A stretch of 64,000 bases of DNA from Leeuwenhoekiella aestuarii (GTDB lineage Bacteria > Bacteroidota > Bacteroidia > Flavobacteriales > Flavobacteriaceae): assembly GCF_004104055.1 (NCBI RefSeq), contig NZ_QOVJ01000001.1, positions 1,240,001-1,304,000 of the forward strand, read 5' to 3'. Numbering within the stretch: the first letter of the stretch is position 1; each line of letters opens with the position of its first letter. The notes beneath the pieces are model-generated. The model saw nothing but the letters and a program-made list of their open reading frames with translations, searched no databases and was not told the origin of the DNA. This document shows, one piece after another, positions 1 to 64,000 of this stretch. The position numbers were made by a program, and so were the translations under genes.

Positions 1-50
1 CTCATAGGAGAGCGGGATACTATAGCATCAAAAACGACGTGGTTTTAGAA

Positions 51-1319
51 CTATTCTTTAATTACCACACCGTCTTTCATTACAAATAACACTTCGTTTA
101 AGGTATTTATATTTTCAATTGGATTGTCAGAGACAGCAATAATATCTGCTTTAAATCCCGGTGCTATTTGTCCTAAATCACGTTCTGATTTTAATACCAT
201 AGCGCTTGTAATTGTAGCGCTTTGTATGGCTTGCATAGGTTTCATTCCTGCTTCGACCATATAGCCAAATTCTTTAGCGTTATCTCCATGAGGAAACACT
301 CCTGCGTCAGTACCAAAAGCGATTTTAACTCCCTTTTTATAAGCCATTGCAAAAGTCTGTTGTAATTGTGGACCTATTTCTAATGCTTTAGGAACGATTA
401 CAGCAGGGTAGTAATCTTCTATTTTTGCTTTTTCTGCTACATATTTTCCGGCACTTAAGGTTGGAACATAATAAGCGTCATGCTCAATCATTAGTGTTGC
501 GGTTTTTTCACTCATTAAGGTGCCATGCTCTATAGTTTTAACCCCAGCTCGAATGGCACGTTGCATCCCTTCATCTCCATGTGCGTGCGCCGCCACCTGC
601 AAATCGTAGTCTTTGCCGGTTGTAACAATAGCATTGATTTCTTCTTCTGTAAATTGTGGATTTTGACCATTTTTCGCAACACTAAGAACACCTCCCGTAG
701 CAGTTATTTTAATCCAGTCGGCACCATTTTTATAACGCTGTCTCACAGCTTTGCGGGCATCATCTATACTGTTGATGACTCCTTCTTTAGGTCCGGGATC
801 TCCTATTAATTCTTTACTATTTCCATTAGTGGGATCTGCATGACCACCTGTAGTTCCAATAGCTTTTTCTGCAGTAAAAATGCGGGGACCTATTACTTTG
901 CCTGAGTTTATAGCATTTCGCAGTGAAACATTTACACCACTTCCTCCTAAATCGCGTACCGTTGTAAAACCGGCTTTTATGGTGCGTAGTGCAATTTCCT
1001 GAGCTTTGTAAGCAACATCTGCCTCATTTAGGGTGAATTTCTCTAGATATTTATTAGGACTGGTTTCACTTTCGATATGTACGTGCATATCAATAAACCC
1101 GGGCAATACGGTTTTAGATTTCAAGTCAATGATTTCACCATTTCCACTCTGAAAACCATCAAGAATTTCCTGAATAGAATCAGCCTCAACTACTATGGTT
1201 TTTTCTTCGAGAACTCTCCCGTTTTTGGTGTCAATTAACTTACCTACTTGCAAATAGGTTTTTTGAGAAAAGGCATTTATACTGAAAACACAAACAGCCA
1301 GAAGAAGAAAGTTACGCAT
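51..1319 (-). CDS. Secreted amidohydrolase (imidazolonepropionase-like)
   Basis: A 422-residue metal-dependent hydrolase of the amidohydrolase superfamily. The N-terminus is a signal peptide ending near FSQ, so the enzyme is periplasmic or outer-membrane associated. Metal-site motifs appear in the expected order: HVH near residue 79, a Lys in DWIKITATGG (the usual carboxylated-Lys position), AAHAHG, EHG, and Asp in FGTDAG. The family resembles imidazolonepropionase and Xaa-Pro/Xaa-Arg dipeptidases; marine flavobacteria often use such enzymes on dipeptides or cyclic amides, but the substrate cannot be read from sequence. The gene follows the aminotransferase at 1332-2462 by 12 bp on the same strand, so the two may share a transcript. 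Bases 1-50 lie downstream and show no gene. Confidence 0.88.
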   Translation of the reverse strand: MRNFLLLAVCVFSINAFSQKTYLQVGKLIDTKNGRVLEEKTIVVEADSIQEILDGFQSGNGEIIDLKSKTVLPGFIDMHVHIESETSPNKYLEKFTLNEADVAYKAQEIALRTIKAGFTTVRDLGGSGVNVSLRNAINSGKVIGPRIFTAEKAIGTTGGHADPTNGNSKELIGDPGPKEGVINSIDDARKAVRQRYKNGADWIKITATGGVLSVAKNGQNPQFTEEEINAIVTTGKDYDLQVAAHAHGDEGMQRAIRAGVKTIEHGTLMSEKTATLMIEHDAYYVPTLSAGKYVAEKAKIEDYYPAVIVPKALEIGPQLQQTFAMAYKKGVKIAFGTDAGVFPHGDNAKEFGYMVEAGMKPMQAIQSATITSAMVLKSERDLGQIAPGFKADIIAVSDNPIENINTLNEVLFVMKDGVVIKE

Positions 1320-1331
1320 AGTGGTTAGTAT

Positions 1332-2462
1332 TTAATCAATAAATTCTATGATTTTAGAAGTAATATACTCAATTTGCTCATCATCAAGCTCTGTATGCAT
1401 TGGTAAAGAAATCACCTCTTTTACTAATTGATTGGTCACGGGAAAATCTTTTTCGTCATAACGCTCGTCTGCATAAGCTTTCTGTTTATGCAACGGAATA
1501 GGATAATAAACACCGCAAGGGATGTCGTGAGCATTAAGGTGCTTAACCAATGCATCACGGTCAACGTCTTTTAAGCGCAAAGTATATTGATGAAAAACGT
1601 GACAATCACAAACCTCACAGATCATAGGGGTTGTAATCTTAGGATGATTGTTTAGTTTTTCAGAATATTTTCGGGCAGAAGCTCTACGTTTTGCATTGTA
1701 ATCATCAAGATGCGGAAGCTTAGCACGCAAAACAGCAGCTTGTATAGAATCTAATCTTGAGTTTACACCTACAACATCGTGATGGTATCGCTCGTACATG
1801 CCGTGGTTTACAATTCCTCTAATTGTATGAGCTAAAGCATCATCATTTGTAAAAATAGCACCGCCATCTCCATAGCAGCCTAGATTTTTAGAAGGAAAAA
1901 AAGAAGTACTCCCCACGTGTCCAATGGCACCAGTCTTTATCTTGCTTCCATCTTTACGGGTATAATTTGTACCAATTCCTTGCGCATTATCTTCAATTAC
2001 AAAAAGGTTATGCTCTTCAGCAATCTCCATAATTGCATCCATTTCTGCGACTTGACCAAAAAGGTGTACAGGAACAATAGCTTTAGTTTTTGGCGTAATA
2101 GCCCGTTTTATCGCTTCAACATCTATGTTAAAACTATGTGGATTCACATCGACTAAAACAGGTGTAAGTTGCAATAAAGCAATAACTTCTACCGTTGCGG
2201 CAAAGGTGAAGTCTGCAGTAATCACTTCATCACCAGGTTTTAAACCCAGCCCCATCATTGCGATTTGTAAAGCGTCTGTGCCGTTAGCACAAGGGATGAC
2301 ATGTTCTACACCTAAATATTCTTCAAGTTCTTTTTGAAAACCGTGAACTTCAGGACCGTTTATGAATGCTGTGTTGTCAATTACTTCTTGAATAGAGCGA
2401 TTTACCTGCTCCTTTATAGGCTCGTATTGACCTTTAAGGTCAACCATTTGTATTTTTTTCAT
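1332..2462 (-). CDS. DegT/DnrJ/EryC1/StrS family aminotransferase
   Basis: A 376-residue PLP enzyme of the sugar aminotransferase family, which normally transaminates nucleotide-linked keto-sugars for surface polysaccharides. The PLP lysine is predicted at K192 in SFFPSKNLGCYGDGG; the HxFGQ segment near residue 133 and the ED(N/C)AQ segment near 157 are also typical. Length matches the family. It is the first gene of a leftward pair with the amidohydrolase and is divergent from waaA. No sugar dehydratase or glycosyltransferase is adjacent, so the nucleotide sugar is unknown. The Kdo transferase next door agrees only loosely with an envelope role. Confidence 0.9.
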   Translation of the reverse strand: MKKIQMVDLKGQYEPIKEQVNRSIQEVIDNTAFINGPEVHGFQKELEEYLGVEHVIPCANGTDALQIAMMGLGLKPGDEVITADFTFAATVEVIALLQLTPVLVDVNPHSFNIDVEAIKRAITPKTKAIVPVHLFGQVAEMDAIMEIAEEHNLFVIEDNAQGIGTNYTRKDGSKIKTGAIGHVGSTSFFPSKNLGCYGDGGAIFTNDDALAHTIRGIVNHGMYERYHHDVVGVNSRLDSIQAAVLRAKLPHLDDYNAKRRASARKYSEKLNNHPKITTPMICEVCDCHVFHQYTLRLKDVDRDALVKHLNAHDIPCGVYYPIPLHKQKAYADERYDEKDFPVTNQLVKEVISLPMHTELDDEQIEYITSKIIEFID

Positions 2463-2599
2463 AGGTGTTTTTTATGCCGAAAATTTAAAAAATCAAAAGT
2501 TGAGAAGTGATTTTCCTAATGAAAATCCGGTCATTTTCTGGTAAGACGAAAGTACGAAATCTAGCCGCTTCAACCAATGTCTTTTTTTACGGAAAAGGC

Positions 2600-2607
2600 T
2601 ACTTTTG
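2600..2607 (+). promoter_or_regulatory. Bacteroidetes -7 box for waaA
   Basis: TACTTTTG fits the flavobacterial TAnnTTTG consensus and ends 8 bp before the ATG at 2615, so the transcript would have almost no leader. This supports the 2615 start over an upstream in-frame ATG at 2507. No clear TTTG -33 element is visible at the usual distance. Confidence 0.5.
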
Positions 2608-2614
2608 TGAGGTT

Positions 2615-3859
2615 ATGAGGCATATCTATTCCTTTTTTATTGCACTTTTTCAGGCCTTACTTCCGGTATTGGGACTATTCAGCTCTAAACTGAAAGAATT
2701 CAGGAGTGTACGTAAACCAGTATTTTCTTATTTAGAGAGTAAAATTAATGGTTCAGATCGGTTGATCTGGGTACATGCCGCTTCTTTAGGTGAATATGAG
2801 CAAGCAGTACCCGTTCTTGAAGCTTTGAGGGTTGAATACCCAAAGCATAAAATACTACTTACTTTTTTTTCGCCTTCAGGCTATACCATAAAAAAAGACA
2901 CGCCACTAGCAGATATTGTTACCTATTTGCCGCTTGACACCAAGTCTAATGCAAACACTTTTATAAACTGTTTAAGTCCTGAATTGGTGCTTTTTGTGAA
3001 GTATGAATTTTGGCCTAATTATTTAGAAAAATTAAAACGCAATAACATTCACACTATATTGATATCTGGAGTTTTTAGAGAAAGTCAACCTTTTTTTAAG
3101 TTTTACGGAAGTTGGATGAAGAAGTCCTTAAAAGCTTTTAATTACTTCTTTTTACAAAATGAATCTTCTTTGAAAAATCTCAAAAAATTAGGGTTTGCAA
3201 ATGGAGAAGTTAGCGGAGATACACGTTTTGACCGTGTGAGCAGACAACTTGATTATAATAATACCTTAGAGTTTATTGCTGAATTTAAACAAGACAAGCT
3301 TTTGCTGGTTTGTGGGAGTACTTGGCCAGAAGATGAAGCAAACTTACTGGATTTTATCAATAGTAAAGCAGATGTTAAGATCGTTCTTGCACCACATAAA
3401 ATAAATGCAGAAAAGATTGAAGATTTCCGCAGTAGGCTGAATAAGAAGGTGATCTTATATTCTGAATTGCAATCAAAAAACCTACAAAAAGCTGATGTTT
3501 TGATCATTGATGCCATTGGTTTTTTGACTAAAATTTATGCTTATGCAGACCTAGCATATGTGGGCGGTGCTGCTGGTAATACTGGGTTGCATAATGTATT
3601 AGAGCCGGCAACCTTTGGGCTTCCTATTTTAACCGGAACGCATATAGAGAAATTCCCAGAGGCTGGTCAACTCAATAGGTTAGCAGCATTATTTACTGTA
3701 AAGACCCCCGAAGAAACTTCAGCGGTTTTAGAAAAATTGATTTCAGATAAAAATTTTAGAGAAAAGACAGGTATAATTTCGGGTCAGTTTGTTTCTCAAA
3801 ACACGGGAGCAACACGCTCAATTATAAATTATTTGAAAAATCAAACACTTACCGCCTGA
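2615..3859 (+). CDS. waaA: 3-deoxy-D-manno-octulosonic acid (Kdo) transferase
   Basis: A 414-residue GT30 glycosyltransferase that adds Kdo to lipid A precursors at the inner face of the cytoplasmic membrane. The N-terminus has a hydrophobic anchor, then WVHAASLGEYEQ with the Glu typical of the family's catalytic base, VKYEFWPN, and the C-terminal donor-binding GGAAGNTGLHNVLEPA segment. A longer reading frame opens at 2507, but the 36 extra residues are unlike the family and contain the -7 box, so I start at 2615. The last 19 bases overlap the convergent DUF2461 gene. Confidence 0.92.
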   Translation: MRHIYSFFIALFQALLPVLGLFSSKLKEFRSVRKPVFSYLESKINGSDRLIWVHAASLGEYEQAVPVLEALRVEYPKHKILLTFFSPSGYTIKKDTPLADIVTYLPLDTKSNANTFINCLSPELVLFVKYEFWPNYLEKLKRNNIHTILISGVFRESQPFFKFYGSWMKKSLKAFNYFFLQNESSLKNLKKLGFANGEVSGDTRFDRVSRQLDYNNTLEFIAEFKQDKLLLVCGSTWPEDEANLLDFINSKADVKIVLAPHKINAEKIEDFRSRLNKKVILYSELQSKNLQKADVLIIDAIGFLTKIYAYADLAYVGGAAGNTGLHNVLEPATFGLPILTGTHIEKFPEAGQLNRLAALFTVKTPEETSAVLEKLISDKNFREKTGIISGQFVSQNTGATRSIINYLKNQTLTA

Positions 3860-4497
3860 TTGAGGTAGTTTCTAAAAGGCAGCATTTCTTTGTAAACTTG
3901 GATTACGTGATTCTCAAAATCGTCACTAGTAACTAGCTTTTGAGTAAGATCTGTTTGTACAGCAAAACTCTTTTTACGCAATAATTCTATGTATTTATGG
4001 TCTTGAGGAAATCCTTTAGGTGCAGTTTTAAGACTATCGCCATCCTCTATCAGCCAGCCAAACATCTTTTTAAATCCGGGTTTGTTTAAAATCTCCAGTA
4101 GTTCTTCCCCGTTATAATCAATGGCTTGCCTGATACTTTTAAGTAAAGAAGATTTTGGTTTGTAAAAGCCTCCGGCAATAAAACTTTCTGAAGTGCCTAA
4201 ATGTATATAAAAATCTCCCTGCTTAGGTTCTTGATCAAGACCTGCACCAACATGATCTTTATAAATAGGCTTGTTTGGGTGATAAAGTAGATTATTGTTG
4301 ATGCGATTTATGGCTTTTTTACCTGGTGTATGGGTATAATCAGGGTCAATCTCAGCGAGTTTTATGTCCATTTTATTCAGCCAATCAATGTAGAAATCTC
4401 TAACCTCGTAATATCTATTTCGATTTTCGTCCATCCATTCTTTAGAATTGTTTTGCTGAAGCTCGCGTAGAAAATCATAAAGTTTATAAAAGCTCAT
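3841..4497 (-). CDS. DUF2461 family protein
   Basis: A 218-residue cytosolic protein matching the DUF2461/TIGR02453 family: an N-terminal FLRELQQNNSKEWMDENR segment, KAINRINN, and DHVGAGLDQEPKQGDFYIHLG near the middle. Its biochemical function is not established. It converges on waaA and the coding regions overlap by 19 bp, leaving no room for a terminator between them. It is probably a single-gene unit transcribed from upstream of 4497. Confidence 0.85.
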   Translation of the reverse strand: MSFYKLYDFLRELQQNNSKEWMDENRNRYYEVRDFYIDWLNKMDIKLAEIDPDYTHTPGKKAINRINNNLLYHPNKPIYKDHVGAGLDQEPKQGDFYIHLGTSESFIAGGFYKPKSSLLKSIRQAIDYNGEELLEILNKPGFKKMFGWLIEDGDSLKTAPKGFPQDHKYIELLRKKSFAVQTDLTQKLVTSDDFENHVIQVYKEMLPFRNYLNQAVSV

Positions 4498-4621
4498 GTT
4501 TTTAGGTTAAAGGTAATGACCGGAGATTTCAAGAGTAGTAAATAGTTGCTTTTTAACGCATTCTTTAGAATTTTTAGCAATCATTTACCAAATTAAAAAT
4601 AAAAGCAGTCATTATTCTGTA

Positions 4622-4629
4622 TAGATTTG
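4622..4629 (+). promoter_or_regulatory. -7 promoter box upstream of small lipoprotein genes
   Basis: TAGATTTG matches TAnnTTTG and lies 23 bp before the ATG at 4653. It probably drives 4653-4865 and 4876-5112 together. No convincing -33 TTTG is seen. Confidence 0.4.
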
Positions 4630-4652
4630 CCCTTCAACCAAATTATGAAATT

Positions 4653-4865
4653 ATGAAAAAAGTAATTGGAATTTTTGTTTTAAGTCTTTTAGCTTTCAAC
4701 ACGTTTTCTTGTAGAGAAACTAAAGAAAAGGAAACAGTGATTGTAAAAGAAGTTGAAGTAGAAGATGACCGCGAAGGTATTCTAGAGCGTACAGCAAAAA
4801 AAGTTGATAATGAAGTGAATAAAGAAATCGATCAGGAAATTGAAAATATCGGAGACGATAATTAA
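4653..4865 (+). CDS. Small acidic lipoprotein, CRE-type (copy 1)
   Basis: A 70-residue protein. A hydrophobic signal sequence ends in TFSC, a relaxed Bacteroidetes lipobox, and the mature part would start with Cys-Arg-Glu. The mature chain is almost entirely charged and probably helical. It belongs to a local group of four (4653, 4876, 8107, 8573) that share the signal style, the CRE start and an acidic tail. It lies 10 bp from copy 2 and probably shares its transcript. No function is known; outer- or inner-membrane anchoring is inferred from the Cys only. Confidence 0.7.
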   Translation: MKKVIGIFVLSLLAFNTFSCRETKEKETVIVKEVEVEDDREGILERTAKKVDNEVNKEIDQEIENIGDDN

Positions 4866-4875
4866 TATTGAAATT

Positions 4876-5112
4876 ATGAAAAAGATAAGCATATTAGCGA
4901 GTCTACTAGTAATGGTTACACTTTCTGTTACTTCTTGTCGTGAGAAGAGTGAGAAAGAAAAACTAGTAGAAGAGATGAAAGAAGAAGGTGCTGAGATCGA
5001 AACAAAAACAGACGATGACGGCAACTATAAGATGAAAATGGAATCTGACGATAAAGAAGTCAAGATCAAAGAAGATGCAGACGGCGATACTAAGATCAAA
5101 GTAGATCACTAA
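4876..5112 (+). CDS. Small acidic lipoprotein, CRE-type (copy 2)
   Basis: A 78-residue protein with a signal sequence ending in VTSC followed by REKSEKE. I use the ATG at 4876 rather than an in-frame one at 4840, because the upstream residues would precede the signal and overlap copy 1. The tail has repeated short blocks of Asp-Gly-(Asp/Asn) with alternating Lys and Met/Ile (EIETKTDDDGNYKMKMES, then DKEVKIKEDADGDTKIKV), suggesting a small repeated beta or ion-binding element distinct from the helical tails of copies 3 and 4. A strong hairpin terminator follows at 5134. Confidence 0.7.
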   Translation: MKKISILASLLVMVTLSVTSCREKSEKEKLVEEMKEEGAEIETKTDDDGNYKMKMESDDKEVKIKEDADGDTKIKVDH

Positions 5113-5133
5113 GCCTAAGTATCATTAGAAAAC

Positions 5134-5161
5134 AAAAACCACTTCTTTGAGGTGGTTTTTT
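5134..5161 (+). terminator. Intrinsic terminator
   Basis: AAAACCAC and GTGGTTTT arms enclose a 9-nt loop and are followed by a T run. The A-run before it lets it also serve the leftward S24 repressor gene ending at 5188. Confidence 0.8.
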
Positions 5162-5187
5162 ATTTTTTATACAATTTATAATGCTAC

Positions 5188-5955
5188 TTATTTAAAATTG
5201 CGCATTTGATTTTTTAATTCTTCCATGCCTTGTTGTAGTTCGCGTAAAAGATTACTTTCTGACGGAGAATCTAAGTGAAAAGTAAGTTTACTATTTACTT
5301 GCCACAATTCTTGAATATCACTTACCTGAACTTCAAAGGGTAAATATTCTTGATTCAGAGAAATTAATAGAACTTTAGAAGGGTCAGGTAATTTTTGTAA
5401 TTTTTTGATCACAACTGCATCTGGCATAACAACTACATAAACCCGGTTAGTTATGGCTTCGTCCATATTTGAAATGGCTTTACCTAAAACCCAGTCTTCG
5501 GGCATAAAATTAGGTAGCATGCTATCTCCTTCTATTTGAAAACCACGGTATGTAGCGTTACGATATTGTGGTAACGGGAGATCAAAAGCAGGGAGTTGTT
5601 GATACCATTCAACATCTTGTACATTATGTGGATATCCTGCAGCGGCTTTCTGATTAACCATAACCAGATTTTCATTATCATCAACATCGACGGTAACCAC
5701 TTTTGGACTTACATCTCCTTTTCCAGCGTGTATAAGCTTCTGATTGCTGTAACCAAAAAGCCATAACGGGTTCACATTATAGAGGCGTAAGAGTTCGGTT
5801 ACTACTTGACCAGAAAGTTTGGTCCTTCCGCGTTCAATATCTGCTGTAGAATTTTTAATTCCCAAAGCTTGAGCAAACTCAGTTTGCGTTAAACTCTGTT
5901 CCTCGCGTATTTGCTTAAATCGACGTACGTCGCCGGTTACATCATTGATTCCCAT
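5188..5955 (-). CDS. XRE/S24 self-cleaving transcriptional repressor (LexA-like)
   Basis: A 255-residue repressor with an N-terminal helix-turn-helix (about residues 10-70, LTQTEFAQALGI) and a C-terminal S24 peptidase domain. The cleavage site AAAG (A106-G107), the catalytic Ser145 in EGDSM and the Lys184 in VIKKLQK are all present, so RecA-stimulated or other damage-induced self-cleavage is plausible. I use the ATG at 5955; the in-frame ATG at 6015 adds 20 residues that run into the operator repeats. It is divergent from a radical-SAM/DUF4130 pair of DNA-repair-linked families across a 98-bp repeat-rich gap, so it probably represses that operon and itself. It resembles phage repressors, but no phage genes are near. 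Confidence 0.88.
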   Translation of the reverse strand: MGINDVTGDVRRFKQIREEQSLTQTEFAQALGIKNSTADIERGRTKLSGQVVTELLRLYNVNPLWLFGYSNQKLIHAGKGDVSPKVVTVDVDDNENLVMVNQKAAAGYPHNVQDVEWYQQLPAFDLPLPQYRNATYRGFQIEGDSMLPNFMPEDWVLGKAISNMDEAITNRVYVVVMPDAVVIKKLQKLPDPSKVLLISLNQEYLPFEVQVSDIQELWQVNSKLTFHLDSPSESNLLRELQQGMEELKNQMRNFK

Positions 5956-5959
5956 ATGG

Positions 5960-5967
5960 TAAATATA
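5960..5967 (-). promoter_or_regulatory. Possible -7 box for the S24 repressor
   Basis: On the minus strand TATATTTA matches TAnnTTTG at 7 of 8 positions and ends 4 bp before the ATG at 5955, implying a leaderless transcript. Repeat unit 1 of the operator array abuts it. Confidence 0.35.
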
Positions 5968-5968
5968 C

Positions 5969-6048
5969 TTTAATTCGGAATAAATCCAATTTAAATATAG
6001 GAAAAAATCCTTCAATAGGGAAAAATGCTTTAATTTCGTAAAAATTCC
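5969..6048. promoter_or_regulatory. Four-unit operator-like repeat array between S24 repressor and repair genes
   Basis: Four related 15-18-bp units start at 5969, 5990, 6011 and 6029 (spacing 21, 21, 18). They read TTTAATTCGGAATAAA, TTTAAATATAGGAAAAAA, TTCAATAGGGAAAAA and TTTAATTTCGTAAAAA, and the first two continue into ATCC. Units 1 and 4 are near-dyads. The spacing of about two helical turns places them on one face of the DNA, as expected for cooperative repressor dimers. Unit 4 overlaps TAATTTCG (6031-6038), a near-consensus -7 box for the rightward operon. Confidence 0.55.
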
Positions 6049-6053
6049 AGGCT

Positions 6054-7316
6054 ATGAATTTTGAGAGAATTAGAGAAAAATTAAATATTCTTGCTGATGC
6101 AGCCAAGTATGATGTGTCGTGTTCCAGTAGTGGAAGCAAGCGTAAAAACACGACAAAGGGTCTGGGGGATAGCTCGGGTATGGGTATTTGCCATAGTTAT
6201 ACTGAAGATGGGCGGTGTATCTCTTTGTTGAAAATTCTATTGACCAATCATTGTATTTTTGACTGTGCCTATTGTGTCAGCCGAAAGAGTAATGACATCA
6301 AGCGCGCGGGATTTAAGATCCAGGAGGTAGTAGACCTCACTATTAATTTTTACCGTCGTAATTATATTGAAGGTTTATTTCTAAGTAGCGGAATTTTCTC
6401 AAGTCCAGATTACACGATGGAACGATTGATAGCTGTTGCTAAGAAGCTTCGGCTTGAGGAGAATTTTAATGGGTATATTCATTTGAAATCTATTCCCGGT
6501 TGTAGTGATGAGTTGATGCGGGAAGCCGGTTTGTATGCAGATCGACTTTCAATTAATATAGAGATTCCTACAGTTTCTGGTCTCAAATTACTTGCACCTG
6601 AAAAAGATCATAAAGATTTTATTAAGCCTATAGAAAAGGTTAAGAATGAAATCATACAATACCAGGCAGATAAAAAGCTTATTAAAAATACCCCGGTCTA
6701 TGCACCGGCGGGCCAGAGTACTCAGATGATCGTAGGCGCTACGGGAGAGAGCGATAAAGATATTATGTATTCTGCAGTACATTATTATAGCACTTATAAG
6801 ATGAAACGGGTGTATTACTCAGGTTACGTACCGGTTTTGCATGATGAGCGTTTACCGGCATTAGGAACCGAAGTGCCTATGCTTCGTGAGAACAGACTCT
6901 ATCAGACAGACTGGCTGTTGCGCTTTTATGGTTTTGATGTACGTGAGCTTTTGAATAATCAGCATCCTAATCTTGATATTGATATTGATCCAAAATTGAG
7001 TTGGGCATTGCGTAATATGAATTTGTTCCCAGTTGATGTGAATAAAGCAGACAAGCGAATGCTGGCTAGAATCCCCGGGTTGGGAATGCTTTCAGTTAAC
7101 AAGATTTTAAATGCCAGAAAGTATAGGAGACTCAATTGGGAAAATCTAAAGGCTATTGGTATTGCGATGAACCGTGCTAAATATTTTATAGTTTGTGATT
7201 CTAAAGACTGGGAACACAAAGATCTAGAGCCGGCTCATATAAAGAGTATGATTTTACAAAGTTCTCAAAGTAAATATCAGAAAATGTACAACAAGCAGTT
7301 GAGATTATTTAATTGA
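6054..7316 (+). CDS. Radical SAM protein linked to DNA modification/repair
   Basis: A 420-residue radical-SAM enzyme of the TIGR03916 type (putative DNA modification/repair radical SAM, found with uracil-DNA-glycosylase-like partners). The iron-sulfur motif is C-x3-C-x2-C in NHCIFDCAYC near residue 66. The C-terminal part has a helix-hairpin-helix (VNKADKRMLARIPGLGMLSV, about residues 330-350) typical of non-specific DNA binding. The N-terminus LNILADAAKYDVSCSS is conserved in this family. The stop overlaps the start of the next gene (TGATG), indicating translational coupling. The reaction is not known. It is probably under control of the divergent S24 repressor. Confidence 0.88.
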   Translation: MNFERIREKLNILADAAKYDVSCSSSGSKRKNTTKGLGDSSGMGICHSYTEDGRCISLLKILLTNHCIFDCAYCVSRKSNDIKRAGFKIQEVVDLTINFYRRNYIEGLFLSSGIFSSPDYTMERLIAVAKKLRLEENFNGYIHLKSIPGCSDELMREAGLYADRLSINIEIPTVSGLKLLAPEKDHKDFIKPIEKVKNEIIQYQADKKLIKNTPVYAPAGQSTQMIVGATGESDKDIMYSAVHYYSTYKMKRVYYSGYVPVLHDERLPALGTEVPMLRENRLYQTDWLLRFYGFDVRELLNNQHPNLDIDIDPKLSWALRNMNLFPVDVNKADKRMLARIPGLGMLSVNKILNARKYRRLNWENLKAIGIAMNRAKYFIVCDSKDWEHKDLEPAHIKSMILQSSQSKYQKMYNKQLRLFN

Positions 7317-8062
7317 TGAAAACTCAAAAGCTTAAATACGACGGTACTTTTGAAGGATTGCTTACTGCGATTTTTACCGTTTATGAAGAGCGTTTATCTT
7401 CTGCTCACATAATTGAAGAGCGCTTTTTTGAACCTGACTTTTTCTCAGAATTGATTACGGTTTTTACAGATGAGAATAAGGCTTCGCGAGTTTGGGAAGG
7501 ATTGAAAAGTTTTCAGCAGTTTAGGACTTCGGTTTATCGCTCATTCCTAAGCGGACTGCCTGATAAAGAAGTACACATTCTGGATGCGATTCAATATGTA
7601 TTGAAAACAAAAAATGATAAAGATTATGGGCATCCTTCGGTTTTGAAAATGGCTCAAATCACTAAACAGATCGGTCGTGAAAAACACAGAATGGAAGCTT
7701 TTGTCAGGTTTAAGCGAACAAAAGATGATATATATGTGGCGATTATAGAACCTGATTTTAATGTACTTCCTCTTATAGCAAAGCACTTTAAAAACAGGTA
7801 TGCAGATCAGCAATTTGTAATTTATGACAGGTCACGCAGTTATGGTATTTTTTATGATCTAAATTCCGTTCAATTTATTGAGCTCGATTTTAACGATACT
7901 GTCTTGAAAGAAGCTCTTCACGATGAGGAAAAGCATTATGATGAGATGTGGCAAGACTATTTTATAAGTACCGGCATTAAAAGCAGAATCAATAAAAAAT
8001 TGCATTTACGCAACGTTCCCAAACGGTATTGGAAGTATTTAAATGAAAAAAAACCACTTTAA
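7316..8062 (+). CDS. DUF4130 / TIGR03915 DNA metabolism protein
   Basis: A 248-residue protein of the TIGR03915 family (probable DNA metabolism protein, the usual genomic partner of TIGR03916 radical-SAM enzymes). Typical segments are YDGTFEGLLTAIFTVYEER at the N-terminus, IGREKHRMEAFVRF and YVAIIEPDFNVLPLIAKHFKNRYADQ in the middle, and the C-terminal RNVPKRYWKYL. In many bacteria this family carries a fused uracil-DNA-glycosylase domain. At 248 residues that domain is absent here, so the glycosylase, if needed, must come from elsewhere. The ATG at 7316 shares one base with the upstream stop. Confidence 0.85.
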   Translation: MKTQKLKYDGTFEGLLTAIFTVYEERLSSAHIIEERFFEPDFFSELITVFTDENKASRVWEGLKSFQQFRTSVYRSFLSGLPDKEVHILDAIQYVLKTKNDKDYGHPSVLKMAQITKQIGREKHRMEAFVRFKRTKDDIYVAIIEPDFNVLPLIAKHFKNRYADQQFVIYDRSRSYGIFYDLNSVQFIELDFNDTVLKEALHDEEKHYDEMWQDYFISTGIKSRINKKLHLRNVPKRYWKYLNEKKPL

Positions 8063-8106
8063 AAAGAATTAGCTATTTTTAGTTTCTTAACCAAAAAATC
8101 CAAATT

Positions 8107-8325
8107 ATGAAAAGAATTTTTTTAAGTGTATTGATGATTGCTTTTACAATATCTGTTTACTCATGTAGAGAAACCACTCAAGAAAAAACAGAGGAGGCAG
8201 TTGAAGCTATGGGAGAAGATATTGAAAATGCAGCAGAAGAAGCAGGTGATGCAATACAAGAAGGTGCAGATGAACTAAACGATGAAATTCAAGGAAATGA
8301 TGATGTGATGGACGACGATGCATAA
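8107..8325 (+). CDS. Small acidic lipoprotein, CRE-type (copy 3)
   Basis: A 72-residue protein whose signal sequence ends in VYSC, followed by RETTQEKTEEAVEAMG. The tail is an Ala/Glu/Asp-rich amphipathic helix with small residues every three to four positions. It is close to copy 4 (8573-8809) along its whole length: both end in a GNDD motif. It starts 44 bp after the DUF4130 gene and could be cotranscribed with the repair operon, although a TATTTTTAG sequence in the gap might be a weak promoter. Function unknown. Confidence 0.7.
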   Translation: MKRIFLSVLMIAFTISVYSCRETTQEKTEEAVEAMGEDIENAAEEAGDAIQEGADELNDEIQGNDDVMDDDA

Positions 8326-8344
8326 GTATCATATTTGAAGAATA

Positions 8345-8380
8345 AAAAAGCATTTTAAAAGTAATTTTAAGATGCTTTTT
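8345..8380 (+). terminator. Intrinsic terminator after lipoprotein copy 3
   Basis: AAAAAGCAT...TTTTAA and TTAAAA...ATGCTTTTT form an AT-rich hairpin followed by a T-rich stretch. The 190 bases after it, up to the promoter at 8531, are AT-rich and show no gene. Confidence 0.65.
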
Positions 8381-8530
8381 GTTTTTATATTCAGAATAGT
8401 TGTATTGAAAAATTAAAAAAATGTTTACTCTCTGTTAATCAAATTGTTGTGAAGATTGCGATATTTTTATCAAATATGTAAATCGATGAAAAATTTAATA
8501 AAATTTAAGAATAAGCGATGTTAATTTATA

Positions 8531-8538
8531 TACATTTG
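8531..8538 (+). promoter_or_regulatory. -7 box for lipoprotein copy 4
   Basis: TACATTTG matches TAnnTTTG, 34 bp before the ATG at 8573. A TATA-rich stretch precedes it, but no clear -33 TTTG is seen. Confidence 0.45.
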
Positions 8539-8572
8539 ACACTGATTAACGCTAATTAAAATTACATCAATT

Positions 8573-8809
8573 ATGAAAAAATTTATGTTCAGTGCATTTG
8601 CACTATTACTAATGGTTTCTGTTTCTGCTTGTCGCGAAACTACTGAAGAAAAAACTGAAGACGCTATGGAAAGCGCTGCTGATGATATGGGTGATGCTAT
8701 GGATGATGCAGGAGATGCTGTAGAAGAAGCTGCTGAAGACACAGGTGACGCTATCGAAGATGGTGCTCAGGAAGTAGAAGACGAAGTTGAAGGAAACGAC
8801 GACATGTAA
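8573..8809 (+). CDS. Small acidic lipoprotein, CRE-type (copy 4)
   Basis: A 78-residue protein with signal sequence ending in VSAC, then RETTEEKTEDAMES. The tail is built of repeated D-A-(M/V/I)-x-x-A blocks (EDAMESAADDMGDAMDD, then AGDAVEEAAEDTGDAIEDG), giving an alanine/acid amphipathic helix resembling stress-protection or coiled-coil proteins. It is the closest relative of copy 3. It has its own promoter and a strong terminator. Lipid anchoring is inferred from the Cys; the role is unknown. Confidence 0.72.
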   Translation: MKKFMFSAFALLLMVSVSACRETTEEKTEDAMESAADDMGDAMDDAGDAVEEAAEDTGDAIEDGAQEVEDEVEGNDDM

Positions 8810-8832
8810 TATTCTCTTTTGAGATAAAATAG

Positions 8833-8863
8833 AAAAGCCCCGAAGTGATTCGGGGCTTTTTTT
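8833..8863. terminator. Bidirectional terminator between lipoprotein 4 and fabD
   Basis: The perfect arms AAAAGCCCCGAA and TTCGGGGCTTTT have a 4-nt loop and T runs on both strands. It serves the convergent genes ending at 8809 and 8883. Confidence 0.88.
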
Positions 8864-8882
8864 ATGAGTATTTTTTTACTTT

Positions 8883-9764
8883 TTAAATAGCAGCAATACT
8901 TGTTTGTGCTTGTCTGTCTATTTTTTTCACAAGACCTTGTAAAACTTTACCCGGACCTACTTCAATAAATTCAGTAGCTCCGTCTGCCAGCATATTTTGA
9001 ACGCTTTGTGTCCATTTTACAGGGGCAGTTAATTGAAACAATAAGTTCTTCTTAATTTCCGCAGGATCTGTTACTGCAGTAGTGCTTACATTCTGATAAA
9101 TAGGACATTTAGGTTCGCTAAATGTCGTTTTTTCTATAGCTGCTGCAAGTTCTTCACGAGCAGGCTCCATAAGTGGTGAGTGAAAAGCACCCCCTACCGG
9201 TAGTACAAGAGCACGTTTTGCTCCACGTTCTTTAAGTCTTTCGCAAGCTTCGTTAACAGCTTCAACAGCACCAGAAATTATAAGTTGTCCCGGGCAGTTG
9301 TAATTTGCAGCTACTACTACACCATCAACATCTGCACAGACAGCTTCAACCAGTTCGTCTTCTAGGCCTAAAATAGCAGCCATTGTAGAAGGTTTTGAAT
9401 CGCAAGCTTTTTGCATCGCCTCAGCACGTTGTGACACCAGTCTTAAACCATCTTCAAAACTTAAAGCACCATTAGCCACAAGAGCTGATATTTCTCCTAA
9501 TGAGTGACCGGCAACCATTTGCGGTATTGCTTCTTCACCTAAAGCTTTAAACAGCGCTACCGAGTGCAAAAAGATCGCAGGCTGAGTAACATTAGTCTCT
9601 TTAAGTTCTTCGGCGGTGCCTTCAAACATAATTTTGGTAATGTCAAAACCTAAGATTTCATTTGCTTTTTCAAATAATTCTCGAGCGGTTTCTGATGCTT
9701 CGTAAACATCTTTACCCATTCCGGTAAATTGAGCTCCCTGTCCGGGGAAGATATATGCTTTCAT
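8883..9764 (-). CDS. fabD: Malonyl-CoA:ACP transacylase
   Basis: A 293-residue enzyme that moves malonyl groups from CoA to acyl carrier protein for fatty acid synthesis in the cytosol. The PGQGAQ start, the nucleophile Ser88 in GHSLGE, and the GAFHSPLM His near residue 197 are all present. Length is standard for FabD. It stands alone, with no fab neighbours, which is common in Flavobacteriaceae. Confidence 0.95.
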   Translation of the reverse strand: MKAYIFPGQGAQFTGMGKDVYEASETARELFEKANEILGFDITKIMFEGTAEELKETNVTQPAIFLHSVALFKALGEEAIPQMVAGHSLGEISALVANGALSFEDGLRLVSQRAEAMQKACDSKPSTMAAILGLEDELVEAVCADVDGVVVAANYNCPGQLIISGAVEAVNEACERLKERGAKRALVLPVGGAFHSPLMEPAREELAAAIEKTTFSEPKCPIYQNVSTTAVTDPAEIKKNLLFQLTAPVKWTQSVQNMLADGATEFIEVGPGKVLQGLVKKIDRQAQTSIAAI

Positions 9765-9860
9765 AATTAAATTTTTCTAAATAGTGTTGCAAAAATACAC
9801 ATACACAAATGGATTTAGAAATTATAAATACACGAGGGGTATTTATTCTTATAAAGTTTC

Positions 9861-9868
9861 TAATTTTG
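9861..9868 (+). promoter_or_regulatory. -7 box upstream of small secreted protein
   Basis: TAATTTTG matches TAnnTTTG, 22 bp before the ATG at 9891. Confidence 0.45.
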
Positions 9869-9890
9869 AGTGATATAGGAAACGATCTTA

Positions 9891-10283
9891 ATGATGAACA
9901 ACAATCAATATTTTAAAATAGTTGCTCTATTACTATGTACTTTTTCAATGACTGGTATGTTTGCGCAATACGATGCAATAAGCAATATCCCTCTCAAGCA
10001 AGATCATAGATATCAATGGTCTGATGAAAGCAAAAGAGCATTTCTAAAAGAGTCTAAAATGCAGGTTGAATATTTTTTAGAACAAAAAAATTCTGACCAG
10101 TATATTTACATCGTAGATGGCCAAGTATTAGATACTAAAGTTCTTCAAGAGTTTAAAGCCAGCATACTTAAACAGGCAAAAGCTATTCATTTTGTACGCT
10201 CAGTAGATAGTATTATGGGATATCCTTCTAAACGGAAACGTATGTTAGTCTTGATTACTACAAATATTGTTAGTGATAAATAA
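9891..10283 (+). CDS. Small secreted protein of unknown function
   Basis: A 130-residue protein with a signal peptide ending near FAQ. The mature part is short and hydrophilic, with a beta-rich segment (YIYIVDGQVL, then a predicted helix and a VLITTN strand). I do not recognise a family. Two consecutive ATGs could start it; the first is used. It has its own promoter and converges on the stress-protein gene at 10302, leaving only 18 bp between the stops. Confidence 0.6.
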   Translation: MMNNNQYFKIVALLLCTFSMTGMFAQYDAISNIPLKQDHRYQWSDESKRAFLKESKMQVEYFLEQKNSDQYIYIVDGQVLDTKVLQEFKASILKQAKAIHFVRSVDSIMGYPSKRKRMLVLITTNIVSDK

Positions 10284-10301
10284 TCTTTCTGACTAATCTA
10301 T

Positions 10302-10802
10302 TTATACTTTTAATGAGCCGGTTTCGCCAAGATCGGTTTTATCTCCTGTAACTGCTGAATATGCCATTTTTAAAAGGCTTACAAACTTATTAGACTTGGA
10401 GTCCCAATATTGAGCTGTTTTAGGAACAAATTTTATAGCGGTAAGATTAGGGTCGTCAATTCCCTCAAACCAGGCATCATCGCTTTTGCCATATAGATCT
10501 TCAAGAATAGCGCTCTCTTTTGTGATACTAGCAGAGCCATAAACGCTCAAAAATTCCATATCAGATGGTTTTGCATAGAATAATTGCGCTTCAGGATCTT
10601 TCTGAATATTGGCATTGTGATCACTATCTGCACCACTTAAGAACCAGATGTTCCCGGCATCATCAACTTTTTTTGTTGACATTGGGATGGCATCAATTGG
10701 AGAGTGTTTTAAATCTGTAGCCAGCATTGCAAAATCTATAGAAGTGGCGAGCTCTTTTAATTTTTTAAGGGCTTCTTTATTGAAAAGGTTTCCGGTACTC
10801 AT
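10302..10802 (-). CDS. Pyridoxamine 5'-phosphate oxidase-like general stress protein
   Basis: A 166-residue split-barrel flavin-binding protein of the PF16242 type (general stress protein 26-like). Conserved features are the FAMLATD strand near residue 24, NIWFLSGADSDHNANI (the flavin-contact segment) and the KFVPKTAQYWDS motif near the C-terminus. True PdxH residues are not evident, so it is unlikely to make PLP. Family members bind FMN or FAD and are induced by stress. It is a single-gene unit. Confidence 0.82.
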   Translation of the reverse strand: MSTGNLFNKEALKKLKELATSIDFAMLATDLKHSPIDAIPMSTKKVDDAGNIWFLSGADSDHNANIQKDPEAQLFYAKPSDMEFLSVYGSASITKESAILEDLYGKSDDAWFEGIDDPNLTAIKFVPKTAQYWDSKSNKFVSLLKMAYSAVTGDKTDLGETGSLKV

Positions 10803-10898
10803 AGCTATATTTTTTATTTAAAGTTAAACCGAAAAGAATCGTTGAATTATCAAGACTTCGCCAAAATTTAGTCAGAAAGGATTAAAGTCTGTTAATAA

Positions 10899-11747
10899 TC
10901 AGCGGTATTCTGCAAGTATCGCTTTTGCGGAAGCGTAATAGTTTCCGCCAAAAAGATTTACGTGAACTAATATATAATAGAGTTGCCAGAGCCGCATGCG
11001 CTCTTCCCATCCTTGTTGAAGTGGGAAAACGTCATTATAATGGTTGAAAATATCAGAATCAAACCCACCAAAAAGATGCATTAAAGCGATATCCATCTCA
11101 CGTGGTGCGTAGCAGGTAGCAGGGTCAATAAGTATAGGCTCTCCGTTTTTACCTACCATAAAATTACCAGACCACAGGTCGCCGTGAACTAAGGCTGCCG
11201 GTTCATCTGGAATTAATTTTGAAATTTTTGTGTAGAAATCTTCAATGTTTGAAAATGAATAGCCGCGTTGATTAGCCATTTTAAACTGAGGTTGTAAGCG
11301 CTGATTGATATAAAAATCGACGGCATTCTCTTCTCTTGCATTGTATTGTGGTAAGCTGCCGATATAGTTGTCTTTTTCAAAGCCAAATGCATCAGTATTT
11401 TGATGCATTGCAGCTAACTGATGTCCGAAACTTTCTAAAAAGCTAGCAGTTTTAGTGCCAGACTCTAGATATTCAAGTAGCAAAAAACTTTGATCTTTAC
11501 AGATTCCTGCTTGAATAACCTTGGGAGTTAAAAAACTATTAGAATCTGCAATATGCTTAAGCCCTAACGCTTCAAGCTCAAACATATTAGGAAATTTACT
11601 TGCTCTATTTACTTTAATGACCAGATTTTTAGCTCTGGTTGTAATTTTATAGACCTCATTAATATCTCCGCCAGAAAGCGGACTGATTTTTTCAATCTGA
11701 GTGTTGAGTATCTGAGATAAATGAGTTTTAAAGGTCTCGTTTAGCAT
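10899..11747 (-). CDS. Fructosamine kinase family protein
   Basis: A 282-residue kinase-fold protein of the fructosamine/ketosamine-3-kinase family, which phosphorylates sugar adducts on lysines so that they decompose (protein deglycation). Visible motifs are LSGGDINEVYKI for the nucleotide loop, VIKVN for the ATP lysine, the catalytic VHGDLWSGNFMV loop and LIDPATCYAPREMD for metal binding. It overlaps the 3' end of folA by 20 bp and is translated after it. Its substrate may be free or peptide-bound fructosamines or ribosamines. Confidence 0.88.
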   Translation of the reverse strand: MLNETFKTHLSQILNTQIEKISPLSGGDINEVYKITTRAKNLVIKVNRASKFPNMFELEALGLKHIADSNSFLTPKVIQAGICKDQSFLLLEYLESGTKTASFLESFGHQLAAMHQNTDAFGFEKDNYIGSLPQYNAREENAVDFYINQRLQPQFKMANQRGYSFSNIEDFYTKISKLIPDEPAALVHGDLWSGNFMVGKNGEPILIDPATCYAPREMDIALMHLFGGFDSDIFNHYNDVFPLQQGWEERMRLWQLYYILVHVNLFGGNYYASAKAILAEYR

Positions 11748-12225
11748 AGGTTAAATAAGTAAATGCATAATCGTGGCGTTCATCTTTTTGATGTTCTTCA
11801 GAATTGATTAACTCCCACTTATCCTCATCAATTTTAGGGAAAAAAGCATCTGCTTCAAAAGTCTCATGAACACGTGTGAGCTCTATATGTGTAGCTTGAT
11901 CTAGGGCAAGTTTGTAAATCTCTCCCCCACCAATAATAAATAGTGTTTCATCTTCTTTTTTACTGCTGTTAATGGCATCTTCAAGGCTGTTTACGACAAC
12001 AATTTCGTCTGGAGCCTCATAATTTTTTTTACGGGTAATTACAATATGTTTACGATTAGGAAGCGGTTTAGGAAAGGTCTCAAATGTTTTACGCCCCATT
12101 ATTATAGGATGATGCGAAGTGAGTTTTTTAAAGCGTTTAAAATCATCAGGTAGATGCCAAACCAGATCGTTGTCTTTACCCAGTGCATTATTTTCTGCGG
12201 CAGCAGCTATTAAAATAATTTTCAT
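11728..12225 (-). CDS. folA: Dihydrofolate reductase
   Basis: A 165-residue NADPH-dependent reductase that regenerates tetrahydrofolate. Motifs: AAENNALGKDNDLVWHLPDDFKRFK, with the substrate-binding Asp; GRKTFETFPKPLPNRKHIVI for NADPH; and FIIGGGEIY. It overlaps the fructosamine kinase gene and follows the 2TM gene by 2 bp, so it sits in a three-gene leftward operon. thyA, the usual partner, is about 5 kb away on the same strand. Confidence 0.94.
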   Translation of the reverse strand: MKIILIAAAAENNALGKDNDLVWHLPDDFKRFKKLTSHHPIIMGRKTFETFPKPLPNRKHIVITRKKNYEAPDEIVVVNSLEDAINSSKKEDETLFIIGGGEIYKLALDQATHIELTRVHETFEADAFFPKIDEDKWELINSEEHQKDERHDYAFTYLTYAKRDL

Positions 12226-12227
12226 GA

Positions 12228-12653
12228 TTAGGAATTTAAAGGCTTATCAGGTCTGGATATAAATGTGTTTTGTTTTGGGAGTGGGTGCTCTCTATCAACC
12301 TGCTCCTGCAGTTTTGCGATTTTAGCTTTTTGCTTATTAACCAGTTTATCAATTTGATCGTGTTCCCATTTTTTATTCATAAAACTGCCTAGTAAAAAGA
12401 CATTGAGAAAATGAATTAGAAATAAGAAAAACCAAATTAAGATCGCCCATACAAACCAATCAACCTGACCCGGTCTAAAATCTGAACCGAAGTCTAAAAA
12501 TTTATTCAGAATAATTAATAAAACTGCCCCGGCAAGAAACACAACAAAATGTCTAAAAAGATTCTTTTTTTGCTTGACCCGGTATTGTGCATATTCAATA
12601 AGTTCTCGCTGCTCGCGATCTATTTTTCTAGTTTCTTGCTTTTTTGAGAACAT
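12228..12653 (-). CDS. 2TM domain membrane protein
   Basis: A 141-residue integral membrane protein with two predicted helices (about residues 35-53, VVFLAGAVLLIILNKFL, and 66-90, WFVWAILIWFFLFLIHFLNVF) flanked by basic N- and C-terminal tails. It matches the 2TM domain family (PF13239), which in some bacteria is fused to histidine kinases. It is the first gene of the operon with folA. Function unknown. Confidence 0.78.
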   Translation of the reverse strand: MFSKKQETRKIDREQRELIEYAQYRVKQKKNLFRHFVVFLAGAVLLIILNKFLDFGSDFRPGQVDWFVWAILIWFFLFLIHFLNVFLLGSFMNKKWEHDQIDKLVNKQKAKIAKLQEQVDREHPLPKQNTFISRPDKPLNS

Positions 12654-12711
12654 AAGAAAAGGTAAATTGTGTGAGAATCAAATTTACAAGTTTTAATCAC
12701 GTTACTACCTT

Positions 12712-13782
12712 ATGAAAAACTTAAAAAAGGAATTTCCGGTCACGGCAAATTATACGCATCTTAATACGGCTGGGACGGGATTACTTTCAGAAACCTTATT
12801 GGATTTTAGGCAAAATCATGATTTAGATTATCTCGTGATGGGAAGCCTGATGAAAGACAATCAGGATAAATTCACCACAAAAGTACGAGAAGAGGTCGGC
12901 AAGTTTTTTAACTGTAAAGCTCAGAATGTTGCCCTTGTCACAAGTTTTTCTACCGGCTTTAATGTATTCCTAGAAGCTTTGCCTGCTAAATCTAAGGTGT
13001 TGCTTCTTCAGGAAGATTATCCTTCTATAAACTGGCCTGTTGAAGCCCGTGACTTCGATATTAGTTATGCGAAGATAGATGTAAATCTTGAAGACAATAT
13101 TCTTAAGGCGGTTGAAAAGGAAAAGCCAGAAGTTTTATGTATTAGTCTTGTGCAATACATCAGCGGAGTGCAAATAAATTTAGAATTTTTAAAGTCGCTC
13201 AAAGCGGAATACCCTGATCTTTTGATTTGCGCAGATGGAACTCAATATTGTGGCGTTGCTCCGTTTGATTTTGAAAACAGCGGAATAGATGTTTTAGGAG
13301 CAAGTACTTATAAATGGCTTAATGCAGGGTATGGTAATGGTTTTTTTCTATTTAAAGACGCGGTTAAAGATCGCTTAAAGCCTAAAGCTGTAGGTTTTGC
13401 ATCTATTCGAGGAAAGTATAAAGAGGCAGGTGATACTTTGATAGGAAAATTTGAGCCGGGACATTTAGACACGTTAAACTCAGGAAGCTTACAAGCAGCG
13501 ATACAACTTGTAAATAAGATAGGATATAGCGCGATCACGACTCAGATCGAACTTCTTAAAGAGAAAGCTCTGAATGCATTTGCTGAGCGCAATTTATTAG
13601 ATGACGTTGTTATAAATAGAAAACAGCATTCTTCCATATTTAATATAAAAGGAGATCAGCAACTTTTTGAAAAATTAAAACAAAACGATATAATCTGTTC
13701 ACAACGAGGAGATGGAATACGGGTAAGCTTCCATTATTTTAATACAGAAGACGATTTAGAGAAGCTTTTGAAGTTAATTTAG
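12712..13782 (+). CDS. Class V aminotransferase family PLP enzyme
   Basis: A 356-residue fold-type I PLP enzyme of the class V aminotransferase/cysteine desulfurase family. The PLP lysine is K201 in STYKWLNAGYGNGF and the cofactor Asp lies in ICADGTQ near residue 175. No active-site Cys loop typical of IscS/SufS is visible, so desulfurase activity is uncertain. It is a single rightward gene. Because egtB and egtD lie 1.5 kb away, a C-S lyase role like EgtE is conceivable, but strand and distance argue against coupling. Confidence 0.82.
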   Translation: MKNLKKEFPVTANYTHLNTAGTGLLSETLLDFRQNHDLDYLVMGSLMKDNQDKFTTKVREEVGKFFNCKAQNVALVTSFSTGFNVFLEALPAKSKVLLLQEDYPSINWPVEARDFDISYAKIDVNLEDNILKAVEKEKPEVLCISLVQYISGVQINLEFLKSLKAEYPDLLICADGTQYCGVAPFDFENSGIDVLGASTYKWLNAGYGNGFFLFKDAVKDRLKPKAVGFASIRGKYKEAGDTLIGKFEPGHLDTLNSGSLQAAIQLVNKIGYSAITTQIELLKEKALNAFAERNLLDDVVINRKQHSSIFNIKGDQQLFEKLKQNDIICSQRGDGIRVSFHYFNTEDDLEKLLKLI

Positions 13783-13971
13783 CATTAAAAGTGTATTTCT
13801 CTCTGTTAAATTAATAGATAATAAAAATTAGGTAACGTTTTCGTATTTCGGTATTCATTTTGAAAAGTTTTGTAACGTGATTTTTTCAAAAAAATAAGTC
13901 TAAAAACCTGATTTTTTGAGGATTGTCAATTTACAATTATAAATTTGTAAAGAACTTAAAAAGAATTTGTT

Positions 13972-14262
13972 ATGCCTATTACTAAACAATTTTTAAAATC
14001 AAAACCAGAGTGTAAAGTTACATTCACTGTGCTAGACACTGAAGCTAATTCTATTGCTGTTGCAGGAGATTTTAATGACTGGGAAAAAGCAGAATTAAAA
14101 AAACTAAAAAATGGTTCTTTTAAAGGGGCTATGAATATACCTGTAGACTCTACGTATGAATTTAAATATTCGGTAGATGGAGAATGGGTAAACGAGCCAG
14201 AAGCTGATGGCTTTAAATGGAATGAGTTTGCAGGCGCAGAAAATAGTGTTTTAAGTCTATAA
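13972..14262 (+). CDS. Stand-alone glycogen-binding/isoamylase N-terminal (CBM48-like) domain protein
   Basis: A 96-residue protein that is almost entirely one early-set immunoglobulin-like fold of the isoamylase-N/AMPK glycogen-binding type. The signature is VAGDFNDWEKAELKKLKNGSF followed by YEFKYSVDGEWVNEPEAD. The two aromatic residues that usually contact alpha-glucan (in DFNDW and the YSVDGEW loop) are present. No enzyme domain or signal peptide is attached. It may be a cytosolic glucan-binding adaptor; no glycogen genes are near. Confidence 0.8.
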   Translation: MPITKQFLKSKPECKVTFTVLDTEANSIAVAGDFNDWEKAELKKLKNGSFKGAMNIPVDSTYEFKYSVDGEWVNEPEADGFKWNEFAGAENSVLSL

Positions 14263-14267
14263 TAATT

Positions 14268-14298
14268 AAAAGGGCAAGTTTTAAACTTGCCTTTTTTT
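14268..14298. terminator. Bidirectional terminator
   Basis: The arms GGCAAGTTT and AAACTTGCC have a tight loop, with an A run before and a T run after. It separates the convergent CBM48-like gene and egtD, and overlaps the egtD stop codon. Confidence 0.8.
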
Positions 14299-15268
14299 AT
14301 TTCACTTTAAAAACATAATCTGTAAAGCGATTGCGGTTGTCACTATATTGAGTTAGTGTTTCAAGCCCGGCTTCATTTGCAAGCCACTCAACGATATCGT
14401 CGTCATATTTCTGTGAAATTTCGGTATGAATACTTTCCCAAGCGGTAAAGTTGATTTCAAGATTTAGCTTTTTAATAGTTACTTTTTGATCTTGTGTGCT
14501 AACTAAAAAACTCTTTGCAGTCCCTGTTTCTGGGTCGTAGACAGGCCAATGCTTAAATTTATCTGTATTAAAATCGCTTTCTAACTCTTCATTAATGCGA
14601 TGCAGTAAGTTTTTATTAAAGGCTTCTGTAATTCCCTGGCTGTCATTATAAGCACTCAAAATTAATTCTGGGTCTTTCTTTTGATCAAGCCCCATAAATA
14701 AAAGATCACCATTTCGCATTGACTTTCTGATATTGATTAAAAAATCTACGGCCTGAGGATGCGTGAGGTTTCCTATATTAGAGCCTAGAACCATAATCAC
14801 CATTTTACGGTCTGTGTCTCGGTTTCCTAAGTTTTTTAAGACTTCAAAATACGTTCCCTGCTCAGGTTTGATGTCTATTTTAGGCCATTTTTGATTGATG
14901 GCATCTTTGAGTTCATCAAGCATATTCTGGCTGATGTCAATAGGCTTATATGTGAAGTTGATTTTTTTAGTAGCAAATTCTTCGAGTAGAATTTTTGTTT
15001 TTTTTCCGTCACCAGCACCTAATTCTACCAAATTGAAACCTGCTTGTTCCTGAAATAAATTTGTAATTTCTTCTTTGTGAGTGTCAATTATATCGTACTC
15101 ACAGCCTGTAAGGTAATATTCAGGGAGTGCCATGATTTGTTGAAAAAGTTTGTCTCCCCTCTTATCATAGAACCATTTTGAAGAAATTTTTTTAGGAAAA
15201 GCGGTTAGGCCCTCGTAAACTTCTTGTTCAAAGGCTGTTTTAAATTGTGTTTGCTGCTCTGTTTTCAT
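14297..15268 (-). CDS. egtD: L-histidine N-alpha-methyltransferase (ergothioneine)
   Basis: A 323-residue SAM-dependent methyltransferase that trimethylates histidine to hercynine. The N-terminal KKISSKWFYDKRGDKLFQQI, the SAM-binding VELGAGDGKKTKILL, the VMVLGSNIGNLTH segment and the C-terminal TEISQKYDDDIV are all family-typical. It begins 9 bp after egtB on the same strand, so the two form an operon. Together they cover hercynine formation and its sulfoxide coupling. No egtA, egtC or clear egtE is adjacent. Confidence 0.93.
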   Translation of the reverse strand: MKTEQQTQFKTAFEQEVYEGLTAFPKKISSKWFYDKRGDKLFQQIMALPEYYLTGCEYDIIDTHKEEITNLFQEQAGFNLVELGAGDGKKTKILLEEFATKKINFTYKPIDISQNMLDELKDAINQKWPKIDIKPEQGTYFEVLKNLGNRDTDRKMVIMVLGSNIGNLTHPQAVDFLINIRKSMRNGDLLFMGLDQKKDPELILSAYNDSQGITEAFNKNLLHRINEELESDFNTDKFKHWPVYDPETGTAKSFLVSTQDQKVTIKKLNLEINFTAWESIHTEISQKYDDDIVEWLANEAGLETLTQYSDNRNRFTDYVFKVK

Positions 15269-15277
15269 AAAACCTAA

Positions 15278-16444
15278 TTACCTGGCCAGACGTAAACCGG
15301 TGAATTGCCATCTTAGTTGAGGATGAAAAAAATTGCGATAAGTTGCTCTTGTGTGATTTTCTGAAGTAGCTATAGAGCCACCTCTAAGTGTTTTTTGACT
15401 TACCATAAATTTGCCGTTGTACTCTCCAAGTGCTCCAGGAGCTTTTGTGTAATTGGGGTAGGGCAGGTACGCACTTTCTGTCCATTCCCAGCGTTGCCCC
15501 CAATCAAATTTACTCTGAGCGATTTCCCATTCAAATTCTGAGGGTAGTCTTAGACCTTTCCATTGCGCGTAAGCGAAAGCCTCGTAGTATGAAATATGTG
15601 TTACGGGTGCTTGTAGATCAAGTTTTTGAACTCCATTGAGGTGATAGCAAAACCATTTGCCATCTTGTTTTTGCCAGTATTGTGGTGCAGAAATATTATT
15701 GTTTTTTACCCAATCCCAACCTTCACTATGCCAAAGCAAAACTTGATCATAGCCACCATCTTCAATAAATTGAAGGTAGTCTGCATTAGTAACAAGTTCG
15801 CTTAAAATCTGGAATTCCTGTAGAAAAATTTTATGCCTTCCTAATTCATTATCATAACAAAAGCCAGAGTCATTATGACCTATTTCATAAACCCCTTCCT
15901 CGATAGAGAGCCATTCCGCATCCTTACTTATAGTTTTATATTCATTAAAATTGGGTGAATATACCGGCTGGAGAGGATTGTTTCCTAAAATATATTTAAT
16001 GTCAGTAAGTAAAAGCTCTTGGTGTTGTTTTTCGTGATGTATCCCTATTTCTATAAGTTCTTCAAGTTCTTTTGAAATATCATTTTCCTGAAGTAAATTT
16101 TCTAGAGCAGAAGTCACATACTTGCGATATGCATAAACCTCTTTAACAGTTGGTCTTGATAGATTACCCCGATCTGTACGCACTACGCGAGCTCCCATGC
16201 TTTCATAATAACTATTGAATACAAAGGCAAATTGCTTATCAAACTCTTTATAATCAGATTTGTGCTTTTTGAGAATGAAATCCTCAAAAAACCAAGTCGT
16301 ATGTCCTAAATGCCATTTTGGAGGGGAGACATCAACTATAGGTTGTACCACATAGTCCTCTATCTGCAAGGGTTTGCAAATGGTTTCTGTATGTGTTCTT
16401 GTTTTTAATAAAAAGTCTAAAAGAGCAGATGTGCTAACAATCAT
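15278..16444 (-). CDS. egtB: Ergothioneine biosynthesis sulfoxide synthase EgtB
   Basis: A 388-residue non-heme iron enzyme that joins hercynine to a thiol (gamma-glutamyl-cysteine or cysteine, depending on subtype). It has an N-terminal DinB-like domain with the iron histidines H48 in WHLGHTTWF and H137/H141 in HEKQHQE, then a C-terminal FGE-sulfatase domain (GLRLPSEFEWE, about residue 300) ending in YRNFFHPQLRWQFTGLRLAR. Because EgtC is not visible, direct use of cysteine is possible, as in some bacterial EgtB types. It is translated before egtD. Confidence 0.92.
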   Translation of the reverse strand: MIVSTSALLDFLLKTRTHTETICKPLQIEDYVVQPIVDVSPPKWHLGHTTWFFEDFILKKHKSDYKEFDKQFAFVFNSYYESMGARVVRTDRGNLSRPTVKEVYAYRKYVTSALENLLQENDISKELEELIEIGIHHEKQHQELLLTDIKYILGNNPLQPVYSPNFNEYKTISKDAEWLSIEEGVYEIGHNDSGFCYDNELGRHKIFLQEFQILSELVTNADYLQFIEDGGYDQVLLWHSEGWDWVKNNNISAPQYWQKQDGKWFCYHLNGVQKLDLQAPVTHISYYEAFAYAQWKGLRLPSEFEWEIAQSKFDWGQRWEWTESAYLPYPNYTKAPGALGEYNGKFMVSQKTLRGGSIATSENHTRATYRNFFHPQLRWQFTGLRLAR

Positions 16445-16525
16445 AGCAATAAATATAACTTTGAGTTATTCTCAAAGTTAAACATTTAATGCTTTGAGCC
16501 TTTTGCGTATAACGTTAAGCCCTAG

Positions 16526-16939
16526 TTAAAAGGTGAATGGCATTGAGTATTTTATCGCTCTTGGTTTTCCGCCTGCTTGCCCAGGAGTCATTTTAGGAAT
16601 TGCTAAAATGTTGCGTTTTGCTTCTTCTTGAAGAACTTTAGTGCCGCCTTTTACGCCAAGAATTTGTGGTTTTCCTTCTTCGTTGATTACAAAATCAACC
16701 ACCACCTTTTCTTTAACACTGCCTCTTTTGTAGCCTTCAGGGAATTTAAAGTTAGAAATAACGTGTTGTACCAGTTGCTTTTTAAAACAAGCTTTTTTTT
16801 CTGCAATAGAACCTTCACAACCCGGCCAAACCGGAGGGATTTCTTTGATTGAAATTGCATTACCAGATACGGTGATGCCTTCTTGTGCATACGTGATACC
16901 AGCTAAAAGAAAAGCTGCGACAAAAATAATAGGCCTCAT
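16526..16939 (-). CDS. Secreted TonB C-terminal domain protein
   Basis: A 137-residue protein with a signal peptide ending in TYAQ and a TonB-C-like fold: VVVDFVINEEGKPQI, a helix with EEAKRNILAIPKMTPG, and a last strand KYSMPFTF. Two Cys (WPGCEG and KACF) near residues 39 and 50 are common in flavobacterial members and may form a disulfide. It lacks the N-terminal membrane helix and Pro-rich spacer of TonB, so it is probably a free periplasmic protein. It follows thyA by 18 bp. Confidence 0.8.
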   Translation of the reverse strand: MRPIIFVAAFLLAGITYAQEGITVSGNAISIKEIPPVWPGCEGSIAEKKACFKKQLVQHVISNFKFPEGYKRGSVKEKVVVDFVINEEGKPQILGVKGGTKVLQEEAKRNILAIPKMTPGQAGGKPRAIKYSMPFTF

Positions 16940-16957
16940 GATGTTGAAGATTTGGGT

Positions 16958-17809
16958 TTAAACTGCGACAGCACCTTTAATATGTGGATGCGGATCGTAA
17001 TTTTCTAATTTAAAATCATCAAACGTAAAACTGAAGATGTCTTTTACTTCAGGATTAAGTGTGATTGTCGGTAAGGTGCGTATTTCTCGGCTCAATTGCA
17101 AATTTAATTGCTCTATATGATTGTTGTAAATATGCGCATCGCCAAAAGTATGTATAAAATCTCCCGGAGCATAGTCGCATACTTGTGCCATCATAATTGT
17201 GAACAATGCATATGAAGCTATATTAAAAGGTACGCCCAAAAATACATCTGCACTGCGCTGGTAAAGCTGGCAAGAAAGCTTAGGTCTTTTGTCTTCTGCA
17301 TCGGGATTTCCCGGGGCAACATAAAACTGAAAGAAAGCGTGGCAGGGAGGCAGTGCAGCTTTTCCGTTTGCGACGTTATCTGCAAAAGATTTTGAGGTGT
17401 CTGGCATAACGCTTGGATTCCAGGCGCTTACAAGCATTCTTCTGCTGTTTGGGTTATTTTTTAAAGTTTCAACAACCTCTTTGATCTGGTCAATTTCTTC
17501 GCTATTCCAGTTGCGCCATTGATGCCCGTATACCGGCCCTAAATTGCCATTTTCATCAGCCCATTCATTCCATATGCGTACACCATTCTCTTTAAGGTAA
17601 TCAATATTTGTATCACCTTTTAAGAACCATAAAAGTTCATATATGATAGACTTTAAATGCAATTTCTTTGTCGTAACCATCGGGAATCCTTCACTAAGAT
17701 CAAAACGCATTTGATAACCAAATACACTTAATGTTCCTGTACCTGTTCGGTCTCCTTTTTGTACTCCTTCCTCTAAAATATGTTTTACAAGGTCGTGATA
17801 TTGCTTCAT
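16958..17809 (-). CDS. thyA: Thymidylate synthase
   Basis: A 283-residue enzyme converting dUMP to dTMP with methylene-tetrahydrofolate. The [12 protein letters not shown] segment carries the catalytic Cys, and [23 protein letters not shown] is the classic signature. About 20 residues longer than the E. coli enzyme through an insert ([13 protein letters not shown]) after the catalytic Cys. It supplies dTMP and regenerates dihydrofolate for FolA at 11728. The TonB-C gene follows on the same transcript. Confidence 0.96.
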
Positions 17810-17951
17810 GATAATAGGCTTCTAAAGAATAGAATTCAAAAGTAAGGAATTACTTAATTTTAATTTGATTGTGATTTTTTTTTAACGAGATACTTATTAA
17901 CTAATAATAATGATTATTTTCGCTTTCTTAAAAAAACCTTAATTTAGTTAA

Positions 17952-18320
17952 ATGGTCTTAAAAACTATCGCTTACCCTTTCGGAGAAGTTAAGTACTACG
18001 AAGGTTTCATTCACGTGAAATTTAATGAAGATCTTGACGAGGTTAAAATTGAATATTCTAAGAAGTTATTCGAGGATATTGAAGGTTTTTATGGGTCAGA
18101 AAAATATATTCTAATTTCAGAACGTAATCTCAAAACAAGCTTTAACGCAGATTTGATGAAAAATTTGAATCTTTCTAAAATGAGAGGTTTGGCTGTCGTA
18201 TCTGAAGAAGGAGTGAGTCGTCGTGAGGAACTTATAAAAGAACAAAGCTTATTTAAAGGCTCCTTTGCATATTTTACAAACTATAAAGCAGCTGAAGAGT
18301 GGGCTAGAACTTTTGATTAA
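17952..18320 (+). CDS. Conserved flavobacterial protein, SpoIIAA/STAS-like
   Basis: A 122-residue soluble protein. Its beta-alpha pattern (KYYEGFIHVKFNEDL, then a helix, YILISERNLKTSFNADLM, LRGLAVVSEE) resembles the SpoIIAA-like STAS/SEC14 fold, a small group with unknown ligands. No phosphorylatable Ser typical of anti-sigma antagonists can be assigned. It is a single gene converging on the CNT transporter. Function unknown. Confidence 0.6.
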   Translation: MVLKTIAYPFGEVKYYEGFIHVKFNEDLDEVKIEYSKKLFEDIEGFYGSEKYILISERNLKTSFNADLMKNLNLSKMRGLAVVSEEGVSRREELIKEQSLFKGSFAYFTNYKAAEEWARTFD

Positions 18321-18324
18321 GAGT

Positions 18325-19740
18325 TTAACCTATAATCATCCCCGCTATAGTTGCAGAGAGTAAGGAGGCTAATGTACCTCCTAAAACAGCTTTAAGGCCA
18401 AATTCTGAAAGCGTTTTTCGTTGTCCTGGAGCTAAAGATCCAATACCACCTATTTGTATACCTATCGAAGCGAAATTGGCAAAACCGCAAAGCAAATAAG
18501 TAGCCATAATAACCGATTTTTCATAAGTAAAGCTTAGCGCATTTACCGGGTTTTTTAATTCTGCTAGTTGAATGTACCCTACAAATTCACTTGCGGCTAG
18601 TTTTATTCCTAACAGTTGTCCCATTAACATCACATCTTCAGAAGCGACACCTATAAGCCACATCAGAGGAGCAAAAATGGATCCTAATACAGATTCTAAA
18701 GAGAAATTACTGTATGGTGTATTCGCGGCAAGAAAATCATTAAGCATTGTGACTTCGCCTATTTTATTAAAGCCATAATTTATCATTGCTATAAAGGCAA
18801 CAAAAACAAGAAGCATTGCGCCAACATTGGCAGCGAGCTTTAAGCCTTCGGTAGTACCTGTGGCAATAGCATCTAATATATTGGAGCCTATTTTATCTGC
18901 CGAAACTTCAACTCGAGGATCTATTTTTTCTTGTTGAGGATATAATAGTTTAGAGATCACAATAGCGCCGGGAGCAGCCATTACTGAAGCAGCAAGTAAG
19001 TGTCTTGCGAATTCTAATCTTAAAGTAGCATCATCCCCACCTAAAAAACCAATATAGGCTGCGAGTACTCCACCTGCTACGGTTGCCATACCACCAATCA
19101 TAACTAGCAAGATTTCTGAACGGGTCATACGCTCCAAATAAGCTTTGATCATTAAAGGAGCTTCAGTTTGACCTAAAAATATGTTGCCAGCTACAGATAA
19201 GCTTTCGGCACCAGAAATGCCCAATAACTTTGTAAGTATCCAAGCCATCCCTTTTACAATAATCTGAACTACACCTAAATAGAATAAGACTGAAGTTAGA
19301 GCAGAGAAGAATATTATTGTAGGTAATACTTGAAATATAAAAATGAAGCCGTAACTTTCTGTATCCATCATTCCACCGAGAAGAAATTCACTACCCGCTG
19401 CAGTAAAATCTAGAATCTTGACAAATATTTTTCCTACGAATTCAAAAGCTTTTTGAACAAAAGGAACTTTTAACACTCCAATGGCTAGCAATAACTGAGC
19501 GGCAAGACCAACCCCTATTGTTTTCCAGTTTATTGCTTTTCTGTTATTGCTAAATAGGTAAGCGATAAGTAACAGACAGATCATCCCCAAAACTCCTCTC
19601 CATAAACTATCAAAAGAAAAACCTGCGTTAGGTATGAGTTTTTTTGTTTCGTTTATAGGCAATACTTCCTGAACGCTTTGAGCAAATGAGGAAACTGTTG
19701 TGATTGAAGAAATGAGTAGGAAAAGAAGTAGTTTTCGCAT
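18325..19740 (-). CDS. Concentrative nucleoside transporter (NupC/CNT family)
   Basis: A 471-residue inner-membrane nucleoside symporter. The CNT core motifs are AGNIFLGQTEAPLMIKAYL near residue 190, GGMATVAGGVLAAYIG, and YLLCGFANFASIGIQIGG near the C-terminus. Unusually, it starts with a signal-peptide-like segment ending in SSFAQ, before the first CNT helix. This may be a cleaved leader typical of some Bacteroidetes CNTs. It precedes the bifunctional nuclease gene in genomic order but is transcribed after it (5-bp gap), so the two are likely cotranscribed. Confidence 0.9.
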   Translation of the reverse strand: MRKLLLFLLISSITTVSSFAQSVQEVLPINETKKLIPNAGFSFDSLWRGVLGMICLLLIAYLFSNNRKAINWKTIGVGLAAQLLLAIGVLKVPFVQKAFEFVGKIFVKILDFTAAGSEFLLGGMMDTESYGFIFIFQVLPTIIFFSALTSVLFYLGVVQIIVKGMAWILTKLLGISGAESLSVAGNIFLGQTEAPLMIKAYLERMTRSEILLVMIGGMATVAGGVLAAYIGFLGGDDATLRLEFARHLLAASVMAAPGAIVISKLLYPQQEKIDPRVEVSADKIGSNILDAIATGTTEGLKLAANVGAMLLVFVAFIAMINYGFNKIGEVTMLNDFLAANTPYSNFSLESVLGSIFAPLMWLIGVASEDVMLMGQLLGIKLAASEFVGYIQLAELKNPVNALSFTYEKSVIMATYLLCGFANFASIGIQIGGIGSLAPGQRKTLSEFGLKAVLGGTLASLLSATIAGMIIG

Positions 19741-19745
19741 CTATA

Positions 19746-20369
19746 TTAATTGCGTTTAGAAATTTCGTCACGAATTTTTGCCGCAGCTTCATAATCTTCG
19801 GCAACAACAGCTTGTTCTAAAAGAGAATTGAGTTCGCTAAGTGATAGCTTTTTGTAATCTGTAGATCCAGAATTTTGTTCTTCCTCATCAACTACAAGTT
19901 GATCAACAAGAATATCATCATCTTCGTCGTCTTCACTCATTTTATCCTGCTCAGAACCTTTAAGGTAAATCCCTGCTTTATCAAGAATGTTCTTATATGT
20001 AAATATAGGGGCATCAAATCGTAAGGCTAGTGATATAGCGTCACTGGTTCGTGCATCTATAATTTCTTCAATATTATCTCTTTCACAGATAATACTGCTA
20101 TAAAACACACCATCTACTAATTTATGTATGATGACCTGTTTAATAAGAATGTCAAAACGATCTGCAAAATTCTTGAAAAGGTCGTGTGTAAGCGGGCGAG
20201 GAGGTTTTATTTCTTTCTCAAGAGCAATAGCAATAGATTGCGCTTCAAAAGCACCTATAACAATAGGTAATTTACGATCACCTTCTACTTCACTTAGTAT
20301 TAAAGCGTATGCACCATTCTGTGTCTGGCTGTACGATATTCCCTTGATATTCAAACGCACTAAACTCAT
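19746..20369 (-). CDS. Bifunctional nuclease family protein (BFN/DUF151) with UVR motif
   Basis: A 207-residue protein with an N-terminal DUF151/BFN domain (GDRKLPIVIGAFEAQSIAIAL and ARTSDAISLALRFDAPIF) and a C-terminal UVR helix (LEQAVVAEDYEAAAKIRDEI), the motif that binds UvrC/UvrB or Clp adaptors. I use the ATG at 20369; the frame extends to 20417 but the extra 16 residues lie within the etfA terminator region. BFN proteins have been reported as nucleases acting on DNA and RNA. An acidic linker rich in Asp/Glu separates the domains. Confidence 0.85.
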   Translation of the reverse strand: MSLVRLNIKGISYSQTQNGAYALILSEVEGDRKLPIVIGAFEAQSIAIALEKEIKPPRPLTHDLFKNFADRFDILIKQVIIHKLVDGVFYSSIICERDNIEEIIDARTSDAISLALRFDAPIFTYKNILDKAGIYLKGSEQDKMSEDDEDDDILVDQLVVDEEEQNSGSTDYKKLSLSELNSLLEQAVVAEDYEAAAKIRDEISKRN

Positions 20370-20388
20370 AAGTTGCAAAAATATAAAA

Positions 20389-20429
20389 AGGCTGTTTAAA
20401 AGAGGACAAATATCCAAATTTAAACAGCC
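20389..20429 (-). terminator. Terminator downstream of etfA
   Basis: GGCTGTTTAAA (20390-20400) and TTTAAACAGCC (20419-20429) are perfect 11-bp arms. Read leftward, the hairpin is followed by CTTTTTATAT. It ends the etfBA transcript before the nuclease gene. Confidence 0.7.
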
Positions 20430-20454
20430 CTTTGAACGGTTGAAAATACTAAAA

Positions 20455-21423
20455 TTAAGAGTTACTTGCTTTAAACTCTTTTAATTTTTCATTTAATTTA
20501 GGTACAACCTCAAAAGCATCGCCTACAATACCGTAATCTGCGGCTTTAAAAAAAGGAGCTTCCGGGTCTGTATTAATAACAACTTTTGTTTTTGAAGCGT
20601 TGATTCCTGCGAGGTGTTGTATCGCTCCAGAAATACCTATCGCGATATATAAGTTAGAAGCAACCGGCTTACCAGTTTGTCCTACGTGTTCGCTATGGGG
20701 TCTCCATCCCATATCAGAGACTGGTTTGGAGCAAGCCGTCGCTGCGCCTAGAATATCTGCCATCTCTTCGATCATACCCCAATTCTCAGGGCCTTTAAGT
20801 CCGCGACCACCACTAACAACGATTTCTGCATCTGCGATAGTAACTTTATCTTTTACTTTATCTACTGATTGTACCTCAATATTGAAATGCGAATCGTCAA
20901 GACTTGGCTCAAAATTTTCTTCAGAAGCGTCTTTCTGAACTTCTTTAAGACCGAAACTATTTTTAGAAAGTCCGATAACTTTCACATCGGTTTTGATTTC
21001 GGTGTGATTGAACGCTTTGTTGGTAAACGCGGTGCGCTTAACAGTAAACGGAGATTCGCTTTCAGGTAATGCAACAACATTAGATGCGTAACCTGCGTTG
21101 AGATCAACAGCTAAAATAGGAGCAAGGTATTTTGCATTGGCACTACTGCTCAATACAATTACTTTTGATCCTTCTTTCTGAGCAGCTTGAGTTAGTGCGC
21201 TGGCATATGCGTTTGCAGTAAATTTAGCAAGTTTGTCATTTTTTATGTGAACAACTTTGTCTGCGCCGTAAGCGCCTAGTGAAGTGGTTTCGTCTGCATT
21301 AATTGTGAGTGCAGTAACAGTGGTGTTCATCATATCTGCAATGCCACGGGCATAGCTTACTACTTCATAAGCCGTTTTTTTAAATCTTCCTTCTTCTGAT
21401 TCTGTAAATACTAAAACTGACAT
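20455..21423 (-). CDS. etfA: Electron transfer flavoprotein alpha subunit
   Basis: A 322-residue FAD-carrying ETF subunit. The C-terminal FAD site is visible as VSGGRGLKGPENW, SKPVSDMGWRPHSEHVGQTGKPVAS and YIAIGISGAIQH. With EtfB it passes electrons from acyl-CoA dehydrogenases to the quinone pool. It follows etfB by 65 bp on the same strand. Confidence 0.94.
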   Translation of the reverse strand: MSVLVFTESEEGRFKKTAYEVVSYARGIADMMNTTVTALTINADETTSLGAYGADKVVHIKNDKLAKFTANAYASALTQAAQKEGSKVIVLSSSANAKYLAPILAVDLNAGYASNVVALPESESPFTVKRTAFTNKAFNHTEIKTDVKVIGLSKNSFGLKEVQKDASEENFEPSLDDSHFNIEVQSVDKVKDKVTIADAEIVVSGGRGLKGPENWGMIEEMADILGAATACSKPVSDMGWRPHSEHVGQTGKPVASNLYIAIGISGAIQHLAGINASKTKVVINTDPEAPFFKAADYGIVGDAFEVVPKLNEKLKEFKASNS

Positions 21424-21488
21424 ATTTTATATTTTTTGTTTTCTGCCTAAACAGAAATAGGATTCATAAATAAATTAGATGATACGTG

Positions 21489-22235
21489 CTAGATAGCTTT
21501 AGCCTCGTTATGCAATAAGTTTATTAGCTCATCTAAATTGTCTGGTGAAACTAACTTTACCTCACCTTTAGGTGCTGGTTTTTCAAAAGAAACAGCTTTA
21601 GTTTCTGTTTCTGCACCTTGTGGTTCTTTTACCTCAAGAGGTTTTTTACGTGCCATCATAATGCCTCTCATATTAGGAATTCTCAAATCGCTTTCTTCAA
21701 CCAAGCCTTTTTGACCACCTATTACTAATGGAAGTTTTGCACTTACAGTTTCTTTACCGCCATCTATTTCACGAATTGCAGTTGCCGTTTCACCATCAAT
21801 ATCAAGACTGATGCATGTGTTTACAAAACTAGCACCAATAAGGTTTGCAAGCATTCCCGGTACCATTCCTCCATTATAATCTATAGATTCACGACCAGCG
21901 ATTATAAGGTCGTAATTACCTTCTTTAGCAACTGCGCTCAACTCTTTAGCAACTTGAAAACCATCTAAAGCTTCGGTGTTGATTCGTATTGCAGAATCTG
22001 CTCCTATTGCTAAGGCTTTGCGCAGAGTAGGTTCAGTTTCAGGGCCACCTACATTAATAATGTCTACAGTTGCGCCTTGTTTCTCCTTAAACCACATTGC
22101 GCGGGTAAGGCCAAACTCGTCATTAGGGTTGATTACAAACTGAACCCCATTAGTATCAAACTTAGTGTCGTTGTCTGTAAAATTGATTTTTGAAGTCGTA
22201 TCAGGTACGTGACTGATGCACACTAATATTTTCAT
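21489..22235 (-). CDS. etfB: Electron transfer flavoprotein beta subunit
   Basis: A 248-residue ETF beta subunit. It shows VCISHVPDTTSKI, NPNDEFGLTRAMWFKEK, the AGRESIDYNGGMVPGMLANLIG signature and the C-terminal MRGIMMARKKPLEV. It binds AMP structurally and pairs with EtfA. It is the first gene of etfBA and is divergent from the pyruvate dehydrogenase subunit gene; the gap has a perfect palindrome at 22264-22278. Confidence 0.94.
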   Translation of the reverse strand: MKILVCISHVPDTTSKINFTDNDTKFDTNGVQFVINPNDEFGLTRAMWFKEKQGATVDIINVGGPETEPTLRKALAIGADSAIRINTEALDGFQVAKELSAVAKEGNYDLIIAGRESIDYNGGMVPGMLANLIGASFVNTCISLDIDGETATAIREIDGGKETVSAKLPLVIGGQKGLVEESDLRIPNMRGIMMARKKPLEVKEPQGAETETKAVSFEKPAPKGEVKLVSPDNLDELINLLHNEAKAI

Positions 22236-22263
22236 ATATAAATTTTTATGTGTAACTATTTCG

Positions 22264-22278
22264 TTTTCGTTACGAAAA
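22264..22278. promoter_or_regulatory. Palindrome upstream of etfB
   Basis: TTTTCGTTACGAAAA is a perfect 7-bp-arm palindrome around one base, 29 bp upstream of the etfB start. It overlaps a TATTTTCG near-consensus -7 box on the minus strand, so it could be an operator. No matching regulator is encoded nearby. Confidence 0.35.
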
Positions 22279-22358
22279 TAAGCATTAAAATCGGAAATTT
22301 GCTATGCGTGCATAACAAAATTTAGTTAAAACCGATTCTTTAGGGAAGATTTAATTCC

Positions 22359-22366
22359 TATTTTTG
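22359..22366 (+). promoter_or_regulatory. Possible -7 box for pdhB
   Basis: TATTTTTG matches TAnnTTTG but lies about 150 bp before the ATG at 22520, which would give a long leader. The leader is AT-rich without an obvious structured RNA. Confidence 0.3.
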
Positions 22367-22519
22367 CTGTCCCTGCAAAATTGGTGATTTTGCTGACTAT
22401 GCGGGGTATAAAAATCAAAAATAACTAGCTTGATTTTTAAGTTTTTTTTGACAGATTATGTGGCATAGTTCACAAATTATAGATTTTGATTAATAGTATT
22501 CTTACATCCATTTTTATTT

Positions 22520-23497
22520 ATGAAAACAATACAATTTAGGGAAGCCGTTTGTGAGGCCATGAGTGAAGAAATGCGCCGGGATGAGGCCATTTATCTTATG
22601 GGTGAAGAGGTAGCAGAATATAACGGTGCATACAAAGCATCTAAAGGTATGTTAGATGAGTTTGGTGCAGACCGTGTTATAGACACTCCAATCTCAGAAC
22701 TTGGGTTTGCCGGTATCGCTATTGGGAGTGCGATGAATGGTAACCGCCCTATTGTAGAATATATGACATTCAACTTCTCACTTGTGGGAATTGACCAAAT
22801 TATAAATAACGCAGCAAAAATACGCCAGATGTCTGGTGGTCAGTTTAACTGTCCTATTGTTTTTAGAGGCCCTACAGCTTCTGCCGGTCAGTTAGGTGCA
22901 ACACACTCTCAGGCTTTTGAGAGCTGGTTTGCAAATACACCGGGACTTAAAGTTATCGTACCATCTAACCCTGCTGATGCAAAAGGTTTATTGAAATCTG
23001 CTATACGAGATGATGACCCGGTTATCTTTATGGAAAGTGAGCAGATGTATGGTGATAAAGGTGAGGTTCCAGAGGGAGAGTATCTGATTCCTATTGGAGT
23101 TGCAGATATTAAGCGCGAAGGTACAGATGTAACTATTGTTTCCTTTGGTAAGATTATAAAGGAAGCTTATACCGCTGCAGACGAATTAGAGAAAGAAGGT
23201 ATTTCTTGCGAAATTATAGACCTACGTACGGTAAGACCTCTTGATATAGATGCAGTTATTGCATCGGTTAAAAAAACAAACCGTTTGATCATTCTAGAGG
23301 AAGCTTGGCCTTTTGGAAACGTTTCTACTGAAATTACCTATCAGGTTCAGGAAAAAGCATTTGACTACTTAGATGCTCCTATCGTAAAAATAAATACAGC
23401 AGACACACCAGCTCCATATTCACCAGTTCTTTTGAAGGAATGGATACCTAATAGCAATGATGTTGTTAAAGCTGTTAAAAAAGTACTTTACAGATAA
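22520..23497 (+). CDS. pdhB: Pyruvate dehydrogenase E1 component beta subunit
   Basis: A 325-residue transketolase-like subunit. MGEEVAEYNGAYKASKGMLDEFG, DTPISELGFAGIAIGSAMNG and MTFNFSLVGIDQIINNAAK mark the E1-beta of pyruvate dehydrogenase. With E1-alpha it decarboxylates pyruvate using thiamine diphosphate. No E1-alpha, E2 or E3 gene is adjacent, so the complex is encoded at several loci. A terminator follows directly. Confidence 0.9.
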   Translation: MKTIQFREAVCEAMSEEMRRDEAIYLMGEEVAEYNGAYKASKGMLDEFGADRVIDTPISELGFAGIAIGSAMNGNRPIVEYMTFNFSLVGIDQIINNAAKIRQMSGGQFNCPIVFRGPTASAGQLGATHSQAFESWFANTPGLKVIVPSNPADAKGLLKSAIRDDDPVIFMESEQMYGDKGEVPEGEYLIPIGVADIKREGTDVTIVSFGKIIKEAYTAADELEKEGISCEIIDLRTVRPLDIDAVIASVKKTNRLIILEEAWPFGNVSTEITYQVQEKAFDYLDAPIVKINTADTPAPYSPVLLKEWIPNSNDVVKAVKKVLYR

Positions 23498-23516
23498 TTA
23501 GATACTACTATCTTTG

Positions 23517-23553
23517 AAGCTTCATTGGCCTATGGTTAATGAAGCTTTTTTTG
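23517..23553 (+). terminator. Terminator after pdhB
   Basis: The arms AAGCTTCATT and AATGAAGCTT flank an 11-nt loop and are followed by a T run. Confidence 0.78.
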
Positions 23554-23667
23554 TTAATAAAGGTTTCTTTTTGCGACAAACAGAACTTGGCAGATTAAAG
23601 AATCGTAGATAGCAATACTATTTTAGATTAATCTAAGTTCAAAAACATTCATCAGTTCAAATTTTAT

Positions 23668-26160
23668 ATGAAGCAACTTTTTATACCTCTTCTATTTCTA
23701 CTGCTACCTCTTTTAACTCTGGCTCAAACTAAAGCAGGTGGACTTGTGTTTGATGAAGGCGGTAATCCGGTACCTTTTGCAAATGTGGTTTTTGCTGGTT
23801 CTACTGAAGGTACTATCACAAATGAAGACGGAAGGTTTTATTTACAGTCAGATAATACGTATGATGGCCTTAAGGTAACTTTTGTAGGCTTCCAGCCTAA
23901 AGAAATAAGTCTTCCGCAGAAAGTGAACTACAATCTTGAAATCACACTGCAAGAAGAGACCGAAAGTTTGAATGAAGTTGTAATCTATACGGGTAAACAG
24001 CCTAAAAAAAATAACCCTGCGATTGACATTTTGAGAAAAATATGGGCAAACAAGCGATCTAACGGTTTAAGCCTGGTTGATCAATATCAATATGATAAAT
24101 ATGAGAAGGTAGAATTTGATTTGAATACAATAGATAGTGCTTTAATAAATAGTAAGATTTTTAATAAAATGGAATTCATCTTTGATCAGATGGATACTTC
24201 TAGAATTACAGGTAAAACATACTTGCCAATTTTTATTAATGAACGCAGCAGTCAGGTTTTTGGAGATAATATATTAGGTAAGGAAAAAGAAGAGTTAGAA
24301 GGAAACCGCAACAGTGGGTTCAGTACAAATCAAACATTAATTGCATTTATTCAGGAACTATACAATGACTTTAATGTATACGATAATTACCTGAAATTTT
24401 TTGACAAAAGTTTTGTGAGTCCGTTATCTACGACAGGGATTGACACCTATAATTATGTGTTGTCAGACAGCGCATATATTGAGAATAAGTGGTGCTATAA
24501 TATTATTTACTATCCCAGACGCTCTAATGAGTTGACTTTTAAAGGAGATTTTTGGGTAAATGATACCACTTGGGCAATTAAAGACATCAATCTTCAGGTT
24601 AATAAAAGTGCTAACATAAACTGGGTTAAGGAGATTTACATCGAACAGGAATTTGATGTGCTCAATGATTCATTATTCTTAATTACCCGTGATTATTTTC
24701 TTTCAGATTTCGCTCTGCGGAAAAAAGAAGGAAGCCGTGGTGTTTATGGGAAACGCACAACCTTGTACGATGATTACAAGTTTGATAAACCCATGAAGGA
24801 GAGTTTTTATGACGAGCGTGTTACGCGTTATGAAGAAGATGTGTACACCAAGCCCGATGAATTCTGGGAAGAAAAGCGTCTAGAGCCTCTGAGTAAAGAC
24901 GAAAAGGGCGTTTATGTAATGCTTGATTCACTTAAAAAAGTACCGAAATTTCAGCGGTTTTACGATGTAGGTTCGGTTTTGGTGAGTGGTTATTATGAGT
25001 GGGACGATGCCAACCTAGATATAGGTCCGGTATTTTCTGCATTTGGTTTTAATGACGTAGAAGGTTTGCGCATTAGAGGAGGTGCCCGTACGTATTTTGA
25101 CCAAAATGATCCCCGGCGTATAGAAGGTTTTGGAGCATATGGTTTTAGGGATAAGAAATTTAAATTCGGGTTATCTGGTAAAGCATTACTAGATCACAAA
25201 GCCCGACTGATTTTATCTGGGGGCTACCGCCAAGATGTAGAACAAATTGCGGCCAGTCTGACCACATCTACAGATGTATTAGGACGTAATCTGGCTTCAT
25301 CATCATTAGTGACTGTGGGCAATAACGATCAGCTTACCAGCATTAAGTTGGCTAATTTTGCTATTGAAGCAGAATTTTTAAAGAACCTAGTGGTACGATC
25401 TGATATGTCATACCGTACACTTAAATCAGCTTCGCCTACTTTCAATTTAGATTACTATACAGATTTTACGCAAAGCGAAATTAAGTCTGAAGTTAAACAG
25501 GCAGAATTTGTATTGAGTGCAATTTATGAGCCGGGTAAACGCACTTCAGGTTATGGCGTAGAAAGAACGGTGACTAACGAGTGGTTTCCCACTATATATT
25601 TTGGCTATACAAAAGGTGTAGAGGGACTTTTAGATAGTGATTTTGATTATGAAAAGTTACAAATGTCTTACCGTCAACCCTGGCGCATGGGAGGTCTTGG
25701 GACTTTCAGTTCTACTATAGAAGCTGGTAAAACTTTTGGTGAAGTGCCTTTAGGGCTGTTGAGTGTAGTTCCGGGTAATCAGAATCTGTTTTCTATTTAC
25801 GGTACATTTCCGCAGTTAAACTATTATGAGTTTATTACAGACACCTATGCGACGCTGCACTTAGAACATAACTTTGGGGGGCGTATTTTTGGTAGGATTC
25901 CATTTTTGAAAAAATTAAATCTGCGTGAAATCATAGGTTTTAGAGGAGCTTGGGGTTCTATTTCAGATGAAAACCAACTTATAAATGCGACAAATATTGA
26001 GTATATCGCACCCAATAAAAAACCATATTATGAGTATAGTGTAGGTATAGGTAATATTTTAAAAGTGCTGCGTATAGACTTTAATTTTAGAGGTAATTAT
26101 TTAGATACTGCGGATGCACGCAAATTTGGTGTAACCGGAGCCTTAGAGTTTTCATTCTAA
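23668..26160 (+). CDS. DUF5686 / carboxypeptidase-regulatory-domain outer-membrane protein
   Basis: An 830-residue outer-membrane protein. A signal peptide ends in LAQ; residues 22-110 form a CarboxypepD_reg-like domain (GGLVFDEGGNPVPFANVVFAGSTEG); the rest matches DUF5686, with a long periplasmic section (NSKIFNKMEFIFDQMD, NDTTWAIKDINLQV) and a predicted C-terminal beta barrel. The final residues EFSF are typical for a barrel end. Function unknown; related proteins are often near surface-transport genes. It is a single gene between pdhB and ppa. Confidence 0.86.
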   Translation: MKQLFIPLLFLLLPLLTLAQTKAGGLVFDEGGNPVPFANVVFAGSTEGTITNEDGRFYLQSDNTYDGLKVTFVGFQPKEISLPQKVNYNLEITLQEETESLNEVVIYTGKQPKKNNPAIDILRKIWANKRSNGLSLVDQYQYDKYEKVEFDLNTIDSALINSKIFNKMEFIFDQMDTSRITGKTYLPIFINERSSQVFGDNILGKEKEELEGNRNSGFSTNQTLIAFIQELYNDFNVYDNYLKFFDKSFVSPLSTTGIDTYNYVLSDSAYIENKWCYNIIYYPRRSNELTFKGDFWVNDTTWAIKDINLQVNKSANINWVKEIYIEQEFDVLNDSLFLITRDYFLSDFALRKKEGSRGVYGKRTTLYDDYKFDKPMKESFYDERVTRYEEDVYTKPDEFWEEKRLEPLSKDEKGVYVMLDSLKKVPKFQRFYDVGSVLVSGYYEWDDANLDIGPVFSAFGFNDVEGLRIRGGARTYFDQNDPRRIEGFGAYGFRDKKFKFGLSGKALLDHKARLILSGGYRQDVEQIAASLTTSTDVLGRNLASSSLVTVGNNDQLTSIKLANFAIEAEFLKNLVVRSDMSYRTLKSASPTFNLDYYTDFTQSEIKSEVKQAEFVLSAIYEPGKRTSGYGVERTVTNEWFPTIYFGYTKGVEGLLDSDFDYEKLQMSYRQPWRMGGLGTFSSTIEAGKTFGEVPLGLLSVVPGNQNLFSIYGTFPQLNYYEFITDTYATLHLEHNFGGRIFGRIPFLKKLNLREIIGFRGAWGSISDENQLINATNIEYIAPNKKPYYEYSVGIGNILKVLRIDFNFRGNYLDTADARKFGVTGALEFSF

Positions 26161-26208
26161 AAAACTGATAGTCAGATATCTGATTATTTTTATATTTCAT
26201 AAACGAAA

Positions 26209-26220
26209 ACGTTATAACGT
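26209..26220. promoter_or_regulatory. Palindrome upstream of ppa
   Basis: ACGTTATAACGT is a perfect 12-bp palindrome about 110 bp upstream of the ATG and about 60 bp upstream of the -7 box. It may be an operator or chance. Confidence 0.25.
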
Positions 26221-26250
26221 CAGCTAGTTGTTTTCTTTTCAGGGTTTTTC

Positions 26251-26281
26251 TTGTAGTAGCTTGACTTTTAGACTATTTTTG
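26251..26281 (+). promoter_or_regulatory. Promoter for ppa
   Basis: TTG (26251-26253) and TATTTTTG (26274-26281) are 20 bp apart, matching the flavobacterial -33/-7 layout. The leader to the ATG at 26332 is about 45 nt. Confidence 0.5.
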
Positions 26282-26331
26282 CCTCCCTATTTTAGGTTAA
26301 TAAACAATAGAAAATTAAAGCCAAAATAAAT

Positions 26332-26859
26332 ATGACAGCAGATAGTATTTCAACTTTTGATGTTCTGATCGAAATACCAAAAGGAAGCCGTAACAAATAT
26401 GAATATGATTTTAAGTTGAAAAAAATACGTTACGATCGTATGATTTTCTCTTCAATGATGTATCCAGCAGACTATGGTTTCATTCCAGAAACTTTAGCAT
26501 TAGACGGTGACCCTCTTGATGTTTTAGTTTTGGTTACAGAGCCTACTTTTCCAGGTTGTGTGATGGAAGTTAAGCCTATTGGAGTTTTTCATATGACTGA
26601 TGAAAAAGGTCCTGATGAAAAAATCATTTGCGTACCGGTAAGTGATCCTAATGCAAGCCGTTTAGAAGATTTAAGCGATTTAAATCCACATTTAATTAAA
26701 GAGATCGGGCATTTCTTTCAGGTTTATAAAGATCTTGAAAAGAAAAAGGTTGATGTAGGTGGTTTTGGTGATGTAAATGAAGCAAAAGAAATCATCAAAC
26801 AATGTATAGATCGTTATGCTGATAGCGATGTGCCTAAAGAAGAAGTAAGTATCGACTAA
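26332..26859 (+). CDS. ppa: Inorganic pyrophosphatase (soluble, family I)
   Basis: A 175-residue metal-dependent enzyme that hydrolyses pyrophosphate in the cytosol. The active-site motifs are EIPKGSRNKYEYD, YPADYGFIPET and DGDPLDVLVL, the family I signature. It has its own promoter and terminator. A membrane-bound pyrophosphatase follows immediately, so this strain can either waste or harvest pyrophosphate energy. Confidence 0.96.
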   Translation: MTADSISTFDVLIEIPKGSRNKYEYDFKLKKIRYDRMIFSSMMYPADYGFIPETLALDGDPLDVLVLVTEPTFPGCVMEVKPIGVFHMTDEKGPDEKIICVPVSDPNASRLEDLSDLNPHLIKEIGHFFQVYKDLEKKKVDVGGFGDVNEAKEIIKQCIDRYADSDVPKEEVSID

Positions 26860-26884
26860 GTATTAAATACATTCTTGCATACAC

Positions 26885-26916
26885 AAAAAAGACCGCTGTT
26901 TAGCGGTCTTTTTTTG
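26885..26916 (+). terminator. Terminator after ppa
   Basis: The arms AAAAAAGACCGCT and AGCGGTCTTTTTT have a 4-nt loop and a T run; this is a strong intrinsic terminator that separates ppa from hppA. Confidence 0.88.
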
Positions 26917-26999
26917 TAAATTATTTTCTGTAATTTGAGTGAGAAATGATATTAACCTCAATTTTACTACATTAGTATTACTTAATCAATTCTCTTTTT

Positions 27000-29396
27000 A
27001 TGGAATCAAATATTATTTATGTGCCAATTGCATTGGCTGTTTTAGGCCTGCTTTTTATGTTTTTCAAAATGGCTTGGGTAAAAAAACAAGCAGCAGGAAA
27101 CGACAAAATGCAGAGTATTTCCAAAAGTATTAAAGAAGGAGCTTTAGCTTTTTTAGCTGCAGAATATAGGCTCTTACTTATATTCGTCATTATCGCATCT
27201 GTTCTTTTATTTATTATATCAAACGTTGTAGTTACGACAAGTTGGTTAATTGTTCCCGCTTTTATAATTGGTGCATTCTTCTCTGCACTTGCAGGAAACA
27301 TAGGTATGCGTATCGCTACAGATGCAAATGCACGCACTGCTGAAGCTGCAAAAACAAGTTTACCACAAGCTTTAAAAGTAAGTTTTGGTGGCGGTACCGT
27401 GATGGGATTGGGTGTTGCTGGTCTTGCTGTTCTGGGATTGAGTTTGATCTTTTTATTCTTGATGGGAAGTTTTCTAACGGAGGGCGGAGATTTTTATAAC
27501 GAGATGACTGTGGTTTTAGAAACACTCGCTGGTTTTTCTTTGGGAGCTGAATCTATCGCATTATTTGCTCGCGTAGGTGGAGGTATTTATACTAAGGCGG
27601 CAGATGTAGGTGCTGACCTTGTAGGTAAAGTAGAAGCCGGGATACCAGAAGATGATCCGCGTAACCCAGCAACTATTGCAGATAATGTAGGGGATAATGT
27701 AGGGGATGTTGCCGGGATGGGTGCAGATCTTTTTGGTAGTTATGTAGCAACGGTTTTAGCGGCAATGGTTTTGGGGAATTACCTCATACAAGATATGTCT
27801 CAAGGTGGTCAGTTTACAGATGTTTTCAATAATATGGGGCCCATCTTACTTCCTATTGTGATTGCGGGTGTAGGCATTTTAGCATCCATTATTGGAACTT
27901 TTTTAGTAAGCATTAAAAATAATGAGGCTAAAGAAACTCAAGTGCAACGTGCACTAGATATGGGAAATTGGGTTGCAATCATACTTACTTTAATCGCAAG
28001 TTATTTCTTGATAGACTGGATGTTGCCAGAGGTGATGTCGATGCAATTTTTTGGGGAAGGTTATAAAGATATTGCTTCAATAAATGTGTTTTGGTCTGCA
28101 TGTATAGGTCTTGCTGTTGGTGCATTAATTTCTGTAGTTACAGCGCATTATACAAGTTTAGGTAAAGGCCCTGTTCTAGATATTGTAAAGAATTCTTCAA
28201 CAGGCGCGGCTACTAATATTATCGCTGGTCTTGCGGTGGGTATGAAGTCAACGTTTCTTTCTGTTTTGCTATTTGCAGCGGCAATATACGGTTCGTACGA
28301 ACTTGCAGGATTTTATGGTGTTGCTCTTGCAGCTTCAGCGATGATGGCAACTACGGCGATGCAGCTGGCCATAGATGCTTTTGGTCCCATTGCAGACAAC
28401 GCAGGTGGCGTTGCAGAGATGAGCGAGCTTGAAGATCACGTACGCGAGCGTACCGATATTCTGGATTCTGTGGGGAACACCACTGCAGCTGTTGGTAAAG
28501 GTTTTGCGATTGCTTCAGCGGCCTTAACAGCTCTGGCACTTTTTGCAGCTTATGTAACTTTTACAGGTATTGACGGGATTAATATTTTTAAAGCTGATGT
28601 GCTTGCAGCGCTTTTTGTAGGAGGGATGATCCCGGTTATATTTTCGGCATTAGCAATGCAATCAGTAGGCAAGGCAGCGATGCAAATGGTACAAGAAGTG
28701 CGCCGCCAGTTTAGAGAGATTCCGGGTATTTTAGAAGGAACAGGAAAGCCAGAATACGGCAAGTGTGTTGAAATTTCAACAAAGGCTGCATTACGCGAAA
28801 TGATTCTTCCCGGATTGATCACCATAATAACACCTGTCCTTATGGGGTTGATTTTTGGAGCTGAACCTTTGGGAGGTTATATGGCAGGAGTTTGTGTGTC
28901 AGGAGTTATGTGGGCGATCTTTCAGAATAATGCAGGTGGAGCTTGGGATAATGCTAAAAAGTCTTTTGAAGCCGGCGTAGAGATTGATGGTAAAATGGAA
29001 TATAAAGGTAGCGAAGCACATAAAGCTGCAGTAACTGGTGACACTGTGGGTGATCCGTTTAAAGATACTTCTGGGCCTTCTATGAATATTTTGATAAAAC
29101 TTACCTGTTTGGTTGGCCTAGTTATTGCTCCGATTTTGGGTAATCATTCTGATGGAATGGCTGAAAATTCTCAAGAGATGCAGGTTGAGGTGAAAATTAA
29201 AAAGGAGTCTGGAGAGCTGATGAGTGCTTTAATAACGGAAACAAAAACCATAAATGGAAAGGTTCAGATTACTGAAAAAAGAGTTACAGGCACTGAAGCT
29301 GAGATTGATAAAAAATTACGAGCTTATAACAGTAAATCAGGTGCTAGTGACGGGAAAGTATTAGGAAAAGAAGTTGAAATTCAACAAAAACAATAA
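27000..29396 (+). CDS. hppA: Membrane-bound ion-translocating pyrophosphatase
   Basis: A 798-residue integral membrane pump coupling pyrophosphate hydrolysis to ion export. About 16 helices are predicted. The core motif [35 protein letters not shown] and the C-terminal [10 protein letters not shown]...[14 protein letters not shown] are intact. The sequence [13 protein letters not shown] has Ala rather than Lys at the position that distinguishes K+-dependent from K+-independent pumps, so it is K+-dependent and may move Na+, H+ or both. It has a charged C-terminal tail of about 60 residues (after [11 protein letters not shown]) not usual in bacterial enzymes. Confidence 0.95.
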
Positions 29397-29422
29397 CGTA
29401 TTCTTAAGACAACTTTACCATA

Positions 29423-29450
29423 AAAATCCCGGTTTCTCAATCGGGATTTT
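29423..29450 (+). terminator. Terminator after hppA
   Basis: The arms AAAATCCCG and CGGGATTTT have a 10-nt loop. Downstream T content is modest, so strength is uncertain. Confidence 0.55.
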
Positions 29451-29463
29451 CTAATTTAAAGAT

Positions 29464-30492
29464 ATGCTGAAAGATGTTTTACAAAAATTACGATTGCATC
29501 CTCAAGATCCCTTGCAAATACATGGGTATCAGACTTATGGTACTGATGATCATTTATATTTGATAGGAAGGGCTTTAGAGGATGAGGGAGTTAACTTGGA
29601 TAAAACGGGATTCGCTAATGCGTTTAAAAATGCTTATAAACAATTCCGTAGTGATGAATTGCCTAATGCAAAATTGAAAATAAGGCTTTCGGATGATCGT
29701 GTTTTTTATACTAAAACCGACCTCGAAGGCTATTTTAAAGTGGATCAGGAAGTGGATGGGTTACGAGAGTTAACAAATGATCAGGGCTGGTTGCAATTGG
29801 AGTTGGGGTATGATGATGAGAATCAAAAGCGATTGATTCAGAATGATAACCGTTTTCCCGGACAAATGCTTATTCCATCTAAAAAAGCAGAGTATGGTGT
29901 AATCAGTGATATAGACGATACCATTTTAAGAACGGGGGTTACTTCTTTATTAAAATGGCGCGTAATATTTAATACACTTTTTACAGATGTAGGAAACAGA
30001 ACACCATTTAAAGGAGCTGCCTCTTTTTATAATAAATTGCATTTAGGAAAGTCTGGCGAGGCTTCAAATCCTATGTTCTATGTGAGTAACAGTCCGTGGA
30101 ATTTATACCACTATCTGCAGGCATTTATCAAGAATAATAATTTTCCGAAAGGAGCGATATTGTTACGTGATTTTAGAACGCCTTTTGATCGCACTCCCAA
30201 ACCGGAAAAACCACATAAACAGCACGAAATACGTAATATCTTGAATACTTATCCTGAGATGCAATTTGTGTTAATAGGGGATAGCGGTGAGCACGACGCA
30301 GATATTTATATAGAAATTGCAGAGGAATTCCCTGAGCAAATAAAAGCTATTTACTTACGCAGCGTAAATCACGAAAAGCGAGTTTTTCGCGTACGCGGTT
30401 TACTAGAACGTTTTGAAGTCACCCCTGCATTATTAGTTAAAGAGAGCGTGATGGCAGAAGATCACGCTCGAGAATTGGATTTAATTCAGTAA
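29464..30492 (+). CDS. App1-type phosphatidate phosphatase-like protein (DUF2183)
   Basis: A 342-residue protein with an N-terminal beta-rich domain (residues 1-140) and a C-terminal HAD-like catalytic domain. The DxDxT motif is in YGVISDIDDTILRTG near residue 152, with YVSNSPWNLY and VLIGDSGEHDADIY as the later HAD motifs. Yeast App1 is a phosphatidic acid phosphatase; bacterial relatives are not well studied. It lacks a signal peptide. It converges on the AstE-like gene with a 7-bp gap. Confidence 0.85.
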   Translation: MLKDVLQKLRLHPQDPLQIHGYQTYGTDDHLYLIGRALEDEGVNLDKTGFANAFKNAYKQFRSDELPNAKLKIRLSDDRVFYTKTDLEGYFKVDQEVDGLRELTNDQGWLQLELGYDDENQKRLIQNDNRFPGQMLIPSKKAEYGVISDIDDTILRTGVTSLLKWRVIFNTLFTDVGNRTPFKGAASFYNKLHLGKSGEASNPMFYVSNSPWNLYHYLQAFIKNNNFPKGAILLRDFRTPFDRTPKPEKPHKQHEIRNILNTYPEMQFVLIGDSGEHDADIYIEIAEEFPEQIKAIYLRSVNHEKRVFRVRGLLERFEVTPALLVKESVMAEDHARELDLIQ

Positions 30493-30499
30493 TCAGAGT

Positions 30500-31408
30500 T
30501 TATTCTACTTCCCGAACTACAAAAAAACCGTCATTACCTTGGGCTTGATAAAGCGGCATAAAAATATATGCATCCCAGGTACTAATTATTTTTTTACCAT
30601 TGTGAATTGCTAGCTGTTCTCCTTTTTTTATGGGTTGAAAATTTTCATAACCGGGCTCCATTTTAAACGTATCACCATTTTTAATTTCGTGACGGTGTTC
30701 TATCTCAAAAGTTTTTTGATCTGCTTTCATAGCTTCAATATAAGCAGCGGCTTCAGGATATGTTCTAAGTTCATTTAGATCTAGATTACAGGCTTTAGCC
30801 AAAGCTAGCCAGATCATTCCTTCATGATGTTTTACAGCATCAGGACTTTCGTGCTGACCGCCTTCAAAAACAAAACCAGTGACCCCAATGCGACTTAGAT
30901 AATGATCTATACAACCGTAAACAATGTCAGAAAACCCTCTTATTATATATGGTGGAAATTGATGTGCCCAGTTATCGTTGTCGTTTACATCTTGCACAGA
31001 AATATAAGGTTTACTGGCTGATGAGGTTGTATGGCAATCTAAAAAATAGCGTTTCTCATACTGAGACTCGGGATAATTTTTAAGTACCTCAATGATACAA
31101 AACATCTCTTTTTTTTCATGCGTATCTGTGATTTTATTAGCGATGTTTTCTTCCGTCCAGGTACGGTTAAGATCTTCATCTATATACCGTACATTGTTTT
31201 CTAATGCTTCCCGATTTCCTGAAACGGCAATTAATCTACCGCGTATTTCAGGTTTGTTTTCAGATAGAACATTAAGTACTTTTTCTAAAGCTTGTAATCC
31301 GCTGGGTTCATTTCCGTGAATTCCGGCACTTATAAATAGTAAAGGGCCGGTTTTGTGTGAGGTGTATTCACCCAACACTCTTTTATAGGTAGTTTGTGAT
31401 GTGTTCAT
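30500..31408 (-). CDS. Succinylglutamate desuccinylase/aspartoacylase (AstE/AspA) family zinc hydrolase
   Basis: A 302-residue zinc hydrolase of the M14-like AstE/AspA clan. The zinc ligands are in ISAGIHGNEPSGL (His and Glu) and FLDCHTTSSASKP (His); the catalytic Glu is in FVFEGGQHESPDAV. Such enzymes remove N-acyl or similar groups from amino acids. It is the last gene of a three-gene operon with an ATP-grasp ligase (11-bp gap) and a DUF1704 metallopeptidase. In that context it probably trims or recycles the ligase product. It is not in an arginine-degradation cluster, so true AstE activity is unlikely. Confidence 0.85.
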   Translation of the reverse strand: MNTSQTTYKRVLGEYTSHKTGPLLFISAGIHGNEPSGLQALEKVLNVLSENKPEIRGRLIAVSGNREALENNVRYIDEDLNRTWTEENIANKITDTHEKKEMFCIIEVLKNYPESQYEKRYFLDCHTTSSASKPYISVQDVNDNDNWAHQFPPYIIRGFSDIVYGCIDHYLSRIGVTGFVFEGGQHESPDAVKHHEGMIWLALAKACNLDLNELRTYPEAAAYIEAMKADQKTFEIEHRHEIKNGDTFKMEPGYENFQPIKKGEQLAIHNGKKIISTWDAYIFMPLYQAQGNDGFFVVREVE

Positions 31409-31419
31409 GACTAGACTTT

Positions 31420-32472
31420 TTAATGCATAGAAGCCAACTCTTTGTTTGAAAAACTGTGGTTATAATACTTTTTGTAGGATACTTTTCGCTCAATAGCTTC
31501 AATCACAGGATCTGTAAATTCTGGTAAACCTATCTCTTCGCAATAATCTAAGCCACCCGGACTCAATACATTAATCTCAATAAGTTTATCGTCAACAACA
31601 TCAAGACCTACAAAGAAGAATCCGTCTTTGATGAGTTTTGGGGCAGTCACTCCAACAATATGTTCCATTGCTTTGGTGAGCTTAGCTGGTTTTGCAGTAG
31701 CGCCTAGAGAAAGATTACTTCTAAACTCTGCCTTATCACTATTTACGCGGCGAATAACTGCCAGTTCTCCATTTTCTTCAAGAATACGACCGTTCACCAA
31801 TATGATACGCACATCCCCTTTACTAACTTCTGGTAGAAATTCTTGAGCAATTACATAGCCCAATTCTGTTAAGCTGGTAATGATCTGGTTGAAATTTTTC
31901 TTCTCTTCATCAATAAGGTATACGTTTTGCCCACCAGAACCTTCAAGAGGTTTTAATACAATCTTTTTACCGCATTTTTTCCAGAATTTAAGAAGTTCAT
32001 TTTTATCACGGGTGATCAAACTTTTAGGTTTAATAGAAGACGGTAATTCTTCAAAGTAAAGTTTGTCTATAAATGCGTTAGACATAGCATCAGCATCATT
32101 AAGTACAAGTACACCTTGTTCCTGTAGCATACGCCCAAAAGAAATCCCGGAGTGTTCTGCCCAGTGTCTTGAGCTGGTTTCTTCGGTAGGATTGTTTCTT
32201 AAGAAAACCACATCAATTTTAGACGAATCTTGTAATTTCCATTCTAATTCATCATCCTGAACTTGTTGCCAGAATTCTTGTGATGTTTTATATTTTAAAT
32301 CCTTTGGAATCAATTTAGATGTAAGTTTTATGGGAGCACCCTGATAAAAATTAAATCCGCCTACATTCATAACATAAACTTCGTGACCCCGTTGATGGGC
32401 TTTTCGCATTAAAACTACAGATGTGCCTACCGGCTCGGTCGCTACATCACTTATAACAAAACATATTTTCAT
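31420..32472 (-). CDS. ATP-grasp ligase, glutathione synthetase-like
   Basis: A 350-residue ATP-grasp enzyme. The N-terminal KICFVISDVATEPVGTSVVLMRKA resembles the GshB pre-ATP-grasp fold; KKIVLKPLEGSGGQNVYLI binds ATP; FVGLDVVDDKLIEINVLSPGG carries metal ligands and matches the GshB C-terminus. It probably forms an amide bond between a carboxylate and an amino acid or peptide. No gshA is nearby, so glutathione synthesis cannot be assumed. It starts 2 bp after the DUF1704 gene. Confidence 0.86.
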   Translation of the reverse strand: MKICFVISDVATEPVGTSVVLMRKAHQRGHEVYVMNVGGFNFYQGAPIKLTSKLIPKDLKYKTSQEFWQQVQDDELEWKLQDSSKIDVVFLRNNPTEETSSRHWAEHSGISFGRMLQEQGVLVLNDADAMSNAFIDKLYFEELPSSIKPKSLITRDKNELLKFWKKCGKKIVLKPLEGSGGQNVYLIDEEKKNFNQIITSLTELGYVIAQEFLPEVSKGDVRIILVNGRILEENGELAVIRRVNSDKAEFRSNLSLGATAKPAKLTKAMEHIVGVTAPKLIKDGFFFVGLDVVDDKLIEINVLSPGGLDYCEEIGLPEFTDPVIEAIERKVSYKKYYNHSFSNKELASMH

Positions 32473-32474
32473 TT

Positions 32475-34307
32475 TTAGATCATTTTAGATAGTGTGATGC
32501 CTTCTTTAAAGGCATTTAGTTTGGTTGAAAAATCTTCGTTTTTAAAATAACGAGGAATAATTTTTGGCGGATTGAGCAGTTCACGTTGCGTTAAATCATT
32601 AATAATGTCCACGTGTTTTAAAGCAAATTTTCCTGCCAGTAGCGGTTGTAGATCACCGCCTTTGCCTAAGTGATCCCGAAGTTCTACGAGACCTTTTAGG
32701 TAGATAATATCTTTTAAAAAACCACCTCCCTGAAACATTCTGGAAGTGACGTTGAATGCACGTTCTTTTGTGAAACCATAATCAGTATATAGATGATGAA
32801 AAACCGATTTAAAGTCGGCACCATTCATTAGATCTTCTCCCGCAATGACACGCCCGGCGAGTATTCTAAGTCGATTCCCTGTAAGTCCGCCTCCTAAATA
32901 TTCAGAAAGAACTGCAATACCTTCTTGAGTTGCATCATAATCTGCAAAGCCTGCCGAAAGCTGGCTCAACGCCTGTTGACTGCCGTTAAAATGAGTTAGT
33001 GCGTGTGTGCCTATCTCATGCTGAATCAATGCCTGAGCTTCATTTACTGTCATTTTATAATCTTCAGGCAAATACAACTCACCATTAGAAACCATAATAA
33101 TATTGACATCATTTCTTATGTGAACCGTACCTTCATAATGCGGTGCTTGTTCTTTAAAGAAATCAAATTCAGTTTGCGCCATTTTTTGAAACTGATGTGC
33201 ATCAATTGTTTTTTCTAAAGTTTCCTCGTGATTCTCAGAAATGGTTTCTAGAATGAGCTTTGCTTCGGCTAAAACATTTCGCGGAACACCTTGATATAAG
33301 CGAATACTACTGTAGAAGAAATTTTTAGAGCCACGCTCTTTAAGCATTGTGAGCTCTTTGTCTAATTCTTCGCGCTTTTCATTATATAAATAGGAGAGCG
33401 AAGGATCATCGATCTCATCAATTCTCAAATTATACAATTCGCGTTTGAGCAAATCAGGATCTACCGGAAGCAAGCGATAATGATACGAGTCTATTTCTTC
33501 AAAGCTGGTCTCAAAAAACTTTTTACGTAGCGCCTGAATATTTACAGGAGCGACCAACCATAAAAATTCATAGCGTGATTGAATTTCAGTGATCTGACGG
33601 TCTATTTTTAAGACCTCTTCGTGAATGCGTCTACGTCCCAACGTGTGATAGCTGTGAATGTCTGACGTGGTTTGCACTCTAATGAACTCATAGATTGTTT
33701 TCTGAATTGCTTTGGCAAACTTGTCTCTAAACATTCTAAAATAAAGCGGATACACTTTTCCCGACTTGTTGCAATAAACCGGCGGAAGTTCTAAGCCTAA
33801 TAAGGTTCCTCCAGTACTTTTGAGTTCGTTAAGATTTATTAAAGACTCATCGCCCGGTTTTTGCCGGTTTTTGGTATGACTTATTTTAGCGTCTAGTTTT
33901 ACTTTATATCTTCTGCTATCTATTGCAGAAAGTTCTTCAGAAAGCGTCTCTAAAGAAGCTGGTAATTTATTAGCCGGACCTTTAATAATAAAATTGGTGC
34001 TGTTTGGTTCACCTTGGTACAGTTCAACTAAAATAAACGAGCCAAAACGCTTAGCCATTTTAGCAGTAATTTTTTTAATAAAATCTCTGAAATATTCAAA
34101 ATGAGAGTCTCCAATTATGAGATATGAAGCTCCCGTTCTAGCAAGGCGTAGCGTGGCTTTATCCTTAGGTTTTTTACGGTAAATAAGTAATGCAGGTACG
34201 TCATGCTCAAGCACAAGAAAGCCACCATAAGGCAGTTCGCTTATCGTGCGCTTTCCGGGTTCTAAATCTGCTAAAAGATCTATGCTTTCATTTAACATGG
34301 TACTCAT
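32475..34307 (-). CDS. DUF1704/MATCAP-type metallopeptidase (flavohemoglobin expression-modulating QEGLA motif protein)
   Basis: A 610-residue protein. The C-terminal half has the HExxxH metal-binding motif (ALIQHEIGTHALTHFNG, near residue 429) and the family's QEGxA motif in TQEGIAVLSEYL, near residue 460, whose Glu is the third metal ligand. The same domain family (PF08014) includes human MATCAP, which removes the C-terminal tyrosine of tubulin. The N-terminal half, about 1-200, is a separate bacterial domain of unknown role. It is translated first in the operon with ATP-grasp and AstE-like genes. A second ATG at 34298 is possible. Confidence 0.85.
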   Translation of the reverse strand: MSTMLNESIDLLADLEPGKRTISELPYGGFLVLEHDVPALLIYRKKPKDKATLRLARTGASYLIIGDSHFEYFRDFIKKITAKMAKRFGSFILVELYQGEPNSTNFIIKGPANKLPASLETLSEELSAIDSRRYKVKLDAKISHTKNRQKPGDESLINLNELKSTGGTLLGLELPPVYCNKSGKVYPLYFRMFRDKFAKAIQKTIYEFIRVQTTSDIHSYHTLGRRRIHEEVLKIDRQITEIQSRYEFLWLVAPVNIQALRKKFFETSFEEIDSYHYRLLPVDPDLLKRELYNLRIDEIDDPSLSYLYNEKREELDKELTMLKERGSKNFFYSSIRLYQGVPRNVLAEAKLILETISENHEETLEKTIDAHQFQKMAQTEFDFFKEQAPHYEGTVHIRNDVNIIMVSNGELYLPEDYKMTVNEAQALIQHEIGTHALTHFNGSQQALSQLSAGFADYDATQEGIAVLSEYLGGGLTGNRLRILAGRVIAGEDLMNGADFKSVFHHLYTDYGFTKERAFNVTSRMFQGGGFLKDIIYLKGLVELRDHLGKGGDLQPLLAGKFALKHVDIINDLTQRELLNPPKIIPRYFKNEDFSTKLNAFKEGITLSKMI

Positions 34308-34500
34308 TCTGCAAGGTTTGTTTAACCAAATTAGCAGAAAGAACTATCTGTAGCAAACGTTTGCGTGACAGAAGCCTCAGGTTTAAGAGAAGTTTGGCAG
34401 GAAAGGAACTTGCTTTAACACCGCCTTAGCGAAGTTGAGCAAAATCTGTCTCAAAACAGGATGTAATTTTTTTATAACTTACCTCTATAATTTTTTTTCT

Positions 34501-34951
34501 ATGAAATTTTATTTGTCAAAAATCTGTATTCTGACGTGCATTTTATTTGTTATTACATCTAGTCAATCAATTGCTCAAAAAGCTACAGAAGAAGTCCTGA
34601 ACGCTACATTTTCTAAAGCGCAACTTGAGGATAAAAAAGTTTTAGTGATCTTTCACGCCTCCTGGTGTGGCTGGTGTAAAAAAATGGAAAAACAACTGAA
34701 GGATCCTCAAATCAGTGAATCTATTGACGATACTTTTGTCATTACCTACCTTGCCGTAATGGAAGCAAAAGATAAAAAAGATCAGGAAAATTCCGGAGCT
34801 GCTCACCAATTCCTTAGATAAAAAAGGAAACAACTTAGGCTCTCCTTACTCTGTACAAGAAGTAGCTGTTTTTTCAGAAAAACTAAAGGAATATACAGAT
34901 CTTTCGCCTCAGCAAATAAAAAGTATAGCCGACGTATTTATTGAAAAATAA
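34501..34951 (+). pseudogene. Broken thioredoxin-like secreted protein
   Basis: The ORF from 34501 starts with a signal peptide (SIAQ cleavage site) and reads LVIFHASWCGWCKKMEKQL, a thioredoxin active site, but stops at 34819 after ENSGAAHQFLR. In the +1 frame the homologous C-terminus continues (ELLTNSLDKKGNNLGSPYSV, ending in EK at 34951). The usual middle of the family, a Gly/Pro loop before the KGN segment, is missing, so a small deletion has probably removed it and shifted the frame. The frame change must lie between the frame-2 stop at 34757 and 34821; an A6 run at 34774 is one possible site. A sequencing error cannot be excluded. Confidence 0.65.
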
Positions 34952-34961
34952 AATGCTTGTT

Positions 34962-35576
34962 TTAAAATAAACCGTTGATCTCGGCGTCAATTTTATTGAT
35001 GATATCACCCAGATCTTCAGGGTTGTCCACAAAATTGATGTTGTCTACATCAATGATTAGTAAGTTTCCTTTGTTGTAATCGTGAATCCAGGCCTCGTAG
35101 CGCTCATTCAGTCTACTTAGATAATCTATAGAAATCGAGTTCTCATATTCTCTACCGCGTTTGTGAATCTGGGCTACAAGATTAGGGATACTGCTGCGTA
35201 AGTAAATGAGCAAATCAGGGCCTTGTACAACGCTTTCCATCAATTCAAAAAGCGAACTGTAATTGTTAAAATCACGGTTAGTGAGTAAACCCATTGCATG
35301 CAGGTTAGGCGCAAAAATATGCGCATCTTCATAAATCGTGCGATCTTGAATAATGTCTTTACCGCTTTCCTGAATCTCAAGTAATTGTCTGAAGCGACTG
35401 TTCAAGAAATAAACCTGCAGATTAAAAGACCAGCGCTCCATCTCATTATAAAAATCATCTAGATATGGGTTGTCTACCACATCTTCAAATTGCGGTTGCC
35501 AGTTGTAATGCTTTGCAAGAAGTTTTGTGAGAGTGGTTTTTCCGGCGCCAATGTTGCCTGCAATAGCTACGTGCAT
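34962..35576 (-). CDS. Deoxynucleoside kinase
   Basis: A 204-residue kinase of the dNK/dGK family, phosphorylating deoxynucleosides for salvage. The P-loop is GNIGAGKTTL at residues 6-15; the DRTIYEDAHIF segment carries the ERS-like motif, and YLRSSIPNLVAQIHKRGREYE is the lid and phosphate site. Together with the CNT transporter and thyA it covers nucleoside uptake and dTMP supply. It is in a leftward pair with the preceding secreted protein (4-bp gap). Confidence 0.9.
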   Translation of the reverse strand: MHVAIAGNIGAGKTTLTKLLAKHYNWQPQFEDVVDNPYLDDFYNEMERWSFNLQVYFLNSRFRQLLEIQESGKDIIQDRTIYEDAHIFAPNLHAMGLLTNRDFNNYSSLFELMESVVQGPDLLIYLRSSIPNLVAQIHKRGREYENSISIDYLSRLNERYEAWIHDYNKGNLLIIDVDNINFVDNPEDLGDIINKIDAEINGLF

Positions 35577-35580
35577 GAGA

Positions 35581-36375
35581 TTAAGATTTAGGTAGGTTTA
35601 GTTTGTAGATTGAGATTAAATCAGGACGGTAAAGATACAGGTTTCCTCCTTTCAAATAAAACTGATTACTGCCTTGCGGAAGGTTTTTTAGCAATTCCCA
35701 TTGAGGATTTTTCTCAAGCTTTATAAAAAGTTTGTTGTTCTGAATACTGAATAACTTTTCATTAAATAAAAAAATATCAGAAATAGCTTTATTTTCTTGT
35801 TTGCTAAGTAAGCTCCCATACTGATTGTAATGATATAAATAGGTTTCGGTTAAAACCCAGCATGTATTAAAATCTCCTGCGATCGCAAGAGCGATATCAG
35901 GCTGAGGTGTAAAATTGCTGTCTACAGTGTTATTCTGATAATCAAAAAGTTCTAAGCGCTGCAGGTCAGTATTAAATATCCATAGTCTGCGGTCACTTGC
36001 CGTGCGCGCGTGACTTACATTTCTAAAGGGTTCTGACTCATTAAAATTAATGCGTGTAATTTCATTTAAGGTATTATCAAGAATAAGTGCGGTATTGGTT
36101 TCGGCATAAAAAACCGTGATTTTTAAAGGATTGATAAGGTCAACACTACTTATATCACCCAGACGCAAATCGCTAAATTGAATGCTTTGGTTATTACCGG
36201 CTTTAAAAAGCGCTCGTCCTTTGAGGTAATACAAGTTGTTATAAGAATCAACACCTATAAACCGGTCAGCTTTTAGCGGTGTGATGGTGTCCAGTACATG
36301 TGCTACAACGGCGGTTGTATCCTGAGCAAAGGATAATCCGGGGAGAACGAGCATTAAAAAGACCAATAACCGCAT
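35581..36375 (-). CDS. Secreted protein of unknown function, beta-propeller-like
   Basis: A 264-residue protein with a signal peptide ending in SFAQ. The mature part has repeated short beta blades (DSYNNLYYLKGRALFKAG, KPLKITVFYAETNTALIL, RRLWIFNTDLQRLELFD), typical of a WD/NHL-like propeller; similar flavobacterial proteins lack a known role. It is cotranscribed with the deoxynucleoside kinase. Confidence 0.65.
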   Translation of the reverse strand: MRLLVFLMLVLPGLSFAQDTTAVVAHVLDTITPLKADRFIGVDSYNNLYYLKGRALFKAGNNQSIQFSDLRLGDISSVDLINPLKITVFYAETNTALILDNTLNEITRINFNESEPFRNVSHARTASDRRLWIFNTDLQRLELFDYQNNTVDSNFTPQPDIALAIAGDFNTCWVLTETYLYHYNQYGSLLSKQENKAISDIFLFNEKLFSIQNNKLFIKLEKNPQWELLKNLPQGSNQFYLKGGNLYLYRPDLISIYKLNLPKS

Positions 36376-36387
36376 TCCGGAAAAATA

Positions 36388-36410
36388 CGAAAAAGGGTGC
36401 TAAGCACCTC
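36388..36410 (-). terminator. Terminator of the response regulator/histidine kinase operon
   Basis: GGTGC-TAA-GCACC (36396-36408) forms a short hairpin that, read leftward, is followed by CTTTTTC. It lies 52 bp downstream of the regulator stop. Confidence 0.5.
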
Positions 36411-36461
36411 TTAAAACCAAGTGGTAAAATAAGGCCTATTAAACCCTGGCCGATCTTAAAG

Positions 36462-37145
36462 TTAACACGTCAATTTATACCCGTAGCCCCGTACGTTGAT
36501 GATTTGAATGCTATCATCCTTAGCCAGTTTCTTGCGGAGTTTAGAAATAAAAACATCCATACTGCGGGAGGCAAAAAAGTCATCTGTATTCCAAAGTTTG
36601 TTGAGGATCAGGCTGCGGTCAAGCACCTGATTTTTGTTTTTAACCAGATGAAAAAGCAAATGCGCCTCGCGATGCGTGAGCAGAACGAGTTCGTCATCTT
36701 CATACTGTAGGGTCTGTTTCGGAAAATTTAACAGATAGCTGCCTATTGTGAGAAGTTCGGAGTTTTTTTGAAGGTTTTTGCGCTGTACCAGATTGTGAAT
36801 GCGTACGATGAGCTCTTCCATACTAAAGGGCTTTTTGAGGTAATCGTTACCACCTATGCTAAAGCCTTCAACTACATCGCTGGTTTGCGATTTGGCCGTT
36901 AAGAAAATGATGGGGATGGTGTCATCCTCCTGACGGATTTCTTTAGCTAACGTAAATCCGTCTTTTTTGGGCATCATCACATCGAGCACCAGGGCATCAT
37001 AGTTGTTTTGAGCAGCCAGCTTATAGGCTTTATCCCCATCTTCAGCGAGATCAACCTTAAAATCCCGGGTTTCCAGACTTTCTTTGACTATTTGCCCTAA
37101 AGCGGCCTCATCTTCTGCAAGTAGAATGTTCAGTTTTTCAGGCAT
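36462..37145 (-). CDS. OmpR-family response regulator
   Basis: A 228-residue two-domain regulator. The receiver has LAEDE and the phosphoacceptor D55 in ALVLDVMMP; the winged helix reads LTHREAHLLFHLV and DVFISKLRKKLAKD. I start at the ATG at 37145, which overlaps the kinase stop by 8 bp; a longer frame to 37214 runs inside the kinase gene. It is the likely binder of the GTTAAC repeats upstream of the divergent GLPGLI operon. Confidence 0.92.
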   Translation of the reverse strand: MPEKLNILLAEDEAALGQIVKESLETRDFKVDLAEDGDKAYKLAAQNNYDALVLDVMMPKKDGFTLAKEIRQEDDTIPIIFLTAKSQTSDVVEGFSIGGNDYLKKPFSMEELIVRIHNLVQRKNLQKNSELLTIGSYLLNFPKQTLQYEDDELVLLTHREAHLLFHLVKNKNQVLDRSLILNKLWNTDDFFASRSMDVFISKLRKKLAKDDSIQIINVRGYGYKLTC

Positions 37146-38724
37146 AAGGCAATTCAATTTTAAAAGTGGTTTTATCATTAACAGCAACGCTGATGCTTCC
37201 GCCGTGTTTTTCAATGATTTTTTTGGTGTAGTAGAGCCCTATTCCAAAGCCTTTTACATCGTGCGTGTTTCCTTTTGGAACTCGGTAAAACTTCTCAAAA
37301 ATTTGTTTTGCTTCTGCTTTGATAAGCGTTTTACCTGAATCAGAAACCTTAATTTGACAGGTGTTCTTAGTTGCAAATAAGCCTACAACTATACTATCTC
37401 CACCATATTTTACAGCATTGTCCAGCAAATTATTTAAAGCGTTTTCAAGATGAAATGCATCTGCAAAAACTTCAATAGCATCACCCGAATCTTCAAACGA
37501 AAAATGCTTTTGGGGAGCCAGCGTCTGATGTTTCGTAATCAGATTGTTGAGCAGATTATTTACAATAACGGGTTCTTTGTTTAAAGCGAGTTCGTCACCA
37601 TCAAGCGTAGCGGTTTCCAGCAACTTTTCAACCATCATGGTAAGTTTATCCAGCTGATTGGTCGAGGTGTTTACGTACTTATCGGTTTTGATCGGGTCGT
37701 TTTCAGTATTAAAATTTTTAATGCCTTCCAGCGCAACACTTATTGTGGCAATTGGCGTTTTAAACTCATGTGTAATGTTGCTGATGAGGTCATTTTTGAC
37801 TTCGGCAAGTTGTTTTTGCCGGTTAATTATTTTAAGCAAAAATATAAGGCAGGCGATTACTGCACTCATTAAAACAGAAGATAAAATAATACCTCCTATA
37901 ATTCTTTTGAAAATAGTGGTTTTAATGTCTGTAAAATATAAATTTAGCGAACTGTCTTTAGGAAGAAAGCTACTTGTAGAATAGGTGTGCAGTCCAGAAC
38001 GTCTTTTTATATCTGGACTTACTATTTGTTTTACATCTTTAGAATTTATAAACTCTAAAGATTTAGCAATATCAATGTCTCTTCTTAATAATTCCACATT
38101 CAGCAGACTATCCATTTTTTCAAGTTGAAGGGTGTCTTCGGTAATAGAAACTACAATTTTAGACGTAAAAACTGCCCATGGATTGAGGCTGTCACTCTGC
38201 GTTTTACGCCCCGAATTAATTAATTTTTGAAATTCTTTTGGGCCTATAGGATTAGATTTGAGAGAATCAAAGCCTTTGTATTGTTTTAAAAAGGATATCG
38301 GATTTACAGAACTAGATTCAGTAGAATCAGTACTCTTTAATTTTGAAGTATGTGGTATTTCATCTGATCTAAGACTATCTAAACCTTTTAAAATATGTAT
38401 TGATTTAATCTTGCCGGGTTTAATAGAGTCGAGTCCTTTAAAACCCTGACTGCTTAAATCAATTCTCTTGAGAATACTATCAATTTTTTGCGTGGTAGAT
38501 GCTTTTTGTGAATTGTTGTCAATCAACAAACTCAACGTATTATTCTTAGCTAATACTGTATAATAGGAGTCAACAGCATTATCCAGACTAGCTTGTAATT
38601 CATCTATAAGTCTAAGACGTTCTGTCTCATAATTTTTTATGTTCCAATAAAACTGAATGGAGAGTGTAACGAGTATTACCCCGCTGATAAAATAGATTAA
38701 GATAAGATAGTTTCTGTTTTTCAT
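37138..38724 (-). CDS. Sensor histidine kinase with repeat-bearing periplasmic domain
   Basis: A 528-residue membrane kinase. TM1 spans about residues 7-27, the periplasmic sensor 28-270, TM2 271-299, HisKA with H319 in SNITHEFKTPIA, and HATPase from about 430 (NALNNLLDNAVKYGG). The sensor has three copies of a (F/L/Y)KG(L/F)DS(I/L)(K/R) motif at 95, 112 and 149. It is translationally coupled to its regulator. The minus-strand -7 box (38729-38736) gives an almost leaderless transcript. The divergent GLPGLI genes are its probable output. Confidence 0.9.
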   Translation of the reverse strand: MKNRNYLILIYFISGVILVTLSIQFYWNIKNYETERLRLIDELQASLDNAVDSYYTVLAKNNTLSLLIDNNSQKASTTQKIDSILKRIDLSSQGFKGLDSIKPGKIKSIHILKGLDSLRSDEIPHTSKLKSTDSTESSSVNPISFLKQYKGFDSLKSNPIGPKEFQKLINSGRKTQSDSLNPWAVFTSKIVVSITEDTLQLEKMDSLLNVELLRRDIDIAKSLEFINSKDVKQIVSPDIKRRSGLHTYSTSSFLPKDSSLNLYFTDIKTTIFKRIIGGIILSSVLMSAVIACLIFLLKIINRQKQLAEVKNDLISNITHEFKTPIATISVALEGIKNFNTENDPIKTDKYVNTSTNQLDKLTMMVEKLLETATLDGDELALNKEPVIVNNLLNNLITKHQTLAPQKHFSFEDSGDAIEVFADAFHLENALNNLLDNAVKYGGDSIVVGLFATKNTCQIKVSDSGKTLIKAEAKQIFEKFYRVPKGNTHDVKGFGIGLYYTKKIIEKHGGSISVAVNDKTTFKIELPYA

Positions 38725-38728
38725 AGTT

Positions 38729-38736
38729 CAAATGTA
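38729..38736 (-). promoter_or_regulatory. -7 box for the histidine kinase operon
   Basis: On the minus strand TACATTTG matches TAnnTTTG and ends 4 bp before the ATG at 38724, implying a leaderless mRNA. Confidence 0.5.
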
Positions 38737-38763
38737 AATTCAAATATCGAGAACAGATTCTTT

Positions 38764-38790
38764 GGTTAACACTCGTTAACGTTGGTTAAC
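38764..38790. promoter_or_regulatory. Three direct GTTAAC repeats, likely response-regulator sites
   Basis: GGTTAAC, CGTTAAC and GGTTAAC begin at 38764, 38774 and 38784, exactly 10 bp apart. OmpR-family regulators bind direct repeats of about 10-11 bp. The sites lie about 40-65 bp upstream of the predicted leftward start and 30-50 bp upstream of the rightward CATCTTTG (38813-38820), so they can act on both promoters. Confidence 0.65.
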
Positions 38791-38849
38791 GCTTTTGTTC
38801 TAAAGACTTAGGCATCTTTGTTTCAGAATCAATCAAAAATCGAACAGTT

Positions 38850-39671
38850 ATGAATATTAAAATGTTATCCATTCTTATTTTCTTTCTCGCTTTCGCGGAA
38901 GCTTTACAGGCTCAGGAATTTCAGGGCGTTGCCACCTATAAATCCAGACGTCAGGTCAATCTTAAAATGGAGGGTAAGAATATGACCGATGCGATGCAAA
39001 AGCAAATCGCAGATCAGCTTAAAAAACAATTTGAAAAAACGTATACGCTTACTTTTGACCGCAATCAATCGCTTTATAAGGAAAATGAAAAGTTAGCCAA
39101 GCCTGATGTGGCCAGCTCCGGAGGGTTTCAGATTAAAATCAGTCAGAGCCGGGATATTTTGTATAAAAATACGGCAGCTAAACGCTACGAACGGCAGGAA
39201 GATGTGCTGGGTAAAATCTTTTTGGTTCAGGACAGCCTTCAGAAACCCGATTGGCAATTGGAAAAAGAAACGAAATCTATTGGCGATTATACCTGTTTTA
39301 AAGCCACCCGTACCGAAGAGGTAACCAGCCAGACGTTTGAGTCTGATTCTATGAAAACCAAAGATACCACCTACACTAAAACCATCACGGCCTGGTATAC
39401 CCCACAAATTCCCGTAAGTCACGGTCCGGCGATGAACTGGGGTCTGCCGGGTCTTATCCTTGAAATTCAGGATGGTAAACAAAGTATTTTATGCAGCCAG
39501 ATCGTACTCAACCCGGAAGATAAAATAGAAATTGAGGCTCCTGAAGGCGGAAAAATTGTTGATGAAGCCAGTATGAAAGCCATTCAGGAAGAGAAAATGA
39601 AAGAATGGATAGAGCGCAACAGCAGCAACCGCGAAGACGGTAAAAGCTTTACGATAAAAATAGGTGGTTAA
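38850..39671 (+). CDS. GLPGLI family protein (copy 1)
   Basis: A 273-residue protein with a signal peptide ending in LQAQ. It matches TIGR01200, named for the GLPGLI motif, which is present as NWGLPGLILEIQDG near residue 200. The N-terminal GVATYKSRRQ strand and the following QIADQLKKQFEKTYTLTF helix are also conserved. Function unknown; the family is specific to Bacteroidetes and tends to lie with TonB-like barrels. The operon, together with copy 2 and the outer-membrane protein, is divergent from the two-component system. Confidence 0.85.
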   Translation: MNIKMLSILIFFLAFAEALQAQEFQGVATYKSRRQVNLKMEGKNMTDAMQKQIADQLKKQFEKTYTLTFDRNQSLYKENEKLAKPDVASSGGFQIKISQSRDILYKNTAAKRYERQEDVLGKIFLVQDSLQKPDWQLEKETKSIGDYTCFKATRTEEVTSQTFESDSMKTKDTTYTKTITAWYTPQIPVSHGPAMNWGLPGLILEIQDGKQSILCSQIVLNPEDKIEIEAPEGGKIVDEASMKAIQEEKMKEWIERNSSNREDGKSFTIKIGG

Positions 39672-39733
39672 GGGTCAAAGCTGTTAAACCTATTTAGAAA
39701 TTATGAGTCCAAGAGCGATAAACTTTTTGACTT

Positions 39734-40567
39734 ATGAAAATCTACAGCATACTCCTGATCTTGACGGTATTACTCGCGTTACCCGCTCAGGCTCAAAAAT
39801 TTGATGGCGGTATCGCCACCTATCAATCTAAAACCTCGTTTGATATGGACAATTTTGGCGGTCGCGAAATGAGCGAGCAGATGAAAAAGCAAATCGCCGA
39901 GCGTATGAAAAGCAGGCTTGAGAAGACGTTTACGCTTTCCTTCAACAAAGACGAGTCTATTTATGAGGAAGAGGCCAAGCTTGAAACTCCCGGCGCCGGA
40001 GGCGGAATGCGCTTTATGGGTGGCGGTTTTTCGCAGGGCGGAATTTATAAAAACATTGCAGACGATGTCTACGCGCGTCAAAATGAGTTGATGGGCAAAA
40101 CATTTTTAGTCAAAGACACCCTTGCTAAGCTCGATTGGAAGCTGGAGAAAGAGAGTAAAATGATCGGGCAATATGCCGCTTTTAAAGCTACTGCAGTGCG
40201 CAAAATTGAGCAGAATCCATGGGAGGCTTTACGCCGAAACCGAAATGCGGAGGCAGACAGTACGGCTGCAGAAGCACCAAAGGAAATGGTAATCACTGCC
40301 TGGTACACCCCACAAATTCCCGTAAGTCAGGGACCCGATGAATACTGGGGATTACCCGGTTTAATCCTGGAGGTTAGTGCCGGTCCTACCGTGATTTTAT
40401 GTAACAAAATTGTCATCAACCCGCAGAGTGGTCTCGATATCGAAATGCCAAAAAAAGGTGATGAAGTTACCCGTGAGGAATACGAGAAAATCCTTGCCGA
40501 GAAAACCAAAGAAATGAGCGAGCGTATGGGCGGCGGTCGTGGTGGTTTTAGAAGGGGCAGAGGCTAA
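39734..40567 (+). CDS. GLPGLI family protein (copy 2)
   Basis: A 277-residue protein, paralogous to copy 1, with signal peptide ending in PAQAQ. GIATYQSKTSFDM, EKTFTLSFNKDESIYE and YWGLPGLILEVSAG are shared features. It differs by a Gly/Arg/Phe-rich C-terminus (MGGGRGGFRRGRG) and a Gly/Met-rich loop near residue 95. It lies 62 bp after copy 1 and 36 bp before the outer-membrane protein. The tandem pair suggests divergence after duplication. Confidence 0.85.
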   Translation: MKIYSILLILTVLLALPAQAQKFDGGIATYQSKTSFDMDNFGGREMSEQMKKQIAERMKSRLEKTFTLSFNKDESIYEEEAKLETPGAGGGMRFMGGGFSQGGIYKNIADDVYARQNELMGKTFLVKDTLAKLDWKLEKESKMIGQYAAFKATAVRKIEQNPWEALRRNRNAEADSTAAEAPKEMVITAWYTPQIPVSQGPDEYWGLPGLILEVSAGPTVILCNKIVINPQSGLDIEMPKKGDEVTREEYEKILAEKTKEMSERMGGGRGGFRRGRG

Positions 40568-40603
40568 GCCAAACGGGTTGCAACTACAATCAATCAAAAA
40601 TCA

Positions 40604-43309
40604 ATGAAATACATTATTCCTTTATTTTTAGTGTTTAGCCTGGCGGCGAAAGCACAAAGTGTACGCATAAGCGGTACGGTAAAAGACAGCATTGGCACCC
40701 CGCTTGAGCTGGCAAACATCATAGCAACCCTTGCAGATACGGGTGAGATGGAATCTTATGCGATCTCCAATTCAGATGGGCGGTATCAATTTAATCTGCC
40801 TTCTGGGGCGTCCTACTCATTGGTTGCAAGTTTTCTTGGGCTGGCACCCACTACAAAAGAGATTAGCATAGCAAAAGACGCCGAATATCTCAATCTGGAT
40901 TTTGTGCTGATGCCTGCCGCAAACCAGCTTGATGATGTGGAGATCGTTTACGAAATGCCCGTGGTCGTACGCGGCGATACCATAGTTTACAACACAGATA
41001 GTTTTACTAACGGAACCGAGCAAAAACTGGGCGATGTGCTTAAAAAACTCCCCGGCGTAACAGTAGATGAAGACGGACAGATTCAGGTTGAAGGTCAGAC
41101 TGTTTCTAAAGTGATGATTGAAGGAAAAGATTTTTTTGACGGCAGCTCTAAGCTGGCTGTTAAAAATATTCCGGCAGATGCTTTGAAAAAGGTGGAAGTA
41201 TTAAAAAATTACAATGAAGTAGATCAGATGCGCGGTTTGGGTAATGACCAAAACAACGTGGCGATCAATCTTAAGCTGAAGGAAGGCAAGAAAAACTTTT
41301 GGTTTGGTGAAGTACAGGGCGGTATTGGCGATGGAGGGGAAACCCGTTATCTGGGTAGCGCCAAGCTGTTTTACTACAGTCCGAAAGGAAGCATCAACCT
41401 AATTGGTAATACCAATAATACCGGCGATGTGCCATTCACGTTTCGGGATTATTTCAACTTTACCGGAGGTTTTAGAAACTTCAATCAGCGAGGCGGGACC
41501 TCGTTCAATATTTCAGACAGCGGACTGGGCTTTTTGGTCACTCAAAATAACCGCGCGCTTGAAATCAATACTAATTTTGCCGCTGCAAACTTTAGCTATG
41601 AGGCCTCAGATGCCTGGGATTTGAGTGGTTTTACTTTATTTAGCGACAATTCTACCGATTTCTTTCAGCGTTCTCTTCGCAACTATATCGCAACTCAGGC
41701 AACGGAGGTAAATACCGAAAACAGCAATCAGGCCAATCAGCTGGCGATGGCAAAATTCAGCAGCATTTATAAACCGAATGACAAGCTGCAAATAGACTAT
41801 GATGTTTTGGCTAAAAAATCGAAGCAATCTGAAATGACGGATGCGCTTTCAGTTTTTACCCGAAATGATACAATCATTAGAAACCCGATTGCCGAGCAAA
41901 AAGACAATCAGCCTTTTAGCTTAAATCAAAACCTGAACGCCTATTATACGCTTGACGATAAGAATATTTTTGCCGGGTTTGTACAGCATCTGTATCAAAA
42001 TGAAGATCCGTTTTACAATGCGATCCTGGGGCAGCAGCCTTTTACAGAAATCCTTCCGCTAGATACGCTTCAAAGCAAAACGCGTTTTGACATCAATCAG
42101 GATAAGCTGATCAAAACGAATAAGCTAGACAGCAAGATTGATTATTACTACGTGATCAACGACAAGAGCAATCTTAATCTTACGGTGGGAACGACGCTGA
42201 GCAGGCAGGATTTCAATTCAGGAATTTTCCAGATTTTAGAAGACGGAACCGTCAATACCTTTGTAGGAGACAGCCTTAATAATGACGTAACTTATAAGTT
42301 TACCGATGTGTTTTTAGGCGCACACTACAAGTTTAAAACCGGAATTTTCACGTTTACTCCCGGTGTGACGCTGCACAACTACACGGTTTCTTCAGAACAG
42401 TTGGGGGCCAAAACCAGCAGTAATGAATTCAAATTGCTTCCGGATTTGTTTGCTATTGCGCAGTTTAAACAAAGCGAAAGCCTACGCCTCAATTATCAAA
42501 TGACGGCAGATTATACAGACGTTAATAATTTCGCCGAAGGCTATGTTTTCAATAACTACAACCGGATGTTTTGCGGTAACCGGGATATTGAGAACGCTAT
42601 TTTTCATACGGCCAGCCTCAGTTATTTCAACTTTAATATGTTCAACTTCACAAACCTGAACGGGGGCGTGAGTTATACTCGAAGAGTTGATGCGATAAAA
42701 AGTCAGACGGCTATTAACAGCATCAATCAGGCTTCATCGCCTATCAACAGTAATTTTGTAGATGAGGTATTAAGTGCCAACGGGCGTTTTCAAAAAACTT
42801 TCAGGAAGTGGAAAGCTAATTTAAGCGGAAACGTCTCGTATAGCGAACTCAATAATATTGTAAACAATCAGCCTGCTTTGTCGCAGAATTTTACGCAGAA
42901 CTATCAGGGGAGTGTGGAAACCAATTTTAAGAATGCTCCCAACTTTGAGGTAGGTTACAACCGAAGCATCAATAATTATCAAAACGGAAATAGCGACCGC
43001 ACCTTTTTTACAGATCGTCCTTTTGCTAACGTAGATGTGCGATTTTTAAAGGGCTTTACCTTTACCGCAGACTGGAGTTATTACAATTATTATGATAAAG
43101 ACGACACCGTGCAAAACGAGTACGCCTTTTTTGAAGCCTCTTTGCGGTATCAGAAACCGGAGAGCAAGTGGGAATTCATGCTTGACGGTACTAACCTACT
43201 TAATGTAGATTCCTTAAACAATGACAATTTTAATGAAAACTTTAGCACCACAACCGAGTATTTTGTGATGCCGCGCATCGTGATGTTCTCGGTGCGATAC
43301 AATTTATAG
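40604..43309 (+). CDS. Outer-membrane beta-barrel protein with carboxypeptidase-regulatory domain
   Basis: A 901-residue protein of the TonB-receptor-like outer-membrane barrel group. Signal peptide (AKAQ), CarboxypepD_reg-like domain (ISGTVKDSIGTPLELANIIA), a plug-like section with GDTIVYNTDSF and LKKLPGVTVDEDGQIQVEG, then a barrel ending in MFSVRYNL. The usual TonB box is not obvious. It shares an operon with two GLPGLI proteins, so the set could import or sense an unknown solute. A terminator follows at 43335. Confidence 0.86.
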   Translation: MKYIIPLFLVFSLAAKAQSVRISGTVKDSIGTPLELANIIATLADTGEMESYAISNSDGRYQFNLPSGASYSLVASFLGLAPTTKEISIAKDAEYLNLDFVLMPAANQLDDVEIVYEMPVVVRGDTIVYNTDSFTNGTEQKLGDVLKKLPGVTVDEDGQIQVEGQTVSKVMIEGKDFFDGSSKLAVKNIPADALKKVEVLKNYNEVDQMRGLGNDQNNVAINLKLKEGKKNFWFGEVQGGIGDGGETRYLGSAKLFYYSPKGSINLIGNTNNTGDVPFTFRDYFNFTGGFRNFNQRGGTSFNISDSGLGFLVTQNNRALEINTNFAAANFSYEASDAWDLSGFTLFSDNSTDFFQRSLRNYIATQATEVNTENSNQANQLAMAKFSSIYKPNDKLQIDYDVLAKKSKQSEMTDALSVFTRNDTIIRNPIAEQKDNQPFSLNQNLNAYYTLDDKNIFAGFVQHLYQNEDPFYNAILGQQPFTEILPLDTLQSKTRFDINQDKLIKTNKLDSKIDYYYVINDKSNLNLTVGTTLSRQDFNSGIFQILEDGTVNTFVGDSLNNDVTYKFTDVFLGAHYKFKTGIFTFTPGVTLHNYTVSSEQLGAKTSSNEFKLLPDLFAIAQFKQSESLRLNYQMTADYTDVNNFAEGYVFNNYNRMFCGNRDIENAIFHTASLSYFNFNMFNFTNLNGGVSYTRRVDAIKSQTAINSINQASSPINSNFVDEVLSANGRFQKTFRKWKANLSGNVSYSELNNIVNNQPALSQNFTQNYQGSVETNFKNAPNFEVGYNRSINNYQNGNSDRTFFTDRPFANVDVRFLKGFTFTADWSYYNYYDKDDTVQNEYAFFEASLRYQKPESKWEFMLDGTNLLNVDSLNNDNFNENFSTTTEYFVMPRIVMFSVRYNL

Positions 43310-43334
43310 AAGGCAGTTTAGTAGCGTTTATAGG

Positions 43335-43371
43335 AAAACCTGGAAACTCGAATTTAGTTTCCGGGTTTTTT
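43335..43371. terminator. Bidirectional terminator between outer-membrane barrel and hydroxyacid dehydrogenase
   Basis: AAAACCTGGAAACT and AGTTTCCGGGTTTT arms have one mismatch pair and a 7-nt loop, with T runs on both sides. It ends the GLPGLI operon and the leftward gene ending at 43370. Confidence 0.75.
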
Positions 43372-44296
43372 AATATCCTTTATCCTGAGAAACGGTATTC
43401 TTCAATTCTTCGCCCTTTTCCATTCTTCTATAATTCTCAGCAATTTGAGGTGCTACTGAAGCGGCGTTGCTCATACTGGCCACGTGCGGAGTGATTAAAA
43501 TATCTTTTCTATTCCAAAATTTGTGGTCCTCGGGTAAGGGTTCGGTATGAAATACATCAAGCGCGGCACCGCTCAATTTCCCGGAATCTAAAGCTGCAAT
43601 CAAATCTTCATCTACCAAATGTCCGCCACGCGCCACATTAATCAAATAGGCTCTTTTGGGAAGTTTTTCGAATAAAGCCGTATTTAAAATACCTTCGGTG
43701 TCTTCCGTCAACGGAAGCAAACAAACCAAAATTTCAGCTTGTGCTAAAAACTCATCCAGTTCGTCGTGTTTATAACTTGTGATGCCTTCAACATCTTTTC
43801 GCGAATGCGACCAGCCGCTTACCTGAAAACCGGTTTGCTGAAGCGTCTTTCCTACTGCCTGTCCCAAAGTTCCAAAACCCAGAATACCAATCTGCACATC
43901 AGGAACGCGTTTGTACTGGGTTGGCTTCCATTGGGATTGGTCCTGCAAACTGCGGTATAGCGGCAGATTTTTGATGTGATTCAGGCATAAGGTTAACACA
44001 AATTCCTGCATATCGCTGGCAAGTTCCTCGTCAACAACTCGCGTTAACGTAACATCTTTTGGTAATGAGGGATCATTAAATAAATGGTCTACTCCGGCCC
44101 CCATAGAACCAATGACTTTTAAGTTGGGATAACCTTCAAAACTTCCGTTAGGTGCTTTCCAGGTAACCGCCATGGTTACGGCACTTTTATCTTTAGCCGT
44201 TTCTGGGGTGACCAGTTCAATTTCAGGATCAGCCTTTTGTAAGGCTTTAATCCATGGTTGGTAGTCTTTGTTGTTGCGGATAAGTAAGAGTGCCAT
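43370..44296 (-). CDS. D-2-hydroxyacid dehydrogenase (glyoxylate/hydroxypyruvate reductase A-like)
   Basis: A 308-residue NAD(P)-dependent dehydrogenase. The nucleotide site is IGILGFGTLGQAVGKTLQQTG; catalytic residues lie in YLINVARGGHLVDEDL (Arg), HTEPLPEDH (Glu) and ITPHVAS (His). The GhrA-type layout suggests glyoxylate or hydroxypyruvate reduction, but 2-oxoacid specificity cannot be set from sequence. It stands downstream of metK with a terminator between. Confidence 0.87.
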   Translation of the reverse strand: MALLLIRNNKDYQPWIKALQKADPEIELVTPETAKDKSAVTMAVTWKAPNGSFEGYPNLKVIGSMGAGVDHLFNDPSLPKDVTLTRVVDEELASDMQEFVLTLCLNHIKNLPLYRSLQDQSQWKPTQYKRVPDVQIGILGFGTLGQAVGKTLQQTGFQVSGWSHSRKDVEGITSYKHDELDEFLAQAEILVCLLPLTEDTEGILNTALFEKLPKRAYLINVARGGHLVDEDLIAALDSGKLSGAALDVFHTEPLPEDHKFWNRKDILITPHVASMSNAASVAPQIAENYRRMEKGEELKNTVSQDKGY

Positions 44297-44324
44297 AATT
44301 CAGTTTTTAAGTTCTAAAATTAAA

Positions 44325-44351
44325 AAATGCCACCGTAGAGCGATGGCATTT
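44325..44351 (-). terminator. Terminator of metK
   Basis: AAATGCCA and TGGCATTT arms; read leftward the hairpin is followed by a T run. It lies 28 bp after the metK stop. Confidence 0.75.
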
Positions 44352-44378
44352 CGTATAGGTTTATGTGTTTTTTAGGAC

Positions 44379-45632
44379 TTACAGCCCAAATACTTCTTTT
44401 ACCTGGTCAACATAATCAAGTTTTTCCCATGTAAATAATTCAACTTCTTTTTCTACACGACCGCTGTAAGGGCTTTCAAAAACTTTAGTAATGGTTTGTG
44501 GGTCTTTACCCATATGACCATAAGCTGCAGTTTCTCTATAAATAGGATTGCGCAATTTTAAACGTTCTTCAATCGCTGCAGGGCGCATATCAAACAGTTG
44601 GCGCACTTTTGCAGCGATCTCGCCGTTGCTTAAATCTACTTTTTTGGTTCCGTAGGTATCAACAAAAATGGAAGTAGGTTCTACCACACCAATCGCGTAA
44701 GATACCTGTACCAGAACTTCGTCTGCAACACCGGCTGCAACCAGATTCTTAGCGATATGTCGAGCCGCATAAGCTGCAGAACGGTCTACTTTACTCGGGT
44801 CTTTCCCTGAAAAAGCACCACCACCGTGAGCACCTTTTCCGCCGTAAGTATCTACAATAATTTTGCGACCGGTAAGGCCGGCATCTCCGTGAGGACCACC
44901 TATTACAAACTTTCCGGTTGGGTTGATGTGGTAGGTGATATCGTCGTTAAAAAGTTTAGCCAAATCATCAGTCAATGCTGCTTTTACCCGTGGAATCAAT
45001 ATCGAAATGATATCCTCTTTGATTTTAGCCAGCATTTTTTCGTCTTCATCAAACTCGTCGTGCTGGGTAGAAACCACGATGGCCACAATTTTCTGCGGAA
45101 CGTTGTCATCAGAATACTCAATAGTTACCTGAGCTTTTGCATCAGGACGTAAGTAGGTGATTTCTTTTTCTTCGCGACGCAGCTTTGCCAGTTCGATCAT
45201 AATGCGATGCGAAATGTCGAGCGCAAGCGGCATATAATTCCCGGTCTCTTTAGTCGCGTAGCCAAACATCATCCCCTGGTCACCGGCTCCCTGTTCTTCT
45301 TTTGAAGCCCGGTCAACACCCTGATTGATATCTTGCGATTGCTCGTGAATCAAAGAGATCACTCCGCAGCTGTCACCGCTAAACTGGTAAGCACCTTTGG
45401 TATACCCAATGTCATTGATCACCCCACGCGCGATGTTTTGTACGTCGATATAGGTGTCGCTTTTTACTTCGCCTGCTAGTACCACCTGACCGGTAGTGAC
45501 AAGGGTTTCACAAGCCACTTTAGACTCGGGGTCAAAAGCTAAAAAATTATCAAGTAAGGTATCGCTGATTTGATCAGCGATCTTATCGGGGTGTCCTTCA
45601 GACACACTTTCTGAGGTAAATAAATAAGCCAT
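44379..45632 (-). CDS. metK: S-adenosylmethionine synthetase
   Basis: A 417-residue enzyme making SAM from methionine and ATP. SVSEGHPDKIADQISD, GAGDQGMMFGYA, GGPHGDAGLTGRKIIVDTYGG and GGGAFSGKDPSKVDRSAAY are the classic signatures. The ATG at 45632 (MAYLFTSES) is used; a longer frame to 45725 adds residues unlike the family. It is divergent from the SAM riboswitch-metY unit. Its own leader does not contain a second riboswitch in sense orientation. Confidence 0.97.
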   Translation of the reverse strand: MAYLFTSESVSEGHPDKIADQISDTLLDNFLAFDPESKVACETLVTTGQVVLAGEVKSDTYIDVQNIARGVINDIGYTKGAYQFSGDSCGVISLIHEQSQDINQGVDRASKEEQGAGDQGMMFGYATKETGNYMPLALDISHRIMIELAKLRREEKEITYLRPDAKAQVTIEYSDDNVPQKIVAIVVSTQHDEFDEDEKMLAKIKEDIISILIPRVKAALTDDLAKLFNDDITYHINPTGKFVIGGPHGDAGLTGRKIIVDTYGGKGAHGGGAFSGKDPSKVDRSAAYAARHIAKNLVAAGVADEVLVQVSYAIGVVEPTSIFVDTYGTKKVDLSNGEIAAKVRQLFDMRPAAIEERLKLRNPIYRETAAYGHMGKDPQTITKVFESPYSGRVEKEVELFTWEKLDYVDQVKEVFGL

Positions 45633-45875
45633 TAAGCATTTTTTTATTCCCGTAACTGGGATTAAACGTCGAAGAACGATTTGACAAATGCAATGAAAAT
45701 GGTAGTGTGTTACTGCCTTTAGCATTTTTTACACCAAAATTAATCGGCATAAGAGGTTGCAATCAGTCAAATCTTTCCTCTTTAGGCTGGCAAATGTATA
45801 AATTTAGAAGGTATTACAAAACAGGATTTAAAATCTTATGATATTTTATGACTTGATAAAAATAAACCGATTTTG

Positions 45876-45908
45876 TTTGCATATATTTAAAACGTTTTGC
45901 AATCTTTG
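45876..45908 (+). promoter_or_regulatory. Promoter for the SAM riboswitch-metY transcript
   Basis: TTTG (45876-45879) and AATCTTTG (45901-45908, one mismatch to TAnnTTTG) are 21 bp apart. The block GTTTTGCAAT(C/A)TTTG is shared with the promoter region before the second riboswitch (63243-63257). Confidence 0.5.
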
Positions 45909-45938
45909 TGCTCACAAAGTTCTCAAACTTACTGAAAT

Positions 45939-46042
45939 GTTATCAAGAAAGGCGGAGGGATTAGACCCTGTGAAGCCTTAGCAACCCTTCCCCCGGGATG
46001 AAGGTGCTACATTCTACAACAGCCTGGCTGATGATAGATAAC
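45939..46042 (+). ncRNA. SAM-I (S-box) riboswitch upstream of metY
   Basis: The element has the S-box core: TATCAAGAAAGGCGGAGGGA, TTAGACCC, TGAAGCCTTAGCAACC and AAGGTGCTACATTCTAC, then GATAGATAAC. P1 is GTTATC (45939-45944) with GATAAC (46037-46042). A small AGTCA/TGACT hairpin (46048-46070) and a second ATAAC at 46083 follow, possible parts of the switch. The 532-bp gap 45633-46164 contains only this RNA, its promoter and the metK 5' side. Confidence 0.92.
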
Positions 46043-46164
46043 TAATGAGTCATTTTTTTCTAAAGTGACTTTATAATTCTTAATAACATTTTTCTTGTAA
46101 CGAATGCCGGTCGTCGGCAGCAGACTTTGGGTTTAATTTAGTTTCAACTCAAAAAAACAGAAAA

Positions 46165-47457
46165 ATGAGTACACAAAAATTTTCGACTCAGGCATTACAC
46201 GCCGGTCACGACACCACAGTAAATGGCGGTACCCGTGCGGTGCCTATTTATCAAACTACCAGTTACGTTTTTAACGATTCAGACCATGCGGCAGGTTTAT
46301 TCAACCTTTCACAGCCGGGTTACATCTACACACGCTTAAACAACCCGACTAATGATGTATTGGAGCAACGCCTTGGAGCTATTGAAGGCGGTATTGGCGC
46401 AGTGGTTACCGCTTCGGGTACGGCTGCAATTAATACAGCTTTACTTACGCTTTTAAAGCAGGGCGATCACATTGTAGCTTCCAGCAGTTTGTATGGTGGT
46501 ACTTACAATTTGCTGAGCGTAACGCTTCCGCGATTTGGCATAACCACAACTTTTGTAAATCCAGATAAGGCCTCAAATTTTAAAGATGCCATTCAGGAAA
46601 ATACACGCGCAGTTTTTGTAGAATCTTTAGGTAATCCTAAGCTCGACGTTCTGGATTTGGAAGCTATTTCCGCAGTCGCGAAAGAAAGCCGAATCCCACT
46701 TATCGTTGATAATACGGTGGCTTCTCCGGCTTTGCTAAATCCCATCGCACACGGAGCTAATATTGTAATTCATTCATTGACTAAATACATCAACGGTAAC
46801 GGAACCTCTTTAGGAGGAGCAATCATTGACGCTGGTACTTTCGACTGGTCAAGTGGTAAGTTTCCGGAGTTTACCGAGCCTTCTGCCGGATACCATGGAT
46901 TGGTATATCACGAGGCTTTGGGGCCTGCAGCATTTATTGCTAAAGTGCGGGTGGAAGGATTGCGCGATCACGGTGCAGCTTTGAGTCCGTTTAACGCGTT
47001 TCAGATCATACAGGGTTTAGAGACTTTGACTATTCGTATCAAGCAGCATAGTGAAAATGCTTTGGCTTTAGCAGAATGGTTAGAAGCACAGCCCGAAGTT
47101 ACCTGGGTAAATTATCCTGGACTTGCGAGTAGTAAGTACAATGATTTAGCTAAAAAATACCTTCCAAAAGGACAGAGCGGTATTGTGACCTTTGGCCTTA
47201 AAAGCGGCTTTGAAGGTGCAAAAACCGTAGCCGATAAAACCGAAATCTTTTCGCTTTTAGCAAATATTGGCGATACAAAGTCCTTGATTATTCATCCTGC
47301 AAGTACTACACATCAGCAATTGTCTGATGAGGCTCAGGAATCTACCGGCGTGACTAAAGATTTAATTCGTCTTTCAGTGGGTCTTGAGGATATTGAAGAT
47401 TTAAAAAATGATTTAAAAGCAGCATTTGCGCAGATTAAACAAACCGCAACTGCTTAA
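46165..47457 (+). CDS. metY: O-acetylhomoserine sulfhydrylase (MetY-like)
   Basis: A 430-residue PLP enzyme of the Cys/Met metabolism family that makes homocysteine from O-acetylhomoserine and sulfide. The typical QTTSYVFNDSDHAAGLFNL, TRLNNPTNDVLEQRLGAIEGG and HSLTKYINGNG (PLP Lys) are present, and the length of about 430 residues is typical of MetY, unlike the shorter MetB/MetC. It is controlled by the upstream SAM-I riboswitch and precedes the acetyltransferase fusion that makes its substrate. Confidence 0.92.
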   Translation: MSTQKFSTQALHAGHDTTVNGGTRAVPIYQTTSYVFNDSDHAAGLFNLSQPGYIYTRLNNPTNDVLEQRLGAIEGGIGAVVTASGTAAINTALLTLLKQGDHIVASSSLYGGTYNLLSVTLPRFGITTTFVNPDKASNFKDAIQENTRAVFVESLGNPKLDVLDLEAISAVAKESRIPLIVDNTVASPALLNPIAHGANIVIHSLTKYINGNGTSLGGAIIDAGTFDWSSGKFPEFTEPSAGYHGLVYHEALGPAAFIAKVRVEGLRDHGAALSPFNAFQIIQGLETLTIRIKQHSENALALAEWLEAQPEVTWVNYPGLASSKYNDLAKKYLPKGQSGIVTFGLKSGFEGAKTVADKTEIFSLLANIGDTKSLIIHPASTTHQQLSDEAQESTGVTKDLIRLSVGLEDIEDLKNDLKAAFAQIKQTATA

Positions 47458-47492
47458 AATAACTGAAGATTGAAGTTAGTCTAATTGTCAAC

Positions 47493-47539
47493 CTGAGCCT
47501 GTCGAAGTTTATAAATTAAAAAGTCTTCGACAAGCTCAG
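47493..47539. repeat. Flavobacterial REP-type inverted repeat
   Basis: CTGAGCCTGTCGAAG (47493-47507) and CTTCGACAAGCTCAG (47525-47539) are near-perfect inverted arms around 17 AT-rich bases. This CTTCGACAAGCTCAG element is dispersed in many Bacteroidetes intergenic regions. It can fold as a hairpin between metY and the metX-thrA fusion and may attenuate or stabilise the message. Confidence 0.75.
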
Positions 47540-47588
47540 ACTGATACTAACCTCTTAGTCTTTTTCTAATTCAGAAAGATTCCCTAAA

Positions 47589-50500
47589 ATGTTACACAAA
47601 CTTAACCTTCCCCGGTTTACGACGCAATCAGGATTTCAGCTTGACCTGTCGCTCAGTTATGAGACTTTTGGTCAGCAGCTGGGCACGGCACCGGTGATTT
47701 TAGTCAATCACGCTCTCACGGGAAATTCGCACGTAAGCGGTCCCGATGGCTGGTGGAATGAACTCATAGGTGATGATAAATGCATAGATACGCGCAAGTA
47801 CAGTATTCTTTCGTTCAATATTCCGGGTAACGGCTATGACGGCTTTTTAATTGAAAACTATAAAGAATTTGTTGCGCAGGATGTCGCACGGGCTTTTTTA
47901 GAAGGATTAAAGGGACTTAAAATCTATGAGCTTTTTGCTATTATTGGCGGTTCATTGGGTGGTGGTATCGCCTGGGAAATGGTCGCTCTGCAACCTGCAA
48001 TTACCCAGCATTTAATCCCCGTAGCGTCTGACTGGAAATCTACAGATTGGCTGATTGCCAACTGTCAGATTCAGGAGCAGATTTTAAAGAATTCATCGCA
48101 GCCGGTTCACGATGCACGTATGCACGCGATGTTGTGTTACCGCACGCCGGAATCGTTTAAGAATAAATTTCAGCGAAGCACTAATGAAGATCTCAATATT
48201 TTCAACGTTGAAAGTTGGTTAGATCATCACGGTCATAAATTGAAAGATCGCTTTCAGGTTTCAGCCTATAAATTGATGAACCAATTGCTTAAAACCATTG
48301 ATGTTACCCGTGGTCGCGAAGGTTTTAATGAAATTTTGAGTCAGGTCGAAGCCAATATTCACATCGTGGGGGTAGATTCAGATTTATTTTTTACGCCTGT
48401 CGAAAACCGGGAGACTTACAAGCAACTGGCGCAGGTTAAGAATAATGTAACCTACGGCGAAATCAATTCGGTACACGGGCACGATGCTTTTTTAATTGAA
48501 TTTGAACAGCTGGAGCAATTGCTGTATCCGGTCTTTAGAGCCGATACCGCAAAGCTGAAAATTTTAAAATTTGGCGGAAAATCACTGGCAAACGGAAACG
48601 GTCTCGATACCGTCTTAAATATCATTAAGACTAAAGTCGAAAATGGCGAGCGCATCGCGGTGGTGCTTTCGGCACGCGGTGGTGCGACTGATGAGCTGGA
48701 AGCAATCCTGGAAGCTGCAGCTTCAGGCCGTGAGTTTCAGCATCAGTTTGAAGCGTTTAAAAAGTATCAGCAAAATGATTTTGACGTAGATCTTTCCGAA
48801 GAATTCACAGAGCTCAAGCGACTTTTTGATGGGGTCGCTTTACTTGGTGATTACAGCAAGAAAGTAAAAGATGAAATCTTGTCTTTTGGTGAATTGATTT
48901 CAGTAAAAACCGTAACCCATCTGTTGCAAAAGCAAGGGGTGAAAGCCCAGTTTACAGATTCGCGTAAGCTTATAAAAACCAATGGAACCTTTGGCAACGC
49001 GCAACCCAATGACAAGCTTTCCAAAGAGCAGGTAGTTAAGCATTTTACAAAGTATAATGGTGAGACGGTAAACATCGTGACCGGTTTTATCGCTAGTGAT
49101 GATAACAACCATACCACGACTTTAGGTCGTAACGGAAGTAATTATACGGCTTCACTTTTAGCCAATTATCTGGATGCCGGCGAATTGCAAAATTATACGC
49201 ACGTAGACGGAATTTTCACGGCGAATCCAGACCTGGTTCCCGATTCGCAAAAGATTGAACGCCTGACGTATAGCGAGGCAAATGAACTTGCGAATTTTGG
49301 GACTTCGGTGTTGCACGCCAAGACGATTATTCCGCTAATTGAAAAGAATATTCCGTTACGAATTCTCAATACGTTTAAGGCTGATGATGCAGGTACATTG
49401 ATCACGGCACAGACCGAGCAGGAAGGCATCAAATCGCTTTCGGTATTGAGCGAAATGGCCTTGATCAATCTGGAAGGCCGTGGTTTGCTAGGAAAAGTAG
49501 GAGTAGATGCTCGTATTTTCAGGGCTTTGGGCAACAGCGGTGTGAATGTGAGCATCATCGCTCAGGGTTCTTCAGAGCGGGGTATTGGTTTGGTGGTTGA
49601 GGCCAAGCAGGCACAACAAGCCATTTCGGCCCTTCGGTTTGAGTTTGAAGCCGATTTCCAAAGTCAGGATGTCAATCGCATCGAGATTATTGATGAGGTT
49701 GCGGTGATTTCGATAATTGGTCAGGATTTGAGCAGTTTCCATAAACCTTATAGCGAACTCATCAAAAACGGGATTGTTCCGTTGTTGTTCAACAATACGA
49801 TCACGGGTAAAAACGTGAGTGTGGTGGTGCGCAAACCGCAACTGACTAAGGCTCTTAATGTAGTACACGGGGAGATTTTTGGCATTGCCAAAAAAATAAA
49901 TATTGCCATTTTCGGTCACGGATTGGTGGGTGGAACACTAATCGATCAGATCGTGGCATCGGCTGAAACCATACAGGAGCGTAAAGGAATTGCGCTGAAT
50001 ATTTTCGCGGTAGCAAATTCTAAAAAAGTTCTGTTTGATAAAAACGGCGTTTCAGAAAGTTGGAAAACCGATTTTGAAAGTCAGGCAAAAGAAGCCGGTG
50101 TAAAACAAGTTATCGCTTTCGCGAAAGCCAATCACCTTGCAAACCTGATTGCGATTGACAATACCGCAAGTGGGGTGTTTATTGAGAATTACATCGAACT
50201 GGCGCAATACGGATTTGATCTGGTTTCTTCCAATAAAATAGCCAACACAGTAGGTTTTGATTTTTACCGAAAACTGCGTCGGGTTTTAGATGAAAACAAC
50301 AAGCGTTATTTGTATGAAACCAATGTGGGAGCAGGATTGCCGTTGATAGATACCATACGCTTGTTGCACCTTTCGGGCGATAATATTACCCGAATAAAGG
50401 GTGTTTTCAGCGGTTCGTTGAGTTATTTGTTCAATACTTTTTCGGTAGAGGATCGCAATTTTTCTGAAGTTTTGCAAGATGCGATTGATAAAGGTTTTAC

Positions 50501-50972
50501 AGAACCAGATCCGCGTGAAGATCTGGGCGGAAATGACGTAGGCCGGAAATTATTAATTCTGGCCCGAGAACTCGACTTACACAAAGAGTTCAGTGATGTC
50601 CAGATAGAAAGCCTCATTCCTGAAAATTTACGGGAAGGAGCCGCATCAGACTTTTTAGGAAGATTGAAAGAGCTCGATTCGGTTTTTGAAGCGCGTAAAA
50701 AAGCCTTAAAAGAAGATGAAGTTCTGCGTTATGTTGGCGACCTTTACGGTGATTTATCTCAGGAAGATGGAGGGACTTTAGAAGTGAAATTAGTTACTGT
50801 TTCTAAAAGTTCGGCATTGGGTCAGGTAAAAGGCAGTGACAGTATTTTTGAAATTTACACCGAATCCTACGGAGAGAATCCGTTAGTGATTCAGGGTGCC
50901 GGGGCAGGAGCAGCGGTGACTGCTCGGGGTGTTTTTGGAGATATACTGAAACTCGCAGAGCGGAATAATTAA
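47589..50972 (+). CDS. thrA: Trifunctional homoserine O-acetyltransferase / aspartokinase / homoserine dehydrogenase
   Basis: An 1127-residue fusion. Residues 1-320 form a MetX-type alpha/beta hydrolase with Ser122 in GGSLGG, Asp265 in VDSDLFF and His298 in HGHDAF. Residues 323-610 form aspartokinase (LKILKFGGKSLANGNG; TTTLGRNGSNYTASLLA), followed by ACT domains to about 765. Residues 768-1127 are homoserine dehydrogenase (IAIFGHGLVGG; NVGAGLPLIDTI; GFTEPDPREDLGGNDVGRK). So one chain covers aspartate to aspartyl phosphate, semialdehyde to homoserine and homoserine to O-acetylhomoserine. Aspartate-semialdehyde dehydrogenase is not nearby. It follows metY, which uses its product. Confidence 0.9.
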   Translation: MLHKLNLPRFTTQSGFQLDLSLSYETFGQQLGTAPVILVNHALTGNSHVSGPDGWWNELIGDDKCIDTRKYSILSFNIPGNGYDGFLIENYKEFVAQDVARAFLEGLKGLKIYELFAIIGGSLGGGIAWEMVALQPAITQHLIPVASDWKSTDWLIANCQIQEQILKNSSQPVHDARMHAMLCYRTPESFKNKFQRSTNEDLNIFNVESWLDHHGHKLKDRFQVSAYKLMNQLLKTIDVTRGREGFNEILSQVEANIHIVGVDSDLFFTPVENRETYKQLAQVKNNVTYGEINSVHGHDAFLIEFEQLEQLLYPVFRADTAKLKILKFGGKSLANGNGLDTVLNIIKTKVENGERIAVVLSARGGATDELEAILEAAASGREFQHQFEAFKKYQQNDFDVDLSEEFTELKRLFDGVALLGDYSKKVKDEILSFGELISVKTVTHLLQKQGVKAQFTDSRKLIKTNGTFGNAQPNDKLSKEQVVKHFTKYNGETVNIVTGFIASDDNNHTTTLGRNGSNYTASLLANYLDAGELQNYTHVDGIFTANPDLVPDSQKIERLTYSEANELANFGTSVLHAKTIIPLIEKNIPLRILNTFKADDAGTLITAQTEQEGIKSLSVLSEMALINLEGRGLLGKVGVDARIFRALGNSGVNVSIIAQGSSERGIGLVVEAKQAQQAISALRFEFEADFQSQDVNRIEIIDEVAVISIIGQDLSSFHKPYSELIKNGIVPLLFNNTITGKNVSVVVRKPQLTKALNVVHGEIFGIAKKINIAIFGHGLVGGTLIDQIVASAETIQERKGIALNIFAVANSKKVLFDKNGVSESWKTDFESQAKEAGVKQVIAFAKANHLANLIAIDNTASGVFIENYIELAQYGFDLVSSNKIANTVGFDFYRKLRRVLDENNKRYLYETNVGAGLPLIDTIRLLHLSGDNITRIKGVFSGSLSYLFNTFSVEDRNFSEVLQDAIDKGFTEPDPREDLGGNDVGRKLLILARELDLHKEFSDVQIESLIPENLREGAASDFLGRLKELDSVFEARKKALKEDEVLRYVGDLYGDLSQEDGGTLEVKLVTVSKSSALGQVKGSDSIFEIYTESYGENPLVIQGAGAGAAVTARGVFGDILKLAERNN

Positions 50973-51005
50973 TTTATTCTTTATGGTTATTATCATTAGT
51001 ATTCT

Positions 51006-51048
51006 ATGCCAATAGTAATAACAATAATAATAGCAATAACAATAATAA
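51006..51048 (+). repeat. AAT/AAC-rich microsatellite-like leader
   Basis: The 43 bases before the OsmC gene consist of repeated (T)AATAACAATAATA-type units with little else. A similar stretch (CAATAGTAACAGCAATAGGAATAACAA) precedes cysN at about 55285-55311. These may be unstructured leaders aiding ribosome access, or simple repeats. Confidence 0.5.
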
Positions 51049-51049
51049 G

Positions 51050-51472
51050 ATGAAAGTAACACTTGAACGTAAAAACAAGGACTACCTGTTTGAAGCCAAA
51101 GGAGCTTCGGGAAATCCTGTAATGATAGATAATAAAACCGGAGATGTGGTTCAGGGCAGCAGCCCAATGGAATTAGTGTTAATGGGCGTGGGAGGTTGTA
51201 GCGCGATTGATATCATTTCGATCTTAAAAAAGCAAAAGTTAGAAATTGATTCGTATCACGTAGAAGTTGAGGGCGACCGCAAAGAAGTAGGCGGTGCCAA
51301 ACCTTTTGAAGCGATGCGCGTACACGTGTATCTGGAAGGCGATATTCCTCCTGCAAAAGCATTGCGAGCTGCACAATTAAGTTTTGAAAAATACTGTTCA
51401 GTTTCCATCACTTTGCAAGCTGGAGTAGACATTTCGTACAAAGTGTTTTTAAATGGAGAAGAGGTTGAGTAA
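51050..51472 (+). CDS. OsmC family peroxiredoxin-like protein
   Basis: A 140-residue OsmC/Ohr-like protein. PMELVLMGVGGCSAIDIISIL carries the first Cys near residue 47 and KYCSVSITLQAG the second near 105, the pair used for thiol peroxidase activity. An unusual 40-bp leader of AATAAC/AATAAT repeats precedes it. It lies between methionine genes, so it may be cotranscribed with the fusion gene and protect reduced sulfur enzymes. Confidence 0.88.
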   Translation: MKVTLERKNKDYLFEAKGASGNPVMIDNKTGDVVQGSSPMELVLMGVGGCSAIDIISILKKQKLEIDSYHVEVEGDRKEVGGAKPFEAMRVHVYLEGDIPPAKALRAAQLSFEKYCSVSITLQAGVDISYKVFLNGEEVE

Positions 51473-51650
51473 GTCTGTAATCTAAGAAGTGAGATTTAAG
51501 AACAAAGAACACCGAATAAAGGAAAAGAGAAAAAGGTATGTGGTGATTAACGATTCCACAATTAAACAATTGAACGCTTCAACCTTTTAAACACCTTAAG
51601 AAAACCGAAACAGGATTTTAGACATCTGATTAGATAACCAAAACGAGTAT

Positions 51651-51684
51651 CTCAAATCTAGCGTCTAAAGTCTAACATCTAAAT
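51651..51684 (+). repeat. Degenerate TCTAA short tandem repeat
   Basis: TCAAATCTAGCGTCTAAAG followed by TCTAACATCTAAAT holds four near-copies of a 7-9-bp TCTA(A/G) unit in the 216-bp gap before the trans-sulfuration gene. The rest of the gap is AT-rich and shows no gene. Confidence 0.35.
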
Positions 51685-51688
51685 AACA

Positions 51689-52855
51689 ATGAGTAAACAT
51701 TTTGAAACCGAAGCCATACGCACCCAATTAAACCGAAGCGAATTCCTGGAGCACTCTGTTCCCATGTATTTAACTTCGAGTTTTGTTTTTGAAGATGCCG
51801 AAGATATGCGGGCTTCGTTTACCGAAGAAAAAGAACGCAATATTTACAGCCGGTTTACCAATCCAAATACCAGCGAGTTTATAGAGAAGATTTGCAAAAT
51901 GGAAGGTGCCGAAAGTGGTTATGCTTTTGCAACCGGAATGGCAGCTGTGTTTTCAACCTTTGCAGCCTTGTTAGATAGCGGAGATCATATTGTGTCGGCG
52001 CGTTCGGTTTTTGGTTCTACACACAGCTTGTTTACCAAATTCCTCCCAAAATGGAATATTGAAACTTCGTATTTTAATGTTGATGAGGTCGATAAAGCAG
52101 AAAGCCTGATTAAGCCCGAAACTAAAATTCTTTACGTAGAATCTCCTACCAATCCCGGTTGTGATGTTTTGGATTTAGAATATCTGGGTAATCTGGCCAA
52201 AAAACACAATCTGATTTTTGTGGTTGATAATTGTTTTGCAACGCCTTATTTACAGCAACCCATTAAGTTTGGTGCAGATATCGTGATTCACAGTGCTACG
52301 AAGATGATTGACGGCCAGGGTCGTGTGTTGGGCGGTGTAAGTGTAGGCCGTGCCGACTTGATACGTGAGATTTATCTTTTTTCTCGAAATACTGGGCCGG
52401 CGTTATCGCCATTTAACGCCTGGGTGCTTTCAAAAAGTTTAGAAACCCTACATGTACGTGCAGACCGGCATTGTGAAAATGCTTTAAAAGTAGCCGAGTT
52501 TTTAGAGGGTCACGAGAAGGTGAATCTTGTGAAATATCCATTTCTGAAATCGCATCCGCAGTATGAAGTGGCTAAAAAACAGATGAAACACGGTGGCAAC
52601 ATCGTCGCTTTTGAAGTGAAAGGAGGAATAGATGCCGGACGTAAATTTTTGAATTCTATTAAAATGTGTTCGCTATCTGCAAATTTGGGAGATACGCGTA
52701 CGATTGTAACGCATCCCGCTTCTACCACCCACAGCAAACTGGCTGAAGAAGATCGTCTTGAAGTAGGAATCACAGATGGTTTGGTGCGTTGTTCTGTAGG
52801 TCTGGAACATACAGATGATATTATCGCAGATCTGGATCAGGCGTTAAAAGCATAG
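51689..52855 (+). CDS. Trans-sulfuration PLP enzyme (cystathionine gamma-synthase / O-acylhomoserine sulfhydrylase-like)
   Basis: A 388-residue fold-type I PLP enzyme of the MetB/MetC/MetZ group. YSRFTNPNTSEFIEKI, the GYAFATGMAAVFSTF cofactor region, and PLP Lys in VIHSATKMIDGQG are present; length fits the short MetB/MetZ class. It may be a second homocysteine-forming route beside MetY (sulfide directly or via cystathionine). The Rrf2 regulator follows by 29 bp, indicating cotranscription. Confidence 0.87.
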   Translation: MSKHFETEAIRTQLNRSEFLEHSVPMYLTSSFVFEDAEDMRASFTEEKERNIYSRFTNPNTSEFIEKICKMEGAESGYAFATGMAAVFSTFAALLDSGDHIVSARSVFGSTHSLFTKFLPKWNIETSYFNVDEVDKAESLIKPETKILYVESPTNPGCDVLDLEYLGNLAKKHNLIFVVDNCFATPYLQQPIKFGADIVIHSATKMIDGQGRVLGGVSVGRADLIREIYLFSRNTGPALSPFNAWVLSKSLETLHVRADRHCENALKVAEFLEGHEKVNLVKYPFLKSHPQYEVAKKQMKHGGNIVAFEVKGGIDAGRKFLNSIKMCSLSANLGDTRTIVTHPASTTHSKLAEEDRLEVGITDGLVRCSVGLEHTDDIIADLDQALKA

Positions 52856-52884
52856 AATTCTAACTTTTTGCATACATTTAGACC

Positions 52885-53298
52885 GTGTTATCAAAAAAAA
52901 CAAAATACGGTCTAAAAGCTTTGGCTTACATAGCCAAGCACAAAGGAGAGGATCCTGTGCAAATAGGCGCTATTGCCAAAAGTGAAAATATCTCTCAAAA
53001 ATTTCTGGAAAGTATTATGCTTACCCTGCGTAAGGCTGGTTTTCTCGGAAGCAAAAAAGGCAAAGGGGGTGGTTATTACCTGCGCAGACAACCCGAAGAG
53101 ATTAAAATGGTTGAGGTGATGCGTATTTTGGAAGGCCCTGTGTCTATGGTGCCTTGTGTAAGTCTTAATTTCTACGAAAAATGTGACGATTGCCCGGATG
53201 AGACTGCTTGTTCAGTACATAGTCTTATGGTTCAATTACGAGATAGCAACCTTGCGGTATTGAATAAAAACACGTTGGCAGACCTAATTGCCGAATAA
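52885..53298 (+). CDS. Rrf2 family transcriptional regulator
   Basis: A 137-residue winged-helix regulator. The HTH is in KTKYGLKALAYIAKHKGEDPVQIGAIA and the recognition helix in ENISQKFLESIMLTLRKAGFL; GGYYLRRQPEEI is the wing. The C-terminal loop has four Cys (VPCVSLNFYEKCDDCPDETAC) which can hold an iron-sulfur cluster or sense sulfur, as in IscR- or CymR-like relatives. The start is GTG at 52885; no ATG fits. Its place between the methionine and sulfate genes makes it the candidate regulator of the palindrome-led cys units. Confidence 0.88.
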   Translation: MLSKKTKYGLKALAYIAKHKGEDPVQIGAIAKSENISQKFLESIMLTLRKAGFLGSKKGKGGGYYLRRQPEEIKMVEVMRILEGPVSMVPCVSLNFYEKCDDCPDETACSVHSLMVQLRDSNLAVLNKNTLADLIAE

Positions 53299-53360
53299 TT
53301 CAGAATATTTGGCTTAAATGCTGAAAATCACCTAAAAGTTTTAAAAATTTACTGCAAAGA

Positions 53361-53392
53361 TTTGGTCAATACGATTATGGGGTATACTTTTG
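53361..53392 (+). promoter_or_regulatory. Promoter of the DUF2061-cysH-cysD-cysN operon
   Basis: TTTG (53361-53364) and TACTTTTG (53385-53392) are separated by 20 bp, an excellent flavobacterial -33/-7 pair. Transcription should start near 53399, directly at the palindrome, so a bound repressor would block it. Confidence 0.7.
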
Positions 53393-53398
53393 CTTCAT

Positions 53399-53421
53399 AA
53401 TCCTACTATTCCGATAGGATT
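53399..53421. promoter_or_regulatory. 23-bp palindromic operator candidate (cys operon 1)
   Basis: AATCCTA, then CTATTCCGA, then TAGGATT: perfect 7-bp inverted arms around 9 bp. The same element with a near-identical core is found before the sulfite reductase operon (56609-56631). It sits on the predicted transcription start. Probable binding site for the adjacent Rrf2 regulator; an RNA hairpin is an alternative. Confidence 0.7.
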
Positions 53422-53452
53422 TAAATAAAATATAGAATTCAGTATTTCAGAT

Positions 53453-53725
53453 ATGATTTTAGATCAAGTATATAACGAAGCTCAAACAGATAAGTCCCAA
53501 AAAGTGACTTATAAAAAAGATGCTTCAACAGAAAAGCCTTTAAGAAGTGTTGTTAAGTCTGTTAGTTGGAGAATTGTTGGTACGATTGATACTATACTTA
53601 TTTCTTGGTTTATAACAGGTACATTGTCTTTGGCGTTCTCCATAGGAGCTGTAGAGTTGGTAACCAAAATGGTGCTTTACTTTTTTCACGAGCGTATTTG
53701 GAATACTATAAAATGGGGGAGATAA
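53453..53725 (+). CDS. DUF2061 domain membrane protein
   Basis: A 90-residue protein with the DUF2061 signature: RSVVKSVSWRIVGTIDTILISWFITG, one to two membrane helices and HERIWNTIKWG at the end. The family often appears in sulfate-assimilation operons of Flavobacteriaceae; function unknown. The stop TAA overlaps the cysH ATG (TAATG). It is the first gene of the cys operon 1. Confidence 0.85.
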   Translation: MILDQVYNEAQTDKSQKVTYKKDASTEKPLRSVVKSVSWRIVGTIDTILISWFITGTLSLAFSIGAVELVTKMVLYFFHERIWNTIKWGR

Positions 53726-54348
53726 TGGGTTATTCGGCAGAACAGTTAATAGGGCTTAATAAAAAGTTAAAGTTAAAGACTCCGGTTGAAATCGCACAGT
53801 GGGCAGTACAAAATGCTAAAAATGCAATTGTTACTACTAATTTTCGACCTTATGAGTCGGCAATTTTATTTGCAGCGACTCAAGCTAAAAGTGATATTCC
53901 CGTTGTTTGGTGTGATACCGGTTATAATACACCTAACACCTATAGACATGCAGAAGAGGTAATCAAACTTCTTGATTTAAAAGTTGATTTATACGTGCCT
54001 CAACAAACTGCAGCACATCGTGATGTAGTTTTGGGAATTCCGCAAATAGACGATCCTAGACATAAAATCTTTACCGAGCAGGTGAAACTAGAGCCATTTA
54101 AACGGGCTATGGCAAATCATAAACCAGATTTATGGTTTACAAACCTTAGAAAGGGACAGACTGCACACCGGGATAACCTTGATATTTTGAGTCTCGGAGC
54201 AGACGGAGTTTTAAAAGTAAGTCCGTTTTACTATTGGAGCGATGCAGAATTAGATACCTATTTGGCTGAAAATAAGTTGCCAAACGAACATAAATATTTT
54301 GATCCAACTAAAGTGTTGGAGAACCGGGAGTGTGGATTACACGCCTAA
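53725..54348 (+). CDS. cysH: Phosphoadenosine phosphosulfate (or APS) reductase
   Basis: A 207-residue thioredoxin-dependent reductase that makes sulfite. VVWCDTGYNTPNTYRHAE, LRKGQTAHRDNLDIL and C-terminal ECGLH (catalytic Cys203) are present. The four extra Cys that hold the 4Fe-4S cluster of APS reductases are missing; only C63 and C203 occur, pointing to a PAPS-type enzyme. Yet no APS kinase (cysC) is in the cluster and CysN has no kinase extension. I start at 53725, since the longer frame from 53605 overlaps DUF2061. Confidence 0.88.
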   Translation: MGYSAEQLIGLNKKLKLKTPVEIAQWAVQNAKNAIVTTNFRPYESAILFAATQAKSDIPVVWCDTGYNTPNTYRHAEEVIKLLDLKVDLYVPQQTAAHRDVVLGIPQIDDPRHKIFTEQVKLEPFKRAMANHKPDLWFTNLRKGQTAHRDNLDILSLGADGVLKVSPFYYWSDAELDTYLAENKLPNEHKYFDPTKVLENRECGLHA

Positions 54349-54360
54349 AACGATTAGAGC

Positions 54361-55260
54361 ATGAGCAAGATTTTAAAAACAAATGCATTAGAGAGCGAGG
54401 CGATTTACATCTTTAGAGAGGTAGTTGCTCAGTTTGAAAATCCCGTATTGCTTTTTTCGGGAGGGAAAGACAGTATTACGTTGGTGCGTTTGGCGCAAAA
54501 AGCGTTTTATCCGGGTAAGATTCCCTTTCCGTTATTGCATGTGGATACCGGTCATAATTTTCCGGAGACCATTGAGTTTAGAGATAAATTGGTAGAAGAA
54601 TTGGGGTTGAATTTAATCGTGCGTCACGTGCAGGATGCAATTGATGAAGGAAAAGTGACTGAGGAAACCGGTAAATATTCTAGCCGAAACATGCTTCAGA
54701 CTACAACGCTTTTAGATGCCATCGAAGAATTTAAATTCGATGCATGTATCGGTGGTGCACGTCGTGATGAGGAAAAAGCACGAGCCAAAGAACGTATTTT
54801 TTCTGTGCGTGACGATTTTGGTCAATGGGATGAAAAAAACCAGCGTCCGGAACTTTTCGATCTTTTAAATGGTAAGATTGAAATAGGTCAAAATGTTCGT
54901 GTTTTTCCAATTTCAAATTGGACGGAACTGGATGTCTGGAGTTATATAGAGCAGGAGCAAATAGAAATTCCATCTATATACTTTTCGCATAAGCGCAAAA
55001 CCTTTGTGCGTGATGGATTGATCTGGAGTGCTTCAAAATATGTTTATCGGGAGGAAAATGAAGAAGTCCTGGAGCGTATTGTACGTTTTAGAACGGTAGG
55101 TGATATGACGTGTACCGCAGCAGTGGAATCTGAAGCAGACACCATTGCTAGAATAGTAAGCGAGATAAAAACTTCTACTATTTCAGAACGTGGAGCCCGT
55201 ATAGACGATAAGCGTTCTGAAGCAGCAATGGAAAAGCGCAAGCAACAAGGGTACTTTTAA
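54361..55260 (+). CDS. cysD: Sulfate adenylyltransferase subunit 2
   Basis: A 299-residue ATP sulfurylase catalytic subunit. PVLLFSGGKDSITLVRLAQKAF is the PP-loop, LLHVDTGHNFPETIEFRD and the C-terminal RTVGDMTCTAAVES complete the signature. With CysN it activates sulfate to APS. It is 12 bp downstream of cysH and 54 bp upstream of cysN. Confidence 0.95.
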   Translation: MSKILKTNALESEAIYIFREVVAQFENPVLLFSGGKDSITLVRLAQKAFYPGKIPFPLLHVDTGHNFPETIEFRDKLVEELGLNLIVRHVQDAIDEGKVTEETGKYSSRNMLQTTTLLDAIEEFKFDACIGGARRDEEKARAKERIFSVRDDFGQWDEKNQRPELFDLLNGKIEIGQNVRVFPISNWTELDVWSYIEQEQIEIPSIYFSHKRKTFVRDGLIWSASKYVYREENEEVLERIVRFRTVGDMTCTAAVESEADTIARIVSEIKTSTISERGARIDDKRSEAAMEKRKQQGYF

Positions 55261-55314
55261 GAATCATGTATTCAGTGATCAGAAAACAATAGTAACAGCA
55301 ATAGGAATAACAAC

Positions 55315-56559
55315 GTGGAAGTTTTAAAGATAGCAACAGCAGGTAGTGTAGATGATGGTAAAAGTACCTTGATAGGTCGTTTGCTTTACGATACAAAATC
55401 ACTCACAGACGATAAATTAGAGGCTATTGAACGCAATAGTAAGAAGAAAGGATACGATTATCTTGATTTTTCTTTAGCGACAGATGGTCTTGTTGCAGAA
55501 CGCGAACAGGGGATTACCATAGACGTAGCACATATTTATTTTTCGACTAAAAAGAAGAGCTACATCATCGCAGACACCCCGGGTCACGTAGAGTATACCC
55601 GAAATATGGTAACCGGTGCTTCACAGGCACAAGCGTCAATCATATTAATTGATGCGCGTAAAGGGGTGATTGAGCAAACGTATCGTCATTTCTTTATCAA
55701 TAATTTATTGCGTGTTAAACACGTGATTGTTGCCGTGAATAAAATGGATCTGGTCAATTATGATCAGCAGGTATTTGAGGATATCAAAGCCGACTTTGAA
55801 AAATTAAATTCACAAAGCAGTTATGAAGAACAAGAAGTAACATTCATTCCTATTAGTGCTTTAAAAGGAGATAATGTTGCTCAAAAGACTGATGCTATGT
55901 CCTGGTATACGGGTGATAGTGTGCTTGATTTTCTTGAGACTTTAAAGCCTGAACAAGAAGAGTTGACGGCTGCACGTTTTCCTGTACAAACAGTTGTCAG
56001 ACCTAAAAAAGACGAGTTTCATGATTACCGCGGATATGCAGGTAAAATTTACGGAAACAGCTTAAAAGTGGGCGATGCCATTACGGTTCTTCCTTCTTTA
56101 ACTTCATCTAAAATTAAATCTATAGAGTTCTTTGATGAGCAGTATGATGAAGCGGTAGCAGGCAGCTCTGTGACAATTACTTTAGAAAATGATATCAATG
56201 TTACGCGTGGTGATATCTTGGTCAAGTCAGACGAAGTACCACATTCTGCAAAAACTTTAACGGCGTCTGTTTGTTGGATGGATGGAAAAGCTTTGGTGCC
56301 AGGAGCTAAATATGAAATTCAACACAATACGAATAGAGTTTTAGCAAAAATAGACAGTATTGAGAATGTAATTTCTACTGATTACTCGGGAGAGGATGCT
56401 AGTGCCACACAATTAACATTAAATGAGATAGGTAAGGTTAACTTTAAGTTGAGTAAAAACCTTTTTTACGACAATTATGCTGATAATAAGGCAGGAGGGT
56501 CTTTTATACTTATAGACACGCAAAGCAACACTACTGCTGGAGTAGGCTTTATCGGATAA
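55315..56559 (+). CDS. cysN: Sulfate adenylyltransferase subunit 1 (GTPase)
   Basis: A 414-residue EF-Tu-like GTPase that drives APS formation. GSVDDGKSTLIGRLLYDTK is the P-loop, IADTPGHVEYTRNM and VAVNKMDLVNYD the other G motifs. It starts at a GTG at 55315 after an AAT/AAC-rich leader. No C-terminal CysC domain is present (total length is standard for CysN alone). A hairpin terminator follows. Confidence 0.94.
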   Translation: MEVLKIATAGSVDDGKSTLIGRLLYDTKSLTDDKLEAIERNSKKKGYDYLDFSLATDGLVAEREQGITIDVAHIYFSTKKKSYIIADTPGHVEYTRNMVTGASQAQASIILIDARKGVIEQTYRHFFINNLLRVKHVIVAVNKMDLVNYDQQVFEDIKADFEKLNSQSSYEEQEVTFIPISALKGDNVAQKTDAMSWYTGDSVLDFLETLKPEQEELTAARFPVQTVVRPKKDEFHDYRGYAGKIYGNSLKVGDAITVLPSLTSSKIKSIEFFDEQYDEAVAGSSVTITLENDINVTRGDILVKSDEVPHSAKTLTASVCWMDGKALVPGAKYEIQHNTNRVLAKIDSIENVISTDYSGEDASATQLTLNEIGKVNFKLSKNLFYDNYADNKAGGSFILIDTQSNTTAGVGFIG

Positions 56560-56567
56560 AAATATAG

Positions 56568-56604
56568 AAAGAATGAATTGAAATAATTTTAATTCATTCT
56601 TTTA
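56568..56604 (+). terminator. Terminator after cysN
   Basis: AAAGAATGAATT (56568-56579) and AATTCATTCTTT (56591-56602) are perfect 12-bp arms with an 11-nt loop and a short T run. It ends cys operon 1 just before the second palindrome. Confidence 0.7.
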
Positions 56605-56608
56605 TCAA

Positions 56609-56631
56609 AATCCTATTTTTCCTATAGGATT
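56609..56631. promoter_or_regulatory. 23-bp palindromic operator candidate (sulfite reductase operon)
   Basis: AATCCTA-TTTTTCCTA-TAGGATT, the same arms and TTCC core as at 53399-53421, followed by a similar TTAAAA/AATAAAAT stretch. No good TAnnTTTG box is visible between the terminator and this site, so the promoter may be cryptic or read-through may supply transcripts. Confidence 0.65.
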
Positions 56632-56663
56632 AAAATGAAAATAAAATAAAAAAGAAATAAGCT

Positions 56664-58760
56664 ATGCAAAGCTTCAGAACAGAAATAGAGAATCCGGTTG
56701 TAGAACGCGACATTATAGAGCTTGAGAAAAAAATCAAACTCTTTAAGGATGGGAAGATAGATGAGGAACGTTTTAGAAGTCTTCGTCTGGCAAGAGGTGT
56801 CTACGGGCAACGTCAGGAAGGTGTGCAAATGATACGTATTAAATTGCCTTATGGTAAGGTGACCAGCGATCAGTTATTGCGTATTTCTGATGTTTCTGAT
56901 GAATATTCACGAGGAAAATTGCATATCACCACGCGTCAGGATATTCAGATTCACTATGTGAGTCTTGACCGTACTCCTGAGTTATGGGCAGAGCTTGAGA
57001 AAAGCGATGTAACCCTTCGTGAAGCTTGTGGGAATACTGTGCGTAACGTAACCTCAAGTCCAGATTCAGGGATCAACCCTAACGAAGCTTTTGATGCGAC
57101 ACCTTATGCGCATGCTACGTTTCAGTTTTTTCTACGGAATCCGATTTGTCAGGAAATGGGTAGGAAGTTTAAAATGTCATTTTCTTCAACAGATGATGAT
57201 TCGGCTTTAGCCTTTATTCATGATTTAGGTTTTATACCGAAACTAAAAGATGGTGAACGTGGCTTCAAAGTAATGCTTGGTGGTGGTTTAGGTTCTCAGC
57301 CTAGACATGCAGATACCTTACATGAATTCCTACCGGCAAACCAATTGATTCCACTTATAGAAGGGGTGTTGCGAGTTTTTGATCGTCACGGGGAGCGTTC
57401 CAGACGTTTAAAAGCACGTATGAAATTTCTAATCAAGGATATAGGTTTAGAAGGTTTTATGGATTTGGTAGCTGAGGAACGCAAAGCCCTTTCGTATAAA
57501 ACCTACGAGATAGATGCCACAGCGTTCGAAGGTGAACCTACGTTTCCTTTAGCTGAAGCTCCTGAAACAGAAATCAAGGATCAAAAAGCTTATGATGCAT
57601 GGAAAGCGACTAATGTCTTTAAACAAAAACAAGAAGGTCTGTATGCTATTGGTATCAAAGTAAGACTGGGTGATTTTTCTACAGAGAAGGCACGTGCATT
57701 AGCGGGTTTAATTAAAAAATATGGTGGGGACGAGTTAAGACTTACTCTACGTCAAAATATATTGTTAAGACATATACCGGAAAGGGCATTACCATTTTTC
57801 TTTTCACAACTAGCCAACCTAGGTTTTGCCCGCCCGGGATATGAAACAACAACAGATATTACTGCGTGTCCCGGTACAGACACTTGTAACTTAGGGATTG
57901 CAAGTAGTACCGGTATCGCAGATAAATTAGAAGATGTCCTAATTGCAGAATACCCTGAATATCTCAATAATAAAGAGATTACCATTAAGATTAGTGGTTG
58001 TATGAATGCATGTGGTCAGCATAATATGGCTCATATTGGTTTTCAGGGAATGTCTGTACGTACACCAGAAAAATTGGTTGCTCCAGCATTACAGGTTCTT
58101 TTAGGGGGAGGTGTTTTAGGAGACGGTCAAGGCCGTTTTGCAGATAAGGTAATCAAGATACCTAGTAAAAGAGGGCCTCAGGCATTACGTGCAATTCTTG
58201 ATGATTTTAAAGAGAATGCAGGAGAGCTTGATTTCTTGAGTTATTACGATGAAAAAGGGCAGCGTTATTTTTACGATTTCCTCAAACCACTTTCAGAAAC
58301 AAATAATTTAGTAGAATCTGATTTTGTGGACTGGGGTAACGATGAGAAATATATTCAAGAAGTAGGAGTAGGTGAGTGTGCAGGTGTTGTAATTGATTTG
58401 GTTCAGACTCTATTACTTGAAGCTAAAGATAAATTGGGTAATGCAATTGAAGCTTTTGAAGCAAATCGTTTTGCAGATAGTGTTTATCACACTTATGCAG
58501 GATTAGTAAATGGAGCTAAGGCGATATTACTTTCAGAAAATGTAAAAACCAATACTCAGGCAAATATCATTGCTGAGTTTGATAATACTTTTGGAGATCA
58601 TGATGCACTAAAAGCTGAAACTTCATTTGCCGATCTTGTATACCAGATTCAAAATAATGAGCCTACTAAAGAATTTGCTGAGGCGTATCTTGAAGATGCA
58701 AACGCATTTTTTGATCGAGTAGATGCATTCAGAAAAAATCAACTAACACATGCCAATTAA
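56664..58760 (+). CDS. Ferredoxin-type sulfite/nitrite reductase with C-terminal HEPN-like domain
   Basis: A 698-residue siroheme/4Fe-4S reductase. The cluster ligands are C402 and C408 (ACPGTDTC) and C446 and C450 (GCMNAC); the N-terminal half has LHITTRQDIQIHYV and GNTVRNVTSSPDSG. Residues 1-560 form the two-half sulfite reductase. Residues about 575-695 are an extra helical region (LLEAKDKLGNAIEAFEANRFADSVYHTYAGLVNGAKAILL) resembling a HEPN domain, seen in Flavobacteriaceae homologues. It reduces sulfite to sulfide in this context. It overlaps cobA by 11 bp. Confidence 0.88.
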   Translation: MQSFRTEIENPVVERDIIELEKKIKLFKDGKIDEERFRSLRLARGVYGQRQEGVQMIRIKLPYGKVTSDQLLRISDVSDEYSRGKLHITTRQDIQIHYVSLDRTPELWAELEKSDVTLREACGNTVRNVTSSPDSGINPNEAFDATPYAHATFQFFLRNPICQEMGRKFKMSFSSTDDDSALAFIHDLGFIPKLKDGERGFKVMLGGGLGSQPRHADTLHEFLPANQLIPLIEGVLRVFDRHGERSRRLKARMKFLIKDIGLEGFMDLVAEERKALSYKTYEIDATAFEGEPTFPLAEAPETEIKDQKAYDAWKATNVFKQKQEGLYAIGIKVRLGDFSTEKARALAGLIKKYGGDELRLTLRQNILLRHIPERALPFFFSQLANLGFARPGYETTTDITACPGTDTCNLGIASSTGIADKLEDVLIAEYPEYLNNKEITIKISGCMNACGQHNMAHIGFQGMSVRTPEKLVAPALQVLLGGGVLGDGQGRFADKVIKIPSKRGPQALRAILDDFKENAGELDFLSYYDEKGQRYFYDFLKPLSETNNLVESDFVDWGNDEKYIQEVGVGECAGVVIDLVQTLLLEAKDKLGNAIEAFEANRFADSVYHTYAGLVNGAKAILLSENVKTNTQANIIAEFDNTFGDHDALKAETSFADLVYQIQNNEPTKEFAEAYLEDANAFFDRVDAFRKNQLTHAN

Positions 58761-59514
58761 CAATCCAAAATTAACAGTAGTAGGAGCAGGGCCGGGAGAT
58801 GTAGAACTGTTTACATTAAAAGGTATTCGTGCTTTAGAAAATGCAGATGTCGTGTTGTATGATGCTTTGGTTAACCCCGAGTTGTTGGAATATGCCAAAC
58901 ATGCCGAATTGATTTTTGTCGGAAAGCGTAAAGGTTGTTATGCTTACCAGCAGGAACAAATCAACGATTTGATCGTATCACGAGCTCAAAGCCACGGTCA
59001 CGTGGTACGTTTAAAAGGCGGGGATCCGTTTATTTTTGGACGTGGTGCAGAAGAAATGGAAATCGCTGCCGCAGCCGGACTTGAAGTTGCTGTGGTTCCG
59101 GGGATTTCTTCTTCACTTGCAGTGCCCGCGTATCAAAATATACCATTGACCAAACGCGGGAGTTCAGAAAGTTTTTGGGTAATTACCGGTACTACAAAAG
59201 AACATAAGTTGTCTAATGATATAAAGCTTGCAGCAAAATCTTCAGCCACTGTAGTAATACTAATGGGGATGAGTAAGCTGGGACAGATTACAAAACTCTT
59301 CCGCGAAAGCGGAAAAAAAGATACTCCGGTGGCTATTATACAAAATGGAACAACACCAGAAGAACGCGTTGGTATTGGAACAATAGCCACTATTGAAGAT
59401 GTCGTTCAAGAGTTAAAACTTACCAACCCATCAATTATTGTGATAGGTGAAGTTGTAAGACATCGCGAGCAATTGCTTAATTTGCAATCAGAAATAGCGC
59501 AAAACGCACATTAA
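58750..59514 (+). CDS. cobA: Uroporphyrinogen-III C-methyltransferase
   Basis: A 254-residue SAM-dependent methyltransferase of siroheme synthesis. VVGAGPGDVELFTLKG, LKGGDPFIFGRGAEEM and YQNIPLTKRG are typical of SUMT enzymes. It overlaps the sulfite reductase gene by 11 bp and the next gene by 1 bp (TAATG), so siroheme synthesis is coupled to its apoenzyme. Confidence 0.95.
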   Translation: MPINNPKLTVVGAGPGDVELFTLKGIRALENADVVLYDALVNPELLEYAKHAELIFVGKRKGCYAYQQEQINDLIVSRAQSHGHVVRLKGGDPFIFGRGAEEMEIAAAAGLEVAVVPGISSSLAVPAYQNIPLTKRGSSESFWVITGTTKEHKLSNDIKLAAKSSATVVILMGMSKLGQITKLFRESGKKDTPVAIIQNGTTPEERVGIGTIATIEDVVQELKLTNPSIIVIGEVVRHREQLLNLQSEIAQNAH

Positions 59515-60098
59515 TGTCTAAAGAAAAAAATACACTTTATCCGATTTTTTTAAAAGTTCGTAACCTGCAAGTTCTAATTGTAGGTGGCGGTAACGTAGCT
59601 TTAGAAAAATTGACTTTTTTGACAAAGTCTAGTCCGGATGCTGTTGTAGAAATGGTAGCGCCATTTTTTAGGCCAGAAACATTAGAGTTGGCTAAAAAGT
59701 TTAATGTGAAAATTACTAAGAAACGGTTTACGCGTAAAATGCTTAAAAAACGTCACGTAGTTATAGCTACGACAGATAGCCCGGCAGTAAACAAGCGTGT
59801 TTATCGAGCCGCCAGAAAGCGCTTTTTACTTTGTAATATAGCTGATGTTCCTGATCTTTGCGATTTTTATATGGGAGGAATTGTCACAAAAGGAAATGTA
59901 AAGATTGCTATTTCGACTAATGGAAAATCACCTACTACAGCAAAACGCTTGAGACAATTTTTTGAAGAGGTAATACCTGAAAATATAGACGATCTGGTAC
60001 AAAACCTTAATGAATATAGAAAGACCATAAAAGGTGATTTTGAAGAAAAAGTTGAAACGCTAAACGAGTTTACAAAAGGATTGATTTCCAAAAGTTAA
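59514..60098 (+). CDS. Precorrin-2 dehydrogenase / sirohydrochlorin ferrochelatase
   Basis: A 194-residue Met8p/CysG-N-like enzyme. LQVLIVGGGNVALEKLTFL binds NAD; VVIATTDSPAVNKRVYRAARKRFLLCNIAD and KVAISTNGKSPTTAKRLRQFFEE are family motifs. It turns precorrin-2 into siroheme. It is the third gene of the sulfite reductase operon. Confidence 0.92.
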   Translation: MSKEKNTLYPIFLKVRNLQVLIVGGGNVALEKLTFLTKSSPDAVVEMVAPFFRPETLELAKKFNVKITKKRFTRKMLKKRHVVIATTDSPAVNKRVYRAARKRFLLCNIADVPDLCDFYMGGIVTKGNVKIAISTNGKSPTTAKRLRQFFEEVIPENIDDLVQNLNEYRKTIKGDFEEKVETLNEFTKGLISKS

Positions 60099-60143
60099 AA
60101 TGAAAGTAGAAATGAGCTTTAATCAGCTCAAAGCATAAAGAAG

Positions 60144-61196
60144 ATGATAAAGACAGATATACTCATTATTGGAGCAGGACCTACGGGATTATTTACTGTA
60201 TTTGAAGCAGGATTGTTAAAGTTGAAATGTCATATTATTGATGCTCTGGCACAGCCTGGCGGACAGTTAGCAGAGATTTATCCGAAAAAGCCTATTTATG
60301 ATATCCCCGGTTTTCCTGAAGTAGGCGCTGGTGAGTTAGTAGATAATCTATTAGAACAAGGAAAGCAATTTCAACCTGGTTTTACCTTAGGGGAACGTGC
60401 GGAAACTATTGAGAAGCAAGAAGACGGAAGTTTTATTGTGACCACTAATAAAGGTACACAGCATCATGCACCGGTAGTTGCAATCGCCGGTGGTTTGGGT
60501 AGTTTTGAGCCTCGTAAACCTGTGATCCCTAATATTCACGAGTTTGAAGATAAGGGAGTGGCTTATATGATAAAAGATCCTGAAGTTTACCGTGATAAGA
60601 AAGTGGTTATCGCCGGTGGAGGGGATTCTGCTCTAGACTGGAGTATTTATCTAGCTGATATCGCAAAAGAGGTAACACTTATTCACCGTAGAAATGAATT
60701 TAGAGGTGCTTTAGATTCTGTTGAAAAAGTGCGTGAATTGAAAATGCTAGGTAAGATCAATTTGGTGACACCAGCAGAAGTTGTGGGGCTTGGAGGCGTA
60801 GAAGAGCTTAAAGAAGTTGTCGTTGAGAGAAATGAAGAGCAATTTTCTATTGAAGCTGATGCATTTATTCCATTATTTGGTCTTTCACCTAAATTAGGTC
60901 CTATTTCAAACTGGGGACTTGAGATAGAAAAGAATGCTATTAAAGTAGATAATGCTTTAGATTATCAGACTAATATTCCTGGAGTGTTTGCTATAGGTGA
61001 TGTTAACACATACCCCGGGAAATTAAAATTAATACTTTGTGGTTTTCACGAAGCTACAATGATGTGTCAATCAGCTTATAAAATCATCAATCCCGGTAAA
61101 CGTTATGTGATGAAATATACGACTGTAAGTGGTATTGACGGCTTTGACGGATCGCGTAAAGAAGCAGAGAAAGCAGTAGTACAAGCTATAGACTAG
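60144..61196 (+). CDS. Thioredoxin-reductase-like ferredoxin-NADP+ reductase
   Basis: A 350-residue FAD/NADPH oxidoreductase of the YumC/FNR2 type. FAD site IIGAGPTGLFTVFEA, the NADPH site VVIAGGGDSALDWSIYLAD, and GVFAIGDVNTYPGKLKL are present. The CxxC pair of true thioredoxin reductases is missing between the two sites, so it is a ferredoxin reductase. As the last gene of the operon it probably delivers electrons through ferredoxin to sulfite reductase. Confidence 0.9.
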   Translation: MIKTDILIIGAGPTGLFTVFEAGLLKLKCHIIDALAQPGGQLAEIYPKKPIYDIPGFPEVGAGELVDNLLEQGKQFQPGFTLGERAETIEKQEDGSFIVTTNKGTQHHAPVVAIAGGLGSFEPRKPVIPNIHEFEDKGVAYMIKDPEVYRDKKVVIAGGGDSALDWSIYLADIAKEVTLIHRRNEFRGALDSVEKVRELKMLGKINLVTPAEVVGLGGVEELKEVVVERNEEQFSIEADAFIPLFGLSPKLGPISNWGLEIEKNAIKVDNALDYQTNIPGVFAIGDVNTYPGKLKLILCGFHEATMMCQSAYKIINPGKRYVMKYTTVSGIDGFDGSRKEAEKAVVQAID

Positions 61197-61573
61197 CTTG
61201 CTGTTTTTAGCTTATTTTTTAAGCTCAGAATTGTATTTCGGTTTAATGGCTTGATTAAAAAATCTACAACCTGAGTGTAATTCTGAGCTTTTTCTTTGTC
61301 AATAGAACTGGTGCTTGAGGTTACGATTACAACTTGTGTAGAATTTTTATTCTCTTGTAAATTATCTAGAAAAGTCCACCCGTCAATGATGGGCATATTA
61401 AGGTCTAAAAATATTATGTCTGGCTTTTGTGCCTCAACATCTAGTAGTGCTGCTTCAGGAAGTGTGTAGTCTACAATATTGTGTGCAAAGTCTGTAACTT
61501 CAATCAATTTTTTATTGATGAAATTTGCCATTTTCTGGTCATCTACCAGCATTACTTTTAGAGGCTTATTCAT
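61193..61573 (-). CDS. Single-domain response regulator
   Basis: A 127-residue CheY-like receiver. VMLVDDQKM (Asp pair), phosphoacceptor D57 in IIFLDLNMP, TSSTSSIDK and FLIKPLN form the full set of conserved residues. No output domain. The start at 61573 overlaps the kinase-like gene end by 8 bp; the stop overlaps the convergent ferredoxin reductase gene by 4 bp. Confidence 0.9.
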   Translation of the reverse strand: MNKPLKVMLVDDQKMANFINKKLIEVTDFAHNIVDYTLPEAALLDVEAQKPDIIFLDLNMPIIDGWTFLDNLQENKNSTQVVIVTSSTSSIDKEKAQNYTQVVDFLIKPLNRNTILSLKNKLKTAS

Positions 61574-62432
61574 AACCGCCGTCTTTATTAATTGTGATTT
61601 TTGCCTCTTCTTCACTTTGTTGCACAACTTTTCTAAAGATAGTGTCTAACTCTAAAGCAGAGATTTTTATTTCGGGCAGCATGGTTTCTTTTAATTCACT
61701 GTTATCAAGATGATCAGCAACTTCAATTAAACCTAAAATTCGGGTAAGCGGTTCTCTAAGATTATGTGAGTTAAGTCTGGAGAGATCTAAGAGTTTTTTG
61801 TTCTTATTAAGGAGTTCTTCAGTGCGATTATTAATGACGTTCTGTTGATTACTATTTATAGCTTCGATCTCTCTATTCTTCAATTCTATCTGAGCAATAG
61901 CATCCTGAAGCGTTTCATTTTTACATTTGAGTTCTTCACTAAGACAGATTTGTCTATACTTTGATGTTATACTGTCTACAAGCATATGCATAATGTCAGA
62001 ATCCGTGTGATTGAATTTTACATTGTCATCAGAAAGTAGCGATACGCAAATACGATAATCAGGGTATGAGATATACCAACCCCAAAGCACGCCATTTTGC
62101 AGATCCAACTCTGACAAATATTCAGGTAGCGAATCTGGCTTTACGGGTTCCGAAAAAGGCGTATGCTTTTCTAAAAGCTCCTTTTCATAATCCAGTATAT
62201 TCTCAGAATTATTGTGTGCATATATTTTTCCTTTAGAGAAAGTATACCCACTAATAGAATCTTTGTCGAGTAATAAGATTCTAAATGCTCTGAAGTTGAA
62301 GAGATACTTGAGGTGTCTATTGGTTATCTCACCCAGCATTTCAATAGAATCTACCTTCCCTAGACTTCCTGAAAATTTAGAAAATGCTTCATAAGTAATA
62401 CGATATTTTGCTCCGGCTAAATTCAAGAACAA
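61566..62432 (-). CDS. Sensor protein with HisKA-like dimerization region but no ATPase domain
   Basis: A 288-residue soluble protein. Residues 1-160 look like a GAF/PAS-type sensor domain; 165-220 form a coiled coil; 215-270 hold an H-box (SRLNSHNLREPLTRILGLIE, H223). The chain ends after the dimerization helices, so HATPase is absent. It overlaps the downstream receiver gene. It may act as a phosphotransfer protein, an inhibitor or a partner of a separate kinase. It follows the AhpD-like gene by 5 bp. Confidence 0.78.
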   Translation of the reverse strand: MFLNLAGAKYRITYEAFSKFSGSLGKVDSIEMLGEITNRHLKYLFNFRAFRILLLDKDSISGYTFSKGKIYAHNNSENILDYEKELLEKHTPFSEPVKPDSLPEYLSELDLQNGVLWGWYISYPDYRICVSLLSDDNVKFNHTDSDIMHMLVDSITSKYRQICLSEELKCKNETLQDAIAQIELKNREIEAINSNQQNVINNRTEELLNKNKKLLDLSRLNSHNLREPLTRILGLIEVADHLDNSELKETMLPEIKISALELDTIFRKVVQQSEEEAKITINKDGGYE

Positions 62433-62437
62433 AACTA

Positions 62438-63025
62438 TTAAGCGTGAGCTTCCAGAAGCTCATTGTCTATCCTTATACCAGAAACATCAGCCAGTGTATT
62501 GAGCATATTTACAAGGTCTGCTTGAGCCATAAGTTCTTGAATTTCTAGATTGTCAAAGCCTACATCCTTAAGCTTTTCAAAATCAGCATCTGTAATCTGA
62601 TCTGGTTGTAGCGCGGCTTTTGATACCACTTTAATAGCAGTTCTAAAACTTTCAGGAATAAGGGGGCTTTCCAGATTTTCGGTAACCTTAAAATTAGGGT
62701 TATCATTAATCATAGCGCTCATGCTATCTGCGAAAATTCCGTGAGCGTGTGCACAATATTGACAATCTCGTTCTTTCGAAACATTGTAAATGATGAGTTG
62801 TTTTAAAACGTTAGGAATACTTCCCATCATTAACGTTGATTTTAATTTTGCCCAGTTACCACCTAATAGTGTGGCGTTAGATCCTTGGCACTTAAACCAA
62901 TTTAGGACAAACGGTATCTGTAAAGTACGTTTTGTGTCGTCGTAAATCTCCTGAACTTCGGAGGAAGCTTCATTATAATTTACAATTTGAAATCGGGTAG
63001 TGTTACTAAAAGTAGAGTTTTGCAT
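62438..63025 (-). CDS. AhpD/carboxymuconolactone decarboxylase-like protein
   Basis: A 195-residue all-helical protein of the alkylhydroperoxidase D-like family. The active site is CQYCAHAHG (C-x2-C-x3-H) near residue 88, which supports peroxidase or disulfide-reductase chemistry. The remaining sequence, such as PDQITDADFEKLKDVGFDNLE, is typical. It is the first gene of an operon with the two signalling genes above. Confidence 0.83.
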   Translation of the reverse strand: MQNSTFSNTTRFQIVNYNEASSEVQEIYDDTKRTLQIPFVLNWFKCQGSNATLLGGNWAKLKSTLMMGSIPNVLKQLIIYNVSKERDCQYCAHAHGIFADSMSAMINDNPNFKVTENLESPLIPESFRTAIKVVSKAALQPDQITDADFEKLKDVGFDNLEIQELMAQADLVNMLNTLADVSGIRIDNELLEAHA

Positions 63026-63249
63026 ATATAGAAGTTTGGGACTGTTAAAATAATAAAATTAATAATTAAAGTTACTTTAAATTTACATATATAAAATTCT
63101 GTAAATCAAGTATTTAGATTTGTTTGAAATTTTTAGGTATTTCAAACAAGTATTTTTAACGATAAAACAGTGTCCTATGTCTTATTATTTTAAGAGATAA
63201 AATTGGAATATTAGTGCTTTAAATGTTTCATATTTAGACAAGGTTTTGC

Positions 63250-63257
63250 AATATTTG
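63250..63257 (+). promoter_or_regulatory. -7 box for the metH leader
   Basis: AATATTTG, one mismatch to TAnnTTTG, in the block GTTTTGCAATATTTG that is shared with the metY leader (GTTTTGCAATCTTTG). The spacing to the riboswitch (25-30 bp) is also similar. Confidence 0.45.
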
Positions 63258-63281
63258 CAGTTCAGTTCATTCTTTAATGCG

Positions 63282-63378
63282 GTTATCAAGAAAGGCAGAG
63301 GGATTAGACCCGTTGAAGCCTTAGCAACCCTCCTCTTGGAGAAGGTGCTACATTCTACTCGATTTTGAGATAGATAAC
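63282..63378 (+). ncRNA. SAM-I (S-box) riboswitch upstream of metH
   Basis: The same S-box core as at 45939: TATCAAGAAAGGCAGAGGGA, TTAGACCC, TTGAAGCCTTAGCAACC, GAAGGTGCTACATTCTAC and GATAGATAAC. P1 is GTTATC (63282-63287) with GATAAC (63373-63378). It is followed by an AAGTC/GACTT hairpin and an ATAAC at 63418, as in the first leader. The gap 63026-63496 contains only this RNA and promoter. Confidence 0.92.
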
Positions 63379-63496
63379 ATAAAAACAAGTCTTTGCGACT
63401 TTTCTTTTGCCTTCTTAATAACGTATTTTTGCATACTATTCTCAGAGATATGAGCATGTTTTGCAAGCGTTAAAATGCTGTTTTTAGATAAAGATT

Positions 63497-64000
63497 ATGA
63501 GTGAAAATAAAATACATACAGCTTTAAGAAAGCGTATTCTTGTTTTAGATGGTGCAATGGGAACAATGTTGCAACGCTATAAATTTACAGAAGAAGATTT
63601 TAGAGGAGAGCGCTTTAAAGATTGGTCAATTCCTGTGCAGGGTAATAACGATATGTTGAGTATTACGCAACCTGAAGCTATTGCAGATGTTCATACTAAA
63701 TATTTTGCTGCGGGAGCAGATATCGTAGAGACAAATACTTTTAGTGGTACAACCATCGCTATGGCAGATTATGGGATGGAGGAGTTTGTTTACGAGCTTA
63801 ATTATGAGTCTGCTAAAATAGCAAAAAAGGTAGCCCAAGAATTTACAAAAAAAGAACCCGAAAAGCCACGTTTTGTAGCTGGCGCAATGGGGCCTACTAA
63901 CAAAACTGCCAGTATGTCTCCAGATGTAAATGATCCTGGTTTTAGAGCGGTTTCTTTTGATGAGTTACGAGCAGCTTACAAGCAACAAGCAGAAGCCTTA
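63497..64000 (+). CDS. metH: Methionine synthase, homocysteine methyltransferase domain (partial)
   Basis: The first 168 codons of a cobalamin-dependent methionine synthase are present; the gene continues beyond the window. LVLDGAMGTMLQRYKFTEEDFRG, DIVETNTFSGTTIAMADYGME and VAGAMGPTNKTASMSPDV mark the homocysteine-binding domain. In many Flavobacteriaceae this domain is a separate protein; which case applies here cannot be seen. It is controlled by the SAM-I riboswitch. Confidence 0.93.
   Translation, partial: MSENKIHTALRKRILVLDGAMGTMLQRYKFTEEDFRGERFKDWSIPVQGNNDMLSITQPEAIADVHTKYFAAGADIVETNTFSGTTIAMADYGMEEFVYELNYESAKIAKKVAQEFTKKEPEKPRFVAGAMGPTNKTASMSPDVNDPGFRAVSFDELRAAYKQQAEAL

Follow-up and report, generated by a model that had tools for sequence, protein, structure and literature searches.

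The XRE/S24 repressor encoded in the 64,000-nucleotide stretch of DNA analysed here (the window) is very probably a general SOS regulator of a Leeuwenhoekiella-type flavobacterium; its operator array would repress a divergent cassette whose radical-SAM (rSAM) enzyme would be recruited to the replication clamp and act together with a DUF4130 protein. As read from the sequence, this interpretation draws on family membership, the cleavage and dyad residues, a conserved operator array, operators common to loci across the genome, and a conserved C-terminal motif; it also draws, by analogy, on the DNA binding and mitomycin C induction demonstrated in a relative (PMC8565304). The published system explains the regulation, and the switch is therefore of a known kind rather than a new one.

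The repressor gene occupies positions 5188..5955 of the reverse strand and starts at the ATG at 5955, giving a 255-aa protein; a 275-aa frame from the TTG at 6015 is a mechanical extension only. Profile searches identify an N-terminal HTH_3 domain (PF01381) and a C-terminal peptidase S24 domain (PF00717). The helix-turn-helix matches with E up to 0.001 are HTH_3, HTH_31, and HTH_19 only, and the LexA winged HTH (PF01726) is not among them. Comparison with PDB sequences returned two weak HTH matches and nothing further. An S24 repressor with an Ala-Gly cleavage site (A106-G107) and a Ser145/Lys184 dyad had been claimed in the initial annotation; these residues lie where they were placed and are identical in 40/40 aligned relatives (40 of 41 relatives were taken in, L043 being left out for its short frame). 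The designation as an SOS-type repressor is likewise upheld by the match to the published non-canonical LexA of the GGA-N5-TCC group, described from Bacteroidetes/Flavobacteriaceae (Sanchez-Osuna et al. 2021, PMC8565304). Over 247 aa, the window repressor shares 71% identity with L014, the sole relative returned for Salegentibacter agarivorans DSM 23515, a strain whose protein WP_075324850.1 needs GGA-N5-TCC in EMSA and site-directed mutagenesis (PMC8565304). Judged by identity to this same-strain locus, the repressor appears to be orthologous to the characterised S. agarivorans protein.

The gap between the repressor and rSAM genes measures 98 bp (5956-6053) and holds four GGA-N5-TCC sites. 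Nearest the repressor is O4 (5977..5987, GGAATAAATCC), which is perfect, as is O3 (6000..6010, GGAAAAAATCC); O2 (6019..6029) is weak, with two mismatches in the window, and O1 (6038..6048, GTAAAAATTCC) has one. The initial annotation had described four repeats at about 21-bp spacing covering both start regions: the array does extend over both, but its units are GGA-N5-TCC sites at spacings of 23, 19, and 19, one of them weak. Probable -7 boxes, assigned by the consensus TAnnTTTG, lie at 5960..5967 on the reverse strand for the repressor gene (TATATTTA, with TATATTTG in its place in several relatives) and at 6031..6038 on the forward strand for the rSAM operon (TAATTTCG, its last G common to O1). 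Because the four sites cover the promoters of both the repressor gene and the rSAM-DUF4130 operon, one array would repress in both directions. Among 20,000 dinucleotide-shuffled versions of the gap, none reached the observed score, two perfect sites arose in 2, and three sites with one mismatch or none arose in 12.

The array is conserved among relatives. Sites with at most one mismatch are found within 62 bp of the repressor ATG in 41/41 readable promoters, and two such sites in 37/41 (the window plus 40 of 41 loci, L016 beginning at the gene; positions are counted from the in-frame ATG). A distal site is present in 13/13 loci where a repair gene diverges directly from the repressor versus 1/26 where none does (L033 and L038 are not in this table, and L016 is not readable); the corresponding Fisher value of 1.7e-9 is no real probability because the loci are related, representing about two lineages. 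O2 has one mismatch in 8/10 other loci with directly divergent rSAM, and its position in L004 and L005 holds no site within one mismatch. Four-site arrays with spacings of 19/18-19/22-23 occur in L239, L244, L262, and Gillisia dinB loci, where the GTA half-site of O1 also recurs; the bidirectional arrangement is present in five lineages. The available sections of PMC8565304 carry no description of a four-site divergent array. At the level of sequence, the operators bear out the predicted control of the rSAM/DUF4130 pair.

Whether this control is exclusive is decided by the distribution of operators in the genome. The single GGA-N5-TCC 11-mer is not enriched (61 oriented matches versus 73 for the reversed control), and the two perfect sites in the window are no excess (36/100 shuffles reach two). 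Enrichment is confined to site pairs about 19 bp apart; pairs were used for the genome scan because the single-site scan gave no excess. Such pairs precede umuD (umuDC), dinB, a DnaQ/GIY-YIG nuclease gene, and a PA0069-like radical-SAM gene in this genome, and recA is preceded by two GGA-N5-TCC sites. A search of 31 genomes yielded matches in 16, including 13/13 of the genus, with 95 oriented pair matches versus 1 for the reversed control. Of 63 distinct pair sites, 56 precede homologues of recA, umuD, dinB, DnaQ-GIY, PA0069, or rSAM-repressor genes and six of the remaining seven lie beside UvrD-like, SRAP, or DnaE-like genes (62/63 beside repair genes overall).

These results contradict the private switch proposed by the initial annotation, in which the repressor would govern nothing beyond its own gene and the rSAM-DUF4130 pair. 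The proposal has in its favour the three gap sites that are perfect or one mismatch away and the divergent rSAM gene, which adjoins the repressor directly in 10/41 loci, with one gene between in Aquimarina intermedia, and in two further genomes either directly (L239) or behind a small gene (L244). Yet the same operator pairs stand before the other SOS genes in this genome and genus-wide, and the repressor lacks the cassette beside it in 28/39 loci (39 of 41 counted, L016 and L033 being cut on the upstream side). An exclusive circuit is thus highly improbable and was rejected. A second XRE-S24 protein (L001, region C3:598240), with an S24 domain and aligned Ala-Gly and GDSM residues, might instead be the true operator binder and the window repressor merely its target. 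This is very unlikely: L001 is 27% identical to the window repressor, which itself is far closer to the S. agarivorans relative, and the 3.3 kb around L001 contain no perfect GGA-N5-TCC site and hence no sign of autoregulation. A search for CTAA-N5-TTAG near this second repressor also found none. L001 could share operators with the window repressor.

Conservation of the repeats alongside the gene pair, a further expectation of the initial annotation, holds where the pair adjoins the repressor and mostly fails elsewhere. In a survey of other cassettes, 32 loci were read, 29 of them with rSAM and mostly unlinked to the repressor; the GGA-N5-TCC array is absent from the stretch read in 27/29. Perfect GGA sites occur within 200 bp upstream in 1/29, a count that does not take in L244, where the array stands before the leading small gene. 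A CTAA-N5-TTAG-like site lies within 200 bp upstream in 8/29 versus 7.4% of random windows. Outside repressor-linked lineages, the SOS box is absent from most cassettes examined.

The cassette itself consists of two coupled genes divergent from the repressor, as originally described. The rSAM gene (6054..7316, forward strand) encodes a 420-aa TIGR03916 protein (666.9 bits, cut-off 343.5) with a CxxxCxxC motif, C67-x3-C71-x2-C74 (6252..6275, forward strand), that is invariant in 12/12 aligned proteins. A C-terminal HhH match is below cut-off. Against PDB sequences, its profile was uninformative apart from a weak match of the C-terminal part with RuvA (E 0.0037), and the AlphaFold model is too poor for use (mean pLDDT 37.2). 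The second gene (7316..8062, forward strand) overlaps the first by 1 bp, its ATG at 7316 lying inside the rSAM stop, and encodes a 248-aa TIGR03915/DUF4130 protein (257.5 bits, cut-off 112.25) without a UDG domain; its profile returned nothing informative from PDB sequences.

SOS control of the radical-SAM operon has already been predicted, with the partner labelled uracil-DNA glycosylase, COG1573-COG4277 (PMC8565304). After this label, the cassette could be read as a uracil-DNA-glycosylase base-excision system, and in Phaeobacter, Rhizobium, and Azospirillum the TIGR03916-type genes are indeed followed by UdgX-annotated, DUF4130-matched proteins of 476-484 aa. However, 12 DUF4130 proteins gave no UDG (PF03167) match up to E 1, in agreement with the earlier remark that the domain fused elsewhere is lacking here, and the frames of all 64 DUF4130 matches, from 62 of the 198 genomes sampled across the phylum, measure 41-371 aa, so that by frame length the glycosylase domain is lacking in these genomes as well. 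This genome has two UDG-domain genes, both on other contigs and with no perfect GGA-N5-TCC upstream in the stretches examined. One GC-containing match near them falls inside a coding frame. For these genomes the glycosylase reading was rejected as most improbable, the domain being unmatched and the frames too short for the fusion. An operon labelled uracil-DNA glycosylase in PMC8565304 thus has no glycosylase domain here, and its repair role must therefore come from the rSAM enzyme and DUF4130 themselves.

A possible, though doubtful, refinement compatible with the SOS-regulated, clamp-recruited cassette is that DUF4130 is a divergent DHH/RecJ-like DNA-handling partner of rSAM. Its AlphaFold2 model (mean pLDDT 87.4) matched PAP phosphatase (E 6.6e-4), PggH (E 2.4e-3), family II pyrophosphatase, and a DHH-domain protein at Foldseek ranks 1-7, with RecJ and CDC45 lower; these proteins form one superfamily. 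The TM-scores are only 0.19-0.47, however, with large rmsd. In profile comparison, 34 DUF4130 proteins reached a probability of 0.7 with NrnA (20 proteins) and of 0.1 with RecJ (30 proteins); six unrelated controls scored 0.1-0.2, and NrnA compared with RecJ gave 44.6. Membership in the DHH superfamily is a lead from the structural model without profile support.

The rSAM protein ends in QLRLF (7296..7310, forward strand; residues 415-419 of 420), a predicted beta sliding-clamp-binding motif. A short motif of this kind at a C-terminus does not always mean binding. The strict form QxxLF is found in the last 8 residues of 35/60 rSAM frames versus 0/703 other frames, and the looser core Q-[LM]-x-L in the last 12 residues of 58/60 versus 9/703, where many of the 703 background frames are not genes and several of the nine are RecJ ends. 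The other 25/60 rSAM frames have the looser form only or, in 2/60, none in the last 12 residues. Because the frames come from related loci, the enrichment p-value is no real probability. The published consensus is QL[S/D]LF or QxxLF (PMC12309361). The PA0069-like radical SAM, a member of this regulon, ends in QLSLF, and in two related genomes short leader proteins bear the same C-terminal tag. A literature search found no report of a radical-SAM enzyme with a clamp-binding motif, and the texts consulted on TIGR03916/TIGR03915, the UdgX-linked rSAM cassette, leave such a C-terminal motif unmentioned. The rSAM tail probably docks the enzyme onto the replication clamp. The chances are about even that TIGR03916 as a family comprises clamp-tethered, SOS-induced radical-SAM repair enzymes that act at forks and are partnered by the non-UDG protein DUF4130; if so, the PA0069-like protein would be a second such enzyme. 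The conserved tail is a lead to the repair role of an uncharacterised radical-SAM family, which binding to DnaN would place at forks.

In the proposed mechanism, repressor dimers would bind the GGA-N5-TCC sites until DNA damage produces RecA filaments that promote self-cleavage at A106-G107 through S145/K184. Cleavage would free the cassette along with recA, umuDC, dinB, the DnaQ/GIY-YIG nuclease, and the PA0069-like radical SAM. Once induced, the rSAM enzyme may then be recruited by QLRLF to the beta clamp at forks that are stalled or undergoing repair, where rSAM and DUF4130 might jointly act on a lesion by radical chemistry.

Among known systems, the closest is the GGA-N5-TCC LexA group of PMC8565304, which likewise combines HTH_3 with S24, has the Ala-Gly and Ser-Lys residues, and carries GGA-N5-TCC in its own promoter. 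Its regulon also includes dinB, umuDC, recA, an SplB-type radical SAM, a GIY-YIG exonuclease, and the COG1573-COG4277 operon; mitomycin C induces the S. agarivorans LexA gene itself and target genes, and recA is not induced there (PMC8565304). The name Leeuwenhoekiella does not occur in the main text of that paper. The two systems differ in the partner, which is labelled uracil-DNA glycosylase there and is a DUF4130 protein without a UDG domain here. E. coli-type LexA has the S24 self-cleavage residues and an SOS regulon in common with the present repressor, but a LexA wHTH in place of the phage-CI-like HTH_3, and another operator. The UdgX-linked TIGR03916/TIGR03915 cassette has the same gene order with overlap, whereas DUF4130 here lacks the UdgX domain. 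As in clamp-binding repair proteins and polymerases such as PolC (PMC12309361), the rSAM motif stands at the extreme C-terminus.

The regulatory side of this locus is a member of an already published LexA system. As initially annotated, a 98-bp gap (5956-6053) separates the start of an S24 repressor gene (5188-5955, minus strand) from two divergent plus-strand genes, a radical-SAM gene (rSAM, 6054-7316) and a DUF4130 gene (7316-8062), whose scores far exceed the cut-offs of TIGR03916 and TIGR03915, respectively. The genome is of the Leeuwenhoekiella type and 4.43 Mb long, with the window at C1:1240001-1304000. The repressor starts at the ATG at 5955, comprises 255 residues with HTH_3 and Peptidase_S24 domains, and is 98% identical to its closest named relatives, from L. 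polynyae and L. marinoflava. The proposed A106-G107 bond, S145 and K184 are all present and are invariant in the 40 of 41 repressor relatives aligned (L043 was dropped). Sanchez-Osuna et al. (2021, PMC8565304) describe S24, CI-like non-canonical LexA proteins in Bacteroidetes, including a GGA-N5-TCC group that occurs chiefly in Flavobacteriaceae; for the protein of Salegentibacter agarivorans DSM 23515 they report EMSA, mutagenesis, and mitomycin C induction. Their regulon includes dinB, an SplB-type radical SAM gene, umuDC, recA, a GIY-YIG exonuclease, the regulator itself, and a COG1573-COG4277 operon. Because this GGA-N5-TCC LexA is published and the repressor of the DSM 23515 locus (L014) is 71% identical to that of the window, the regulatory part belongs to the known system.

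Short acidic Cys-lipoprotein-like genes flank the locus (4653-5112 and 8107-8809), and similar genes neighbour the repressor in Gillisia (L031), Salegentibacter (L013), and Dokdonia (L027). The genome also encodes a second XRE-S24 repressor (C3:598240-598518) with Ala-Gly and GDSM residues; it is only 27% identical to the window repressor, and no perfect GGA-N5-TCC or CTAA-N5-TTAG occurs in the 3.3 kb around it.

Comparison of upstream regions of relatives identifies the repeats in the gap as copies of the palindrome GGA-N5-TCC, which is 11 bp long and A/T-rich in the middle. The sites at 5977 and 6000 are perfect, that at 6038 has one mismatch, and that at 6019 has two; none of 20,000 dinucleotide shuffles of the gap attained its observed score. 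Each of the 41 readable repressor promoters carries a site with no more than one mismatch within 62 bp of the ATG, and 37 of them carry a second. A distal site, 66-100 bp from the repressor ATG, is found in 13 of 13 loci with a directly divergent repair gene (rSAM-DUF4130 in the window, nine Leeuwenhoekiella loci and L044; dinB in Gillisia L031 and L037) versus 1 of 26 loci without one (L041). It is also present in L033, whose upstream gene is beyond the stretch read; L038, with one gene between, has no site in the 66-100 bp range. The array spacing of 19, 18-19, and 22-23 recurs in L239, L244, and L262, which are of the same family, and in the Gillisia dinB loci, and is common to five lineages, Leeuwenhoekiella included. 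These same loci keep the GTA half of the outermost site. The apparent reason is that the G of this half also closes the probable -7 box (consensus TAnnTTTG) of the repair gene; in the window the box and the site overlap as TAATTTCG and GTAAAAATTCC. Repressor binding at the outermost site would directly cover the repair-gene promoter. Orthology and operators together make it very likely that the non-canonical LexA represses the cassette and that damage induces it.

Perfect single 11-mers show no excess in this genome (61 oriented matches versus 73 in the control), and those elsewhere fall mostly within reading frames or upstream of unrelated genes. Operator pairs spaced at 19 bp are enriched: in this genome they number 25 versus 9 in the control with up to three mismatches, and across 31 genomes, with at most one mismatch, 95 oriented matches were obtained versus 1. 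Besides the window array, pairs in the genome lie upstream of umuDC, dinB, a DnaQ/GIY-YIG nuclease gene, and a PA0069-like radical-SAM gene; recA has two upstream sites 51 bp apart (recA and umuC were named by eye; the dinB, nuclease, and radical-SAM products were identified by Pfam). All 63 distinct pair sites from the 31-genome search were read: in 56, a homologue of recA, umuD, dinB, DnaQ-GIY, PA0069, rSAM, or the repressor starts within 350 bp, and six of the other seven adjoin UvrD-like helicase (Pfam on one of four cases), SRAP, or DnaE-like genes. The last, L143, has no target. The position of operator pairs beside repair genes therefore indicates that an SOS regulon is governed by the repressor or by a protein with the same specificity.

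In three loci an operator pair lies between divergent UvrD-like helicase and GIY-YIG-type nuclease genes (L144 by Pfam; L150 and L180 by similar starts). For an intergenic pair with two mismatches at C4:134767-134796 no target is clear, and the stretch could encode a small RNA or a short protein. UmuD here (L068 3180-3551, on C3) has 123 residues and seemingly lacks both the Gly-Asp-Ser-Met nucleophile usual in UmuD, reading GNGW in its place, and the Ala/Cys-Gly bond; it is possibly a constitutively short UmuD'-like form.

The cassette was read in 32 loci, 24 of 24 outside family f16 and 8 of 37 within it. rSAM stands beside DUF4130 in 29, and this adjacency and the gene overlap make joint action likely. 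Among these 29 rSAM loci, only L239 has a GGA array directly upstream of the cassette, and L244 has one before a leading small gene; a CTAA-N5-TTAG-like site lies within 200 bp in 8 of 29 versus about 2 expected (random-window rate 7.4%). Judged from these upstream regions, SOS control of the cassette is not universal. At L262 a C-terminally shortened DUF4130 gene (3134-3793), divergent from the repressor, lies under a four-site array, and the 4.4 kb read there contains no homologue of rSAM; this looks like a decaying cassette.

The rSAM protein ends in NKQLRLFN. QL[S/D]LF, or QxxLF, is the consensus clamp-binding motif and is C-terminal in PolC (PMC12309361). Among 60 distinct rSAM frames, some partial, from Bacteroidota, Proteobacteria, and Gemmatimonadota, 35 have strict QxxLF within their last 8 residues, versus none of 703 other frames that are 150 residues or longer; 58 have the looser Q-[LM]-x-L core within their last 12, versus 9 of the 703, among which are several RecJ ends. 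Sixteen looser ends read QLVLPG. The core is missing from the last 12 residues only in L276, where QLSLW stands some 20 residues from the end, and in a fragment of L109. Terminal QxxLF also marks 12 of 12 PA0069-like proteins, this genome's included (QLSLF in 10, QLKLF or QMKLF in two). An operator pair stands 7 bp from the start of this genome's PA0069-like gene (L050 399-1475; C1 about 595758-596834). From motif conservation, there is about an even chance that the rSAM enzyme is delivered to the sliding clamp; a search for literature joining radical SAM with the clamp found no paper on such a motif. Directly behind the operator arrays, L244 has a 60-residue frame before rSAM ending in QLNLFD (2601-2783), and L262 a 68-residue frame before DUF4130 ending in QLSLF (2921-3127); these may encode small clamp-binding proteins. 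With the switch already known, it is the putatively clamp-tagged radical-SAM enzyme that merits testing.

The AlphaFold2 model of DUF4130 is good (mean pLDDT 87.4), and its top Foldseek matches in the PDB are DHH/RecJ-type enzymes, which we take to form the DHH superfamily, at TM-scores below 0.5. Profile comparison gave no support for a DUF4130-DHH relation, and membership is at present a lead from the model.

Searches on DUF4130, TIGR03915, COG4277, and UdgX returned only two papers relevant by title, PMC3765255 (2013) and PMC8565304 (2021). The former ties DUF4130 to SplB-like radical SAM proteins and uracil-DNA glycosylases by context, and the latter takes COG1573-COG4277 to be a uracil-DNA glycosylase system. 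DUF4130 occurs in 62 of 198 genomes of the phylum, in frames of 41-371 residues versus 476-484 for UdgX-annotated fusions of Phaeobacter, Rhizobium, and Azospirillum; judged by this difference in frame length, the glycosylase reading should not be extended to these genomes. In contrast to the COG1573-COG4277 system of PMC8565304, the partner here is a DUF4130 protein without a uracil-DNA glycosylase domain.
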